DNA from: Deltaproteobacteria bacterium
GTDB taxonomy: Bacteria > Desulfobacterota > WTBG01 > CAIYCZ01 > CAIRTM01
Direction of reading: 5' to 3'
DNA length: 55,514 nt
NCBI GenBank assembly: GCA_016875025.1
Contig: VGSH01000004.1
Coordinates: 1 to 55,514 of the forward strand
Shown: piece by piece, positions 1-55,514 of the stretch
How the letters are laid out: each line of letters begins with the position of its first letter
Position numbering within the stretch: position 1 is the first letter of the stretch
Notes under the pieces: generated by a model
The model's database searches: none
Seen by the model: only the letters and a program-made list of their open reading frames with translations
Told to the model about the DNA's origin: nothing
Position numbers and translations under genes: made by a program

Positions 1-370
1 GCGGCCCGAGCAAAATGGCCCCGCGCCCGAGCGCGAGCGCCTGCTCAAGGTGTTGAAACCCTTCAATCTCAACGTTGTGGGCCGCGTCTTCGGGCGTAAT
101 GATGACTGACTCAACCAGGGCCTCTCCCAGCAGCGCCATCAAAGAGCGCAGAATGCGGCAGCGCTCTGCATGGGAAAGCCGGTCACCGAACGCCCGCCTG
201 AGATTTTCATGAGCGAGCCGCATGCGGCTTCTGATAATACAGCCGGCGGCAATGCCCAGGAAGCGGCCGCATTGGATGGCAAGCACGGCCGGCAGCAGGC
301 GTATGCAGAACACAAACAGGCGCATGGCGCCGTATTCCAGCAGATGTCTGAATTTTTTTCTGGTAATCAT
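1..370 (-). CDS. LpxL/HtrB-family lipid A acyltransferase, partial (runs off left edge)
   Basis: Reading the minus strand from an ATG at 370 gives an open frame of 123 codons that leaves the window without a stop, so the C-terminal part is missing. The start reads MITRKKFRHLLEYGAMRL, then a hydrophobic segment, and near the edge ALALGRGAILLGP. That matches the stretch just before the HX4D/E catalytic motif of late lipid A acyltransferases (Kdo-dependent transfer of acyl chains, inner membrane). The catalytic motif itself lies outside the window. It follows the WaaP-like kinase gene by 27 bp on the same strand, so the two probably form one lipopolysaccharide operon. The family call is good; which acyl chain or homologue is not decidable here. 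Confidence 0.75.
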   Translation of the reverse strand, partial: MITRKKFRHLLEYGAMRLFVFCIRLLPAVLAIQCGRFLGIAAGCIIRSRMRLAHENLRRAFGDRLSHAERCRILRSLMALLGEALVESVIITPEDAAHNVEIEGFQHLEQALALGRGAILLGP

Positions 371-397
371 GGTATCAGCAGGCGCGATAAGCAGCGG

Positions 398-1054
398 TTA
401 TCGTCTTGAAAAACGGGTGCCCAGAGGATAGCCCTTGAAAATCCACAGCGAGCGTCTTTTCGCGACCGCCTCAAGCAGTGCCGTTCGCTGCGCGCCCATG
501 GTATCGGGGCAGATTTTCTGCCAGCATTTATAAACGCCTGAGAGATCTATCGCCTTGAGCGGGCGATGTAATGCGCGCGGGATGCGGTCAAGCAGCAGGC
601 TTGACTGAAAGTCAAGCAGTGCCGGACTACCCTCCGGTGTTATCAGAATGTTGCGCATGTAGCGGATATCAAGATGCACGATGCCGCGGCCGTGCATGCG
701 CTGCACGGTGTCCTCAAGGCGCTCGAAAAATTCCGGCGTGACCCTGCCCGTACGGCGTGCTTCCTTCAACGTTATGCCGGGAATATGGCGGTAGGCCAGC
801 GCAAAAGGGCTCAGCCGGAACGGGTCGGCCGCGATACCGTGTATGCCCTGCAGCCGCTCGAGCGCCTGCAGCTCGCGACGCACCATGAAAATTCCCACGC
901 TGTAGCGGACCAGCGCCCGGCAGGGGCTGAAGTCCTTGATCACCCAGGTAGCGCAGCCGGCATCAAACAGAAACAAATCAGCGTTGGCCCAGCGGCCCTT
1001 GCTTAAAACGCGGGGCGGGTTGCGGTGTGTATCATCAAGAGTAAAGGGCATCAT
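398..1054 (-). CDS. Kdo/WaaP-like lipopolysaccharide kinase
   Basis: A 218-residue protein with the eukaryotic-kinase-like fold typical of Kdo kinase/WaaP and RIO-related enzymes. The catalytic loop HLDIRYMRNIL (His-x-Asp, downstream Asn) lies near residue 145 and is followed by the metal-binding LLDFQ. The N-terminal half is short, and a Gly-rich loop is not obvious, as is common in this family. It probably phosphorylates Kdo or heptose of the inner LPS core at the cytoplasmic membrane. The neighbouring lipid A acyltransferase gene, 27 bp downstream, supports this. Two adjacent ATGs (1054 and 1051) are possible starts. A small-molecule or protein kinase of the same superfamily is the alternative. 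Confidence 0.7.
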   Translation of the reverse strand: MMPFTLDDTHRNPPRVLSKGRWANADLFLFDAGCATWVIKDFSPCRALVRYSVGIFMVRRELQALERLQGIHGIAADPFRLSPFALAYRHIPGITLKEARRTGRVTPEFFERLEDTVQRMHGRGIVHLDIRYMRNILITPEGSPALLDFQSSLLLDRIPRALHRPLKAIDLSGVYKCWQKICPDTMGAQRTALLEAVAKRRSLWIFKGYPLGTRFSRR

Positions 1055-1567
1055 GGTCGTGTGTATACCTGTTCAGTGAGCAGCGCCCGGGGGCGCACTG
1101 CGAACTCCGCTGTGCCATGTCCTGAAAAAATCCCATGCACACAAAGCCCGCAAGAAATCCTGCACATGATCGGGAAAAACGGACAACACGTCAGCATAAG
1201 TTGCCCGGCAGCGCACTGCCTTCGGAGAATATCATTCGCTGCCAACGTCATCACGTCAGCTATCATACAATATTTACCTGCATTGACAAAACATTTTTTA
1301 AAAGGTTGCACGTACAATGCTGAAATCGTCTCAACAAAACAGCCGAGCGCCCTGATTTATCAGCTGTTTTGCAACCAGTCGTATGGAGGCTTCCGCGGCC
1401 GCCTGCAAGCACCCGTTCGACGATGCCTGTATCTGCTTGACAGAACTTCTTTTTTAAAAAAAATAAAATATACCTTGACTTGCACGCCCTTCATCTATTA
1501 GTGTTGCATATCTTTCAACACCAATACCATCAAACAAAACCCATACAGCGCACATAACGAAGCAGCC
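1055..1567. other. Divergent intergenic region without a convincing gene
   Basis: About 510 bp lie between the divergent kinase gene and the AAA+ gene. The right half (about 1260-1560) is AT-rich with A/T tracts and TTGACA/TTGACT-like hexamers at 1283 and 1475, but none has a well-spaced -10 box. Open frames here lack family resemblance and good ribosome binding sites. It most likely holds the promoters of the two flanking genes. Confidence 0.4.
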
Positions 1568-2566
1568 ATGAGTCGCTCACAGCTTCTTGAAAAAAATATT
1601 GAGTACCTTCCGGTTGTCTATTTAACCAGCAGCTTAAAGCAGCTCTATCAGCAGTGCGAGGGGCTTTCCGAAAAGCGCCACGGTTCCATTCTGATTAGCG
1701 GCGAGAGCGGCACAGGCAAAGAGCTGCTGGCAAAAAGCATTCACTACAGCCGCTGCCCGAATGCACCGTTTATCACCATGAACTGCGTCAACCTGCCGTT
1801 TGATCATTTCGAAGAAAAAATCAACACCTGTTTTTCAGCACTGGCTGCTTCCGGGGACAACGGCCGGGGCGCCGCTCAACCCCAGCCCGAATCGACCCTT
1901 TTTCTGCGCGATCTCGGCAAGCTCGAAGCACCGGTAAAGCAGAGCCTGCTGGCGCTGCTTTCTGAAAAAATGCAGGCCGTGAAAAAAGCCGGCGGCAGCC
2001 CGGTGCGGCTGATCTTTTCATCGAAGGAATCCCCGGAAAACGGCTCCCGGGCAAAAGACAGCGCACCGATCGAGCCGTTTCATCCGTACCTGCTCACCAT
2101 TCTGCCCCTGCGCAGCCGCCGCGATGACATCCCGCCGCTGGCAACGTTTTTCATGGATAAATTCAGCAAGGAATACGGCAAAGACATCGGCGGCATTCAC
2201 AGCCGCGCGCTTGCCCTGCTTGAGGGCTATGACTGGCCTGAAAACGTGAGCGAGCTGCGCGATGTCATGGAAAACGCCGTACTGCTGGCCGACGGGCCGC
2301 TGATCACGAAGGATGACATACGCTTCAATATCTCCAAAAAGGCCATTGCGCTTGAGAGTTTCCTGAGCCGTGAGGATTTTTTCACGCTGGAGGAAATCGA
2401 GCATATCTACATCAACACCGTGTTGCGCCGCCTGAAAAACAACAAGAGCAAAACAGCCAAAGTGCTGGGCGTGTCCCGCAACACCCTGCAGCGCCATATC
2501 GGCAAAATCGAAGAGCCCGCGCCGAAAAAGAGGCGCAAAAACTCCCACCAGCCCCGCTTGTTGTAG
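1568..2566 (+). CDS. NtrC-type AAA+ protein with Fis-like HTH, lacking GAFTGA and with altered Walker B
   Basis: A 332-residue protein with an AAA+ domain of the sigma-54 activator type. Walker A is GESGTGKE at 45-52, the segment LRSRRDDIPPLATFF at 181-195 is typical of the family, and the C-terminus (about 280-316) is a Fis-type helix-turn-helix with the recognition part VSRNTLQRHI. There is no receiver, GAF or other sensory domain. Key sites are abnormal: the sigma-54-contacting GAFTGA loop, expected around 84-94, is missing. The Walker B position reads TLFLRDLG instead of TLFLDEIG. The sensor II segment reads ENVSEL instead of GNVREL. It probably binds DNA and perhaps ATP but should not activate sigma-54 RNA polymerase. 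No neighbour reveals its targets. The tail (PKKRRKNSHQ) is basic. Confidence 0.75.
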   Translation: MSRSQLLEKNIEYLPVVYLTSSLKQLYQQCEGLSEKRHGSILISGESGTGKELLAKSIHYSRCPNAPFITMNCVNLPFDHFEEKINTCFSALAASGDNGRGAAQPQPESTLFLRDLGKLEAPVKQSLLALLSEKMQAVKKAGGSPVRLIFSSKESPENGSRAKDSAPIEPFHPYLLTILPLRSRRDDIPPLATFFMDKFSKEYGKDIGGIHSRALALLEGYDWPENVSELRDVMENAVLLADGPLITKDDIRFNISKKAIALESFLSREDFFTLEEIEHIYINTVLRRLKNNKSKTAKVLGVSRNTLQRHIGKIEEPAPKKRRKNSHQPRLL

Positions 2567-2577
2567 ACTGCCTGTCA

Positions 2578-2612
2578 GTTTGGAGTTCGGTGTTGGGAGT
2601 TTGGAGTTTGGA
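2578..2612. repeat. Heptamer array GTTNGGA, 5 units
   Basis: Five consecutive 7-bp units: GTTTGGA, GTTCGGT, GTTGGGA, GTTTGGA, GTTTGGA. Only the fourth base varies regularly. The same heptamer recurs at 2842-2869 (inverted), 4818-4845, 51932-51959, 52144-52157 and 52420-52447 (inverted), always between genes. Confidence 0.8.
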
Positions 2613-2753
2613 CCAGCCGGGCATAACCGGTCGGGCGCATGACCTCCCCAACCTTGATAGAGCATATTCCTTTTTACTGTATTCTCTCCGAATAACCCTT
2701 GCGTGGTTACCTTTAGAGTGGTTTGTTTTTCCGTTCGTGGTAAGTTCTCTTTT

Positions 2754-2908
2754 CCGTTCGTGGTGAGCCTGTCGAACCATGAACGGATTTATCTGCGGTC
2801 TGTTCTACCCTTCGACAGCCTCAGGGTGAACGGGTTTCTGCTCCAAACTCCGAACTCCATACTCCAAGCTTTGTTCCGTTCGTGGTGAGCCTGTCGAACC
2901 ATGGACGG
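2754..2908. repeat. REP-like palindrome cluster with an inverted heptamer array
   Basis: Two near-identical palindromes with arms CCGTTC/GAACGG and an inner GTGAGCCTGTCGAAC lie at 2754-2786 and 2876-2908. A related hairpin (CCCTTCGACAGCCTCAGGG) is at 2808-2834. Between them, at 2842-2869, is an inverted copy of the GTTNGGA heptamer array. Such palindromes are dispersed extragenic repeats; no function is visible. Confidence 0.7.
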
Positions 2909-2965
2909 GTCCGTCGTGTGACATATGATCAGTTCCTTCCACTTTGAATTGAATGCGCCGTACTA

Positions 2966-3083
2966 TTAGTCGCAAAATGGAGGATTTTATTTCTTCGCTG
3001 CTGATTTTTTAAACAGCATCCGGCCGATCAAAACAATCGGCGGCCGAAGCGGGGGGGGAGGTAAAAAGGCGGGAGGCGTGCGG
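2966..3083. repeat. 118-bp direct repeat, copy 1 (flanks toxin-antitoxin genes)
   Basis: It begins TTAGTCGCAAA and runs through CTGCTGATTTTTT, ACAGCATCCGG, TCAAAACAATCGGCGGCC to GTGCGG. The second copy is at 4684-4800 in the same orientation, with scattered differences. Between them lie the vapBC pair and the orphan Xre antitoxin. Confidence 0.75.
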
Positions 3084-3244
3084 CCGTCAAGGGCGCTATT
3101 GTACAAAATGTAGGCCGGTACTCGCGAAGCGTGTCCGGCAAATTTAATTCATACTTTCATGGACGCCCCCTTGTTTGTTCTTAATCGAACATGTGCTTCA
3201 GGCGCGGCTTCCAGCTGTCGTCTGGGAGCAACGGTTGTGCCAGA

Positions 3245-3646
3245 TCATTTCAACAGGTTGAAGAAGGGAAGCTTTGCCGCCCCCTTGTCAAACGTCATGC
3301 CCGCATCGCATCCGGATTTCTCGGCCGCGTGGGCAATAAGGATGTCTGCAAGGTCTGCTTTGCATCTCGGTCCGTCGTTCAGGAGGCCTTCGATAACGCG
3401 ATCCGCCTCGAACTCGAATACGGGCATCTGTCGCATGTCCCGGATGGCATCCAGTATTTCGGATCTCGTCTTCTCGTACGCGCTTTCCAAAACCCAGATT
3501 GTCTCCAGGACGACCAGCAAAGGGATCTTAAGGCGTTCCCGTCGCTCCTCCGCCAGTTTCAGACGCCTGCGGACGGCTTCTGCCTGCCTTGCATCGTCCC
3601 GAACGAGGAAACGTACAATGACGTTCGTATCGACAGCGATCATCAC
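3245..3646 (-). CDS. vapC: VapC-like PIN-domain toxin
   Basis: A 133-residue PIN-domain protein. It opens MMIAVDTNVIVRFLVRDD with the first catalytic Asp at 6 and ends with a typical CDAGMTFDKGAAKL segment containing the last acidic residues. VapC toxins are Mg-dependent ribonucleases, usually cutting tRNA or rRNA, held inactive by the partner antitoxin. Its start overlaps the antitoxin stop by 4 bp (ATGA), so the pair is translationally coupled. The length is normal and the catalytic acids are present, so the toxin looks intact. Confidence 0.85.
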   Translation of the reverse strand: MMIAVDTNVIVRFLVRDDARQAEAVRRRLKLAEERRERLKIPLLVVLETIWVLESAYEKTRSEILDAIRDMRQMPVFEFEADRVIEGLLNDGPRCKADLADILIAHAAEKSGCDAGMTFDKGAAKLPFFNLLK

Positions 3647-3888
3647 TTTCGCTCCCTCATTCGTTTCGCAACGGCCGCGTTCATATCCTCTATGCTCTTT
3701 GGCTGCTGCCCGGCGCTGTGGAGACGTCCAAATACTTCGTCCACCGACTTCGTCACCGGCTTCAGCACGGCCTCTGTATCATTATGAACTATGAACGCGA
3801 CACGGTCGCCCGCGTGGAGATTAAGCGAATCCCGCACCGCCTTCGGAATGGTGAGCTGACCCTTGCTTGTCAATGTGGCTGTAACCAT
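3643..3888 (-). CDS. vapB: AbrB/MazE-fold antitoxin of the PIN pair
   Basis: An 81-residue protein with an N-terminal SpoVT/AbrB swapped-hairpin domain (TLTSKGQLTIPKAVRDSLNL, GDRVAFIV) that binds DNA, and a charged C-terminal tail that should wrap the toxin. GGAG sits 8 nt before the ATG. It is the first gene of a two-gene operon with vapC. Autoregulation is likely because an inverted repeat (CTTAC/GTAAG) overlaps the -10 box of its own promoter. Confidence 0.87.
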   Translation of the reverse strand: MVTATLTSKGQLTIPKAVRDSLNLHAGDRVAFIVHNDTEAVLKPVTKSVDEVFGRLHSAGQQPKSIEDMNAAVAKRMRERK

Positions 3889-3918
3889 GCGTCAATCTCC
3901 TTACCTTATTGATTCTTC

Positions 3919-3951
3919 TTACATACTAGTAAGGAAAATAAGAAATGTCAA
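3919..3951 (-). promoter_or_regulatory. Promoter and operator of vapBC (AbrB type)
   Basis: On the minus strand TTGACA (3946-3951) and TAGTAT (3923-3928) are separated by 17 bp, with an expected transcript start about 28 nt before the vapB ATG. The inverted repeat CTTAC (3919-3923) / GTAAG (3929-3933) straddles the -10 box, a natural site for antitoxin repression. A related GTAAG/CTTAC repeat precedes the second AbrB antitoxin at 27462-27476. Confidence 0.75.
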
Positions 3952-4289
3952 CGCCTGTTTTTCACACAACGCTACGGATAATGGGCGCGGCGCATTTTTT
4001 CGCGTCGCGCTCAAGCCGATGGTTGGGGGAAATTAAATATGGTGTCCTGGATTTTCCCATTCATGGACTCCTTGTTTGTCCGATGCAGGGCGCGCGAAAT
4101 CACGCATTGTAGGGGCAGTGCCGCTGGCCACGCGCACCGCAGCAGATGGGCGTTTTACAAAATCCGCCTGAAGAACGGCTGTGACAGCCGTTGATAAATT
4201 ATAACTTATATGTTATACCACGAAAACAGACTGATCGATGTTGCTGAAAAACGCATGCAAGACTTTTTATCACGAAATGAGGCTACAGA
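3952..4289. other. Intergenic region with repeat fragments and a small operator
   Basis: It contains the second copy of the TTCATGGAC/CTTGTTTGT block (4061-4083), a fragment resembling the right end of the MITE family (CGCAGCAGATGGGCGTTTT, 4138-4156), and an inverted repeat ATAAC/GTTAT (4201-4216) in front of the Xre gene. No gene is supported apart from the doubtful 27-codon frame at 4210. Confidence 0.4.
4201..4216. promoter_or_regulatory. Inverted repeat, possible operator of the Xre antitoxin
   Basis: ATAAC (4201-4205) and GTTAT (4212-4216) form a perfect inverted repeat separated by 6 bp, about 75 bp before the Xre start. Xre-type antitoxins usually repress their own promoter through such a site. 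No clear -35/-10 pair was found. Confidence 0.4.
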
Positions 4290-4293
4290 ATGA
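4210..4293 (+). CDS. Possible 27-residue peptide overlapping the Xre gene start
   Basis: The frame from the ATG at 4210 encodes 27 residues (it begins MLYHENRLIDV) and stops in an ATGA overlap with the Xre start at 4290. The coupling suggests a leader peptide or the remnant of a lost toxin gene, which would normally sit here. It resembles no family I can name. It has no clear ribosome binding site, so it may not be translated. Confidence 0.25.
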   Translation: MLYHENRLIDVAEKRMQDFLSRNEATE

Positions 4294-4580
4294 AAGCGAG
4301 AACCCTGCAGGATTACAAAGCACAGCAGATGAAAACCCCCGGTTTTAAAAAAGCCTGGCGGGAACTGGATGCCGAGTTTGAACTTCTTGAAAGTATGCTT
4401 GCATTACGCGAACGTGCCGGCATGTCCCAACAGCGGCTTGCCGAGATGATCGGCACACAGCAACCTGCACTTTCGCGGCTTGAAAGGGGCGGATTTAAAA
4501 AAGCTTCAATGGCAACGCTTTCCAAAATTGCCGATGCCCTGGACGCCCGGCTTGTTATTCGGCTGGAGCCCAGGCGCTGA
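4290..4580 (+). CDS. Xre/HigA-like antitoxin without an adjacent toxin
   Basis: A 96-residue protein. The N-terminal helix region (MKARTLQDYKAQQMKTPGFKK) is typical of HigA-like antitoxins. It is followed by a Cro/C1 helix-turn-helix around 46-75 (MSQQRLAEMIGTQQPALSRLE) and the segment KIADALDARLVIRLEP. Such proteins normally neutralise a RelE/HigB-type toxin encoded directly upstream, but no toxin gene is present on either side. Upstream there is only a possible 27-codon frame. It may be a solitary antitoxin or what remains of a decayed module. It lies inside the same pair of 118-bp direct repeats as vapBC. Confidence 0.8.
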   Translation: MKARTLQDYKAQQMKTPGFKKAWRELDAEFELLESMLALRERAGMSQQRLAEMIGTQQPALSRLERGGFKKASMATLSKIADALDARLVIRLEPRR

Positions 4581-4683
4581 ACCACCGCACTGAACCATAT
4601 CAGTTGCTTACCAAAAATTCCATGGCCCGACCCGGAGAAGAATTGAATTTACTTATTTAAGGGATGTCCCGCTCGTCGCGCAC

Positions 4684-4800
4684 TTAGTCGCAAAGCGGAG
4701 GGTTTTATTGCAGTGCTGCTGATTTTTTACACAGCATCCGGTGGGTCAAAACAATCGGCGGCCGGGACGGGGGAACGTAAAACAAGGCGGGGGGGTGCGG
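4684..4800. repeat. 118-bp direct repeat, copy 2
   Basis: Same orientation as copy 1 at 2966-3083. It starts TTAGTCGCAAA and keeps the blocks CTGCTGATTTTTT, ACAGCATCCGG and TCAAAACAATCGGCGGCC, ending GTGCGG. With copy 1 it brackets vapBC and the Xre antitoxin, which could allow excision or duplication by recombination. Confidence 0.75.
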
Positions 4801-4817
4801 CAATAAACAGCGCTGCA

Positions 4818-4845
4818 GTTTGGAGTCAGGAGTTCGGAGTTGGGA
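4818..4845. repeat. Heptamer array GTTNGGA, 4 units
   Basis: Units GTTTGGA, GTCAGGA, GTTCGGA and GTTGGGA follow in phase. Same family as the arrays at 2578, 51932 and 52420. Confidence 0.75.
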
Positions 4846-4850
4846 GAAAA

Positions 4851-4883
4851 GGCTGGATGCCGGATCGGCGTCCGGCATGACAG
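4851..4883. repeat. REP-like palindrome GGATGCCG...CGGCATGACAG, left of VapBC
   Basis: A hairpin with arms GATGCCGGA/TCCGGCAT. A matching element with the same outer bases GCTGGATGCCG and GGCATGACAG lies at 6045-6076, on the other side of the Phd-type VapBC module. A degenerate third copy starts near 5217. Confidence 0.6.
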
Positions 4884-4889
4884 CCCGCA

Positions 4890-4924
4890 AGATTTCTCAG
4901 TCGCTCACGCTTCTTCGAAATGAC
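4890..4924. repeat. Dispersed repeat AGATTTCTCAGTCGCT...CGAAATGAC
   Basis: This 35-bp element recurs at 36447-36480, 36725-36759 and, inverted, at 52260-52294. All copies are intergenic. It is a REP-like dispersed element. Confidence 0.65.
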
Positions 4925-5089
4925 GTTGTTTTGGTTTTAGGGTTTCAAACCCCATCGTTTCGCAGCGTAGGGGCAGGCCCCTGTGCCTGCCCCTAATCGC
5001 GGATACTCCGCCTCAGGCGGACCGCGAGGATGTGCCCGTCCTCCGCAGTAGTTCTGCTACGGAGGGTGGACCCGGTGAGGGAATCAGGT

Positions 5090-5162
5090 GTAGGGTGGGT
5101 GCAACCCACCATGTATGGAACATTTAAATCCGGTGGGTTTCGCATCGCTGCACCCACCCTAC
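5090..5162. repeat. Long hairpin with GTAGGGTGGGT arms
   Basis: The arms GTAGGGTGGGTGCAACCCACC and GGTGGGTTTCGC...GCACCCACCCTAC form an imperfect 73-bp inverted repeat. This is a common type of small palindromic mobile-like element. Only one copy lies in this window. Confidence 0.6.
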
Positions 5163-5165
5163 GGG

Positions 5166-5197
5166 GTACCCATTCTTTGGCGGCAAAGAACGGGTAC
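5166..5197. repeat. GTACCC-TTCTTTG hairpin, copy 1
   Basis: Inverted repeat GTACCCATTCTTTG/CAAAGAACGGGTAC around GCGG. The same hairpin recurs at 27312-27343 and 36687-36716. Confidence 0.65.
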
Positions 5198-5267
5198 TAA
5201 AAAAATATTTTTGATTTCTGGATGCCGCAATACGTACGGCAAGGCAGGACCGATTCGAATCCTCGAA

Positions 5268-5684
5268 TCATTTTACAACAGGGACACGGCATCGGCGGGC
5301 AGCCGCGAGCAGAGCCTTGTCCCTGGTGGCCAGAGGGATATCTTCACGCATGGCCAAATCAAGGTATGTGGCATCATAGGTAGACAGCTGCTGCAGGCGC
5401 GCAAGCGCGACAATTTCAGTAAGCATGCGCTCCGGGGATTCCTGAACAATGGTGATCGGCAGGTTTGTGAGAAGCGCGAGTAAACGGGCGCTGTCTGCCT
5501 TGCTGAGGCGTTTTTTGCGCTCAGCTGCGACGAGAACATTGCCGATTTCCAAGGGCCATATCGCCGGGACAAGGGCTGTTCCTTCCACGAGCATATCAAG
5601 AACGCCGTCAGCGTAACGGTCAGCTTCATCCTGAAAGCACCATGCCATGACAACCGAGTTGTCGACAACAAAACGTTCGGGCAT
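5268..5684 (-). CDS. vapC: VapC-like PIN-domain toxin (Phd-partnered)
   Basis: A 138-residue PIN protein. It opens FVVDNSVVMAWCF with the first catalytic Asp at 8, has an LEIGNVL segment with the conserved Glu, and ends with STYDATYLDLAMRE and PLATRDKALL carrying the remaining acids. It is predicted to be a Mg-dependent ribonuclease toxin. Its ATG shares one base with the antitoxin stop (TGATG), so it is translated by coupling. All catalytic acids are in place. It is a different subfamily from the vapC at 3245. Confidence 0.85.
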   Translation of the reverse strand: MPERFVVDNSVVMAWCFQDEADRYADGVLDMLVEGTALVPAIWPLEIGNVLVAAERKKRLSKADSARLLALLTNLPITIVQESPERMLTEIVALARLQQLSTYDATYLDLAMREDIPLATRDKALLAAARRCRVPVVK

Positions 5685-5923
5685 CAGCGCCTGCCTTGCT
5701 CAATCAGTTCTTTCACAGACATGCCGTCAAGCCGGTGCTTGCGTCGAAACGCGCGCAGGGCTTCGATCGTTTTGACCGGATCGGCAGGCCGCACAGGGTC
5801 AGGCGACTGCAGCACAGCCACGGGGGTGCCATGGCGCAAAATCGTAATTCGTTCGCCCTTCATTACCCGTTCAATCAGTTTCGGCAGATGCGTTTTAGCT
5901 TCGTAGGCTCCGACGTTTGCCAT
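5684..5923 (-). CDS. vapB: Phd/YefM-fold antitoxin of the PIN pair
   Basis: A 79-residue protein with the Phd/YefM opening (VGAYEAKTHLPKLIERVMKGERITILRHGTPVAVL) that dimerises and binds the operator, and a helical tail (KTIEALRAFRRKHRLDGMSVKELIEQGRR) that should block the PIN active site. GGAGG precedes the ATG. It is the first gene of the operon. The AT-rich upstream segment (5924-5985) has direct TAGACT repeats that could be an operator. Confidence 0.85.
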   Translation of the reverse strand: MANVGAYEAKTHLPKLIERVMKGERITILRHGTPVAVLQSPDPVRPADPVKTIEALRAFRRKHRLDGMSVKELIEQGRR

Positions 5924-6044
5924 GTGTTCCTCCAGATCACATTCGATTCTAAAACAAGTCTATCACCAGTCTAAACGGCTGTCAACCGGGAAGGACGCAT
6001 GGCTCGAAAAGTGGTGATCACATTCGGAAGAAGGGGGAAAACAA

Positions 6045-6076
6045 AGCTGGATGCCGCATCACGTGCGGCATGACAG
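6045..6076. repeat. REP-like palindrome GGATGCCG...CGGCATGACAG, right of VapBC
   Basis: Arms GGATGCCGCA/TGCGGCAT, same orientation as the element at 4851-4883. The two copies bracket the Phd-type VapBC module. Confidence 0.6.
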
Positions 6077-6106
6077 GACAGATTCATGCGGCTGCCTAGC
6101 AGCCTT

Positions 6107-7789
6107 CTAAAGGCCTTTAAGCGCCTTTTGATAGGCCCGCCACAGCATATCCTTGTCGATGCCGTGATCGAGCACATCCCAGGGCAGAAACTCATCGCGG
6201 CTTCTCCGGCGGCAGACAACCGCTTCCGGTTTATAACCCTCCTGCCGGAAGGCGCGCGGCCAGCTGCCCAGTGCATGCGCGCTCAGCAAAATTTTTGACA
6301 GGCGCCGGTCGCCCGTGCTCAGCAGCGCCTGCACCAGGCTCATGCGGGGCGAATCACAGCTCAGCTGTATCTTTTTTTCCGTGCGCAGCGCAGCCTGTAT
6401 ACGGGCCAGCTTGTGCTTGAGGCTGTCGAGGGGCTCAAAGCCATGCCACTGAAACGGCGTAAACGACTTGGGCACAAACGGGCTGATGCTGAGCGTCAGC
6501 CGGCGAAGCCTGTCCCTGCCGCCGCACGCCGCGCGGTAGCGGGCCGCAATCGCAACGGCCAGCTCGGCGATGGCGTCGATATCCTCATCGCGCTCGCCCG
6601 GCAGCCCGATCATGAAATACAACCGGATGGACGATACCCCCTGAGCGGCAAATATCTCAACGGCGCGCATGATGTCGCTGTGGGAAATGCCCTTACCCAG
6701 CACGTCCCGCAGGCGCTGCGTTGCCGCCTCCGGTGCGATCGTAAACGTCGTGTGTCCGCAGGCGGCAAGCAGTGCGACCATGTGTGCAGTAAGCGCATCG
6801 GCCCGCAGCGATGATATGGAAACATGACCGCCCCGCTCAACGATATGGCGCATCAGTTCCTCAAGGTTCGGATGGTCTGAGACAGCCGCGCCCAGAAGAC
6901 CGATTTTAATGTCCTGCTGCAGCAGAGGCTCTATCTCGGCGACGAGGCTCACAAGGGAGCGCCTGCGAAAGGGCGCATACTGGCTGCTCACAGCGCAGAA
7001 CCGGCAGCCGCGCGGGCAGCCGCGGCTGACCTCCACAAGTGCCATGTCGGCAAACTGCGTGTGCGGCGTCAGGATACAGGAGCTGCCGTGGCAGGTATTG
7101 AGATCAGCCGGACGCCGGGCCGCAACCGGAAGCCCCGCCTGAGCTGAGCCCTGCATACCGTGCAATCGCTCCCCGTCGTAGAGCGGGACCACGAGCCCGG
7201 GCGCATAGAAGCCACCGATATGATCGAAATCTTCTGCGCGCAGGCGGTGTGCGCACCCCGGCTGAAGGCACGCCAGGGCCCGCTCTATAAAATCCGGCAG
7301 CAGTGCCTCGGCCTCACCGATTGCGAACAGATCAAAAATATCGGCTAGAGGCTCAGGGTTCATGCTCACCGCTACCCCGCCGGCAACCAGCAGAGGAGCG
7401 CCCTGTTGCCGCTCAGAGCGCAGCGCCGGTATGCCTGCCAGCGCCAGCATGTGCACGACATTCAGATAATCGCTTTCAAACGACAGCGAAAAGGCGATGC
7501 AGTCAAAGCTGCCCGGCGCTGCACCGCTTTCAATCGAGCGCAGCGTGCCTGCGCTCTGTCCCGAATCAGGCAGGAAAAACCGCTCGCAGCACACCTCAGG
7601 GTGCAGGCACAGCAGGCGATAGACCAGCTGGAAACCTAAATTCGACATGCCGACCGCGTAGGTGTTCGGAAACGCAAGCGCAACGCGCAAACCAACCCGG
7701 TGAGTGCCGGTTGCAAGCAGACTGCGCTCATGCTCTTTATACGGAACATCTGAAGTGCGGCATTTCTTTCGTGCAGCAGTGCGCTTCAT
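6107..7789 (-). CDS. Radical SAM protein with B12-binding-like N-terminus
   Basis: A 560-residue protein. Residues about 30-170 look like a cobalamin-binding-type Rossmann domain (VALAFPNTYAVGMSNLGFQ, ...LLVAGGVAVSMNPEPLADIFDLFAIGEAE). The radical SAM core follows, with the iron-sulfur motif CPRGCRFC (C258, C262, C265) and later SSIRLYFMIGLPGE. This matches a family of uncharacterised radical SAM proteins (TIGR03960 type); the substrate is unknown. It follows ftsZ on the same strand but lies behind a strong terminator, so it is probably transcribed separately. An in-frame start at 7789 fits the expected N-terminus. The family is firm, the reaction unknown. Confidence 0.85.
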   Translation of the reverse strand: MKRTAARKKCRTSDVPYKEHERSLLATGTHRVGLRVALAFPNTYAVGMSNLGFQLVYRLLCLHPEVCCERFFLPDSGQSAGTLRSIESGAAPGSFDCIAFSLSFESDYLNVVHMLALAGIPALRSERQQGAPLLVAGGVAVSMNPEPLADIFDLFAIGEAEALLPDFIERALACLQPGCAHRLRAEDFDHIGGFYAPGLVVPLYDGERLHGMQGSAQAGLPVAARRPADLNTCHGSSCILTPHTQFADMALVEVSRGCPRGCRFCAVSSQYAPFRRRSLVSLVAEIEPLLQQDIKIGLLGAAVSDHPNLEELMRHIVERGGHVSISSLRADALTAHMVALLAACGHTTFTIAPEAATQRLRDVLGKGISHSDIMRAVEIFAAQGVSSIRLYFMIGLPGERDEDIDAIAELAVAIAARYRAACGGRDRLRRLTLSISPFVPKSFTPFQWHGFEPLDSLKHKLARIQAALRTEKKIQLSCDSPRMSLVQALLSTGDRRLSKILLSAHALGSWPRAFRQEGYKPEAVVCRRRSRDEFLPWDVLDHGIDKDMLWRAYQKALKGL

Positions 7790-7922
7790 ACTACCATTAC
7801 ATCCTGTGCGGGGCAGATCATCCTGCGTTTTTCCCCTGTGCCGGCATACTCAAAGAACCACGCCTGTATATACCACACTTCCGGCCCTGCGCGGACGGCT
7901 TTGCAAGCTCTTTTCGAAAAAC

Positions 7923-7952
7923 AAAGCCCCCGGTAACGCAACCGGGGGCTTT
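7923..7952 (-). terminator. Rho-independent terminator at the end of the division cluster
   Basis: A perfect 12-bp stem, AAAGCCCCCGGT/ACCGGGGGCTTT, with a 6-nt loop. Read on the minus strand it is followed by TTTGTTTTT. It lies about 30 bp after the ftsZ stop and separates the dcw operon from the radical SAM gene. Confidence 0.92.
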
Positions 7953-7982
7953 GGACCATGACGGTTCAGCACATCTGCAAAG

Positions 7983-9176
7983 TTAAATCACCTGCTGCTG
8001 GCGCACGAATGTCGGAATATCATATTCGCCGTCTTCGCCGAATTCACTGATGATCGTTCCGATTTTGATCACCTTTGCATCGCGCCGCATTTTGGGCAGA
8101 TCAATATCGGGCAGCTGCACCGCGGCTGCCGCTTTCGGCTTTGACACCAACTCCGGAACGGCCTTTTTGGCCGATTCCGGCATGGCAACCGCAGCGGTCT
8201 CATCCTGCAGCTGCTGCTCACTGGAAAAACCGGTGGCGATCACGGTTATCCTGAAATCATCTCCCATGCTCTCGTCAATGGCTGCGCCGAAAATGATATT
8301 GGCATCCTCATGGGCCTCTTCGCGGATAAATCCGGTGGCCTTTTCCAGATCCTCAAAGCTGAGCGAGCTGCTGCCCGTGACATTGATCAGCATGCCGCGT
8401 GCGCCCTTGATGGAAATATCGTCCAACAGCGGGTTTGAAATCGCCTTGCGCGCGGCTTCGGCCGCCCGGTCCGTGCCGCTGTGCAGTCCCATGCCCATGA
8501 ACGCCATGCCCATATCCGACATGATGGTTTTTACATCCGCGAAATCAAGGTTGATCAAACCCGGCATGTTGATCAGATCCGAGATCGACTTGATGGCATG
8601 CAGCAGCACGTCATCGGCCATCTTGAAGCCTTCCTGCAGCGTTGTCTTTTTCTCGGCGATCTTGAAAAGTTTTTCATTCGGAATGACGATCAGGGAGTCG
8701 ACATGCTCCCGGAGTTCCCGCAGGCCTTCTTCGGCAATGCGGGCGCGGTGTTTGCCCTCGAAGTTGAAGGGCTTGGTCACCACGCCGACGGTCAGAGCGC
8801 CCATGTCCTTGGCGGCCTTGGCGATCACCGGAGCAGCGCCGGTGCCGGTGCCGCCGCCCATGCCGGCGGCGACGAAAACCATATCGGCCTTTTCCATCAT
8901 CTGGGAGATCTTATCGATATCCTCAATCGCTGACGTGCGCCCGATGGCGGGATTGGCGCCCGCGCCAAGGCCGCGGGTAATGCTGTCGCCGATTTGAATC
9001 TTGTTCGGCGAGCGGTTGTTGTCCAGTGCCTGCCGGTCCGTGTTGGCAACGATAAAATCGACACTGTCAAGCTTTGCGGCGATCATGGTATTGACGGCAT
9101 TGCAGCCCGCTCCGCCCACGCCGATTACCTTGATTGAAGCGCCCTGCCTGGTGGGTTGCTCGAATGTAAATGTCAT
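7983..9176 (-). CDS. ftsZ: Cell division protein FtsZ
   Basis: A 397-residue tubulin-like GTPase that forms the Z-ring on the inner face of the membrane. Visible features are the N-terminal GVGGAGCNAVN loop, the tubulin signature GGGTGTGAAP near residue 107, the T7 loop region INLDFADVKTIMSDMG, a short linker, and the conserved C-terminal peptide DIPTFVRQQ that binds FtsA. AAGGAGG stands before the ATG, a stronger ribosome binding site than elsewhere in the cluster, consistent with the high level needed. It is the last gene of the dcw cluster, just before the terminator at 7923. Confidence 0.98.
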   Translation of the reverse strand: MTFTFEQPTRQGASIKVIGVGGAGCNAVNTMIAAKLDSVDFIVANTDRQALDNNRSPNKIQIGDSITRGLGAGANPAIGRTSAIEDIDKISQMMEKADMVFVAAGMGGGTGTGAAPVIAKAAKDMGALTVGVVTKPFNFEGKHRARIAEEGLRELREHVDSLIVIPNEKLFKIAEKKTTLQEGFKMADDVLLHAIKSISDLINMPGLINLDFADVKTIMSDMGMAFMGMGLHSGTDRAAEAARKAISNPLLDDISIKGARGMLINVTGSSSLSFEDLEKATGFIREEAHEDANIIFGAAIDESMGDDFRITVIATGFSSEQQLQDETAAVAMPESAKKAVPELVSKPKAAAAVQLPDIDLPKMRRDAKVIKIGTIISEFGEDGEYDIPTFVRQQQVI

Positions 9177-9228
9177 CGCTGTCCTCCTTAAAAAAAATTA
9201 TCGTTCGATTTTCTTTTCATTCCCTGTG

Positions 9229-10455
9229 TTAAAAAGCTTCAGCAAACCAGTGCTTCACGCGCTCGCCCAGTTTCCAGGTGCTGCGGGCGTTGCGGTTGGC
9301 AGCCTGCGCGCTGACGACCGGCTGCGATGAGGCGGTTTTTAAAAGGCCAACCGCAGTTGCGAACTGCGGATGCCTGATATCGGTAATGCCGCTGACATCC
9401 TGCGGCAGCCCGATGCGCACCGGCAGGCCCAGGATCTGCTCAGCCATCTGCGCAAGACCGCCAAGCTGTGCGCTGCCGCCGGTCAGCACGACACCGGAGG
9501 CCAGATACTCAAGCATGCCGCACTGGATAAGCTCGCGCCGGGCGAGCTGCAGCGTTTCCTCGGTGCGCGCGCCGATAATGCGGCACAGCGTGCCTGCCGA
9601 GATTGAGCGCTCATCATCAGTGCCGATGCCGGGAACCGTGATCGCGTGTTCGGGGTAATGGGTCGGGAACACCGCATGTCCGAAATCTTTCTTGATGATT
9701 TCAGCCTGCGAAAGGGGCGTGCGCAGCCCGATGGCGATATCGGACGTTATCTGATTGCCGCCGATCGGCAGGGTGGCGCAGTAGCGCAGGCTGCCCCGGC
9801 AAAACACGGCGATATCGGTCGTGCCGCCGCCGATATCAAACACCGCGCAGCCGAGCTCCTTTTCATCCCCGGTCAGGACAGCCTCGGCGGACGCAATGTG
9901 ATGCGGCACCATGTCGACGACCTTCAGTCCGCTGCGGTTCATGCACTTCACGATATTGCGCGCGGCTGAAATCGCGCCCGTGATGATATAAACGCGTGAT
10001 TCGAGCCGCACGCCCGCCATGCCGAGCGGATCAATGATATCGTCCTGATCATCAACACGGTATTCCTGGGAAATAATCTGAATCACCTCGCGCTCGGTCG
10101 GGATCACAATCGAGCGCGCGGCCTCAAGCACGCTCTGCACATCGATCTTGCGCACCTCGCGGGTGCTCAGCGGTATGGCCCCGCTGCTCTGAAAGCCCTG
10201 CAAATGGCTGCCGGCAATGCCGATGCGCACGGTGCCGACCTCGGCGTCGGTCATGATCTCAATATCTTCAACCACGCGGCGGATAGCGTCGACCGTGCTG
10301 TCCATGTTGATGATCAGGCCCTTTTTCACACCGTGGGAAGGATGTGAGCTGAAGCCGGTGACAATGATCTCGCCGTTTTCCTGTTCAGCGGCAAGCGCGG
10401 TGATTTTTGTGGTTCCGATATCGATCGCTACAAGTGGTCTGCTTCGTCTGGCCAT
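9229..10455 (-). CDS. ftsA: Cell division protein FtsA
   Basis: A 408-residue actin-fold protein that tethers FtsZ to the membrane. It opens PLVAIDIGTTKITALAAE (phosphate-1 motif) and contains FDIGGGTTDIAVF (phosphate-2) and VVLTGGSAQL (adenosine motif), with the FtsA-specific 1C region between. The C-terminus (TWKLGERVKHWFAEAF) is an amphipathic helix fit for membrane binding. ftsZ follows after 52 bp and ftsQ precedes by 39 bp, the usual order. Confidence 0.97.
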   Translation of the reverse strand: MARRSRPLVAIDIGTTKITALAAEQENGEIIVTGFSSHPSHGVKKGLIINMDSTVDAIRRVVEDIEIMTDAEVGTVRIGIAGSHLQGFQSSGAIPLSTREVRKIDVQSVLEAARSIVIPTEREVIQIISQEYRVDDQDDIIDPLGMAGVRLESRVYIITGAISAARNIVKCMNRSGLKVVDMVPHHIASAEAVLTGDEKELGCAVFDIGGGTTDIAVFCRGSLRYCATLPIGGNQITSDIAIGLRTPLSQAEIIKKDFGHAVFPTHYPEHAITVPGIGTDDERSISAGTLCRIIGARTEETLQLARRELIQCGMLEYLASGVVLTGGSAQLGGLAQMAEQILGLPVRIGLPQDVSGITDIRHPQFATAVGLLKTASSQPVVSAQAANRNARSTWKLGERVKHWFAEAF

Positions 10456-10494
10456 ATACTGAGTCTCCGTAGTTAATAACCTGCACAGCTCTTG

Positions 10495-11325
10495 TCAGGT
10501 GGACACATCCGCTCCCGCTGTCCGGCCGGCCGCTTGCGTGCGGACGCTATCCTGATCAATTTTTACAAAAGCGCGTTCCTGCGACTGCAAATAAATTGAA
10601 CGGGCGCTCAGGCCCCGGCTGCGCAGATCGGCAAGCATGCGGGGCAGCGCTGAGAGCTTGTACTGGTAGTCATCAAAACCCAGATAAATTTCAGGCCCGC
10701 GCGGTTCAGTCTGCAGCGTGCAGCCGAGCTCATGGCTGCAGGTGATGCGGACATTCTCATCCAGCGGCAGCGCGTTCATCTGCAGGGCCGCGACGATCTG
10801 CAGGCCGTCATGGATCATTTTTTCGGCCGCAGCCGGATCCTGCTCGAAATCAGCGCGCGTGAGCCCGCAGACAACCGGCAGGTCAGCATAGCGGCCGGAT
10901 GCCCGGGTGAACACAATGCCGTGCTCATCCACCAGGTACGGTTCATCGAGCGCGATAACCGCCCGGGCCGTGCGCACGCTGACCGCAATCGACAGCGCAT
11001 CGGGATACTTCCTGCGGATAACCGCGCGCTCAATCCAGGCGTTACTCTCGATCAGGCTCCGGAGCGAGCGCAGGTCGGCAGCCACGATGTTTTTCCCTCG
11101 GTACGGCTCGGCATTCACAAGAACCTCTTCGGCGATTGCCGCGTCACAGCCCCTGACATAAATATGGGCGATTTGCATGCCCGGCGCATCATAGATCATG
11201 ATGCCGGCAAGCACGGCTCCGGCAAGCGCAAGGCCCGCAACCGCGGCCATGGCGGCCACACGGATAAAACGGACGTAGTGCTCCTGGCGCTGCATGCGCA
11301 TGCGGTGCACAGAGCGTCGTCTCAT
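10495..11325 (-). CDS. ftsQ: Cell division protein FtsQ
   Basis: A 276-residue bitopic membrane protein. A short, very basic cytoplasmic tail (RRRSVHRMRMQR) is followed by one membrane segment (about 22-46) and a POTRA domain beginning MQIAHIYVRGCDAA, then the FtsQ beta domain with DEPYLVDEHGIVF. It links FtsB/FtsL to the early divisome in the periplasm. Its ATG overlaps the ddl stop by 4 bp. Sequence is weakly conserved in this family, so position and domain order carry much of the call. Confidence 0.9.
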   Translation of the reverse strand: MRRRSVHRMRMQRQEHYVRFIRVAAMAAVAGLALAGAVLAGIMIYDAPGMQIAHIYVRGCDAAIAEEVLVNAEPYRGKNIVAADLRSLRSLIESNAWIERAVIRRKYPDALSIAVSVRTARAVIALDEPYLVDEHGIVFTRASGRYADLPVVCGLTRADFEQDPAAAEKMIHDGLQIVAALQMNALPLDENVRITCSHELGCTLQTEPRGPEIYLGFDDYQYKLSALPRMLADLRSRGLSARSIYLQSQERAFVKIDQDSVRTQAAGRTAGADVST

Positions 11326-12299
11326 TGCGCACCTCCTGCCGCGTGTTTGTGCAGCGCTGCTGCCGAGACAATTTCCTTCACAAGCTCATCAAAGCTCATG
11401 CCGGCCTGCCGGGCGGCCATGGGCAGCAGGCTTGTTTCCGTCATGCCCGGTATCGTATTAATTTCAAGGATGAACGGCTCTCCTGCGGCGGTCACGATAA
11501 AATCAACCCGCGCGGCCCCGGCGCAGCCCAGCGCGCTGTAGGCGCGCCCGGCCAGGCTCTGCAACTGCGCATGCAGGTCCGCGCTCAGATCGGGGCGCTC
11601 GATATAGCGGGTAGCGCCGCCGCTTTTGTACTTGGCGTCATAATCGTAAAAGCCGGTTTTCGCGATGACCTCAATCGCGGGCAGGGCATGCCCGTTCAGC
11701 ACTCCCACGGTCAGTTCGCGACCGCTCACATAAGCCTCGATGAGAATATCGCCGCCGTCGGCTTCTGCGGCCGCTCGCAGCGCCCCGCCCAGCTGCGCTG
11801 TCTCGCGCACAATGCCGGCGCCGATGCTCGAGCCGCCCTCGCAGGGCTTGACCACGAAGGGAGGCTGCATGCGGATGCGTGCGGCCGCCGCCGGCGCATC
11901 CGCATCACGGGCCGGCAGCACCTCGAACGCCGCCGTCGGCAGTCCGTGAAAGACGAATATTTTCTTCGCGGCGGCCTTGTGCATTGCCAGGGCGCTGGCA
12001 AGCACGCCCGAGCCGGTATAGGGAATGCCGAGCAGCTCCAGCAGTCCCTGCACGGTTCCGTCCTCACCCAGCGGGCCGTGCAGGGCAAGCACGGCAACCT
12101 CGACTTTGTTGCGCGCGAGCGCTTCGGCAAGGCTGCGGTCGGCCTCAAGGCTTGTAACCGTGCAGCCCAGGCGCTGCAGGGCCGCCGCCATGGCCGCTCC
12201 GCTGCGCAGCGACACATCGCGCTCCGGCGACAGGCCGCCCAGCACAACGCCGATGCGTTTGTCTTTAAACGAGGCTCCGGAAGTTCCCGGGTGTTTCAT
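11322..12299 (-). CDS. ddl: D-alanine--D-alanine ligase
   Basis: A 325-residue ATP-grasp enzyme joining two D-Ala for the peptidoglycan stem. Visible are VVLGGLSPERDVSLRSG at the start, ALHGPLGEDGTVQGLLELLGIPYTGSG, the ATP-grasp lysine region PFVVKPCEGGSSIGAG, and the metal-binding end ARVDFIV...FILEINTIPGMTETSL. Length is normal. It starts in an ATGA overlap with the small ORF before it and ends in an ATGA overlap with ftsQ. Confidence 0.97.
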   Translation of the reverse strand: MKHPGTSGASFKDKRIGVVLGGLSPERDVSLRSGAAMAAALQRLGCTVTSLEADRSLAEALARNKVEVAVLALHGPLGEDGTVQGLLELLGIPYTGSGVLASALAMHKAAAKKIFVFHGLPTAAFEVLPARDADAPAAAARIRMQPPFVVKPCEGGSSIGAGIVRETAQLGGALRAAAEADGGDILIEAYVSGRELTVGVLNGHALPAIEVIAKTGFYDYDAKYKSGGATRYIERPDLSADLHAQLQSLAGRAYSALGCAGAARVDFIVTAAGEPFILEINTIPGMTETSLLPMAARQAGMSFDELVKEIVSAAALHKHAAGGAQ

Positions 12300-12511
12300 C
12301 TGACGAACTCCATACAGGTAGTGGCCTCAGCGCTGCGTGCCCGGCATGCGGGACATGCGCTCAGCAGGCTCTGGCGCGTACGCTCGGTGCGCGCTGCCTG
12401 CAAGCCGGCCGGATGATTCACCATATGGCTTGACACCGTAATGACCGGACGGCTGCCGCGTTTTCCGCTGCAGTTCTTGCGTGCTGTGATGGTGCCTGAT
12501 GTATCGCTCAT
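12296..12511 (-). CDS. 71-residue unknown protein in the murB slot
   Basis: A small frame between murC and ddl, exactly where murB usually stands in this kind of cluster. It overlaps murC upstream and ddl downstream by 4 bp each (ATGA at both ends), the pattern of a real, translationally coupled gene. The product has four cysteines, including a CPAC near residue 53 and a CMEF near the end, a basic N-terminal half and no membrane segment. I recognise no family, and it is far too short to be MurB (about 300 residues with an FAD domain). It may be a new small protein or the filler left after murB was lost. Confidence 0.55.
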   Translation of the reverse strand: MSDTSGTITARKNCSGKRGSRPVITVSSHMVNHPAGLQAARTERTRQSLLSACPACRARSAEATTCMEFVR

Positions 12512-13917
12512 GCCCTTTCTCTCCCTGTGCTGTCGGCCTGTGCGGCCTGTTTCTGCAAAACCTTCATAATGCGCGGACCGACCGTGCAGACGTCGCCCGC
12601 CCCGAGCGTAAAAAAAACATCTCCCGGTTCAAGCGTTGCAAGCACCAGCTTTTCAGCCTGCTGCAGGTCGCGCCCGTGCAGAACGTGTTTATGGCCGTAT
12701 TCCCTGAGTCCTTCATACAGACGCTCCGAGGTCACGCCCGCGATTGGCTGCTCGCCCGCGGCGTAAATACCGCTCAGGATCAAAACGTCGGCATCATAGA
12801 ATGCGGTCATGAATTCATTGAAAAGATGCTGGGTACGGCTGTAGCGATGCGGCTGAAACAGCACCACGACCCTGCGCGCGCCCAGCTGCCGGGCCGCCTT
12901 CAGCGTCATCTTGATCTCGGTCGGGTGATGCGCGTAATCGTCGATCACCGTGATGTCGCGGCGCTGCCCCAGCAGCTGAAAGCGCCGCTGAATGCCCCGG
13001 AATTCCCGCAGCGCCTTTCTTATGGTTGCAAACGGGATATCAAGCTCAAGCCCGACGCCGATGGCGGCCAGCGCGTTCAGCACATTATGGCTGCCCGTCA
13101 GGCGCAACGTGATCCGGCCCAGCTTGCGCTCACGCAGATAGGCCGTAAACGTCGTGCTGAAGCCGTCAAAGGCGATATCGCGCGCCTGCAGATCGGCCTG
13201 ACTCGCCCGCCCGTAGGTCATGCTGCGCTTTTCCATATGCGGAATGATGCTCTGCAGATGCTCATCGTCAAGACAGATCAGGCACAGGCCGTAAAACGGA
13301 ACCTTGTTGAGAAACTGCAGAAAGCAGCTTTTAATCTGATCGATATCGCTGTAGTAATCCAGGTGCTCGCGATCGATATTGGTCACGACCGCTATGGTCG
13401 GCGGCAGGGTCAGAAACGATCCGTCGCTTTCATCGGCCTCGGCCACCAGGAAATCGCCCGCGCCCAGGAAAGCATTCGTGTTGGTTTTCATCAGCTTGCC
13501 GCCGATGACTACGGTCGGGTCGAAACGGCCGTATTCGAGAACAGCGGCAATCAGCGACGTGGTCGTGGTCTTGCCGTGCGCGCCCGCAATGGCGATGCCG
13601 TACTTCAGGCGCATGAGCTCCCCGAGCATTTCAGCCCGCGGTATTACGGGTATGTTCCTGTCGCGGGCCTGCTGAACCTCGGGATTATCCGAACGCACGG
13701 CCGACGATATCACCACGACATCGGCGTCTTTAAGGTTCTTTTTTTCATGCCCGAGATACACGCTGGCACCCAGCGAGCTCAGGCGCTGCGTGATGTCGCT
13801 CGCCTTCAAATCGGAGCCGCTGACGCGGTAGCCGAGATTGAGCAGCAGCTCGGCAATGCCGCTCATGCCGATGCCGCCGATGCCGACGAAGTGAATGTGC
13901 TGATTTTTTTTATACAC
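12508..13917 (-). CDS. murC: UDP-N-acetylmuramate--L-alanine ligase
   Basis: A 469-residue Mur ligase adding L-Ala to UDP-MurNAc. It opens HIHFVGIGGIGMSGIAELLL (Rossmann), has the ATP loop AGAHGKTTTTSLI near 108-120, and includes FLVAEADESDGSFL and VIDDYAHHPTEI. The start is GTG at 13917, preceded by GGAAAGG. The 213-bp gap to murG is the largest in the cluster and could hold an internal promoter, but none is evident. The C-terminus overlaps the 71-residue ORF by 4 bp. Confidence 0.97.
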   Translation of the reverse strand: MYKKNQHIHFVGIGGIGMSGIAELLLNLGYRVSGSDLKASDITQRLSSLGASVYLGHEKKNLKDADVVVISSAVRSDNPEVQQARDRNIPVIPRAEMLGELMRLKYGIAIAGAHGKTTTTSLIAAVLEYGRFDPTVVIGGKLMKTNTNAFLGAGDFLVAEADESDGSFLTLPPTIAVVTNIDREHLDYYSDIDQIKSCFLQFLNKVPFYGLCLICLDDEHLQSIIPHMEKRSMTYGRASQADLQARDIAFDGFSTTFTAYLRERKLGRITLRLTGSHNVLNALAAIGVGLELDIPFATIRKALREFRGIQRRFQLLGQRRDITVIDDYAHHPTEIKMTLKAARQLGARRVVVLFQPHRYSRTQHLFNEFMTAFYDADVLILSGIYAAGEQPIAGVTSERLYEGLREYGHKHVLHGRDLQQAEKLVLATLEPGDVFFTLGAGDVCTVGPRIMKVLQKQAAQADSTGRERA

Positions 13918-14130
13918 GGCTGTGTCTGCCTTTCCGGGCTGCAGCGCCCTGTTATGCGTGATTCCTGCCGGAGTAAATCAGGCCCGTCTTGATGCACAGG
14001 ACCTCGGCCGCCTGAATGCATTTAACCATCCGCGGCCGGCGGCGGGCCTTATACCTGCATTTGAGCAGAACATGCAGAAGGACATGATTGATACGGTTGC
14101 GGACATTCAGTATCACCGTTTGCTCCCTGT

Positions 14131-15207
14131 CTATGCCGCCGCAAGGCGGCAGCACTCATCAACGATTATCTGCGCGGCCCTGGGCTGTGCGAGCTGCCGG
14201 GCCTGCCGGGCCATATCCTGCAAACGCCCGGGCGCTCCGATCAGGTCAAGCACGCTTCGCGCCAGAACGTCACTGCTGAGATCACGCGAATCCAGCACCA
14301 GCGCAGCCCCCTGCCGCTCGAACATCCGCGCGTTTTTCCGCTGATGATCCCCGGCCGCAAACGGATACGGAATCAGGATCGCGGGCAGGCCGCACACTGC
14401 CAGCTCGGCGAGCGTGCCGGCCCCGGCGCGCGCTATCACCAGATCGGAGTGCAGAAACCGCGCGAGCATGTCGTCAAAAAACGGCGCGACACACGCCTGC
14501 AGACCGTGCTGCCGATAGGCCGCTTCCACGCGCTCTGTGTCCTGCGCTCCGGTCTGATGTATGAACCGCAACGGCGCAGCGCTTTGCGCAAACGCAGGCA
14601 GCGCCCCGATTACGGCGCTGTTGATCTCGCGGGCGCCCTGGCTGCCGCCCAGAATGCAGACGGTCGCCGATGCGTCTGTCCGGCCCGCGTCCAGTTCGCG
14701 CGCGGGCAGCGCACGCAGCGGCAGTCCGGAATATATCGTCTTGCGTGCGGGAAAGAAGCGCATGCTCTCCTCATAGGTGACAAAAATACGCCGTGCGAAC
14801 AGCGCCAGTACCCGGTTGCTGAGCCCGGGCACGCTGTTTTGCTCATGCACGGCCACGGGCAGACCGAGCATGCGCCCGGCGATAACGGCCGGAAACGAAA
14901 TGTAGCCGCCGAACCCGATGACAAGCTGCGAGCCGAACGCGCGCAGCAGGGCGCGGGCGCGCGCCACCGACGGAACGATCGACGCGAGCGATTCGACTTT
15001 GCCCAGCGGGCGTTTTCCCGCAAATCCTCTGATCTCAACCGTTTCCAATAGATATCCCGCCCGGGGAAGCACCCGTGCCTCAATGCCGCGGCTGCTTCCG
15101 ATAAACTGAATCACGTGCCCGGCGCCGCGCCGCTGGAACTCCTGCGCCACGGCAATCGCCGGGAAAAGATGCCCGCCGGTGCCGCCGCCGGTAATGGTTA
15201 TATTCAT
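14131..15207 (-). CDS. murG: Lipid II synthase (GlcNAc transferase) MurG
   Basis: A 358-residue GT-B glycosyltransferase that adds GlcNAc to lipid I on the cytoplasmic membrane face. The start MNITITGGGTGGHLFPAIAVAQEF carries the GGTGGH lipid-binding loop. Further landmarks are GGYISFPAVIAGRMLGLPVAVHEQNSVPG, LGGSQGAREIN, and the UDP-GlcNAc site ARAGAGTLAEL...PFAAGDHQRKNA. The ATG at 15207 overlaps the ftsW stop (ATGA), which fixes this start over longer upstream readings. Confidence 0.97.
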   Translation of the reverse strand: MNITITGGGTGGHLFPAIAVAQEFQRRGAGHVIQFIGSSRGIEARVLPRAGYLLETVEIRGFAGKRPLGKVESLASIVPSVARARALLRAFGSQLVIGFGGYISFPAVIAGRMLGLPVAVHEQNSVPGLSNRVLALFARRIFVTYEESMRFFPARKTIYSGLPLRALPARELDAGRTDASATVCILGGSQGAREINSAVIGALPAFAQSAAPLRFIHQTGAQDTERVEAAYRQHGLQACVAPFFDDMLARFLHSDLVIARAGAGTLAELAVCGLPAILIPYPFAAGDHQRKNARMFERQGAALVLDSRDLSSDVLARSVLDLIGAPGRLQDMARQARQLAQPRAAQIIVDECCRLAAA

Positions 15208-16313
15208 TTCGCCTTCATATCCGCATGCGATGAGATGCTCAGCAGAACCCCCACCGCCAGCAGATTCATGACCAGGGATGTGCCGCCGTAGCTCACAAAC
15301 GGCAGCGGCATGCCCTTGGTCGGCAGCAGGCCCAGCACCACGCCCATATTGATACAGGTCTGTATGCCGATCATCATCACAATGCCCATCGCCATATAGG
15401 CGCCGAACAGATCCTGGGCATGCGCGGCCACCCTGAGGCCGCACAGAACAATCATGCCAAACACGGCAATGACCGCCATGACACCCACAAACCCGAGTTC
15501 CTCGCCGATGACCGCAAGGATAAAATCGGTGTGCGGCTCGGGCAGGTAAAACAGCTTCTGCGTTCCGCTGCCCAGCCCGGTCCCTTTGAGCCCGCCGGCG
15601 CCGAAGGCCAGGAATGACTGTATGATCTGAAAGCCCGACCCGCTTGATTTCTCCCACGGGTCAAGAAATGTCAGCAGGCGCTCCAGCCGGTAGCCTTTCA
15701 TGGCGATCAGCGGCACAGCAACACCCGCACCCAGCAGACCGAGCCCGCACAGATAGCGCGGCCGCACCCCGCCGATAAACATCATGCAAAACAGCAGCGC
15801 AGCGATCATCAGCGTGGTTCCGAAATCCGGCTGCACAAGAATCAAAACGCACAGGGGCAGGACCAGCAGCAGATGCGGCAGCACCCCGATCGAAAAATTC
15901 CTGATCTTGTCGCGGCCCTTCTTCGAAAGTGAATAAGCCAGCAGGAGTATCACCGCCAGCTTGGCGAATTCCGAGGGCTGAAACGACAGCGGTCCGATAC
16001 GCAGCCAGCGCACGGCACCGCCGATTTCCGTGCCGATACCGGGAATGAGCACGCACACCAGCAAACCGAGGCTGAGCGCCCAGAAGGGATAGGCCAGACA
16101 GCGCAGGCGCTCATAGGGCACGCGCATGAGCAGCAGCATGCCCAGGGTGCCGGCAATGGCGAAAATAAACTGCTTTTTCACAAAGTATCCGCCGTCGTTG
16201 AATTTATAGACTGCAAATATTGAGCTGGCGCTGTAAATCATGATAATTCCCAGCCCTGTCAAAAGCAGGGGTGCAAACAGCAGGATACTCTGCGTGAGGC
16301 TTTTAGGATGCAT
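15204..16313 (-). CDS. ftsW: SEDS peptidoglycan polymerase FtsW
   Basis: A 369-residue polytopic membrane protein with about ten hydrophobic segments. SEDS motifs are present: LRIGPLSFQPSEFAKLAVILLLAY, YLPEPHTDFILAVIGEELGFVG and the end GMPLPFVSYGGTSLVMNL. FtsW polymerises septal glycan strands with its partner FtsI, encoded five genes upstream. It overlaps murD by 11 bp and murG by 4 bp. Confidence 0.96.
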   Translation of the reverse strand: MHPKSLTQSILLFAPLLLTGLGIIMIYSASSIFAVYKFNDGGYFVKKQFIFAIAGTLGMLLLMRVPYERLRCLAYPFWALSLGLLVCVLIPGIGTEIGGAVRWLRIGPLSFQPSEFAKLAVILLLAYSLSKKGRDKIRNFSIGVLPHLLLVLPLCVLILVQPDFGTTLMIAALLFCMMFIGGVRPRYLCGLGLLGAGVAVPLIAMKGYRLERLLTFLDPWEKSSGSGFQIIQSFLAFGAGGLKGTGLGSGTQKLFYLPEPHTDFILAVIGEELGFVGVMAVIAVFGMIVLCGLRVAAHAQDLFGAYMAMGIVMMIGIQTCINMGVVLGLLPTKGMPLPFVSYGGTSLVMNLLAVGVLLSISSHADMKAK

Positions 16314-17664
16314 GGCTGTCTGCTGTCCGCTGAATTTTTTTTACAATGGTTTTAAAGCACTCACCGCGATGCTCGTAGTTGTCGAACATGTCGAAACTGG
16401 CGCAGGCCGGTGAAAGCAGCACGCTGTCACCCGGGTGCGCAAGACGCGTGGCCGCGCTGACGGCCTCCTCAAGGGAAGCGGCGCGCACGATCGCAACGTG
16501 CGCGTGCAGTTCGGCCTGCATGCGGCCGGCAGCCTCACCGATCAGCACCAGGGCGCGCGCCTTGGTGCGCAGCGGCTCAATCAGCGGGGCGTAACTGCCG
16601 CCCTTATCGAGTCCTCCGGCGATCAGCACCAGCCGGCCGTTCACACCGGCAAGCGAGCTGCAGCAGGCGCCCACATTGGTCCCTTTTGAATCGTTGATAT
16701 AGGTTATGCCGTTGATTTCACCGGCAGGCTCCATGCGATGCGGCAGGCCGCGGAAATTTTCAATAGCCTTCTGAATCGCCAGCGCGGGCACATCGCACAG
16801 GTACGCGGCCGCAACTGCGGCCAGCATGTTTTCGCGGTTGTGGCTGCCGATCAGTCCCGCCTTCTCCGTGGAAATGCTCAGTGACGGCCGTCCCGGGCAC
16901 ACGCAGCGGAGATGACCGTCGTCAAATGCGCCGCGCTCCGGGGCCGTGCGGCGGCTGAAGCCGAAGACGGTTGCACGGGCATCCGCCAGAATGGGCTGCA
17001 GCGCGGGATCATCAAGGTTGGCGATCAGAAAATCTTTGTCTGTCTGGTTTTGGCAGATCGCAGCCTTTGCCTGCCGGTACTGCTCAAAGGAGGCATACCG
17101 GTCCAGATGATCGTCGGTAATATTAAGCAGCACGCTGATGTGCGGCCGGAAAGTATCAATGGTTTCAAGCTGGAAGCTGCTGATTTCGGCGATAACATAA
17201 TCCGGCTGCGGATCAAGTGCCACTGCGTTGATGAGCGGAATGCCGATATTGCCGCCCACGAACACCCGCAGCCCGGCGCCCTCGAACAGATGCCCCAGCA
17301 GGGATGTAGTCGTGGTCTTGCCGTTGGTTCCCGTCACCGCGATCAGGGGCGCGCTGATATGCCGGAAAGCGAGCTCGATTTCGCTGATGACCGGAATGCC
17401 GCGGGCCTGGGCCTCGATCAGGGCGCGCGACATAAGCGGCACGCCCGGGCTCAGCACGATCATGTCCTGCGCGGTAACGGTGGCGATCGAAAACTCTCCC
17501 AGCTCGACGCGCATGCCGCGAGAGGTGAATTCGCGGGGAACCTGCAGGCGCTCGTTATTGTCGCACATTGTCACGCGCGCGCCGCGCTCAAGCAGGAATT
17601 CAGCCGCGGCCCGGCCGCTTCTGCCGAATCCGGCAACCAGTATTTTTTTGCCGCTCAGCTCCAT
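16303..17664 (-). CDS. murD: UDP-N-acetylmuramoyl-L-alanine--D-glutamate ligase
   Basis: A 453-residue cytoplasmic Mur ligase. It opens KKILVAGFGRSGRAAAEFLLERGA, with the ATP loop AVTGTNGKTTTTSLLGHLFEGAG near 113-135 and the segment NITDDHLDRYASFEQY. The C-terminal domain contains YINDSKGTNVGA and LIAGGLDKGG, both typical of MurD. It follows mraY by 2 bp. Confidence 0.97.
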   Translation of the reverse strand: MELSGKKILVAGFGRSGRAAAEFLLERGARVTMCDNNERLQVPREFTSRGMRVELGEFSIATVTAQDMIVLSPGVPLMSRALIEAQARGIPVISEIELAFRHISAPLIAVTGTNGKTTTTSLLGHLFEGAGLRVFVGGNIGIPLINAVALDPQPDYVIAEISSFQLETIDTFRPHISVLLNITDDHLDRYASFEQYRQAKAAICQNQTDKDFLIANLDDPALQPILADARATVFGFSRRTAPERGAFDDGHLRCVCPGRPSLSISTEKAGLIGSHNRENMLAAVAAAYLCDVPALAIQKAIENFRGLPHRMEPAGEINGITYINDSKGTNVGACCSSLAGVNGRLVLIAGGLDKGGSYAPLIEPLRTKARALVLIGEAAGRMQAELHAHVAIVRAASLEEAVSAATRLAHPGDSVLLSPACASFDMFDNYEHRGECFKTIVKKIQRTADSHAS

Positions 17665-17666
17665 AG

Positions 17667-18743
17667 CTACCTCAGTTTCAGCGTGCTCACCGCCAGCAGC
17701 GCCATGACGATGCCGATAATCCAGAACCGCACGATAATCTTCGATTCGGCCCAGCCGGTGAGTTCAAAGTGATGATGAAGCGGCGCCATTTTAAATACGC
17801 GCTTGCCGCGCAGCTTGAACGAGCCGACCTGAATGATCACCGAAAGCGCTTCAATGACGAACATACCCCCGACAATGGCCAGCAGAATCTCATGCTTGGT
17901 GATAACGGCAACGGTCCCGAGCGATCCGCCCAGCGACAGCGATCCCACGTCGCCCATGAACACCTGCGCCGGATGGCTGTTGAACCACAGAAATCCCATG
18001 CTGGCCCCGACCATGGCCCCGCAGAACACCGTCAGCTCACCGGCGCCGGAAATGGGAGAAATCCGCAGATACTCCGACAGCACGGCATGGCCGGTCATGT
18101 AGGCAAACACCATGTAGGTAGCCGACACGATCAGCACCAGACCGATCGCCAGGCCGTCAAGCCCGTCGGTCAGGTTGACGGCATTGGAGGCCCCCACGAT
18201 CACGAATATCGCAAACGGCACGTACCAGATGCCCAGATCGGGCTTGATGTTTTTGAAAAACGGCACGCTCAGCTGCGCGTCGAAACCGGCCTGGGAGTAG
18301 AGCACAAGCGCAACAACCGCCGCAACCGCTCCCTGCAGCAGCAGCTTTTCGCGGGCGGTGATGCCGCGCGTATTTGAATGCCGGATTTTCTTCCAGTCAT
18401 CCAGAAAGCCGATGGACCCCATGCCGGCGGTCGCCAGCAGCACGATCCACACATAGCTGTACGCGATATCGGCCCACAGCAGGGTTGAAGTGATGACCGC
18501 AAACAGGATCAGGATACCGCCGCCGGTGGGAGTGCCCTCCTTGACCAGATGCGTGGCGGGCCCGTCGGTGCGCACGTTCTGCTTGAAGCTGCTGCGCCTG
18601 AGCAGCCCGATGACATACGGCCCGAGCAGCAGGGTCAGCAGCAGCGCCGTTACGGTCGCATAAATCGTGCGGAACGTAATATATTTGAAAACATTAAAAA
18701 TAATGAATTCGGTGTGCAGCGGATAGAGAAGATAATACAGCAT
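17667..18743 (-). CDS. mraY: Phospho-MurNAc-pentapeptide translocase MraY
   Basis: A 358-residue multi-pass membrane enzyme that moves phospho-MurNAc-pentapeptide onto undecaprenyl phosphate to give lipid I. Signature segments are GTPTGGG early on, the catalytic [30 protein letters not shown], and [13 protein letters not shown] near the end. I place the start at the ATG at 18743 ([13 protein letters not shown]), preceded by GAGAGGA and 10 bp after the murF stop. A longer reading would run into murF. Confidence 0.97.
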
Positions 18744-18753
18744 CAGCGTCCTC

Positions 18754-20145
18754 TCATGCTTGCAGCCCGTCACCAGGCAGCAGATCAAGCAGCTTCTCGA
18801 GCTGCATCCTGCGCGAGCCCTTCAGCAGCACCACATCGCCCGGCCGGGCAACAGCTGCCAGCTCGGCCGCCAGCTCGTTCAAAGACTCACACGCGCATAT
18901 CCGGTTGCCGGGCATGCCTGCGCTGCGTGCGCCTTCGCATACATGGCGAGCGAATGAGCCCAGCACAAACAACCGGTCAATGCCCGCCTGAGCGGCACAG
19001 ACACCGATTTCACGGTGATAGTCGACTGAGCGCTCTCCCAGTTCAAGCATGTCGCCCAGAACCGCGATCGCGCGGCCGCTTCTGCGTGTTGCGGCCAGGG
19101 CCGCAAGCGCCGCGCGCACGGAAACCGGATTGGCATTATAGGCATCGTTGATAATCTCCAGGCCGCCGCGATTGAACCGCTGCATGCGCCCGGCCACAGG
19201 ACCGCTTGCGCACAGGCCTGCGGCGATATCATCGATTCCGATGCCAGCGGCATGCGCCGCAGCGGCAGCTGCCAGGGCATTGCTGACGAAATGCGCACCG
19301 TCCATCGCCAGACGCACGCTCACGCATGTCTGTGCGATATGCAGCTCGAATATTGATCCGCCGGCGCTGTCCTGCTGAATGTGCGCCGCATGGATGTCGC
19401 CGGCGGCAAGCCCGAAGGTAAGCACCCGGGCGCGGGTAGCGGAGCCGAGGGCCCGCACGTGCTCATCATCGCGGTTGACGAGTGCGACATCATCGGGGCC
19501 GAGCGCCTCGAACAGCTCGCCCTTTGCGGCCGCGATCGCCTCAAGCGAGCCCAGCTGCTCAAGATGGCAGGGCCCAATGTTGGTGATAACGCCGATGGTC
19601 GGCGCGGCGATTTCAGCCAGGCGCCTGATTTCACCCGGCTCACTCATACCCATCTCAAGAACGGCCGCCTGATGCTCAGCGCCGAGTTTCACAACGCTGA
19701 GCGGCAATCCGATCAGGTTATTGAAATTGCCCTCGTTTTTCAGACATGCACGGCTGCGGCCGATAATGGCGGCGGTCATTTCCTTGGTCGTTGTTTTGCC
19801 GTTGCTGCCGGTAATGCCGATAAGCGGCAGCCTGAAAGCCCTGCGCCAGAAGGCCGCAATGTCGCCCAGAGCCCGCAGCGTGTTCTCAACGCCGATCAGC
19901 GCTCCCGGGAAACGCTGCAGATGAGCCGCATCCGCGTGTTCTGTCAGTGCTGCTGAGGCCCCCTGCGTGAAGGCGCTCTCGATGAACGCATGCCCGTCAT
20001 GGCGCGTGCCGCGCAGGGGCACGAACAGGCTGCCCGGGCCGGCCGCGCGCGAGTCGATAACGACTTCACTCGCGCGCGCCGAAATCCCGCCGGCCAGCAG
20101 CGTGCCGCGCGTCGCGCTCAGAATGTCGGCAATGCTCAGGTTCAT
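18754..20145 (-). CDS. murF: UDP-MurNAc-tripeptide--D-Ala-D-Ala ligase MurF
   Basis: A 463-residue Mur ligase attaching D-Ala-D-Ala. N-terminal domain: [26 protein letters not shown] loop: [20 protein letters not shown] near 112-131. Then [28 protein letters not shown] and [16 protein letters not shown], all MurF signatures. It uses the dipeptide made by Ddl. The gaps to murE (25 bp) and mraY (10 bp) fit one operon. Confidence 0.97.
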
Positions 20146-20170
20146 GGCAAATAAATCTCCGGCCGCCGCA

Positions 20171-21685
20171 TCAAGTATGCCGTGCGCTCATTTTCAGAGC
20201 CGCCCTGGCCTCTTCACGATCGTCAAAATAAAACTGTTCACGCGCAAACTGCTGGGTTGTTTCATGGCCCTTGCCGGCGATGAGTACCACGTCACCCGGC
20301 GCGGCCGAAAAAATCGCCTGCCTGATGGCCTGCCGCCGGTCCGGCTCAATGCAATAGAGACCCTTGCGCGAACCCGGCGCGTCGGCCGCATCAGCCCTGA
20401 CAAACCCCTGCGCCAGCAGGCCCGGCTCGATCTGGGCAATAATCGATTCCGGATCTTCGCTGCGCGGGTTGTCCGAGGTCAGGATCACGCGGGTACTCAA
20501 ACGGCCTGCGGCACTGCCCATCTCGGGCCGCTTACCGCGGTCGCGATCACCCCCGCAGCCGAACACGGCAATAATCGTCTCCGCCCCGGTGTCCCTGAGG
20601 GTTGCAAGGACCTGCGCGAGCGCGTCGGCCGTATGCGCATAATCGACAAAGACCAGAATTCCCAGATCATTCTCAATGCGCTCCAGGCGGCCCGGCACGC
20701 CGCTGGCCTGAGTAATGCCGGCCTGCACGGCTTCGACACCGATTCCAAGGGCCCGGCATACGGCAGCTGCTGCCACGATATTGTACAGGTTGAAAACGCC
20801 GACCAGCCGGGAGGTAATCTCGAAGCTCTCCTGAGCGCTGACAATCTCGGCCCGGATGCCTTCAAGGGAAACGCATGCGTTGCGGGCGCGCACGTCCCCG
20901 CTCTCAAGTCCGCAGGTCAGCACCCTGACAGGGCATCTGTCAACAATGCGCCGCCCGGCCGGATCGTCGGCATTGATGACGGCAAACGCCTGCTTTGCAC
21001 TGCGCGGCAGCAGGGCAGTAAACAGGCGCTGTTTGGACGCGTGGTAGCTTTCCATATCATGATGATAGTCCAGGTGCTCAGGCGTCAGGTTCGTAAAAAC
21101 AGCGGCGTCAAAATGGCAGCCGTCCACGCGCTGCTGGTCAAGCCCGTGGGAGGAGACCTCCATGACGGTCCAGTCAACCCCGGCGCGCTGCATGCGGTCA
21201 AGCAGCTCCTGCAGCTCAAGCGCATCCGGTGTGGTGCGCTGTGCCTGCCGGCTGTAGCCCGGATAGCGGTATTCTATGGTGCCGATCATGCCGACATTTT
21301 TTCCCGCAGCGCTTAAGATTGTTTCAATAATATGCGCGGTCGTGGTCTTGCCGTTTGTGCCGGTAATGCCGATCAGGCCCAGCCTTCTGGTCGGCTCGCC
21401 GTACCAGGCAGCTGCCAGCACTGCCAGGGCCGCGCGCGCATCAGGCACGCTCAGGCTGAAGGCGCCGTCGCGCTGATAGGGCTCTTCGGTTACAAACGCG
21501 CGGGCGCCCCGCCGGTAGGCATCATCGAGAAAGCGGTGCCCGTCGGCCCGGGAGCCGCGCAGGGCCACGAACAGGGATCCCGGCCCTGCGCGCCGGGAAT
21601 CAGCCGTAATAAACGCAACATCCCCCGCGGGATTACCGCAGGGGCGGGCGTCGGTAAGCAGGTCTGCCAGCTGTGCGCACGTCAT
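20171..21685 (-). CDS. murE: UDP-MurNAc-tripeptide synthetase MurE, meso-DAP type
   Basis: A 504-residue Mur ligase. Landmarks are SLFVALRGSRADGHRFLDDA, the ATP loop GITGTNGKTTTAHIIETIL near 107, EVSSHGLDQQRVDGC, and VFGCGGDRDRGKRPEMG. The specificity motif in the C-terminal domain is SDNPRSEDP: DNPR marks enzymes that add meso-diaminopimelate rather than lysine. This predicts DAP-type peptidoglycan. It overlaps ftsI by 4 bp. Confidence 0.97.
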   Translation of the reverse strand: MTCAQLADLLTDARPCGNPAGDVAFITADSRRAGPGSLFVALRGSRADGHRFLDDAYRRGARAFVTEEPYQRDGAFSLSVPDARAALAVLAAAWYGEPTRRLGLIGITGTNGKTTTAHIIETILSAAGKNVGMIGTIEYRYPGYSRQAQRTTPDALELQELLDRMQRAGVDWTVMEVSSHGLDQQRVDGCHFDAAVFTNLTPEHLDYHHDMESYHASKQRLFTALLPRSAKQAFAVINADDPAGRRIVDRCPVRVLTCGLESGDVRARNACVSLEGIRAEIVSAQESFEITSRLVGVFNLYNIVAAAAVCRALGIGVEAVQAGITQASGVPGRLERIENDLGILVFVDYAHTADALAQVLATLRDTGAETIIAVFGCGGDRDRGKRPEMGSAAGRLSTRVILTSDNPRSEDPESIIAQIEPGLLAQGFVRADAADAPGSRKGLYCIEPDRRQAIRQAIFSAAPGDVVLIAGKGHETTQQFAREQFYFDDREEARAALKMSARHT

Positions 21686-23442
21686 CCGGCTCTGTCCGCT
21701 GCCAGGGGTGTGTGATCGGATGTCCGTCCGGGAGCCTCCCCGGCGGCGAACTGAACGCGCGGGGCGACATTTAAATAATTAAGGATCTGCTGCGCTATGC
21801 GGCTGAACGCCGGAGCCGCGCTCTGGCCCCCGTAGGTCATGGTCTGGGGTTCATCAACGACGACGACCACCGTAATCCTCGGGTTATCAGCCGGACAGAA
21901 TCCGGCAAACGATGCCACCAGGCGCTTGCTGCTGTAGGACCCGTTGTCAAGCTTGCGGGCGGTGCCGGTTTTTCCGGCCACGCCGAAACCGGGCACCCCT
22001 GCCCGCATGCCGGTCCCGCCTTCCACAACCGTCTGCAGCATTTCGCTCAGGCGCTGCGCAGTGGCGGGCTCAACGACACGCTGCCCCGGCGCATCAGTCC
22101 CGTACGCGAAGGTTTCTCCGTCGGCGGTCCTGATTCTTCTCACTACATTCGGCTGTATCAGCACGCCGCCGTTGGCGATCGCGCTGTAGGCCTGCGCCAG
22201 CTGCAGGGGCGTTACCGAAATGCTGTGGCCGAACGACATAACGCTGCGGGTGTGTTCAGGCAGCTTATGGGACACGGGCATGCTGCCGGAAGCTTCCGCC
22301 GGAAGTTCAATGCCGGTGGGTCGGGCAAAACCGAATTTACGGATGTATTCGTAGAAAAGGGGCGTGCCGAGATGTTTTGAAATCTTGCTCACGCCGATAT
22401 TGCTTGAGTGTTGTATAATGCCGGAAACATTCAGCCAGCCGTACGGGTGCACATCGCTGATGGTTCTGCCCCCGACCCGGTATTTGCCGTTCTCGCAGAA
22501 AAACGTGTCCTCCGGCGTGATGATTTTTTCCTGCATTGCTGCGGCGACAACGAATATTTTAAAGGTCGACCCGGGCTCAAGCACATCGGCTATCGCGCGG
22601 TTGCGCCACAGATCCCGGCTGTACTGCGAATACCTGTTCGGATCGAAAAGCGGCACGACCGCCATGGCCAGCACATCGCCGTTCCAGGGGTCCATGACCA
22701 CGGCAATGCCGCTTTTGGCGCCGGTGGCCGCAACCGTGGCCTGCATCTCCTTTTCGGCAATATACTGAATGGTCTTGTCGACCGTAAGATAGACGTCACT
22801 GCCGTCGTCCTGGGCGGAGCTGCAAAATCCTTCGGAAAAAAGGCGCCGTCCGCGCGCGTCACGATTGGCTGCCACCCGCTGCGGCGTGCCGCGCAGCGTT
22901 TCATTCAGCCTGAACTCAAGCCCCTCGAGACCTTCGGCATCAAGGCCGGCAAAGCCGAGAACCTGCCCGGCAAGCTCTCCGTTGGGATAGCTCCGTTTGC
23001 TCTCGGTCGCGAACTCAAGGCCCGGCTCCTTCAGTTCGCGTATGGCCTGCGCCTGCACCGTCGTAATTTTGCGCGCAATCCACACAAAGGGCTTCTCTTC
23101 GATGAGCCGGCCGGAAATGGTTTCAGTCGGCATCTGTAAAATTGCGGCCAGCCGCGGTGCGAGCTGCGCGGGATCGCTGATCCGGTGCGGACGCGCGAAC
23201 ACGGATTCGACCTGAACACTGATGGCCAGCTCGTTGCCGTTGCGGTCATAAATCGTGCCGCGCTTCGGAGACAGCAGCACGCTTGTTTTATACTGCCGCT
23301 CAAGCGTTCGGGTCAAATCCGGAGAGCGCAGAATCTGCAGAAACCACGCGCGCATGCCGATAATCACGAACAGCACGACAAACAGCAGCGCGCACAGCCT
23401 GATGCTGTTCTTGAGTTCGGTGCGGGCCTGTACGGTCACCAT
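21682..23442 (-). CDS. ftsI: Septal transpeptidase FtsI (class B PBP)
   Basis: A 586-residue penicillin-binding protein. A single N-terminal membrane segment (about 14-34) is followed by the pedestal domain (SPKRGTIYDRNGNELAIS) and the transpeptidase domain. The active-site serine is in EPGSTFKIF (SxxK), with SSN as the second motif and GVAGKTGTARK as the KTG box. No PASTA domains are present. It cross-links septal peptidoglycan with FtsW. Its ATG overlaps ftsL by 7 bp. Confidence 0.96.
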   Translation of the reverse strand: MVTVQARTELKNSIRLCALLFVVLFVIIGMRAWFLQILRSPDLTRTLERQYKTSVLLSPKRGTIYDRNGNELAISVQVESVFARPHRISDPAQLAPRLAAILQMPTETISGRLIEEKPFVWIARKITTVQAQAIRELKEPGLEFATESKRSYPNGELAGQVLGFAGLDAEGLEGLEFRLNETLRGTPQRVAANRDARGRRLFSEGFCSSAQDDGSDVYLTVDKTIQYIAEKEMQATVAATGAKSGIAVVMDPWNGDVLAMAVVPLFDPNRYSQYSRDLWRNRAIADVLEPGSTFKIFVVAAAMQEKIITPEDTFFCENGKYRVGGRTISDVHPYGWLNVSGIIQHSSNIGVSKISKHLGTPLFYEYIRKFGFARPTGIELPAEASGSMPVSHKLPEHTRSVMSFGHSISVTPLQLAQAYSAIANGGVLIQPNVVRRIRTADGETFAYGTDAPGQRVVEPATAQRLSEMLQTVVEGGTGMRAGVPGFGVAGKTGTARKLDNGSYSSKRLVASFAGFCPADNPRITVVVVVDEPQTMTYGGQSAAPAFSRIAQQILNYLNVAPRVQFAAGEAPGRTSDHTPLAADRAG

Positions 23443-23771
23443 GTCAGTGTGATCACCTGTGCCGTGTCGGGTTCAACCATGTGCAGATCTGCCTTTGCAA
23501 TGCCCTCAATGCGTGCCGGGGCTATCAGAGAAGCGCGCGCGATGCGCAGCTGGCGGTTTTCCTCCTGAAGCGTCTTGCCGGCTTCCACCGTTTCAGATAT
23601 CCGGTAGCCGATGTCGATAATGTAGATGCGGACCCACAAAAAACAAAAAACACTCAAAAGCACCAGCAGACCCATCACGACCACGCCCAGCGGCAGCACC
23701 TCCTCGCGTGACTTCGGGCCCTGCACCTTTTGCCGCGCCAGATAATTGGTATGGATAAAGCGCTCGGTCAT
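23436..23771 (-). CDS. ftsL: FtsL-like divisome protein
   Basis: A 111-residue bitopic protein. A short cytoplasmic tail is followed by one membrane helix (PLGVVVMGLLVLLSVFCFLWVRIYIID, about 26-52) and a periplasmic heptad-like stretch (ISETVEAGKTLQEENRQLRIARASL). This is the size and layout of FtsL. The sequence is too variable for a call by similarity alone, but its place between rsmH and ftsI is diagnostic. The ATG at 23771 lies 4 bp after the rsmH stop. Longer readings would overlap rsmH and are less likely. Confidence 0.85.
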   Translation of the reverse strand: MTERFIHTNYLARQKVQGPKSREEVLPLGVVVMGLLVLLSVFCFLWVRIYIIDIGYRISETVEAGKTLQEENRQLRIARASLIAPARIEGIAKADLHMVEPDTAQVITLTW

Positions 23772-23775
23772 AGTC

Positions 23776-24699
23776 TTAGAGCCTCTCCGCAACCCGCAGT
23801 TTCGCGCTGCGCGCGCGCGCGTTGGCGCTGAGTTCAGCGCTTGCCGGCCGCACGGCCCTGGGCGTGACAATGCGCACCCGGGGCGTGCAGCCGCAGGCGC
23901 ACACCGGCAGATCGCGCGGGCACACGCATCCGGCCGCCCAGCGTTTGAAAATGGTTTTTACAATCCGGTCCTCAAGGGAGTGAAACGAAATCACGCACAT
24001 GCGCCCGGCGCTGTTGAGCGCGTCACAGGCAGCCTGCAGCCCGGTTTCAAGCGCCTGCAGTTCATTATTGACGGCAATGCGCAGGGCCTGAAATGTTTTC
24101 GTTGCCGGATGAATGCTGCGGGGATGAAAACGTGCGGGGATCGCTTCCGATACGACCATGGCCAGATCGGCGGTCGTGGTGATGTCGGCCTGCCGGGCCT
24201 TGATATGGGCGGCGATGCGGCGCGAAAAGCGCTCTTCACCGTAGCGGTAAATCGTATCGGCAAGCTCATTCGTGTCGAGCTGCTCTATCAGATTCCTGGC
24301 ATGCAGCGCCGCGCCGGTGTTCATTCTCATATCCAAAGGACCCTCAAGATACAGGCTGAAACCGCGTGAGGGATCTTTCAGCTGCCCGGTCGAGACACCC
24401 AGATCAAACACAATGCCGTCTATAGCGTGGATGCCGGCCTGCCTGAGAATATCCCTCAACTCTGTAAACGACTGATTACAAAAAATAACCCTGCTGCCGA
24501 ATGCTGCAAGCGATGCGCCTGAACGCGCAATCGCATCGCTGTCCTGGTCTATGCAGATCAGCCGCGCTATTGCGGGCTCGCGCTCCAGCAGCGCGCGTGC
24601 ATGTCCGCCGTGACCGACCGTTGCATCCACATACACACCGCCCGGCACCGGCCGCAGGTGTGCAAGCACTTCTTCGACGAGCACCGATATGTGTTCCAT
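23776..24699 (-). CDS. rsmH: 16S rRNA m4C1402 methyltransferase RsmH (MraW)
   Basis: A 307-residue methyltransferase. It opens MEHISVLVEEVLAHLRP and has the S-adenosylmethionine site GGVYVDATVGHGGHARALLE, FDLGVSTGQLKDPSRGFSLYLEGPLDMRM, and the C-terminal CVISFHSLEDRIVKTIFKRWA. It methylates N4 of C1402 in 16S rRNA. It is the second gene of the dcw cluster, 12 bp after mraZ. Confidence 0.97.
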   Translation of the reverse strand: MEHISVLVEEVLAHLRPVPGGVYVDATVGHGGHARALLEREPAIARLICIDQDSDAIARSGASLAAFGSRVIFCNQSFTELRDILRQAGIHAIDGIVFDLGVSTGQLKDPSRGFSLYLEGPLDMRMNTGAALHARNLIEQLDTNELADTIYRYGEERFSRRIAAHIKARQADITTTADLAMVVSEAIPARFHPRSIHPATKTFQALRIAVNNELQALETGLQAACDALNSAGRMCVISFHSLEDRIVKTIFKRWAAGCVCPRDLPVCACGCTPRVRIVTPRAVRPASAELSANARARSAKLRVAERL

Positions 24700-24711
24700 G
24701 TCTGCACGATT

Positions 24712-25164
24712 CTAAAAGCCGAGCCGGTCATAAATCGCCCGCAGTTCCTCGCTGTCCTCTATGCTGCCCTGCTGCTCATAGTACCGGTCGCTATTCCAAA
24801 TCTCGAAATGGTCGATGCTGCCCGCCAGAACAATGTTTTTTTCAAGAGCTGCATGCTGTTTCAGGCTCGGCGGAATCAGTATGCGCCCCTGGCGGTCCAT
24901 GCTGCATTCGTCGGCCGAATTAATATAGAAGCGCTTAAGCCTGCGCATTTCATTGCTCCCGGTCGGCATCTGCTTGAGCTCATTTTCTTTTTCAACCCAT
25001 TCATCAACAGGATATGCCATCAGACAGACATCCGGATGCTTGACAATAACCAGACTAGTATCGCAGCGGGCATTGAGCACTTCACGAAACTTGACCGGAA
25101 GGCTGATACGGCCCTTGGGGTCGATTGATTGATCGTGCTGTCCGCGAAAAGATAGCTTGTTCAT
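24712..25164 (-). CDS. mraZ: Transcriptional regulator MraZ
   Basis: A 150-residue protein with two AbrB-like repeats: the first FRGQHDQSIDPKGRISLPVKFRE, the second ECSMDRQGRILIPPSLKQHA. MraZ is a ring-forming DNA-binding protein that controls its own dcw operon. The start at 25164 (MNKLSFRG) is chosen because it matches the family N-terminus and leaves the operator fully upstream; a longer reading would include part of the operator. The targets are the three GTGG boxes at 25176-25203. Confidence 0.95.
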   Translation of the reverse strand: MNKLSFRGQHDQSIDPKGRISLPVKFREVLNARCDTSLVIVKHPDVCLMAYPVDEWVEKENELKQMPTGSNEMRRLKRFYINSADECSMDRQGRILIPPSLKQHAALEKNIVLAGSIDHFEIWNSDRYYEQQGSIEDSEELRAIYDRLGF

Positions 25165-25175
25165 GGATATACAAC

Positions 25176-25238
25176 CCACTTTCTTCCACATTTTTCCACT
25201 TTACTCACGTATATAGTACTTTAACTCTGCCCTGTCAA
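25176..25238 (-). promoter_or_regulatory. Promoter of the dcw cluster with three MraZ-type boxes
   Basis: On the minus strand TTGACA (25233-25238) and TATATA (25210-25215) are 17 bp apart. Downstream are three GTGG boxes at 25196-25199, 25186-25189 and 25176-25179, exactly 10 bp apart, the first as AAAGTGG. MraZ proteins are known to bind GTGG/TGGG repeats with this helical period, so repression of mraZ to ftsZ by MraZ is likely. The boxes lie between the -10 element and the mraZ start. Confidence 0.88.
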
Positions 25239-25490
25239 GTCAAAAAATGAAGTTTTTTCAATATGTTTTAGCCAAAAGCAGCGAAAACCGACGGGCACTA
25301 TATATTGAAGCTATTTGGCAGCCAAAACACTACATATTGTGTTTTTTGTCTTTCTTGAGGACAACTGGCAGGAGAAGGAGCATTAAAAAAATTTCTATTA
25401 TTCAGAAAAATATGCTATTAATTGCCTCATTATTTGACGGCACTTTGATAAAAAAGCATCAAACCCTCGCTACCATGAGATTATAACGCC
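25239..25490. other. AT-rich divergent intergenic region
   Basis: About 250 bp between the dcw promoter and the TPR gene. It is strongly AT-rich and must hold the TPR gene promoter. TTGACG near 25428 could be a -35 box, but no good -10 follows at 17 bp. No gene or repeat is seen. Confidence 0.35.
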
Positions 25491-27248
25491 ATGAAAAGAA
25501 GCAGAATCGGCCAGCGCCCGTCAGACCGCAAACAGCGCGGGGCCATGATGGGGCTCGATGATGAACAGGGCGAAGCACCCCGCCGCATGCCCGAGTACGA
25601 ACAGGCCGAACCACCCCGCCGCATGCCGCCCGTTGAACCTCCGCGTCCGCCGTTCAGGCGCGCCGGAGCCAAAAAATCAGGCCCCATGCGCAGCCTCTTT
25701 ATTGCGGCGCTGGTGCTGGCTGCAGCCGCAGCCGGCGCCATGCTGGCCTTCTCCGGAAATATTTTCGCGCTGCGCGTTGACCATGTTGAAGTGCAGCTCG
25801 GCGAGACCATCGCAACGGCAGCACCGGGCGAAACGCTCGACGTTGCCTACGCCGGCGGCCTGATCTGCAAACGCATCGTCTACAAAGGCCTGTACCGGCT
25901 GTTTGCGCCGTCATCAGCGGTGTGCATGATTGAAGGGGTCGAGCAGTCCGCCAACAGATTTAATGAGGATTTGGTGCCGCTGCTTGTGCCTGAGCAGCAG
26001 CTGGACTACCGCCTTGTTATCACGGGAGGGGAACAACAGAACCTGGGTTCTGTTGGGATTCGCCTGACTATGACGGCCGCCGACTGGATCGCCCGATCCG
26101 AGCAGGTGTCAGAGCCGTCAGCGCAGGTCGTCTGCCTTGAAAAAGCCATCGCGCTTGATCCGGACTCGCAGGATGCGCGCGTTGCGCTGGGACGGCTCTA
26201 TGAAGGCCGTGGCGAGCGCGCCAAAGCCGCGCAGGAATACGAGGCTGTCGTGAAAATAAATCCGGACCACGCCGGCGCCATCAGGTCGCTGGTGCGCTTC
26301 TATGAAGGCGACCGCACAAAAACCGCGCGCCTGATAGAGCTCTACGACCGCCTGGCCCGGATCGACACAGGCGCGGCCGACGGCCTGTACTTCAAAGCCG
26401 GCGAGCTTGCGCGCAAAAACGGACAGACCCAGAGCGCAATCGAGATGTACCGCAAGGCGCTGGATGCCAATCGCGGCCATATCGCGGCGCGCCAGCAGCT
26501 GATCAAGCTCTACGATGCCAGAAAAGAATGGAACCGCGCGGCCGGCAACACCGTAGTGCTGCTCGAGTTCGAGCCCAAGAACGCCGATTTGCGCCTGTTT
26601 CTCTCCCAGATGTACATGAACATGAATAATTTCGATGCCGCGCTGCGCGAAGCCGGCCAGGCCGCACGGCTCAGGCCCGGCGATGCAGCCGTATTGCTGC
26701 ATCAGGGCATGCTGGCCGAGAAAGCAAAAAAGCCCAAAGACGCAATCGGTTTTTACAAAGAAGCGCTCAAGATTGACAAAAGAAATCACGCGGTATGCAA
26801 CAATCTGGCGATGCTGCTTGAAAAGCAGGGCAACCGCAAGGAGGCCATTACCTGGTACCGGCAGGCTGTTGCGCTCAGCCCCTCCAATATCGGCTATCAC
26901 ATAAACCTGGCCGACGCCTATGAGAAAAACGGCCAGTTCAAGGAAGCGGCCGCTGCCTATGAAGCCCTGGTTGCCCGCGACAAAAAAAATAAAAAAGCCT
27001 GGGAAGCGCTCGCCGTGCTGCAGGAACGTGCAAAAAATCCGCACAAGGCGCTGGCCGCCTACCAGGCTTTAAGCGGCCTTGAGCCCAAGAACACGGTCTG
27101 GCTTCTCAAGACTGCGGGCCTGTACGAGCAGACCGGCAATGTCGCCAAGGCCCGCGACACGTACAAGGCCGTGCTTGACATCAATCCGCAGCACGCCCAG
27201 GCCCGGAAGAAATACGTGGAACTGTCCAAGAAGATGATAATGCAGTAA
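25491..27248 (+). CDS. Membrane-anchored TPR protein
   Basis: A 585-residue protein. Residues 1-65 are a charged, proline-rich cytoplasmic tail with two APRRMP/PPRRMP repeats. A single membrane helix follows at about 68-92 (SLFIAALVLAAAAAGAMLAF), then about 110 residues without TPRs, and from about 210 to the end some ten tetratricopeptide repeats (for example PDSQDARVALGRLYEGRGERAKAAQEY). TPR arrays act as assembly scaffolds. Next to the division cluster it could serve envelope assembly, but it is divergently transcribed and no partner is visible. No catalytic domain is seen. Confidence 0.8.
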   Translation: MKRSRIGQRPSDRKQRGAMMGLDDEQGEAPRRMPEYEQAEPPRRMPPVEPPRPPFRRAGAKKSGPMRSLFIAALVLAAAAAGAMLAFSGNIFALRVDHVEVQLGETIATAAPGETLDVAYAGGLICKRIVYKGLYRLFAPSSAVCMIEGVEQSANRFNEDLVPLLVPEQQLDYRLVITGGEQQNLGSVGIRLTMTAADWIARSEQVSEPSAQVVCLEKAIALDPDSQDARVALGRLYEGRGERAKAAQEYEAVVKINPDHAGAIRSLVRFYEGDRTKTARLIELYDRLARIDTGAADGLYFKAGELARKNGQTQSAIEMYRKALDANRGHIAARQQLIKLYDARKEWNRAAGNTVVLLEFEPKNADLRLFLSQMYMNMNNFDAALREAGQAARLRPGDAAVLLHQGMLAEKAKKPKDAIGFYKEALKIDKRNHAVCNNLAMLLEKQGNRKEAITWYRQAVALSPSNIGYHINLADAYEKNGQFKEAAAAYEALVARDKKNKKAWEALAVLQERAKNPHKALAAYQALSGLEPKNTVWLLKTAGLYEQTGNVAKARDTYKAVLDINPQHAQARKKYVELSKKMIMQ

Positions 27249-27311
27249 GCAATCCGGCACATCCCCTCGAACTCGCCGCAGGCGCAACCCGAAACAAAAC
27301 AGATTTTTGCC

Positions 27312-27343
27312 GTACCCTTTCTTTCGCGGCAAAGAAAGAGTAC
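27312..27343. repeat. GTACCC-TTCTTT hairpin, copy 2
   Basis: Arms GTACCCTTTCTTT/AAAGAAAGAGTAC around CGCGGC. Same family as 5166-5197 and 36687-36716. Confidence 0.65.
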
Positions 27344-27396
27344 CCCCAAGAGCGCAGCGGTCAAGGCTGGAAGCCTTGACTCAATGGCGCCCCGTA
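27344..27396. repeat. 53-bp direct repeat, copy 1 (left of AbrB/PIN module)
   Basis: It runs from CCCCAAGAGCGCAGCGGTCA to CTTGACTCAATGG and CCCCGTA. Copy 2 at 28313-28365 differs at about 4 of 53 positions. The two bracket the toxin-antitoxin pair. Confidence 0.8.
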
Positions 27397-27461
27397 CAGA
27401 AGCCGCCGTGAACATAGTATTTTTTACTTGACTGACCCGGCTGCGCAGGCTATGTATAAAT

Positions 27462-27476
27462 GTAAGACATTCTTAC
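27462..27476. promoter_or_regulatory. Inverted repeat, likely operator of the second AbrB antitoxin
   Basis: GTAAG (27462-27466) and CTTAC (27472-27476) separated by 5 bp, just before the antitoxin start. The same half-sites flank the -10 box of the first AbrB-type module (3919-3933), with a 5-bp gap in the opposite order. Confidence 0.5.
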
Positions 27477-27493
27477 TAACTAGGGCTTTGATC

Positions 27494-27763
27494 ATGAATA
27501 CCGTTGAGATTACAAGCCTTTCTTCGAAGGGCCAGATCGTTATTCCCCGTTCCATCCGCACCGCATTGAATATATCCGCTGGAGACAAGTTCGCTGTTAT
27601 ATCCGATGGGGAAAACATCCTGCTGCGTCCTGTTGAAAAGCCCGATATGGCGGCATTCAATAAACTTGTAGCCGAGAGCAGGAAGTTCGCACGTGAAGCA
27701 GGGTTGAAGAAGTCCGATATTACCGCGGCTATCAAAAAGGCACGGTGTGAGAATCGTTCTTGA
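27494..27763 (+). CDS. AbrB-fold antitoxin
   Basis: An 89-residue protein starting MNTVEITSLSSKGQIVIP, with the SpoVT/AbrB DNA-binding hairpin (SSKGQIVIPRSIRTALNISAGDKFAVI) and a helical basic tail (AREAGLKKSDITAAIKKAR) that should bind the toxin. The ATG at 27494 is preferred over upstream TTG/ATG codons because it matches the family start. It overlaps the PIN gene by 17 bp. Confidence 0.85.
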   Translation: MNTVEITSLSSKGQIVIPRSIRTALNISAGDKFAVISDGENILLRPVEKPDMAAFNKLVAESRKFAREAGLKKSDITAAIKKARCENRS

Positions 27764-28151
27764 CACCAACGTGCTAGTTTCCGGAATCTTCTGGGGAGGG
27801 GCACCGCTCACAATACTGGATCATTGGGCATCTGGCGGCTTGGATATTGTCATTACGTCGCCGATTCTCGATGAATACGTGCGGGTTATCAACGAACTGG
27901 GCGGAAAGAACCCGTCCCTTGCCGCCCGTTGGGTTGATCTTCTTACGACGTACCCGGTCATCATCAAAAATCGGGTGTCCATATCCCTGTCACGGGACCC
28001 CGATGATAACAAGTTCCTAGAATGCGCTGTTTATGCCAATGTTGATTGTATCGTCAGCGGCGATTGGGACCTGCTGGCACTCAAGCACATTCATACGATC
28101 CCGATTCTGAAACCTTCAGCCTTTATCTCGCGTTTTTTCCGCTCATCCTGA
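27747..28151 (+). CDS. PIN-domain toxin (PF13470-like)
   Basis: A 134-residue PIN protein starting with GTG: MRIVLDTNVLVSGIFWGGAP (Asp 6), then ITSPILDEYVRVI with the conserved Glu, SRDPDDNKFLECAVYANVDCIVSGDWDLLAL with the remaining acids. It belongs to the group annotated as putative toxin component, PIN family, distinct from classical VapC. It overlaps its antitoxin by 17 bp, so it is co-translated. The active site looks complete. Confidence 0.85.
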   Translation: MRIVLDTNVLVSGIFWGGAPLTILDHWASGGLDIVITSPILDEYVRVINELGGKNPSLAARWVDLLTTYPVIIKNRVSISLSRDPDDNKFLECAVYANVDCIVSGDWDLLALKHIHTIPILKPSAFISRFFRSS

Positions 28152-28168
28152 ATAAAACCTTCCGGACC

Positions 28169-28230
28169 AAGGTCACAATATGTGACCTTGAAACAAGCCT
28201 CCATAAATATGCGGTCACACATTGTGACCG
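28169..28230. promoter_or_regulatory. Two adjacent GGTCACA-N3-TGTGACC palindromes
   Basis: The first (28169-28189) has arms AAGGTCACA/TGTGACCTT around ATA. The second (28212-28230) has arms CGGTCACA/TGTGACCG around CAT. Their centres are 42 bp apart, four helical turns. This looks like a double operator for a dimeric regulator, but no promoter or gene start is close by, so its role is open. Confidence 0.55.
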
Positions 28231-28312
28231 GTTCGGTTTAGGTTTTAACTTTAGACCCCCATCGTGGCGCAGATTATCTTGTCCCCTTTTTTGCGTGTAG
28301 AGACGTCCCCAA

Positions 28313-28365
28313 CCCCAAGAGCGCAGCGGTCAAGTCTGTAAGGCTTGACTCAATGGCACCCCGTA
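28313..28365. repeat. 53-bp direct repeat, copy 2 (right of AbrB/PIN module)
   Basis: Same orientation as copy 1 at 27344-27396, with about 4 mismatches. The 0.97-kb unit between them carries the AbrB/PIN module and the GGTCACA palindromes. Confidence 0.8.
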
Positions 28366-28540
28366 TTCCCTTGCCGGGCATATGCTTGCGGGAACGACTC
28401 CGTACGGGCGAAAAATTTTTCGCCCCTGCCTGGGCAGGCACAGGGGCCTGCCCCTGCCAAACGCGTCTCGTTCGTATCCGCGCTCATGCGCAGGAGCGCT
28501 TCACGAAGCGCCCCTACGCTGCAAAACGATGGGGATTAAA

Positions 28541-28641
28541 ACCTTCGAACCTTGAACCCTTGAACCTTGAACCCTTGAAACTTGAACCCTTAAACCTTGA
28601 ACCCTTAAACCTTGAACCCTTAAACCTTGAACCCTTAAACC
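28541..28641. repeat. Tandem array with 15-bp period
   Basis: About six units of CTTGAACCCTTAAAC (variants CTTGAACCCTTGAAC). Read as alternating 7- and 8-bp subunits it resembles the GTTNGGA heptamer arrays elsewhere in the window. It has no spacers of CRISPR type. Confidence 0.75.
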
Positions 28642-28747
28642 CCGCACCCAAAACGCAGCCGGCGCTTATTTTTCAACAGCCGGTTGTGCCTCCTATTGCC
28701 TCTTCCCTGCCATTTTGATTGCCACCAAAAGGTACTTTTGAGAATAT

Positions 28748-28765
28748 GCGACACACACCTGTCGC
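28748..28765. promoter_or_regulatory. WYL-type operator site 1 (before the nuclease operon)
   Basis: Inverted repeat GCGACA (28748-28753), N6, TGTCGC (28760-28765), preceded by TAT. A possible -10 box TATAGT (28796-28801) lies 30 bp further on and the first gene starts at 28856. The same repeat with the same 6-bp spacing lies at 34296-34313 and 35331-35348, the last one directly before the WYL regulator gene. Confidence 0.7.
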
Positions 28766-28855
28766 CTGCGGATTCCCTCAGCAATGCTTTGCGGCTATAG
28801 TATGGCTGAACGATTGAATACATGCAGACAAAGGACAACGCATTGTGGAGGCAGA

Positions 28856-29389
28856 ATGAAAAGCAGGCGGGATTTTTTAAGGACATCGTTAGTGGGTGGG
28901 GCGCTGGCGGCCGTGGGAGCATTGGGCATACCGGAAACAGCAAAGCCGGCAGAAAAGCAATTCTCGGATGTGGACTTTCCATGGTGCAGAACCATTTTCT
29001 GTCAGTTCGAAAACAGGACATTAAAAAATGCCCTTGAAGATTATGCTCAAAGGACCGGGTGTACGGTTGAGTTTGCCCGGATTGGCTATCCTGACCTGCT
29101 GGCCATAGGCGGAGGATTTGTGCATATTGTTGATCGCACAACGTTTACATCTGAAGACTGGCAAACCTACGTTGACTGGTCGGATGAGGTTTTTGATACT
29201 ACACCTCTTATTCTGGTAGACTCCGACCAGAATCTGCCCAGACCAAAAACACGTTGTTATGTCGGCCAATATGATATGACATCTGAAATTGATATTGACC
29301 TTGTTCTCGATATTGCTAAACGAGCCCGCAGCAGTGTTGCATTGAGAAGGTTTTTTGAAGAGCCACATACTATCGACTCATCATGCTAA
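28856..29389 (+). CDS. Unknown protein with twin-arginine signal peptide
   Basis: A 177-residue protein starting MKSRRDFLRTSLVGGALAA: a classic Tat signal (SRRDFL, hydrophobic 10-24, likely cleavage around AKPA). The mature part, about 140 residues, has four or five cysteines (WCRTIFC, GC, RC, SC) and segments YPDLLAIGGGFVHIVDRT and TPLILVDSDQ. I recognise no family. GGAGG lies before the ATG. Nine bp separate it from the nuclease-fusion gene, so both are probably one operon, which is odd for an exported protein. It is the first gene after operator site 1. Confidence 0.7.
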   Translation: MKSRRDFLRTSLVGGALAAVGALGIPETAKPAEKQFSDVDFPWCRTIFCQFENRTLKNALEDYAQRTGCTVEFARIGYPDLLAIGGGFVHIVDRTTFTSEDWQTYVDWSDEVFDTTPLILVDSDQNLPRPKTRCYVGQYDMTSEIDIDLVLDIAKRARSSVALRRFFEEPHTIDSSC

Positions 29390-29398
29390 GGAGCCAAG

Positions 29399-30898
29399 AT
29401 GTCAGTAACAAACACCAACCGCGCATACCATCTCAGCAAAAGCCTCTTTATCAAGGGCCTGAAGTGCCACAAATACCTCTGGCTTGAAAAGACCCGGCCA
29501 GAACTCAAGGACGAGATCAGTGCCGCCCAGGAGGCGTTGTTCCAGTCCGGAACAGATGTGGGCACGCTGGCCCGCGATCTTTTCCCCGGCGGGGTTGAAA
29601 TCCCTTATGAAGGGCTCAGCTATGCAGAGCAGTTGGCGCGCACCGCTCAGGCAATAGCCGACGGTGTTCCGGCTATCTATGAAGCCGCTTTTTCGTATGA
29701 CGGTATATTCATGAAAGCCGACATTCTGCACAAAACGGTACAGGGCTGGCATCTCTACGAGGTGAAATCATCAACCGGAATGAAAGACGAATATCTCGAT
29801 GACATATCGGTTCAGTACTACGTTCTGAACGGGGCAGGTCTTCTGCTGACCGGAGCAAGCCTTGTGCATATCAACAACCAGTATGTGCGCCAGGGCGCTA
29901 TTGATGTGCATGGACTTTTTGCCATACAAGATATTACCGCCCGGGTCATCAAAAAGCAGCCTTTTGTAACGGAGCAGGCTGCTGCCATGCGCTCTATGCT
30001 TCAGGCTGACATGCCCTGTATCGACATTGGTCCGCAGTGTACAGATCCCTATGAGTGCATGTATACGGGATACTGCTGGCAGCATATTCCCGAACATTCG
30101 GTGTTCAGCCTCCGCGATAGAGGCGTCGATAAGTTTAACCTCTACCGTCAGGGCATTATCCGCATGGAGGACATACCGATAGAACAGCTGCCGTGGATAC
30201 AGCGTCTTCAAGTCGAAGGGACGCTGTATAAAAAAGATCATATTGATGCAGCCGCAGTAAAAGAATTTTTGGGCACACTCCGCTATCCTCGCTGCTTTCT
30301 TGATTTTGAAACAACCTATATGACCCCTGTCCCTCTCCATGACGGGACAAGACCGTACCAGCAGATACCCTTTCAGTTTTCAGCCCACATTCTGGATCAT
30401 GAGGGAGCACAGCTGCGACACTGTGAATTTCTCGCTCCTGCAGGCAGTGACCCGCGCAGGCAATTTTTGGAAAGTCTCGTCGAAGCAGTGCCTGAAAATT
30501 CCTGCATCATAACGTATAACAGCCAGTTCGAAACTGGGAGACTCAATAACTTGAAGGAATGGTTTCCTGAATACGGCCATCGGATCGATGTGATGATTGA
30601 AAACATGGTTGATCTGATGCTGCCTTTCAAACAAAAAAGCGTTTATCTCTGGCAACTGAATGGTTCATATTCACTTAAAGACGTGCTGCCGGTTCTTGTG
30701 CCCGAACTCAGCTATGAGGAACTTAACATAAACAACGGTGAGATGGCTTCAAACGGCTGGCTGGCCCTGGTGCAGGAAACCGATCCTGACAAAGTTGAAA
30801 CCGTTCGTAAACAACTGCTTGAGTATTGCTGCCTTGACACACTGGCAATGGTAAAAATTATTGAAAAACTGAAAGAAATCAACCCTCCAGAGGCTTGA
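29399..30898 (+). CDS. Cas4-like Fe-S nuclease fused to DEDD exonuclease (DUF2779 type)
   Basis: A 499-residue two-domain protein. Residues 1-230 look like a RecB/Cas4-type PD-(D/E)XK nuclease: D108, then E121-V-K123 in YEVKSS, with four cysteines placed as in Cas4 and AddB (C23 in GLKCHKYLW; C214, C220, C226 in CTDPYECMYTGYCW) for an iron-sulfur cluster. Residues 295-490 are a DnaQ-like 3'-5' exonuclease: FLDFET (D302, E304), ITYNSQFE (373-378) and CLDTLAM (D480). DUF2779 proteins have this architecture; their role is not established, but DNA end processing or defence is likely. Co-transcribed with the Tat-signal gene. Confidence 0.8.
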   Translation: MSVTNTNRAYHLSKSLFIKGLKCHKYLWLEKTRPELKDEISAAQEALFQSGTDVGTLARDLFPGGVEIPYEGLSYAEQLARTAQAIADGVPAIYEAAFSYDGIFMKADILHKTVQGWHLYEVKSSTGMKDEYLDDISVQYYVLNGAGLLLTGASLVHINNQYVRQGAIDVHGLFAIQDITARVIKKQPFVTEQAAAMRSMLQADMPCIDIGPQCTDPYECMYTGYCWQHIPEHSVFSLRDRGVDKFNLYRQGIIRMEDIPIEQLPWIQRLQVEGTLYKKDHIDAAAVKEFLGTLRYPRCFLDFETTYMTPVPLHDGTRPYQQIPFQFSAHILDHEGAQLRHCEFLAPAGSDPRRQFLESLVEAVPENSCIITYNSQFETGRLNNLKEWFPEYGHRIDVMIENMVDLMLPFKQKSVYLWQLNGSYSLKDVLPVLVPELSYEELNINNGEMASNGWLALVQETDPDKVETVRKQLLEYCCLDTLAMVKIIEKLKEINPPEA

Positions 30899-30935
30899 TG
30901 GGGACGACATTTATTTCATTGAAGGGAAAAGTACC

Positions 30936-31931
30936 ATGAAGCCGAACCTGTTTGACTATGCAACCTCCGAACTATCACAGGATGCCTTTTTGTGCTGGCT
31001 TTTAGCCTGGGCACATCCTGATAACCTGTCTGTCAACAGTCTCTTGCATCGAACCGGCACAGCATTTCTTCAGGCCCTGTATGTAAAAGCCGGACGACAG
31101 GCTCCTGAAGTAATAAAAAGTCTAGAAATCACGAAACAGAATGGATCAATCGATGTCCTTTGCATTGTCAATGCCGAAACCGCAATAATTATCGAGGACA
31201 AGACCGCCACCTCACAACACTCCGGACAGCTTGAGCGCTATAAAAATCATATCCTCAGTAAAGGTTATTCTGTTGAGAATATAATCCCCATCTACATGAA
31301 GACTGGCAACCAGAGTGATTTCAGCGATGTGATAAAAAGCGGCTATTTCATTTTTAAACGCAATGACTTATTGCAGATACTGGAGCCAGCCCTTGCAGAA
31401 TCCAATAATAATGCCGGGGACATCTTTGCTGATTTTACCGCCTATCTTCGCAGGATTGAAGACGCGGTTCAGAGTTATGCCACCACACCGCCTGCTGACT
31501 GGACGTGGCATGCCTGGGAGGGCTTCTTTACTAAAATACAAGAGCAGCTCAATGATGGCAACTGGGACTATGTGCCAAATCCTTCCGGCGGTTTTCTGGG
31601 GTACTGGTGGTGTTTTTTGGGAGATTCCGATTGTGAGCAGTACCTTCAACTGGAGCAGGAAAAACTTTGTTTTAAGATTTCCGTGGCTGATCAAGCGAGG
31701 CGAGCCGAGCTGAGAGATTTTTGGCACAACAAAATCATGCAAGGAGCCGCCGGTTTTCCTTTGACCGTAAAAAGGCCGAACCGCCTCGGGCATGGCGCAT
31801 ATATGACTGTGGCTGTTCTGGACAATGATTATCGAATTACAGATGACAAGGGTTTGCTTGATTTTCCCAAAACCATATCCGTCATACGCAGCGCAGAAGC
31901 AGTTCTAAAAAAATGCGTGGAGCAGAATTAA
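30936..31931 (+). CDS. PD-(D/E)XK superfamily protein (PF14281-like)
   Basis: A 331-residue protein. The start LFDYATSELSQDAFLCWLLAWAHPD is typical of PDDEXK_4 proteins. The catalytic signature follows: SIDVLCIVNAETAIIIEDKT with D73 and E87-D-K89. The C-terminal half (about 180-331) is an aromatic-rich domain (GGFLGYWWCFLGDSD) that may recognise nucleic acid or a partner. Starts 37 bp after the nuclease-fusion gene. Such proteins turn up in accessory and defence regions; the biochemical role is not established. A second, shorter family member is encoded at 33458-34237 on the other strand. Confidence 0.75.
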   Translation: MKPNLFDYATSELSQDAFLCWLLAWAHPDNLSVNSLLHRTGTAFLQALYVKAGRQAPEVIKSLEITKQNGSIDVLCIVNAETAIIIEDKTATSQHSGQLERYKNHILSKGYSVENIIPIYMKTGNQSDFSDVIKSGYFIFKRNDLLQILEPALAESNNNAGDIFADFTAYLRRIEDAVQSYATTPPADWTWHAWEGFFTKIQEQLNDGNWDYVPNPSGGFLGYWWCFLGDSDCEQYLQLEQEKLCFKISVADQARRAELRDFWHNKIMQGAAGFPLTVKRPNRLGHGAYMTVAVLDNDYRITDDKGLLDFPKTISVIRSAEAVLKKCVEQN

Positions 31932-32029
31932 TCTGCAAAACGAAAAAGACGATTGCCGCCGAATATTTCCCTTTATTCATTGATAATGCGAACCCACTTC
32001 GCAAAAAAATATCTACGGGAGCATTCAAT

Positions 32030-32902
32030 ATGCAACGCCTGAGAGAACTCAACTTCAATGATCTCATCTATATCGATACCCCGAACATTGCTGCATATAC
32101 ATTTGACCATTACAGAAAAAATGGTTATGGACACCCCTCCATTTCAGGATACTGCACTGCGTGCGAGGAAAAGGGGTGCAATTGCGCGGCTGATGACCAA
32201 ACATACCGACTGACCAATATTTCTCACGGGGCGCATTCCAGCGACTTTTTCCTGGCCTTAAAGGACAAACCCGACGTTAGCTCATGGCATAATGAACCAA
32301 TCGTTTTTGTATATGAAACTCCAAGCCTTGACTACGGCATTTACAAAGACGTGGCGTACAAAGGATATAACAAGCGCCCTTCAAAGGATTGGTACTGGAT
32401 TCATGATGATCAGGATTATGCGGTATATCCTGATCGTTTCTGCGGCGGTGAATATGGCGGATTTGTTTTAAGCGCAATCCTGACTTTCAAACTATCGAAC
32501 GTGTATATCACAAATCTCGTCAAATGCGGCTTGAACAATTCTGAAGGGAAGTTCAAGGGGCTGGGTTGCTATAATGAGGAGACGATCAAGGAGTGTTATG
32601 CCAAATTTCTGAAGAATGAATTAGATATTCTCAAACCAAAAATCATTTTTGCCGTCGGTTCTGCTGTTGAAGAATGGGTTTCATGGTTTGTCAAGGATGC
32701 GTATTATGTTCAGCAGCTGCCACATCCTGCCGGACGGCGAAGAGGCTTCAGAGATGACCACTACAAAGCCTTATACTTCTGGGTTATAGTTCGGGCGCTT
32801 CACAAGGCGGGTATAATTGACACAGCCGGAGGGAAAGAATTGGCAGGGTTGTATTTAGAAAGATATGATAAAAAAATCTCCATTAACCTGGGCACACTGT
32901 AA
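32030..32902 (+). CDS. Uracil-DNA-glycosylase-superfamily-like protein with N-terminal Cys cluster
   Basis: A 290-residue protein. FVYETPSLDYG (93-103) stands where the UDG motif A lies, followed by GGEYGGFVLSAILTFKLSNVYITNLVKC (ending at 166) and CYAKFLKNELDILKPKIIFAVGSA, both close to family-4-type UDGs, and QLPHPAGRR near 240 in the place of the HPS motif. N-terminal cysteines C42, C45, C50 and C52 could bind zinc or an iron-sulfur cluster. The catalytic Asp/Glu of known UDGs is not obvious, so activity is uncertain. The ATG at 32030 has GGGAG 8 nt before it; an earlier ATG at 31913 lies inside the previous gene. Confidence 0.6.
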   Translation: MQRLRELNFNDLIYIDTPNIAAYTFDHYRKNGYGHPSISGYCTACEEKGCNCAADDQTYRLTNISHGAHSSDFFLALKDKPDVSSWHNEPIVFVYETPSLDYGIYKDVAYKGYNKRPSKDWYWIHDDQDYAVYPDRFCGGEYGGFVLSAILTFKLSNVYITNLVKCGLNNSEGKFKGLGCYNEETIKECYAKFLKNELDILKPKIIFAVGSAVEEWVSWFVKDAYYVQQLPHPAGRRRGFRDDHYKALYFWVIVRALHKAGIIDTAGGKELAGLYLERYDKKISINLGTL

Positions 32903-32906
32903 CAGC

Positions 32907-33461
32907 TTACAAAGTTTTGGCAGATAAACAACCATCGACAACACCGCCAATTTCTTCTATTTCTTTGCATATATCTTCCAAAAATTCACTCTGCGAATAA
33001 AGAGCCATAAGCGTTCGCTCCTTGTCGAAGTGACGATAGTCATCAGACAAATTACGATACCACGCCCACCACTCATTAGAAGTACTATTGCCAAAATGAT
33101 TTTTTAAAGCCAAAAAAATTTGATTTTTTGTTTCAGAGGCAATTTTGTCGCTATGTGCTGCGATTCCGATAATATAGTCATGGCCACCGCCTGTTTGTGC
33201 CTCAATGCAAACATATAAATCTTTTATCCAATTTGATTTGCGGCATACCATCCCGGCATACTTCGCAAATGGTTCATTTTCCCACGGTTTTATGTCTACA
33301 TCCCAATTACCCTTTTTCAACCTTGCCGCTAAGGCTTTAGCAAAATCTCTAACTAAAATATTCCTCAACTCATTGAAAGCAAGCCCTACACATATCGCTG
33401 TCTGCATGTTTTCGCGACTAGACTTTGCATGTTCGATAATTTTGTCCGAATACAAATTCAT
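32907..33461 (-). CDS. Unknown partner protein of the PD-(D/E)XK gene
   Basis: A 184-residue soluble protein with no family I can name. It has a helical N-terminus, a mid segment IKDLYVCIEAQTGGGHDYIIGIAAHSDKI, and WWAWYRNLSDDYRHFD. Its ATG overlaps the stop of the upstream nuclease-like gene by 4 bp, so the two are made together and probably interact. Its stop is only 4 bp from the stop of the UDG-like gene on the other strand, with no terminator between. Confidence 0.6.
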   Translation of the reverse strand: MNLYSDKIIEHAKSSRENMQTAICVGLAFNELRNILVRDFAKALAARLKKGNWDVDIKPWENEPFAKYAGMVCRKSNWIKDLYVCIEAQTGGGHDYIIGIAAHSDKIASETKNQIFLALKNHFGNSTSNEWWAWYRNLSDDYRHFDKERTLMALYSQSEFLEDICKEIEEIGGVVDGCLSAKTL

Positions 33462-34237
33462 TGCGCCACCTCATCCTGGGGTTGTGTAAAATTTAATTCT
33501 ATATAGCGAAGAAAATCTTTTAGTATCCAACGTACCCTGTCAGGCTCAGCAACAAACAGGCATCGGTTAATCCAATCAACCAAATGCGGGCGATACGATA
33601 AAACAACAAAGCTCCCCTGTTTTTTAAGCTCTATCTGATCTTTTTTGGATAGACTTTGCTGAGAAGGTGGGCCCCCGGTACCACTCAAATAAACCATTAT
33701 GTGCGCCTTGGGGTATTTGTTTTGCAGATATTCATGATAATCCTTGAGTTGGTCTTTTTGATCTATAGTCCACGGTTTGTTTTCAATCATCACCCCACAT
33801 TCATGATTGCCAATCACTATATCCATTCTGCGTTGAGATGCTGCAATGAGATCCGTTGCCTGTTCAGTAGAAACTTTCAGATTAGACGATCCATTCCAAG
33901 ATTTTTTTATTATTTCTATGCTGCTGTATGCGCTGCTGTCTTCGCGTGCTAATTCCTCTATGAAATCTAAAAATTCATATAGAAAGATAGCCCCCTGGCC
34001 ATGCGCAGCCGAGGGATCAAGCAATTTCGCTATCAAATTTGACAATCGCATCTCGTCCGGCCAAAGGACAGAAAACAGGCTGAAATCCGGAGCGACAAGC
34101 CGATCTATTTCTTTTTTAGCTTTGTCGGTTGTCGCTATTAAAACCCGCAATTCCTCGAAATATTTTTGAATATCAATATCTTTGCTATCAGTAGCCATAA
34201 AGACCCCGTCATTGATAACTTTTGGTTCTTTTAACAT
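33458..34237 (-). CDS. PD-(D/E)XK superfamily protein (PF14281-like), shorter paralogue
   Basis: A 259-residue protein (246 if started at the ATG at 34198, MATDSKDID). It has the family N-terminal block LFSVLWPDEMRLSNLIAKLLDP and the catalytic signature RRMDIVIGNHECGVMIENKP with D139 and E152-N-K154, then a DQLKDYHEYLQNKYPKAHIMVYLSG segment typical of these nucleases. It lacks the aromatic C-terminal domain of the protein at 30936. It forms a two-gene unit with the partner at 32907 and is read away from operator site 2. Confidence 0.72.
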   Translation of the reverse strand: MLKEPKVINDGVFMATDSKDIDIQKYFEELRVLIATTDKAKKEIDRLVAPDFSLFSVLWPDEMRLSNLIAKLLDPSAAHGQGAIFLYEFLDFIEELAREDSSAYSSIEIIKKSWNGSSNLKVSTEQATDLIAASQRRMDIVIGNHECGVMIENKPWTIDQKDQLKDYHEYLQNKYPKAHIMVYLSGTGGPPSQQSLSKKDQIELKKQGSFVVLSYRPHLVDWINRCLFVAEPDRVRWILKDFLRYIELNFTQPQDEVAQ

Positions 34238-34295
34238 GTCCCGAGAACGACGGTCAAGCTGTATTCACTTTCCCGACAACGCATAGTTTCTTTTT

Positions 34296-34313
34296 ACGAC
34301 AGGCGTCTGTCGC
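34296..34313. promoter_or_regulatory. WYL-type operator site 2 (divergent promoter region)
   Basis: Inverted repeat ACGACA (34296-34301), N6, TGTCGC (34308-34313); on the minus strand it reads GCGACA-N6-TGTCGT. It lies between the divergent PD-(D/E)XK pair (starting 34237 or 34198) and the unknown gene at 34381, so it could control both. Same spacing as sites 1 and 3. Confidence 0.65.
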
Positions 34314-34380
34314 TGAGAGGTTTTTATTTACACCCGGCCTGCTATCTTGAGATGCGTAGCCTGCATGGAGGTATGCGCCT

Positions 34381-34887
34381 ATGCTTCTCAACGAACTGAA
34401 AGAAAAAATCAGCACCGGGGCCAAACATTGGCAGCAGATTAAAAACGACCTGGGCACCAATCCCGATGCTGTCGGTTTTCTCAATAAAAGCCGTCTTGTT
34501 GTAGCCAATGCATACGAGCAGGCAGACATCGGCAAATTTGATGATACGTTGATGGAGATTGCCCTTGATCATCCCGGCATTTTAAAAGGTACCCGTCACA
34601 ACAATAAGTTCATCGACGTTTGCAAACAGGTGAAAATCAACGATGAAAAACTGAAAAAACTAAGGCCGGGAAACACGTCGGACGACTTAACCGAAAAGTT
34701 AAACAAGGCCCAAAAGTCCCTAAAGGATTTTGATATGGCATCTCTTGATTTTGTGGATGATCTGAACGTTGAAGTGCGCTTCTGCAGCCTGAATATGGAA
34801 TTGATTAAAATGATAAAGCAGCATCCTTTGGTCAATACTCATAAAACCTGTCACTGCAGGGCATGTATAAGTGTTGTCCTGAAATAA
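34381..34887 (+). CDS. Unknown protein in the WYL-linked island
   Basis: A 168-residue, lysine-rich, mostly helical protein with a CHCRAC cluster close to its C-terminus (HKTCHCRACISVVLK), possibly metal-binding. No family is recognised and there is no signal or membrane segment. GGAGG lies 9 nt before the ATG. It is the first plus-strand gene after operator site 2 and precedes the TM2 gene by about 50 bp. Confidence 0.6.
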   Translation: MLLNELKEKISTGAKHWQQIKNDLGTNPDAVGFLNKSRLVVANAYEQADIGKFDDTLMEIALDHPGILKGTRHNNKFIDVCKQVKINDEKLKKLRPGNTSDDLTEKLNKAQKSLKDFDMASLDFVDDLNVEVRFCSLNMELIKMIKQHPLVNTHKTCHCRACISVVLK

Positions 34888-34938
34888 TGCAAATGAGGAG
34901 AATCAACGATAAACAAATTTCATTAACAGGGGGTAAGC

Positions 34939-35259
34939 ATGAAGCAGGTTAAGGAGAAAAGCATTGGACTGGCGATCGCATTGAATCTGTTGCTGCCCGG
35001 TGTCGGGTACATGTACATGGGCAAAGTCATTGTTGGCATTGGCGCTTTACTGCTTGTGCTGGGAACCTTTGCAGCACGAGCAGACTATGTGCTGCCGGCC
35101 TGGATCGGCATTAATCTTATCATGGCAATAGACATGCTGCTTCTGGGCAAGAAAAACCAGAAAGATGTTGCCTCAAAGACTCTGAAAAAATGCCCCCGGT
35201 GTGCTGAGATGGTACAGAAAGAAGCTGCCGTCTGCCGCTACTGCAATACCATCTTTTAA
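34939..35259 (+). CDS. TM2-domain membrane protein with C-terminal zinc ribbon
   Basis: A 106-residue protein. The N-terminal half has two or three hydrophobic helices in the TM2 pattern (IALNLLLPGVGYMYMGKVIVGIGALLLVL, then LPAWIGINLIMAIDMLLLG). The tail is a zinc ribbon, CPRCAEMVQKEAAVCRYC, with two CxxC pairs. Its function is unknown; small TM2 proteins act in the membrane, often as accessory subunits. GGGGG lies before the ATG. A terminator follows at 35284. Confidence 0.75.
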   Translation: MKQVKEKSIGLAIALNLLLPGVGYMYMGKVIVGIGALLLVLGTFAARADYVLPAWIGINLIMAIDMLLLGKKNQKDVASKTLKKCPRCAEMVQKEAAVCRYCNTIF

Positions 35260-35283
35260 AAGCGCTGTCGTTCCCTGGCCCCA

Positions 35284-35317
35284 AAAGGAATCCGCACAGG
35301 GGGCGGGTCCCTTTTTT
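35284..35317 (+). terminator. Rho-independent terminator after the TM2 gene
   Basis: Stem AAAGGAATCCGC (35284-35295) and GCGGGTCCCTTT (35303-35314) with one mismatch and one G-U pair, 7-nt loop, followed by a T-run to 35317. It separates the TM2 gene from the WYL gene, so the latter needs its own promoter. Confidence 0.75.
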
Positions 35318-35330
35318 ATCTGTAATTTAT

Positions 35331-35348
35331 GCGACATGCACATGTCGT
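35331..35348. promoter_or_regulatory. WYL-type operator site 3 (before the WYL gene)
   Basis: GCGACA (35331-35336), N6, TGTCGT (35343-35348), preceded by TTTAT. The inner part CGACATG/CATGTCG is a perfect 16-bp palindrome around CA. It shares TATGCGACANNCACNTGTCG with site 1. It lies just after the terminator and about 80 bp before the WYL start, which suggests autoregulation. Confidence 0.75.
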
Positions 35349-35426
35349 TTCTTAATTGTTCTTTCCGGTGAAATGGCTTATATGGTTATACAAAACAAGA
35401 AACCCATACATATCGGAAGGCAGGAT

Positions 35427-36356
35427 ATGGTCCCCAAAGCACGACTGGTAGAAAAGCGCATTGAGCGGTTCGTAAAAATATTCCAGCTGTTTTTCCAGGG
35501 TGACAGGATTTACAGCGCAGCCCTGAGCCAGAAGCTCGGTGTCGAAATCCGCACGATCCAGCGCGACCTCGAAGCCATGCGCAAGGCAGGCTTTCCCGTG
35601 AACGAGATCAAAAAAGGCTGCTACAGTCTTGATAAGAATTTGTTCAAGCACTACGAGCATTTTGACGACAGCGAACTTGCCCTGGTGCTTGCCATGAAAA
35701 ACGCCGCGATCCAGCTCGGCCCACTTTTTCAGGATGCGGCAGACTCAGTTTTCAATAAACTCTTCCGAGAGCTCGCTGAAGAACCGCTTTCTCCCGTTTG
35801 CCTGCAAATCGAAAAGCCGGTGCTGCTTGATAACCGCCTTTTTATAAAAGCCGTAAAGGCCATTCAGGCGCGCAAACGCATAACGTTCACCTATGAAATC
35901 TACGCTCCCTACACCGCTACGGTTGAACCCTACAAGATAATTTACTTTGACGGGCTGTGGTATCTCATCGGCCGTGATGTTGAGCGTAGCGCCAACAGGA
36001 CCTATGCCCTTGACAGGATCAAGGATTTCATGGTTCTCAAGGAAACATTTCGCCGGATTCCAGACGATCTCGACGGCAATATCTGGTTCTCCGGGGAGCG
36101 TACAACGGAAGTGCAGATACTTGTTGACAGCGACAGCGCTCATCATTTCAAGCGCCGCAGAATATTCCCCACTCAACAGATACGGGAAGAAAAAAAAGAC
36201 GGCTCTCTGGTTGTTTCATTCATGGTAGGCAATTTTGAGGAAATACGAAACATCCTGAAACGCTGGCTTCCGTGGATCAAAATCCTCGCGCCGGTTGAAC
36301 TGAAGGATCAGTTCGTTGACGATATGAAGGCCTGGCTTAAGTGGCAAAAGTCTTAA
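35427..36356 (+). CDS. WYL-domain transcriptional regulator
   Basis: A 309-residue protein. The N-terminal winged helix (RIERFVKIFQLFFQGDRIYSAALSQKLGVEIRTIQRDLEAMRKAGFPVNEIK, about 8-60) is of the DeoR/HTH_11 type. The WYL domain (about 150-230) contains LWYLIGRDVERSANRTYALDRI, and a WCX-type C-terminal extension follows. WYL proteins bind nucleic-acid-derived or nucleotide ligands, and several (BrxR, CapW) repress defence operons through inverted repeats. The ATG at 35427 has GGAAGG before it; an upstream ATG at 35373 is less likely. The three shared operators suggest it governs genes 28856-36356. Confidence 0.85.
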   Translation: MVPKARLVEKRIERFVKIFQLFFQGDRIYSAALSQKLGVEIRTIQRDLEAMRKAGFPVNEIKKGCYSLDKNLFKHYEHFDDSELALVLAMKNAAIQLGPLFQDAADSVFNKLFRELAEEPLSPVCLQIEKPVLLDNRLFIKAVKAIQARKRITFTYEIYAPYTATVEPYKIIYFDGLWYLIGRDVERSANRTYALDRIKDFMVLKETFRRIPDDLDGNIWFSGERTTEVQILVDSDSAHHFKRRRIFPTQQIREEKKDGSLVVSFMVGNFEEIRNILKRWLPWIKILAPVELKDQFVDDMKAWLKWQKS

Positions 36357-36446
36357 AATGTGCGTAATGTGTCTATCCCCTACGTCTCTCCTTAAATGCG
36401 GACGTGCGGAAGCCCGTCCCTCCAAAACGACGCTGAAAGCGCCGTA

Positions 36447-36480
36447 AGATTTCTCAGTCGCTACGCTTCTTCGAAATGAC
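36447..36480. repeat. Dispersed repeat AGATTTCTCAGTCGCT...CGAAATGAC
   Basis: Same element as 4890-4924. Another copy follows at 36725-36759, and an inverted one at 52260-52294. Confidence 0.65.
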
Positions 36481-36686
36481 AAGTTTGTAGATTTTGAATG
36501 TGAGGTTTTGGGTTTTAAAACCCCATCGTTTCGCTGCCGAGCGGGGCGTTTGGTCACGGATTTCGGGCGGCACGCTGTCCGAGCGCCCGGATGTGCGAGT
36601 TCGTGCCGACCCCGTGAACAAACGCTCCGTGAGGGAATCCTGACTTCAGTCGGGACGCGAAACGCCAGGGGCGGCTTTCTTGGGGG

Positions 36687-36716
36687 CACCCTTTCTTTGC
36701 CGCCAAAGAAAGGGTG
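36687..36716. repeat. CACCC-TTTCTTTG hairpin, copy 3
   Basis: Perfect 13-bp arms CACCCTTTCTTTG/CAAAGAAAGGGTG around CCGC. There is no T-run after it on either strand, so it is a dispersed palindrome rather than a normal terminator. Related to 5166 and 27312. Confidence 0.65.
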
Positions 36717-36788
36717 CAAAAACAAGATTTCTCAATCGCTGGCGCTTCTTCGAAATGACGATCTGACAGCGATTATCTTTAAACCACC

Positions 36789-38123
36789 CTATCCCGCCTT
36801 TTGCTCCTGCGTCTCCGGCAGCAGCAGCTCAACCGTCGTGCCGCGCCCGGGTTCGCTTGCGACCGTAACGCTGCCGCCGTGGGCCTCCATGATATTTTTA
36901 CAGATACTCAACCCCAGGCCGTAGCCGCCGGTGCGCCGGCTGCGCGACTTGTCGACCCGGTAAAACGGCTCAAATACATGCGGAAGATCCTCGGCCGGGA
37001 TGCCCTGGCCCGCATCCCTGACCTGAATGACGATAAAGCCGCCTCTCCTGAAAACAGCCACCCGCACCGGATCGGTCCCGGCATCGGAATACTTCAGCGC
37101 ATTATCGATCACATTTTTAAAAACGGTTTTCATGCGCGCCCTGTCGAACACAGCCGTGATGCCCGTGGGTGCGTTTTCAAGCACAATCGCGGGAGCGCTG
37201 TGGGCACGCTCCGCGATCACCTCCCGGGCCAGCGCGCATACATCGGTTGACTCCAGGCTGAGCCGGCCGTGGGGACTGCCCAGCCGCTGCGTTTCAACAA
37301 TTTCGGCTATCATGGCCTCCATGTCATGGATATCGGCCTGCATGCCGTGCGTAACCGGGGAGGCCGGCAGGAATTCGAGAGCGACGCGCATGCGGGTCAC
37401 GGGGGAACGCAGCTCATGGCTCACGTCAAGCAGCAGCCGCTCGCGGGCGTGCAGCATCTCCCTGATGCGGCCGGTCATGGAGTTAAACGCACCGGCAAGC
37501 GTGCCGAATTCATCAAGGCGCGTGACCGGCAGGCGGTAGTCAAGATTGCCGCTGCTCACCTGCTGCACGCCGTCACTCAGCCACCTGAGCGGCCCGAGGA
37601 TCCAGCGGATGGCAAGCAGGCCGAAGAGCAGAATACAGGTCAGAAGCGCAATCAGAAACATTATTTTTTCCTCGGCAAAATGCTGCCAGGAATAGGGTTT
37701 CATCATATCGAACATGTAGCGCCTGCCCCCGGCCTCGATCAGCAGCAGGCCGCGGCCCTCATGCCGGGTCCAGTACGCCGGGGGTTCCCGGCTGATTTTT
37801 TTCAGCTCGAGTTCATCCAGCTGAGGCAGGCGGTCGGTAGACTGCCAGGTGCCGTCCCCGGTTTCAAAAGCGATGGCGATCGAGAGCGCGTCCGCCAGAG
37901 CGCGGGCCCTGTCGATATCGGGCGGGTCGCCGATCTCACGAACCAGGTAGCCCATATACTGCACCCAGTTCTTCTTGAACGGCATGTTCTGCATGTAGCC
38001 CTTGGTGAGGTAGTAGAAAAAAGATCCGACCGCAAGGTTGATGCATATCCCGGCAATGATGATGACCAGCAGCAGCTTGAGAAAAACCGAGTGAACGATT
38101 TTTGAAAGCCATCTACGGTGCAT
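36789..38123 (-). CDS. Membrane sensor histidine kinase
   Basis: A 444-residue kinase. Two membrane helices (about 12-36 and 150-175) bracket a periplasmic sensor of about 120 residues. Then come a HAMP domain (GPLRWLSDGVQQVSSGNLDYRLPV), the phospho-acceptor helix RLLLDVSHELRSPVTRMRVALEF, and the ATPase domain with VFKNVIDNALKYSD (N box), RDAGQGIPAEDLPHVFEPFYR (G1/F) and GGYGLGLSICKNIMEAHGG (G2). The layout is CpxA/BaeS-like; the signal is unknown. The ATG at 38123 overlaps the response regulator gene by 11 bp, which marks a co-expressed pair. Confidence 0.93.
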   Translation of the reverse strand: MHRRWLSKIVHSVFLKLLLVIIIAGICINLAVGSFFYYLTKGYMQNMPFKKNWVQYMGYLVREIGDPPDIDRARALADALSIAIAFETGDGTWQSTDRLPQLDELELKKISREPPAYWTRHEGRGLLLIEAGGRRYMFDMMKPYSWQHFAEEKIMFLIALLTCILLFGLLAIRWILGPLRWLSDGVQQVSSGNLDYRLPVTRLDEFGTLAGAFNSMTGRIREMLHARERLLLDVSHELRSPVTRMRVALEFLPASPVTHGMQADIHDMEAMIAEIVETQRLGSPHGRLSLESTDVCALAREVIAERAHSAPAIVLENAPTGITAVFDRARMKTVFKNVIDNALKYSDAGTDPVRVAVFRRGGFIVIQVRDAGQGIPAEDLPHVFEPFYRVDKSRSRRTGGYGLGLSICKNIMEAHGGSVTVASEPGRGTTVELLLPETQEQKAG

Positions 38124-38811
38124 CGTGCTCTTCCTCGGCAATAAACATATAGCCGGTTCCCCAGACCGTTTTGATGAAACGGGGATTGTGCGGGTCATCG
38201 TGCAGCTTCTGGCGCAGGCGGCTCATGGTGATATCGACCGAGCGGTTATAGGCCTCACACTCGATGCCGCGCAGCTCGTCAAGGATCTGATCGCGGCTCA
38301 GCACCGTACCCGGGTTTTCCGCCAGCAGTTTCAGGGCCGTGAATTCGGTGGTGGTCAGCTCAATACCCCGGCCGTCCACCTCGACACTGCGCTTTGCAAC
38401 ATCAATGCTCATGTGCGCGAACCGGCGGATCTCCTGTCTGGCCGCCGGACGCAGGCGCCTGAGCACGGACTGGATGCGGGCCACGATCTCGCGCGGCTCG
38501 AACGGCTTGGCGATATAATCATCGGCGCCAAGCTCAAGGCCCACCACCTTGTCCATCAAATCGCCCTTGGCTGTGAGCATGATGATCGGCACATCGCTTG
38601 TCTTGCGGATCAGCTTACAGACCTCAAACCCGTTCATGCCCGGCAGCATGATGTCGAGAATGACCAGATCGGGCGCTTTCTGCCTGAGCAGCTTCAGGCC
38701 CTGATCAGGGTGCGTAGCCGTGATGGTTTCAAGCCCGTAGCCCTGGAAAAACCTTACCAGCAGGGCGTTCAGCCGTTCATCATCGTCAATGACCAGAATG
38801 CGCTGTTTCAT
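38113..38811 (-). CDS. OmpR-family response regulator
   Basis: A 232-residue regulator. The receiver domain has ILVIDDDERL (acidic pocket), LVILDIMLPGMNG with the phospho-accepting Asp near 53, IIMLTAK and ADDYIAKPFEP. The C-terminal winged helix contains GIELTTTEFTALKLLAENPGTVLSRDQILDELRG and RSVDITMSRLRQKL. It is the first gene of the two-component operon with the kinase at 36789. Its targets are not visible here. Confidence 0.95.
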   Translation of the reverse strand: MKQRILVIDDDERLNALLVRFFQGYGLETITATHPDQGLKLLRQKAPDLVILDIMLPGMNGFEVCKLIRKTSDVPIIMLTAKGDLMDKVVGLELGADDYIAKPFEPREIVARIQSVLRRLRPAARQEIRRFAHMSIDVAKRSVEVDGRGIELTTTEFTALKLLAENPGTVLSRDQILDELRGIECEAYNRSVDITMSRLRQKLHDDPHNPRFIKTVWGTGYMFIAEEEHDAP

Positions 38812-38827
38812 CGGTCTCGAGCCTTAC

Positions 38828-38990
38828 CAGGCTGTTGAAAAAACGTCCACCCTCCGTAGCAGGACTACTGCGGAGGACGGGCCCATCTGCTGCGTTGCGC
38901 TCATCATTCGTCACTGCGGCGTACGAAAAAGTACGCCTCATTCCTCATGATATCGCGCGCCTTGCATCTGTACATTTTTGAACAGCCTGT
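38828..38990. mobile_element. MITE-like element with CAGGCTGTTGAAAAA ends, copy A
   Basis: Terminal inverted repeats CAGGCTGTTGAAAAA and TTTTTGAACAGCCTG enclose about 130 bp with no coding capacity. The inside holds a hairpin (CCTCCGTAGCAG/CTGCGGAGG), the block CTGCGTTGCGCTCATCATTC and CGTACGAAAAAGTACG. Related elements are at 51987-52137 and 53704-53828, with fragments at 4123-4160 and 40455-40510. Confidence 0.75.
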
Positions 38991-39129
38991 ACACAAAAAC
39001 TTTTCAAACAACCTGATAGACGTATTTTATTCCTCAGCGGCGCAGCTGCGCAGGCCGGAGCGCCCGCATCCCTACTACGTAGCATAAATTCCCGTGGCGT
39101 ACAAAATGATTCTCGGCTCAGACGGGCTG
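38991..39129. other. Intergenic, nothing recognised
   Basis: About 140 bp between the MITE and the small ORF. No promoter, repeat or gene could be supported. Confidence 0.3.
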
Positions 39130-39282
39130 TTAAAAAATGATCCCGGCAAGGTACTGAAACTCTGCCGGCAATGCGCTCAGCAGGCTCAGGCTGTTGTTAT
39201 GTGCCATGGCTATGCACAGTTTCACTATGACTCCCATGGCCAGCACAAACACTGTCGTGTCAACTATGATTGAGGTTCGCAT
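39130..39282 (-). CDS. 50-residue small membrane protein
   Basis: The minus-strand frame from the ATG at 39282 encodes 50 residues: MRTSIIVDTTVFVLAMGVIVKLC, a likely membrane helix (about 5-27), then a short tail. AAGGAGAG stands 5 nt before the ATG, one of the best ribosome binding sites in the window, which is the main reason to believe it. No family is recognised. It is isolated between the two-component genes and alkD. Its size resembles small membrane regulators or type I toxins, but nothing else supports that. Confidence 0.5.
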   Translation of the reverse strand: MRTSIIVDTTVFVLAMGVIVKLCIAMAHNNSLSLLSALPAEFQYLAGIIF

Positions 39283-39493
39283 GGCATCTCTCCTTTCAGT
39301 GCTGATCGTCTTCTTTATCTTCCATAGAGAGTATAGCCGTACCGCGGGGAAGATGCTTTTCAGGCCCGTAACAGTTTGTAACAGAGTGTATCAGCCGGTC
39401 CGCCCGGAATTTTTCCGTGCTTGACACGGCCCAGCCAGCCCCGCTATCCTGCCCGGGACAATCATCACCGAAAGATTGAAAGGACGCGCCCGC

Positions 39494-40198
39494 ATGCCGA
39501 ATACCTGGGACAGTGACATCCGCAAGGCAGCCGAGCCTGAACAGGCCCGTATCCTGCAGCGTTTTTTTAAAACCGGGCCCGGCGAATACGGCGCAGGCGA
39601 CCGCTTTCTGGGTATCAAAGTTCCGGTCATCCGGACACTGGTGAAAAAATACCGGCACGACATTGATCTTGGCGACATCCAGACACTGCTGCGCTCGCCG
39701 TACCACGAAAAGCGCCTGTTCAGCCTGCTGCTCATGATCGAAAAATTCCGGGCACAACAGGACCTTCGCCGGGAGATATTCGACCTCTACCTGGACAATA
39801 CCGCCCATATCAACAGCTGGGACCTGGTCGACGTGAGCGCCCCGCACATTGCCGGCGCCTTCCTGCAGGACAAAAGCAGACGGCCGCTCTTTCGTCTTGC
39901 CCGCTCCCGTAATCTGTGGGAGCGCAGGATCGCCATGGTGGCCACATTGCACTACATCAGGCAGGGCGCGTCAGACACGGCACTCAGCATCGCCGCGATT
40001 CTTCTGCAGGACAAGCATGATCTGATCCACAAGGCGGTCGGCTGGATGCTGCGCGAAATCGGCAAATACTGCGGCCCTGAAACTGAAGAGACCTTCCTGC
40101 GTCAGCACTGCACGACGATGCCGCGCACCATGCTGCGCTACGCTATCGAGCGCTTCCCGGAAGCAAAACGCCGGGCCTATCTCAGCGGCACACCCTGA
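39494..40198 (+). CDS. AlkD-like DNA alkylation repair glycosylase
   Basis: A 234-residue all-helical HEAT-like protein of the AlkC/AlkD superfamily, which removes bulky or cationic N3/N7-alkylated purines. Visible signatures are GPGEYGAGDRFLGIKVPVIRTLVKKY near the start, INSWDLVDVSAPHIAG (catalytic Trp and Asp), NLWERRIAMV (Arg) and KAVGWMLREIGK (second Trp). The residues needed for base excision in AlkD appear conserved. The ATG at 39494 is preferred (AAAGGA upstream); a TTG at 39476 is an alternative. No operon partner. Confidence 0.92.
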   Translation: MPNTWDSDIRKAAEPEQARILQRFFKTGPGEYGAGDRFLGIKVPVIRTLVKKYRHDIDLGDIQTLLRSPYHEKRLFSLLLMIEKFRAQQDLRREIFDLYLDNTAHINSWDLVDVSAPHIAGAFLQDKSRRPLFRLARSRNLWERRIAMVATLHYIRQGASDTALSIAAILLQDKHDLIHKAVGWMLREIGKYCGPETEETFLRQHCTTMPRTMLRYAIERFPEAKRRAYLSGTP

Positions 40199-40524
40199 CG
40201 ACTCTCTGATCGAAAAAAAATATGCTCCGGCGGGAAGAAATTCCTGCTTCCTGCGACTATACGGGCCGACAGGTGAAAAAGCGGAGGGGCTTTTCCAAAG
40301 GCCCGGGCGCGCTGCGGCGCGCCCGGGCCCTGCCCTGCCTGGCCGGAACTGCCCATACAATCGATATCGGTATCGGGATCGATCTTTTTGGAAAAGACGA
40401 AGGGGAGTGCCCGCGAAGGACGTCCGCCATAACCCCTCATGCCGGACTCTGAACCGCCGCAGTGACGAATGATGAGCGCAACGCAGCATCCGGACTTTTT
40501 GCGGGCGCATCAAAAATTTAAAGC
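40199..40524. other. Intergenic region with repeats
   Basis: It contains a hairpin (GGCCCGGGCGCGC/GCGCGCCCGGGCC, about 40301-40329), direct repeat copy 1 (40361-40444) and a MITE fragment (40455-40510: GCCGCAGTGACGAATGATGA). No gene is seen. Confidence 0.5.
40361..40444. repeat. ~85-bp direct repeat, copy 1 (left of vapBC)
   Basis: It runs from ATCGATATCGGTATCGGGATC through GATCTTTTTGGAAAAGACG and GGGGAGTGCCCGCGAA to CCATAACCCCTCATG. Copy 2 is at 41316-41406 in the same orientation. The vapBC module lies between. Confidence 0.8.
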
Positions 40525-40572
40525 TTGTCATGCACTTATTCCATGCTATAATTACATGCAACAATAGCATGG
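40525..40572 (+). promoter_or_regulatory. Promoter and operator of vapBC
   Basis: TTGTCA (40525-40530) and TATAAT (40547-40552) are 16 bp apart. A perfect 9-bp inverted repeat, CCATGCTAT (40541-40549) and ATAGCATGG (40564-40572), overlaps the -10 box and ends just before the ribosome binding site. This is the expected autorepression site of the antitoxin-toxin complex. Confidence 0.85.
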
Positions 40573-40581
40573 AGGCATAAT

Positions 40582-40791
40582 ATGTCACGAGCAACCTTAA
40601 CTCTTCCCAATGACCTGCTTGACGAGCTCATGAAAAGCGTTTCCGCAAAGAGCAAAACAGAAGCTGTCATTCTGGCAATACGGGATGAAATAAAATCTAA
40701 AAAAATAAGAAAAATCAAGGAAATGGCTGGATCAATGGAGTTCACTGCAACGGCCGCCAATCTGCGCCACGGAGACAGGCGCATTGGCTAA
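40582..40791 (+). CDS. vapB: VapB-type antitoxin (ribbon-helix-helix-like)
   Basis: A 69-residue protein. The N-terminus SRATLTLPNDLLDELMKSVSAKSKTEAVILAIRDEI fits a ribbon-helix-helix DNA-binding fold of the DUF2191/VapB type. The tail (EMAGSMEFTATAANLRHGDRR) should bind the PIN toxin. GGAGG lies before the ATG. It overlaps the toxin start by 8 bp. The strong promoter with its inverted repeat points to autoregulation. Confidence 0.85.
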   Translation: MSRATLTLPNDLLDELMKSVSAKSKTEAVILAIRDEIKSKKIRKIKEMAGSMEFTATAANLRHGDRRIG

Positions 40792-41176
40792 AACACTTAT
40801 CGACACATCAGTCTGGATTGATTTTTTCCGTAAAAAGGAGCCCTGCTACGCTCTGGCCAGTCAACTTCTCGACGAGCAGACAATATGCACCGCCGGACTT
40901 ATCATGGCCGAACTGATTCAGGGCGCAAAAACACACAAAGAGGTCGATATTATAAAAGACTTTGTTTCCACATTTGAATATCTGCAGGACTCACCGCACA
41001 TCTGGCTCAACGCTGCGCAGGCAGCATACAAACTCAGGCGAACCGGAACCACGGCCAGCCTGTCAGATTGCCTGATTGCCTCACTCGCCCTGCACTACGA
41101 TGCCGAGCTGCTCAGTCTGGATTCTCATTTTACAGCCATTCAGGCAATCGTTCCCTTCAAAATGCGCCTGATTTGA
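40784..41176 (+). CDS. vapC: VapC PIN-domain toxin
   Basis: A 130-residue PIN protein starting with TTG inside the antitoxin end: AKTLIDTSVWIDFFRKKEP (Asp 7), TAGLIMAELIQGAK (Glu), TASLSDCLIASLALHYDAELLSLDSHF (remaining acids). This is the classical VapC pattern of a tRNA or rRNA nuclease. The TTG start overlapping vapB by 8 bp suggests coupling and a low toxin output. The module lies between two ~85-bp direct repeats. Confidence 0.9.
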   Translation: MAKTLIDTSVWIDFFRKKEPCYALASQLLDEQTICTAGLIMAELIQGAKTHKEVDIIKDFVSTFEYLQDSPHIWLNAAQAAYKLRRTGTTASLSDCLIASLALHYDAELLSLDSHFTAIQAIVPFKMRLI

Positions 41177-41315
41177 CTGCCCCTTTTGTTTTTTCTCACG
41201 CTTCTCCGCGCCTCTGCGCGAGGCATCATTCTGCATTGCAACAATTATTGTCTCCCGCTGAGGCGCAAAGGCGCAGCGTGACATAGTTTGCTGTCACCGA
41301 TTGCCCTTCATAAAA

Positions 41316-41406
41316 TCGCTATCGGGATCGCTATCGAAATCGATCTTTTTGAAAAAGACGCAGGGGAGTGCCCGCGAAGAACGTCCGCCAATAACCCCTC
41401 ATGACC
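41316..41406. repeat. ~85-bp direct repeat, copy 2 (right of vapBC)
   Basis: Matches copy 1 at 40361-40444: ATCGGGATCG, ATCGATCTTTTTGAAAAAGACG, GGGGAGTGCCCGCGAAGA, ACCCCTCATG. A palindromic block with GAGGCGCAAAGGCGCAGCG lies just before it (about 41210-41280). Confidence 0.8.
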
Positions 41407-41431
41407 GGGACGGGGTGCGACACCGTGGAAG

Positions 41432-42172
41432 CTAATACATGCCCATCAGATTCTCGGCATCAGCGGCGCAGGCCCCGTCGGGGTAGTTCCTGAGGAGCAG
41501 CTGCAGGATGCGTTTACCCTTTTCGGTCTGGCCGTCATAGAGGCAGGCTTTTGCCATGGCAAGCAGCACGCGGTCGCGCTCGATGGCGTTGGGATACTGC
41601 AAAAGCAGCTTGTCAAAACGCGCATACGCGGCGAGGTAGTTATTTTTCTTCAGATAGAAGCTGCCCACAAAGAATTCGTATTCGGCGATATGCTTTTTGG
41701 CCTCAGCGATCTTGCACAGCGCCTTGGCCGCATACGGGCTGTTGGGGAAAACCTCCACCAGCATCTCCAGCTGCGCGACCGCGGCATACGCCGGTGTCTG
41801 ATCGCGGTCATAATCCAGAATCTGGTTAAACTGGCACATGCCCGCCATGAACATGGCGTAGTCAACCTGGGCATGGCTCGGGTGAAGGCGCCGGAAATTG
41901 TCGAACTGATACTGGGCCTCGATGTAGTTTTTCTCCAGATAGTGGCACTCCCCCATCCTCAGAAGCGCCAGGCCCGCATACGGGCTGAGCGGAAACTTAT
42001 CGCGCAGATCCTCGAAGTTCTTCACCGCTTCATCGTAAAATTTTTTCTCCATCTGGGCCATGCCCTGATTGTAATAGTCCTCATCGCGCTGGGGAACGCT
42101 CGGCGGCGGAGTCGAAGCGCAGGCCGATGCCAGAAAGACGCACACCAGAAGAAGGCCGATTGTTTTTTTCAT
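41432..42172 (-). CDS. bamD: Outer-membrane assembly lipoprotein BamD
   Basis: A 246-residue lipoprotein. The signal is MKKTIGLLLVCVFLASAC with Cys 18 as the lipidation site. TPR-like repeats follow: YYNQGMAQMEKKFYDEAVKNFEDLRDKFPLSPYAGLALLRMGECHYLEKNYIEA, then the BamD-typical DYDRDQTPAYAAVAQLEMLVEVFPNSPYAAKA. BamD bridges BamA and the rest of the beta-barrel machine at the inner face of the outer membrane. The ATG at 42172 has AAGGA upstream and gives the correct signal peptide. glmU is divergent. Confidence 0.92.
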   Translation of the reverse strand: MKKTIGLLLVCVFLASACASTPPPSVPQRDEDYYNQGMAQMEKKFYDEAVKNFEDLRDKFPLSPYAGLALLRMGECHYLEKNYIEAQYQFDNFRRLHPSHAQVDYAMFMAGMCQFNQILDYDRDQTPAYAAVAQLEMLVEVFPNSPYAAKALCKIAEAKKHIAEYEFFVGSFYLKKNNYLAAYARFDKLLLQYPNAIERDRVLLAMAKACLYDGQTEKGKRILQLLLRNYPDGACAADAENLMGMY

Positions 42173-42268
42173 AAATATGATATATCCTTTCGCCGTGCCC
42201 CGCAGGTATTCTGTATTGTATGCCACGGTTGGCCTGTATTTGTCAAGGAAGCAGAAAGGCGCTTGAGC

Positions 42269-43294
42269 ATGAAAAAAACGGTGTGTATAGTTCTGGCCGC
42301 GGGTATGGGAACGCGCATGAAATCATCCCTTGCCAAGGTACTGCACCCGATAGCAGGACGGCCCATGATCCATTACCCGCTGCACACAGCCCGCGCGATC
42401 GGGTGCGACCGCATGCTTGTGGTGGTCGGCCATCAGCGCGCCGATGTGGAGCGGGCTGTGGCCGCAGCCGATGTCGGTTTTGTGGTACAGGCGCAGCAGC
42501 TCGGCTCAGGCCATGCGGTGGCCGTATGCGAAGAGGCGCTGGCCGGCTTTGACGGCGACGTTTTGATTTTGTGCGGAGATGTTCCCTTTATTACGCCCGC
42601 AACGATTGAGCACCTGATCAGCGAGCATACCCGGGCCGAAGCTGCCGTGAGCGTACTCAGCGTGCACCTTGACAATCCGCACGGATACGGACGCATCGTG
42701 CGCGGCTCACAGGGCGAGCTGCACGCCATTGTCGAACATCGGGACGCGACCGCCCCGCAGCTGCTGATCAATGAAATCAACACCGGCATTTACTGCTGCA
42801 ATGCGTCCTTTCTGTTCAGCGCGCTCAAGCAGGTCAACACCGACAACAACCAGGGGGAATACTACCTGCCCGATATCATCGCGATCGGCCGCGCCGCCGG
42901 GCTGAACGTGCAGGCAATCGTAACCGGGGACTGGCAGGAGGTTGAAGGCATCAATGACCGCGCCGGGCTTGCGCGCGCCGAAGAGCGCATGCAGGCCATC
43001 ATACACAGGCGCCACATGCTCGCCGGCGTCAGCATACTGCAGCCATCATCCACCTGTATAGACGACCGGGTCATGATCGGCATGGACGTGACGCTCGAGC
43101 CGGGCGCGGTTCTGTGCGGGGAAACCTCCATCGGCAGCGGCTGCACGATCGGCGCCGGCTGCGTACTGAGCAACGCAACCCTTGGAAACAAGGTGCACAT
43201 AGGGCCGGGCTGTGTTATAGAGGATGCCGACATTGCGAGCGGCACCCGCATCAGCGCGTGCAGCCATGTGCACGCCGGCATATCGGCATCATAA
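42269..43294 (+). CDS. glmU: GlmU-like UDP-GlcNAc pyrophosphorylase with shortened C-terminal domain
   Basis: A 341-residue protein; full bifunctional GlmU has about 455. The N-terminal uridylyltransferase is complete: VLAAGMGTRMKSSLAKVLHPIAGRPM, QAQQLGSGHAVAV, LILCGDVPFI, NEINTGIYCCNASFLFSAL, NDNNQGEYYLPDI-type region. The left-handed beta-helix has only a few hexapeptide turns (about 265-341, VMIGMDVTLEPGAVLCGETSIGSGC) and ends before the acetyltransferase active site. It should make UDP-GlcNAc but not acetylate GlcN-1-P, so another acetyltransferase would be needed. The stop is clean, without a frameshift remnant after it. The ATG at 42269 matches the family start. Confidence 0.88.
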   Translation: MKKTVCIVLAAGMGTRMKSSLAKVLHPIAGRPMIHYPLHTARAIGCDRMLVVVGHQRADVERAVAAADVGFVVQAQQLGSGHAVAVCEEALAGFDGDVLILCGDVPFITPATIEHLISEHTRAEAAVSVLSVHLDNPHGYGRIVRGSQGELHAIVEHRDATAPQLLINEINTGIYCCNASFLFSALKQVNTDNNQGEYYLPDIIAIGRAAGLNVQAIVTGDWQEVEGINDRAGLARAEERMQAIIHRRHMLAGVSILQPSSTCIDDRVMIGMDVTLEPGAVLCGETSIGSGCTIGAGCVLSNATLGNKVHIGPGCVIEDADIASGTRISACSHVHAGISAS

Positions 43295-43379
43295 TCCGGA
43301 CCACTGTTCCCCGTTTCCCTGAAAGCCGCCCGCCGGCACGTGCGGATTCGGCGCCAGCAACCAGAGAAAGCACACCGGC

Positions 43380-45674
<2,295 letters not shown>

Positions 45675-45896
45675 CAGCCCAGCGCAGGGAAAGGTAGTGC
45701 GCAGTGGCCGCGGGTCTACAGGCGCCAGCATAATTCAGGGCCGGCACAGTTGCCATTGCGTGCTCATCCATCCAGCCCCTCCAGGCGTATACACCCGAGG
45801 TATGTGTCGCTGCTCCGGCGTCAGGCAGGAATGCGGGCCCCTCCGCTGAAAATGGATGGCATGTTAAACGATTGCAGCGGTAAACGCCTTAATTTA
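45675..45896. other. Intergenic, nothing recognised
   Basis: About 220 bp after the ABC exporter gene. No gene, terminator or known repeat could be supported; the tRNA promoter follows. Confidence 0.3.
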
Positions 45897-45925
45897 TTGA
45901 CATTTTTTTAAAAAACCAGTATGTA
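45897..45925 (+). promoter_or_regulatory. Promoter of tRNA-Leu and probably tig
   Basis: TTGACA (45897-45902) and TATGTA (45920-45925) are 17 bp apart in a T/A-rich stretch. The tRNA begins 50 bp further on. The same -10 hexamer TATGTA at 17 bp from TTGACT occurs at 27428-27456. Confidence 0.6.
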
Positions 45926-45974
45926 TTACGGTCTGCCTGCGCCTTGTGCCATGCGGGATTTTTTATATTAATCC

Positions 45975-46055
45975 GCGAGAGTGGTGGAACTGGTATACAC
46001 GTACGGCTTAGGACCGTATGCCTTCGGCATGGGGGTTCAAGTCCCCCCTCTCGCA
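45975..46055 (+). tRNA. tRNA-Leu, anticodon TAG
   Basis: An 81-nt class II tRNA. The acceptor stem GCGAGAG pairs with CTCTCGC, discriminator A. The anticodon stem TACGG/CCGTA holds the loop CTTAGGA, anticodon TAG (reads CUN). The long variable arm TGCC-TTC-GGCA and the T arm GGGGG-TTCAAGT-CCCCC are complete. The CCA end is not encoded. It stands 26 bp before tig and may be cut from a common transcript. Confidence 0.96.
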
Positions 46056-46081
46056 TTTTCAGGAAAATGAGGAATTAATCG

Positions 46082-47350
46082 ATGAAAACAGAGGTTGCAA
46101 CCGTTTCCGAAGTTGAACGCCGCGTCACCGTCGAACTTGACGCCGCCCTGGTTGACGGCACCATCGACCGGGCCTACAAAAAGCTGAGCAAAAAAGTCCG
46201 CCTGCCCGGATTCCGCCCCGGCAAAGCGCCGCTGAGCATTCTGCAGAAGCATTTCAAGGCCCAGATCGAAGAAGAGGTCATCAGCGAACTGGTGCAGCAA
46301 ACCTTTCCCGAGGCCATGGAGCAGCAGAACATCAAGCCGGTGTCCATGCCCAAAGTTGAAAACGGCGTGCTTGAAAAAGGCAAAGAGTTCTCCTATACGG
46401 TTGCCGTTGAAATCAAACCGGCAATCGACGTGCAGGGCTATACGGGCCTGAAAATCGAGCGCATCAGCCCGGTTGCAACCGATGATGACGTGGCCGAGGA
46501 GCTTGAGCGCTACCGCACGAGCTATGCGGAAATGCGCGAGATCACCGGGCGCGCGGCCCGCATGGATGATAACGTAACGTTCGACATGGAAGGCTTCATC
46601 GGAGACGAGCCGTATCTGGGCGGCAAAAAAACCGATTATTTTCTGGAACTGGGCCGCAACATGCTCCTGCCCGGCTTTGATGAGCAGATCGTCGGCCTGA
46701 ATCCCGGTGAAACGAAAAAATTCGACCTTGCGATCGCATCCGACTACGCAGACACGCAGGTTGCCGGCACAACCATCGCCTTCACGGTCGACCTGAAAAC
46801 CATCAAGGAAAAAATCAAGCCCGAGCTCAATGATGACTTCGCCCGGGAGGTGGGCGACTATCAGAGCCTGGACGCACTCAAAGACACGGTGCGCTCTGCG
46901 ATTGCCGATCGCAAGAAAAAACATTCCGAGAACAACGTGCGCGAGCAGATTTTTGCTGCCCTGATCGAGAAAAACCCCTTCACGGTTCCGCAGGGCATGG
47001 TTGAGATGCAGGCGCAGAACATGCTGCGCGACGTACAGCGCATGTTCCAGCAGCAGGGGCTCGATATCAATGCGCTGGGCCAGAGTCCGGAGCAGCTCCT
47101 CGAGCACTACCGGACATCGGCCGAGCGCCAGGTGCGCTCAGCCCTGCTGCTTGATGCCCTGGCGGAAAAGGAAGGTCTCAAGGCCGAAGACGATGACTAT
47201 GAAAAACAGTATGCCGAACTTGCCGTCATGTACAATGAAACGGTTGAAACGCTTAAAACAAAAATCAGCAAAGACCGGATCGAGCCGCAGGTCATGGAGC
47301 GTAAAGTCATTGATTTTATCCTGAGCGCGGCTGAAATCACCGACAAATAG
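46082..47350 (+). CDS. tig: Trigger factor
   Basis: A 422-residue ribosome-associated chaperone. The ribosome-binding loop GFRPGKAPL is near residue 44. The FKBP-type prolyl isomerase domain follows (about 155-240, [23 protein letters not shown]...[16 protein letters not shown]), then the long helical arms. It binds nascent chains at the exit tunnel. It heads tig-clpP-clpX-lon, the common order in which folding and proteolysis genes stand together. Confidence 0.97.
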
Positions 47351-47361
47351 AGACTGAGGAG

Positions 47362-48006
47362 ATGCGCGTGAAAAACAGCGAACAAGAAAATTTTCCGGCT
47401 CCGTCCATGCAGCTTGTGCCCATGGTGGTCGAGCAGTCAAACCGCGGCGAGCGGGCCTACGATATCTATTCGCGCCTGCTCAAAGACCGCATTATTTTTC
47501 TGGGCGGCGCCATTGACGACCATGTCGCCAGCATCGTCATCGCCCAGATGCTGTTCCTGGAGTCCGAGGACCCGGAAAAGGACATCTTCATGTACATTAA
47601 TTCCCCCGGCGGGCACGTCACCGCCGGCATGGCTATTTACGACACCATGCAGTTCATCAAAAGCCCGGTTGCAACCCTGTGCTTCGGCCAGGCCGCAAGC
47701 ATGGGCGCCGTGCTGCTTGCAGCCGGGTCGCCGGGCAAACGCAGCGCTCTTCCCCACAGCCGTATTCTGCTGCACCAGCCCATGGGCGGCTTTCAGGGTC
47801 AGGCGACCGATATCGGCATCCACGCCCGCGAAATCATCCGGATGCGCGAGGATCTGGAGAATATCTTCGTGCAGCATACCGGCCAGCCGCTTGAGCGTAT
47901 CCACGCCGACTGCGAACGGGATTTCTTCATGAGTGCTGAACAGTCCGTGGAATATGGTATAATTGATAAGGTGATCACTTCGCGCGAAACGCTGCAACCG
48001 AATTGA
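47362..48006 (+). CDS. clpP: ATP-dependent Clp protease proteolytic subunit
   Basis: A 214-residue serine peptidase that forms 14-mers closed by ClpX. Catalytic residues are visible: Ser in [15 protein letters not shown], His in [14 protein letters not shown], Asp in [15 protein letters not shown]. It opens with a short tail, then [32 protein letters not shown]. The ATG at 47362 sits directly against the GAGGAG ribosome binding site; the GTG at 47368, six bases after it, may be the true start. 11 bp after tig. Confidence 0.97.
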
Positions 48007-48135
48007 TCTACAGCCGTAATTCTTGCATAACCGGCCAAAAAAACAATTGAGCCGCCGGCAGCATCAGCCGAATAGTTAAAGGCGGCACGCATTGATGCAG
48101 CCGTTGACCAACAGGAATCAAATGTAGAGGGTAGT

Positions 48136-49392
48136 ATGGTCACAAAACGCGGAACCGGGAAAAACAGCCATCTTTTCTGCTCATTTTGCGGAAAAAGCCA
48201 GGATGAAGTCAAAAAGCTCGTTGCCGGGCCGTCAGTGTACATCTGCGATGAATGCATCGAGCTGTGCAATGACATTATTGCCGAAGAGCAGCAGCGCGAA
48301 GCGCTTTCGCTGAAGCAGACCACTGTTCCCAAACCGCATGAAATCAAAAAATTCCTTGATCAATACGTCGTCGGGCAGGACAAAGCCAAAAAAGTCCTCT
48401 CGGTCGCGGTCTATAATCATTACCGCCGGGTGGACTACCGCCGGGGCAAAGATGATGTCGAACTGCAGAAAAGCAACATCCTGCTGATCGGCCCGACCGG
48501 CACCGGCAAGACCCTGCTGGCCCAGACCCTTGCGCGCATCCTGCATGTGCCGTTCACCATTGCGGACGCCACCTCGCTGACCGAGGCAGGCTATGTCGGC
48601 GAAGACGTGGAAAACATCATTTTGAGCCTGCTGCAGGCAGCCGACTACAATATCGAGCGCGCCGCGCGCGGCATCGTCTACATCGATGAAATCGACAAGA
48701 TCACCCGCAAGTCCGATACGCCCTCGATCACCCGGGATGTATCCGGTGAAGGCGTACAGCAGGCCCTGCTGAAGATCATCGAGGGCACCGTGGCCAATGT
48801 GCCGCCCAAGGGTGGGCGCAAGCACCCGCAGCAGGACTTCCTGCAGGTCGACACGTCCAATATCCTGTTCATCTGCGGCGGGGCCTTTAACGGCCTTGAA
48901 AACGTCATCCGGCAGCGCACTGATAAAAAAACCATCGGTTTCGGTGCGGACGTCAAGCATGGCGCCAGCCGCGACGCTGCTGCCATCCTGAAAGACGTGC
49001 AGCCTGAAGACCTGATAAAATACGGGCTCATCCCCGAATTCGTCGGCCGCCTGCCCGTCGTGGCCACGCTTGAAGACCTTGACCGCGCCGCGCTTATCGA
49101 AATCCTGACCGCGCCCAAAAACGCGCTTACCAAACAGTATGAAAAACTCTTCGAATTTGAAAGCGTCAAGCTGCGCTTCAGCGATGAGGTGCTCGGCGTA
49201 ATCGCCGACATGGCCATTAAACGCAAGTCGGGTGCGCGCGGGTTGCGGGCCATACTCGAAGACATCATGCTCGAAATCATGTATGATCTGCCGACCCGGC
49301 CGGACGTCGAGGAGTGCGTTATCAGCGAGGAAGTAATCACCAGGAAAGCCCCGCCGATCATGGTCTACAGCTCAAAAAAGGAAACGGCCTAG
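48136..49392 (+). CDS. clpX: Clp protease ATP-binding subunit ClpX
   Basis: A 418-residue AAA+ unfoldase. The N-terminal zinc domain has [15 protein letters not shown]...CDEC. Walker A is GPTGTGKT near 120, Walker [11 protein letters not shown], and the ClpP-binding IGF-type loop appears as TIGFGAD. The pore loop GYVGEDVE is present. It starts 129 bp after clpP; AGAGGG precedes the ATG. It delivers tagged substrates to ClpP. Confidence 0.97.
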
Positions 49393-49513
49393 CCCCCTGC
49401 GGGCAGACTTCTCCGTGCAACGGCCGGTTTTCCAGAATGTACAGCCCGCACCCCGCGCGGGCCTGGACTGACGCTCCATACCCACGCATGATAGAACAAA
49501 GGATATCCCCGGC

Positions 49514-51928
49514 ATGCCCATAGCTCCAAAATTTCCCGTCACCTGCATGATGATGCCCCTGCGCGACATCGTGATATTTCCCCATATGGTTGTGCCGCTG
49601 TTTGTCGGCCGCCAGAAATCGATCCGCTCGGTTGAAAAAGCCCTTGAAAACAGCCGGCAGCTTTTCCTCTGCACACAGCGTGACGCCACCATCGATCAGC
49701 CCTCCGAGCAGACGCTCTACGGGATCGGCACGCTTGCCGCGATCCTGCAGACGCTCAAGCTGCCCGACGGCAGCATCAAGGTCCTGGTTGAAGGCCGCAT
49801 GCGCTGCCGGCTTCAGGAATGCCTGCCCGAAGATGAATACTTCTCTGCAACGGTTGACGCGGTGCGCGAAACCGCAGCGCATATGCAGGAGATCAAAGCC
49901 CTGATGCACCTTATCATTGACGGCTTTGACGGCTACATGAAGCTCAACAAGCGGCTTTCAAAAGAGATCCTGAGCACGGCCGTTGCAATCGAAGACCCCT
50001 CCAAGCTTGCCGACGTGCTCGCGCCGCAGCTGCAGCTCACCCTTGAGCAGAAACAGTCCCTGCTCGAAACCCTTGATGTGCGCGAGCGCCTTGAGCGCGT
50101 CTACGGGGTCATGGAAGCTGAAATGGAAATTCTGCGCACGGAACAGAAGATCAAGAGCCGTGTCAAAAAGCAGATGGAAAAAACGCAGAAAGACTATTAC
50201 CTGAATGAGCAGATGCGCGCCATTCAGAAGGAAATGGGCGACAAGGACGACCGCCTGGGCGAGATCAGCGAGCTGGAGGAGCTGGCCAAAACCAAACAGC
50301 TCTCAGAAGAGGCGCGCGCGAAGGTTGAGAAAGAAATAAAGAAGCTCAAGGCCATGCCGCCCATGTCGGCCGAGGTCAGCGTGGTCCGAAACTATATCGA
50401 CTGGATCCTGGCCATGCCCTGGGGCGAAAAATCGGAGGTGCACATCAACCTCGATGAGGCCGCCCGGATTCTGGACGAAGACCACTACGGGATCAAGGAC
50501 CCCAAGGAACGCATCATTGAATACCTGGCCGTGCAGAGCCTGGTTGAAAAAATCAAGGGCCCCATTCTGTGCTTTGTCGGGCCGCCCGGCGTGGGCAAGA
50601 CATCGCTGGCAAAATCAATCGCGCGCGCCACGGGGCGCACGTTTGTGCGGTTGAGCCTGGGCGGGGTTCGCGACGAGGCTGAAATCAGGGGCCACCGCCG
50701 CACCTATATCGGCGCGCTGCCGGGCAAGATCCTGCAGTGCATCAAGAAAGCCGGCAAGGACAATCCCGTCTTTCTGCTTGATGAAGTCGACAAAATGAGC
50801 ATGGATTTTCGCGGCGACCCCTCGGCCGCGCTGCTCGAAGTGCTCGACCCCGAGCAGAACAACACGTTCAACGATCACTATATCGATATTGACTACGACC
50901 TGTCGCAGGTTATGTTCATCACCACCGCCAACACCCTGCAGGGCATCCCCCCGGCACTGCAGGACCGCATGGAAATCATCCGCATCCCGGGCTACATGGA
51001 AAGCGAAAAGCTGGCCATCGCCGTGAACTACCTGTACAAAAAGCAGATCGAGGCCAACGGGCTCAGCCCGGAAAACCTGGCATTCGCCGATGGCGGCATC
51101 CTGCACATCATCCGCCATTTCACACGCGAGGCCGGTGTGCGCAACCTGGAGCGCGAGATGGCCTCAATCTGCCGCAAGGTGGCAACCGAGGTGGTGCGCA
51201 ACAAAAAAGCGGCCACCGTCACCGTCGATGCGGCCCAGGTGGACGCCTACCTGGGCATTGCCCGGTTCCGCCACGGCGTGGCTGAGGAAAAAGATAAAAT
51301 CGGCATCACCACCGGCCTTGCCTGGACCGAGGCGGGCGGCGAACTGCTGATGATCGAGGTCGCCACCATGCCGGGCAAGGGCGAGCTCATTATTACGGGC
51401 AAGCTGGGCGACGTCATGACCGAGTCGGCCCGGGCCGCGATGAGCTACGTGCGCTCGCGCGCCGAGCTGCTGGGACTGGCAAAGGATTTTTACCAGAAAA
51501 TCGACCTGCACATCCATGTGCCCGAGGGCGCAACTCCCAAGGACGGCCCTTCGGCCGGCATCGCCATCACCACCTCGATCGTATCGGCCCTGACCCGCAT
51601 TCCCGTGCGCAGGGACGTGGCCATGACCGGCGAGATCACCCTGCGCGGGCGCGTGCTTCCGATCGGGGGCCTGAAGGAAAAAATTTTCGCGGCCCACCGC
51701 GGGCTGATCACGACCGTGCTTATCCCGAAGGATAATGAAAAAGACCTGAAAGACATCCCGGAGAAAATACTCAACACTATCGCGGTTGTCACGGTGGAGC
51801 ATCTCGATGAAGTCCTGAAGCTGGCCCTGCTGCCCTCGCATCCCGAGAATTTCCTCACGAAAGAACCCGGCGTGGAAGCGTTCTACCGGCCCGAAGAGAG
51901 CCCTTCGCCGCAGCCCCTGGCGCAGTGA
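49514..51928 (+). CDS. lon: ATP-dependent protease Lon
   Basis: An 804-residue LonA protease. The N-terminal substrate-binding domain opens [20 protein letters not shown]. The coiled region holds [16 protein letters not shown]. The AAA+ domain has Walker [10 protein letters not shown] and Walker [11 protein letters not shown]. The C-terminal protease domain has the catalytic Ser in [10 protein letters not shown] and Lys in [12 protein letters not shown]. Length is normal. It ends the quality-control run; 121 bp separate it from clpX. AAAGGA precedes the ATG at 10 nt. Confidence 0.97.
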
Positions 51929-51931
51929 TCA

Positions 51932-51959
51932 GTTTGGAGTTCGGAGTTGGGAGTTCGGA
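51932..51959. repeat. Heptamer array GTTNGGA, 4 units
   Basis: GTTTGGA, GTTCGGA, GTTGGGA, GTTCGGA in phase, starting 3 bp after the lon stop. Confidence 0.8.
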
Positions 51960-51986
51960 GCGTAGGGGCACCTGTGGCTGCCCTGG

Positions 51987-52137
51987 CAGGCTGTTGAAAA
52001 AGTCCTTTTATACAGGCTGTTCAAAAACGCTCGAATGCAAGGCGTGCGAAATCATCAGGAATGAGGCGTACTTTGCCGTACGCCGCAGTGACGAATGATG
52101 AGCACAACGCAGCAGATGGGCGTTTTTCAACAGCCTG
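51987..52137. mobile_element. MITE-like element with CAGGCTGTT ends, copy B
   Basis: Left end CAGGCTGTTGAAAAA at 51987 and a second left end CAGGCTGTTCAAAAA at 52013; right end TTTTTCAACAGCCTG up to 52137. The inside carries the same blocks as copy A in the opposite direction (GAATGAGGCGTAC, CGCAGTGACGAATGATGAGC, CGCAGCAGATGGG). The doubled end suggests an insertion next to or into an older copy. Confidence 0.75.
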
Positions 52138-52259
52138 CTAGAGTTCGGAGTTTGGGGCACGGAGAAACATGCGCCTTCTCAGCATAGCCAGCCGGGCGCC
52201 CCGTGCGTACCACACAATTCACAACCCTGGGGCATTTTTTCAAATAACGCAACCGGATC

Positions 52260-52294
52260 GTCATTTCGAAAGGAGCGGAGCGACTGAGAAATCT
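52260..52294. repeat. Dispersed repeat, inverted copy of AGATTTCTCAGTCGCT element
   Basis: Reads GTCATTTCGAAAGGAGCGGA...GAGAAATCT, the reverse complement of the element at 4890-4924. Confidence 0.6.
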
Positions 52295-52419
52295 GTGTTT
52301 TTGCACCAACACAACAGCAGGATATCTTCCGGAGCCTGCCCTGAGCTCAGCCGAAGGGATCGAGATGACACTGCCTGTAAGGCTATAATAAAAAAAAGAA
52401 AATGCCCTGAACTACAGAC

Positions 52420-52447
52420 TCTGAACTCCGAACTCCCAACTCCGAAC
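52420..52447. repeat. Heptamer array, inverted, 4 units
   Basis: TCTGAAC, TCCGAAC, TCCCAAC, TCCGAAC: the reverse complement of GTTNGGA units. It ends 20 bp before the rdgC promoter. Confidence 0.75.
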
Positions 52448-52468
52448 TAACCACCCCCGGATTTGTGC

Positions 52469-52497
52469 TTGAATTTTTGCCATCGAACAGGTACTAT
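52469..52497 (+). promoter_or_regulatory. Promoter of rdgC
   Basis: TTGAAT (52469-52474) and TACTAT (52492-52497) are 17 bp apart. Its position, after the upstream GTG at 52465, argues for the rdgC start at 52552. Confidence 0.7.
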
Positions 52498-52551
52498 CTT
52501 TTTTTTAACCACACCGGCTTGCTCGGCCGCACAGAAAGCGCGCATCACTTC

Positions 52552-53166
52552 ATGGGACTTTTTTCAGGCTCTGCCAGCTATACCCGCTACCGCGTCACGG
52601 GCGATGTTCCCGCAGCTGTCAAGCCGTTCGCGCTTGAAAAGCTGCAGTGGCACGTGTTTCATGAAATCGATCCCGGCACACTGACCGACAAGTCGACCGG
52701 TTGGGTATCGGCCGAGAACATGTCGCTCACGAAATTCGACGACATGCACTTTGCCAAGGACCCCTACATGGTATTCGCCCTGCGCATTGACACGCGCCGC
52801 ATACCGCCGATCGCCCTGAAAGCCGCGATTTTGCGCGAAGAACTCAAGCACAGGGAGCAGGCCGGCCGCGAGCGTCTCAGCAAAAAAGAAAAAAACGATA
52901 TCCGCGAAGAGCAGCTGCAGCGCCTGCTGAAAAAAGTCCTGCCCCTGCCCGCGGTGTTTGATGTCTGCTGGAACACGACGGCCGGAGAGGTGCTGTTTTT
53001 TTCAACCTCAAAGAAAGCCAATGAGGAATTCGTGGCATTCTTTTACCGCTCTTTCGACCTGAAGCTCAAAGCCCTGACACCGGCGGTGCTTGCCGCCGCC
53101 CTGCGGCCAGAAACCGAAGAAACCCTTGAAAAACAACCCCAGTTTCTGACCATACACCATGGATGA
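52552..53166 (+). CDS. rdgC: RdgC-family recombination-associated protein (short form)
   Basis: A 204-residue protein starting MGLFSGSASYTRYRVTG, typical of the short RdgC type. It contains VSAENMSLTKFDDMHFAKDPYMVFALRIDTRRIP and the basic helix REELKHREQAGRERLSKKEKNDIREEQLQRLLKKVLPLP, which matches the conserved KEK..IKE region of RdgC. RdgC forms a DNA-encircling ring that limits RecA; E. coli RdgC has about 300 residues. The ATG at 52552 is chosen because the promoter lies between it and an earlier in-frame GTG (52465). It overlaps the next gene by 8 bp. Confidence 0.8.
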   Translation: MGLFSGSASYTRYRVTGDVPAAVKPFALEKLQWHVFHEIDPGTLTDKSTGWVSAENMSLTKFDDMHFAKDPYMVFALRIDTRRIPPIALKAAILREELKHREQAGRERLSKKEKNDIREEQLQRLLKKVLPLPAVFDVCWNTTAGEVLFFSTSKKANEEFVAFFYRSFDLKLKALTPAVLAAALRPETEETLEKQPQFLTIHHG

Positions 53167-53668
53167 ACAGCACGAAAAACTGAGCGCAATCGGCCGAGAG
53201 TTTCTGACCTGGCTGTATTATCAAAGCGACGCATGCGCCGGCCGGATCGAGGCGGGCGGCGAGATCTTTGAGCTCTGGATCGACCGCAGGGCCGCGCTTG
53301 AAGACGATGCCACGGACCCGCCGGGCTGCGTATCATTCTCAGGTGACACGTTCACGAGCGACGATCTGAAAAATGCGATCCGCTCAGGCAAAAAGGTGCG
53401 CGAGGCGCGCTTCCGGCTGGAAAAGGGCGAGAACACCTGGTGCTTCAGCCTGCGGGCCGACCGCCTGGAAGTGACCGGCCTGAAAATCGACCTGCCGGAC
53501 GCGGATGATATCGACGAGCGCTTTCACGGCCGCATCATCGCCATCAGCGCGCTCAATGATTTTATCGATGCCTGTTTCGCGCGCTTTCTTGACAGTGTGC
53601 TGAGTAAAAAATGGAAATCCGGGGGCCGCAAAGAGTTTCAAACCTGGCTGGAAGCTCCGACTTCTTGA
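53159..53668 (+). CDS. Unknown partner protein of RdgC
   Basis: A 169-residue acidic protein starting MDEQHEKLSAIGREFLTWLYYQSD inside the end of rdgC (8-bp overlap), so it is translated by coupling. Further on: VSFSGDTFTSDDLKNAIRSGKKVREARFRLEKGENTWCFSLRADRLEVTGLKIDLPD. I do not recognise a named family. The tight coupling makes a functional link with RdgC likely. The ending HGRIIAISALNDFIDACFARFLDSVLS is helical. Confidence 0.7.
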   Translation: MDEQHEKLSAIGREFLTWLYYQSDACAGRIEAGGEIFELWIDRRAALEDDATDPPGCVSFSGDTFTSDDLKNAIRSGKKVREARFRLEKGENTWCFSLRADRLEVTGLKIDLPDADDIDERFHGRIIAISALNDFIDACFARFLDSVLSKKWKSGGRKEFQTWLEAPTS

Positions 53669-53703
53669 TCTCCCGAAGGGGTCTTAAAAAGATATTTTTA
53701 TAA

Positions 53704-53828
53704 AAGCTGCTCAAAAATACCCAGATGCAAGTCGCGCTTTATCATTTGTAGAAGGTGCACGGCATGCCGTGCACCTACCATAACCCGGTGTAGCGCACCG
53801 CAGCAGATGAGCCTTTTTCAACAGCCTG
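53704..53828. mobile_element. MITE-like element, copy C, with central palindrome replaced
   Basis: Right end TTTTTCAACAGCCTG (to 53828), degenerate left end AGCTGCTCAAAAAT near 53706, and the inner block CCGCAGCAGATGAGC shared with copy B. The centre holds a perfect 22-bp palindrome with arms GGTGCACGGCA/TGCCGTGCACC (53754-53775) not found in the other copies. It lies 14 bp before serS. Confidence 0.65.
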
Positions 53829-53841
53829 AGGGAAATTCGCC

Positions 53842-55119
53842 ATGCTTGATGTCAAATTCGTCCGCGACAACAGCGATACGATCCAGAAAATGCTTGCCGA
53901 CCGCAACATGGACTTTGACCTGGGCGGTTTTCTGGAACTCGACGCTCAGCGCAGGCGCGGCCTGCAGGAAATCGAGACCCTGCGCGCCGAGCGCAACCGC
54001 GCCAGCGAGGAAATCGCGCGCCGTAAGCGGGAAAACCGGGATGTGTCTCCGGATCAGTTCACTGTCCTCAAAGAGGTCGGTTCGCGGATCAAAATCGTTG
54101 AAGACTCGCTCAAGCAGATCGAAGAGCAGACCGACGCATGCCTGATGAGTTTGCCCAACATCCCGCATACCTCGGTACCCGTTGGCAAAGACGAGCAGGA
54201 CAACACCGAGGTGCGCGCCTGGGGAGCGATCCCGCAGCTTAATTTTGAGCCCCGCCAGCATTTTGATATCGGCGAACAGCTCGGCATTCTGGACTTTGAC
54301 CGGGCCGCGCGCATGACCGGCGCGCGCTTCAGCCTGCTCACGGGCGCAGGTGCGCGACTGGAACGCGCCCTGATCAACTTCATGCTCGATGTGCACACAA
54401 CCGAGCACGGCTATTGCGAAGTGCTGCCGCCCCTGATGGTCAACCGCCGCGCCATGACCGGCACGGGCCAGCTGCCCAAGTTTGAAAAGGACCTGTTTAA
54501 AATTGAGGCAGCGGACTACTTCCTGATACCGACCGCCGAGGTGCCGCTCACCAATATCCACCAGCAGGAAATTTTGAGCGAAGACGACCTGCCCTGCCTC
54601 TACACGGCCTTCACGCCCTGCTTCCGCAGCGAGGCCGGCTCCTACGGCAAAGATACGCGCGGCCTCATTCGCCAGCACCAGTTCAACAAGGTCGAGATGG
54701 TCAAGTTCACCCGGCCGGAGGACTCCTACGCTGAGCTCGAAAAGCTGCTCGCAAATGCCGAAACGATCCTGCAGAAGCTGAACATCAGCTACCGCGTGGT
54801 AAGCCTGTGCACCGGAGATCTCGGATTCTCCGCAGCCAAGACCTACGACATCGAAGTCTGGCTGCCGGGGCAGAACGCATACCGCGAAATATCATCCTGC
54901 AGCAATTTCGAAGATTTCCAGGCCCGCCGGGCCTCCATCCGCTTCAAGCGCAAGGGCGGCAATAAGACGGAGCTGGTGCACACTCTGAACGGCTCGGGCC
55001 TGGCGGTCGGCCGCACCCTGGTCGCGGTGCTCGAAAACTACCAGCAGGCCGACGGCAGCGTCACCATCCCCGAGGTTCTGCGGCCCTACATGGGCGGCCT
55101 CGAGCGCATCAGTAAATAA
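53842..55119 (+). CDS. serS: Seryl-tRNA synthetase
   Basis: A 425-residue class II synthetase that charges tRNA-Ser and tRNA-Sec. The N-terminal coiled-coil arm (about 30-100) grips the tRNA. Motif 2 is [27 protein letters not shown], motif 3 [17 protein letters not shown] near the end. Length is normal. It starts 14 bp after a MITE; GAGGGAA precedes the ATG. Confidence 0.97.
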
Positions 55120-55149
55120 ACCGGCACCAACCCGCGCACGACATCATTT

Positions 55150-55177
55150 GTAGGGGCACGGCATGCCGTGCCCCTAC
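55150..55177. repeat. 28-bp perfect palindrome GTAGGGGCACGGCA...
   Basis: Arms GTAGGGGCACGGCA/TGCCGTGCCCCTAC without a loop. It shares the core GCACGGCATGCCGTGC and the preceding ATCATTTGTAG with the palindrome inside MITE copy C, so the two flank serS. Confidence 0.7.
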
Positions 55178-55233
55178 CATACGTGCAGAAAAAACCGCGT
55201 TCTGCAACATTCAACAATCGTGAAGGTATAGTA

Positions 55234-55514
55234 ATGTTTATCGCCCTCGGCCTCATGTCCGGCGGACTCGACAGCATCCTGGCCGCACGGCTCCTGCAGG
55301 AGCAAAAGCAGCTTCAGGTCGAGGCCGTTACGTTCATAACGCCCTTCTTCGGCCCGGAGCGCGCCCGGCTAGCTGCTGCGCAGCTTTCCATTCCCCTGCA
55401 CGAGATCGACATTACCGATATCCATTTTGCCATGCTGCAACATCCGCCGCACGGGTACGGCAAGAACATGAACCCCTGCATCGACTGTCATGCCATGATG
55501 TTTCGCGAAGCCGC
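55234..55514 (+). CDS. PP-loop ATPase, MnmA/ThiI-like tRNA sulfurtransferase family, partial (right edge)
   Basis: The open frame starts at the ATG at 55234 and leaves the window after 93 codons. It reads MFIALGLMSGGLDSILAARLLQ, where SGGLDS is the PP-loop ATP pyrophosphatase motif, and later NPCIDCHAMMF, like the NPC..C segment with the catalytic cysteine of MnmA-type 2-thiouridylases. It probably activates a tRNA base for thiolation. Related uncharacterised PP-loop proteins exist, and the C-terminal part that would decide is missing. Confidence 0.75.
   Translation, partial: MFIALGLMSGGLDSILAARLLQEQKQLQVEAVTFITPFFGPERARLAAAQLSIPLHEIDITDIHFAMLQHPPHGYGKNMNPCIDCHAMMFREA

Follow-up and report, generated by a model that had tools for sequence, protein, structure and literature searches.

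The window analysed here, the whole stretch of 55,514 nucleotides from one contig of a Deltaproteobacteria genome, raises the question of what enzyme is encoded by a gene near its middle, for which a Cas4-like iron-sulfur nuclease fused to a DnaQ-like DEDD exonuclease had originally been predicted, and what role such an enzyme could have. The predicted single protein of 499 residues was recovered as one reading frame with an AAGGAG ribosome-binding site immediately 5' of it. Coordinates are given in Table 1.

Table 1. Features of the DUF2779 locus, with positions in the window
Feature	Position	Strand	Basis
DUF2779 protein gene	29399..30898	+	single ORF, 499 aa, ATG to stop
Cas4-type PD-(D/E)XK domain, about residues 11-230	29429..30088	+	invariant residues, Cas4 profile match, model
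Helical linker between domains, about residues 231-294	30089..30280	+	model secondary structure, pLDDT >90
RNase H-fold 3'-5' exonuclease domain, about residues 295-499	30281..30895	+	PF11074, PF13482, invariant acids, PolB fold
PDDEXK_4 (PDC-S26-like) nuclease gene, 331 aa	30936..31931	+	PF14281 E 2e-7, PADLOC PDC-S26 E 3e-11
Uracil-DNA-glycosylase (UDG)-superfamily gene	31913..32902	+	PF03167 E 6e-10
Second PDDEXK_4 gene	33458-34237	-	profile match
WYL-domain regulator, 4.5 kb downstream of DUF2779 gene	35373..36356	+	PF13280 E 2e-15

Pfam profile searches assigned the protein to DUF2779 (PF11074, residues 299-425, E 5e-40, 137 bits against a curated cut-off of 23.3), with an additional match to RNase_H_2 (PF13482, residues 318-491, E 9e-6), both above the Pfam cut-off. 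PF11074 was matched by all 73 relatives; the nearest relative of the window protein is ~57% identical to it. The only family returned by the NCBIfam search was UU173 of mollicutes (NF045869, residues 299-491), at 50.9 bits against a cut-off of 225; its exonuclease half is homologous, but the window protein is not a member. No match to the window protein was obtained with the PADLOC models or the PHROGs, nor with TIGR03491 or PF01930 at E 1 or below. DUF2779 is a known but uncharacterised family, to which the window protein belongs as an ordinary member.

Majorek et al. 2014 (PMC3985635) assigned DUF2779, as family F.17, to the clade of 3'-5' exonucleases within the RNase H-like superfamily, and described DUF83, a domain resembling PD-(D/E)XK nucleases, in both F.17 and F.13 (COG2251). 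The fusion of a Cas4-like nuclease to an exonuclease is the already published architecture of DUF2779 (PMC3985635), and the window protein, with the same full match and two domains, shows no essential difference from it. In COG2251/TM0106 (TIGR03491), too, an RNase H-like domain accompanies a DUF83-like nuclease, and TIGR03491 matched 19 of the 73 DUF2779 relatives; COG2251 proteins often carry AAA domains (PMC3985635), whereas the window protein has none. No biochemical or defence study of DUF2779 was found in the open-access literature. Two nucleases in one chain, as originally predicted, are well supported by conservation, profiles and a confident model and clearly exceed chance, but the novelty implied for them was forestalled by the 2014 description.

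Conservation was evaluated in an alignment of 106 full-length rows from many phyla, for which the closer set of relatives was used and not the more diverse first set; relatives were drawn from related genomes, from plasmids and from a scan in which each GTDB species was represented by one genome. All residues named in the original prediction lie at the implied positions. D108, E121, K123, C214, C220 and C226 of the N-terminal half and D302, E304 and D480 of the C-terminal half are invariant (106/106 rows), and the fourth cysteine, C23, is kept in 105 of the 106. Further invariant residues are E95, D135, Q139, H330, E378, D405, S425, K427, Y476 and C477. Because both catalytic sets are invariant in all rows, both halves are under selection. 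An arrangement with catalysis confined to one domain and DNA binding left to the other is suggested by the Glu in motif II of the exonuclease half, where Asp is usual, but the expected catalytic residues of both halves, E378 included, are invariant in these rows, and we consider it unlikely.

The key residues of the N-terminal domain are C23, E95, D108, E121, K123, Q139, C214, C220 and C226. Profile-profile alignment with genuine Cas4 sequences paired D108, E121-x-K123 and Q139 with their D, E-x-K and Q, and an alignment of the same type paired C214, C220 and C226 with the three C-terminal Cas4 cysteines. The probability was 86.7% against the whole Cas4 set and 94.4% (E 9e-8) against the closest Cas4 subset; shuffling the columns of the whole set in 30 controls gave no more than 0.5%. 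A second Cas4 subset gave no profile-profile alignment with the DUF2779 profile, so the relation to Cas4 is distant and the link rests on the closest subset, Pfam and structure. PF01930 (Cas_Cas4) matched 30 of the 73 family members at E 0.01 or below (best E 4.6e-7), and its search of the genome picked up two DUF2779 proteins. The cysteines follow the Cas4 layout of one N-terminal (C23) and three C-terminal residues (C214, C220, C226). Of the Cas4/AddB arrangement originally proposed, the four conserved cysteines stand, while the C-terminal spacing of C-X5-C-X5-C departs from the C-X2-C-X5-C of aligned Cas4 proteins. Judged by these residues, the N-terminal half would be a Cas4-type nuclease with a predicted iron-sulfur cluster on C23/C214/C220/C226.

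In the C-terminal domain the key residues are D302, E304, E378, D405, Y476 and D480. Motif I, D-x-E (D302, E304), and D480 of motif III are present together with a predicted RNase H fold. Motif II was assigned from its pattern, YNxxFE, and not from coordinates, and it has an invariant Glu378 instead of the usual Asp. Motif III, Y476-x3-D480, is of the type found in family-B polymerases, whose exonucleases have 3'-5' polarity. On these motifs the exonuclease half is read as a DEDD-like variant in which an acidic residue is retained at motif II. A DEDD exonuclease domain had correctly been predicted, but it is closer to the polymerase-B tyrosine (DEDDy-like) type than to DnaQ, and has Glu378 in motif II. 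When hhalign was run against one E. coli Pol II sequence, the exonuclease domain was not detected.

An AlphaFold2 model was built on 73 sequences, with a mean pLDDT of 95.5 and a pTM of 0.90. Searching the PDB by sequence brought no usable match, and similarity emerged from fold comparison only, for which VIA-align was run on candidates proposed by Foldseek. The best Foldseek matches were Cas4, MGME1 and RecE. Residues 6-231 aligned with Cas4 of the Cas4/1-Cas2 complex (7mi4; Z 14.9, 186 residues, 3.4 A) and with SSO0001 (4ic1; Z 13.2). Residues 295-499 aligned with family-B polymerase exonuclease domains (5iud, Z 15.2, 178 residues, 3.3 A; 5mdn, Z 14.5), the Z range against these proofreading domains being about 13-15. 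The RecB-like core and the RNase H fold are both present in the predicted structure, and with conservation and profile comparison this confident model supports the two-domain assignment. The linker is weakly similar to the corresponding region of a TM0106-family protein. Three giant-virus proteins in BFVD (E3T4R0, A0A3G4ZWN9 and A0A5K0U8I2) match the entire two-domain model with a TM-score to the query of ~0.6, and viruses of eukaryotes may, on these model matches, carry a similar pair of nucleases.

The resemblances help to place the protein among known systems. With Cas4 (PF01930) it shares the predicted fold, the D/E-x-K/Q motif and four cysteines, but it differs in its exonuclease fusion, its C-X5-C-X5-C spacing and its lack of cas1 or CRISPR association. 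The observation that no CRISPR array or cas genes are near was confirmed: neither Cas1 (PF01867) nor Cas4 (PF01930) was found anywhere in the genome, nor any CRISPR-like array at 20-40 kb of the window, and a CRISPR-associated Cas4 identity was rejected. With the 3'-5' exonuclease domain of family-B DNA polymerases it shares the fold and the tyrosine-type motif III, but it has no polymerase domain and carries Glu in motif II. UvrD-Cas4 fusions and solo-Cas4 proteins offer a further parallel, a Cas4-like domain fused to another DNA enzyme, although the partner of UvrD-Cas4 is a helicase and that of DUF2779 an exonuclease (PMC5704561). Cas4 proteins cut single-stranded DNA 5'-3', and one report adds 3'-5' activity (PMC5704561).

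Taken as an enzyme, the Cas4-type half, with its active site of D108, E121 and K123, would cut or resect single-stranded DNA ends or flaps, and the iron-sulfur cluster on its four cysteines would hold the N-terminal half together. The polymerase-B-type half (D302, E304, E378, D480, Y476) would act as a 3'-5' exonuclease that trims with the opposite polarity, and the two halves may jointly act on both strands of a DNA end, or clear flaps, with no need for their own helicase. Such an activity would also suit a host repair or recombination nuclease trimming ends and flaps in the manner of AddB/RecB, Dna2 and MGME1, and the structural neighbours of the N-terminal domain, namely Cas4, AddB, RecE and MGME1, agree with this possible but less probable role. 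We favour, at about even chances, a different role for this two-nuclease enzyme, that of an acquired gene helping to restrict or degrade foreign DNA, and the genomic context bears on the choice.

The gene lies in a region of lowered GC content, 42-50% across 28-36 kb of the window compared with about 54-64% in the flanks, adjoining genes that we take, by eye from the sequence, to be rsmH and mraZ. A PDDEXK_4 gene starts 37 nt 3' of it on the same strand and is a likely operon partner. The UDG-superfamily gene overlaps this nuclease gene by 19 nt and is possibly the third gene of the operon; it was not found beside other DUF2779 genes. Its product has about 190 extra N-terminal residues and is rare, with relatives in 2 of 146 other genomes. 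On the opposite strand, two reading frames overlapping by 4 nt (32907-34237) hit the same PDC-S26 models, one in the N-terminal and one in the C-terminal part, and by these matches may represent a PDDEXK_4 defence candidate split in two. Upstream of the operon, a 15-nt tandem repeat (AACCTTGAACCCTTG-like) occurs in seven register copies (28525-28650). A MazE-type antitoxin/PIN toxin pair (27428-28151) lies between two 53-nt direct repeats (27344-27396 and 28313-28365), which are 92% alike and have a palindromic core. Contig C69 of the source genome carries a third copy (691-744), with a WYL gene at a distance of about 2 kb, and the repeats around the pair may mark a mobile cassette.

Elsewhere, WYL genes were found within 5 kb in 24 of 107 DUF2779 loci, 18 of these outside the plasmid loci and the window. 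Within 2 kb of DUF2779 genes, 18 WYL genes in 378 kb correspond to 0.048 per kb, and at 6-10 kb the density falls to 0.008 per kb (3 in 368 kb), against a background of ~0.0003 per kb in 39 related genomes (36 in about 126 Mb); the enrichment factors are approximate, as the control genomes are related to the window and not to every locus, and the loci are mutually related. PDDEXK_4-type genes occur within 5 kb in 10 of the 107 loci, with 8 of 11 matches within 1 kb, and only 7 such genes were counted across 147 related genomes. An orthologue of the 331-residue PDDEXK_4 protein (E 9e-69) directly adjoins DUF2779 in the gammaproteobacterium Thiomicrorhabdus cannonii, on the opposite side of the gene compared with the window, and the pair therefore recurs across phyla. 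Among same-strand adjacent genes the commonest matches were PDDEXK_4 (7/91), WYL (5), McrBC (3) and HD/dGTPase (3), the PADLOC counts being descriptive. The neighbourhoods of DUF2779 genes show a strong enrichment in WYL regulators and PDDEXK_4 nucleases, a context that may be new.

A dGTPase gene stands directly or closely downstream of DUF2779 in five Campylobacterota loci (L107, L111, L120, L034 and L033). On a Sphingobium plasmid, DUF2779 and TM0106-family nuclease genes (5992-7476 and 9466-10662) lie 2 kb apart, with WYL genes between and beside them.

Some UvrD-Cas4 and solo-Cas4 loci also include WYL genes and were read as defence loci (PMC5704561). The neighbours of DUF2779 could nevertheless accompany a repair enzyme, if defence genes are nearby merely because both gather in variable regions. 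DUF2779 is found beside ndk in some Bacteroidota, which fits a chromosomal housekeeping role and so favours repair, and around the closest relatives, judged from ten hand-picked neighbours, the genes are mostly ordinary, not conserved and unrelated. Against repair stand the strong enrichment of WYL and PDDEXK_4 neighbours, which declines with distance, and the low-GC island at the window locus.

The distribution of the family is patchy: DUF2779 is present in 18 of the 147 related genomes, and such scatter also speaks against repair. Matches were found in 32 plasmid records, 30 of them over at least 80% of the length, and carriage on plasmids is a further point against a repair function. The GTDB scan, with one genome for each species, found at least 530 stretches that encode a relative; a single-protein scan of genome contigs gave no match. 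The source genome has a second DUF2779 gene on another contig (C52), 38% identical and of a distant clade. The DUF2779 tree has 16 phylum changes compared with 42.5 when shuffled, tracking phyla beyond chance, so transfer is not rampant, and this partial agreement with phyla counts in favour of repair. A phage origin was considered; Helicobacter phages gave short partial matches only and no PHROG matched.

The sole phenotype for DUF2779 found in the open-access literature concerns a distant gene, Mbov_0804 of Mycoplasma bovis, in which a transposon insertion gave a growth-deficient mutant in cell culture (PMC7373297). It could point to a nuclease of nucleic-acid scavenging or turnover, one whose breakdown of DNA or RNA supplies nucleotides for growth. 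This role we judge quite improbable: the phenotype comes from a single insertion, in a homologue that is very distant and for which the accessible text of the study shows no complementation (PMC7373297), inspection of the window protein shows no export signal, and the hosts in the present data are mostly free-living.

The neighbours, together with a distribution that is patchy and plasmid-borne, favour defence over plain repair. In that role the gene, which sits in a low-GC island beside a PDDEXK_4 nuclease gene, would be horizontally acquired and act against foreign DNA. Counting against defence are the lack of a PADLOC match, the ordinary neighbours of the nearest relatives and a tree that partly follows phyla. 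That the protein trims DNA ends for defence or repair, as originally proposed, is plausible, with support from the WYL/PDDEXK_4 enrichment, plasmid carriage and the low-GC island; the role itself, like the metal cluster, polarity and substrate, we infer. More speculatively, and rather doubtfully, DUF2779 and the adjacent PDDEXK_4 gene could form an undescribed two-gene defence module, often WYL-controlled, in which DUF2779 finishes the ends made by PDDEXK_4.

A widespread and unstudied protein with opposite-polarity nuclease types in one chain would be useful as a DNA-end-processing enzyme. Should its role be in repair, it would be an accessory, plasmid-carried enzyme, which is also informative. 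The recurring pairing of PDDEXK_4 and WYL genes with DUF2779 is the most useful lead, offering a concrete hypothesis for a family that lacked one.
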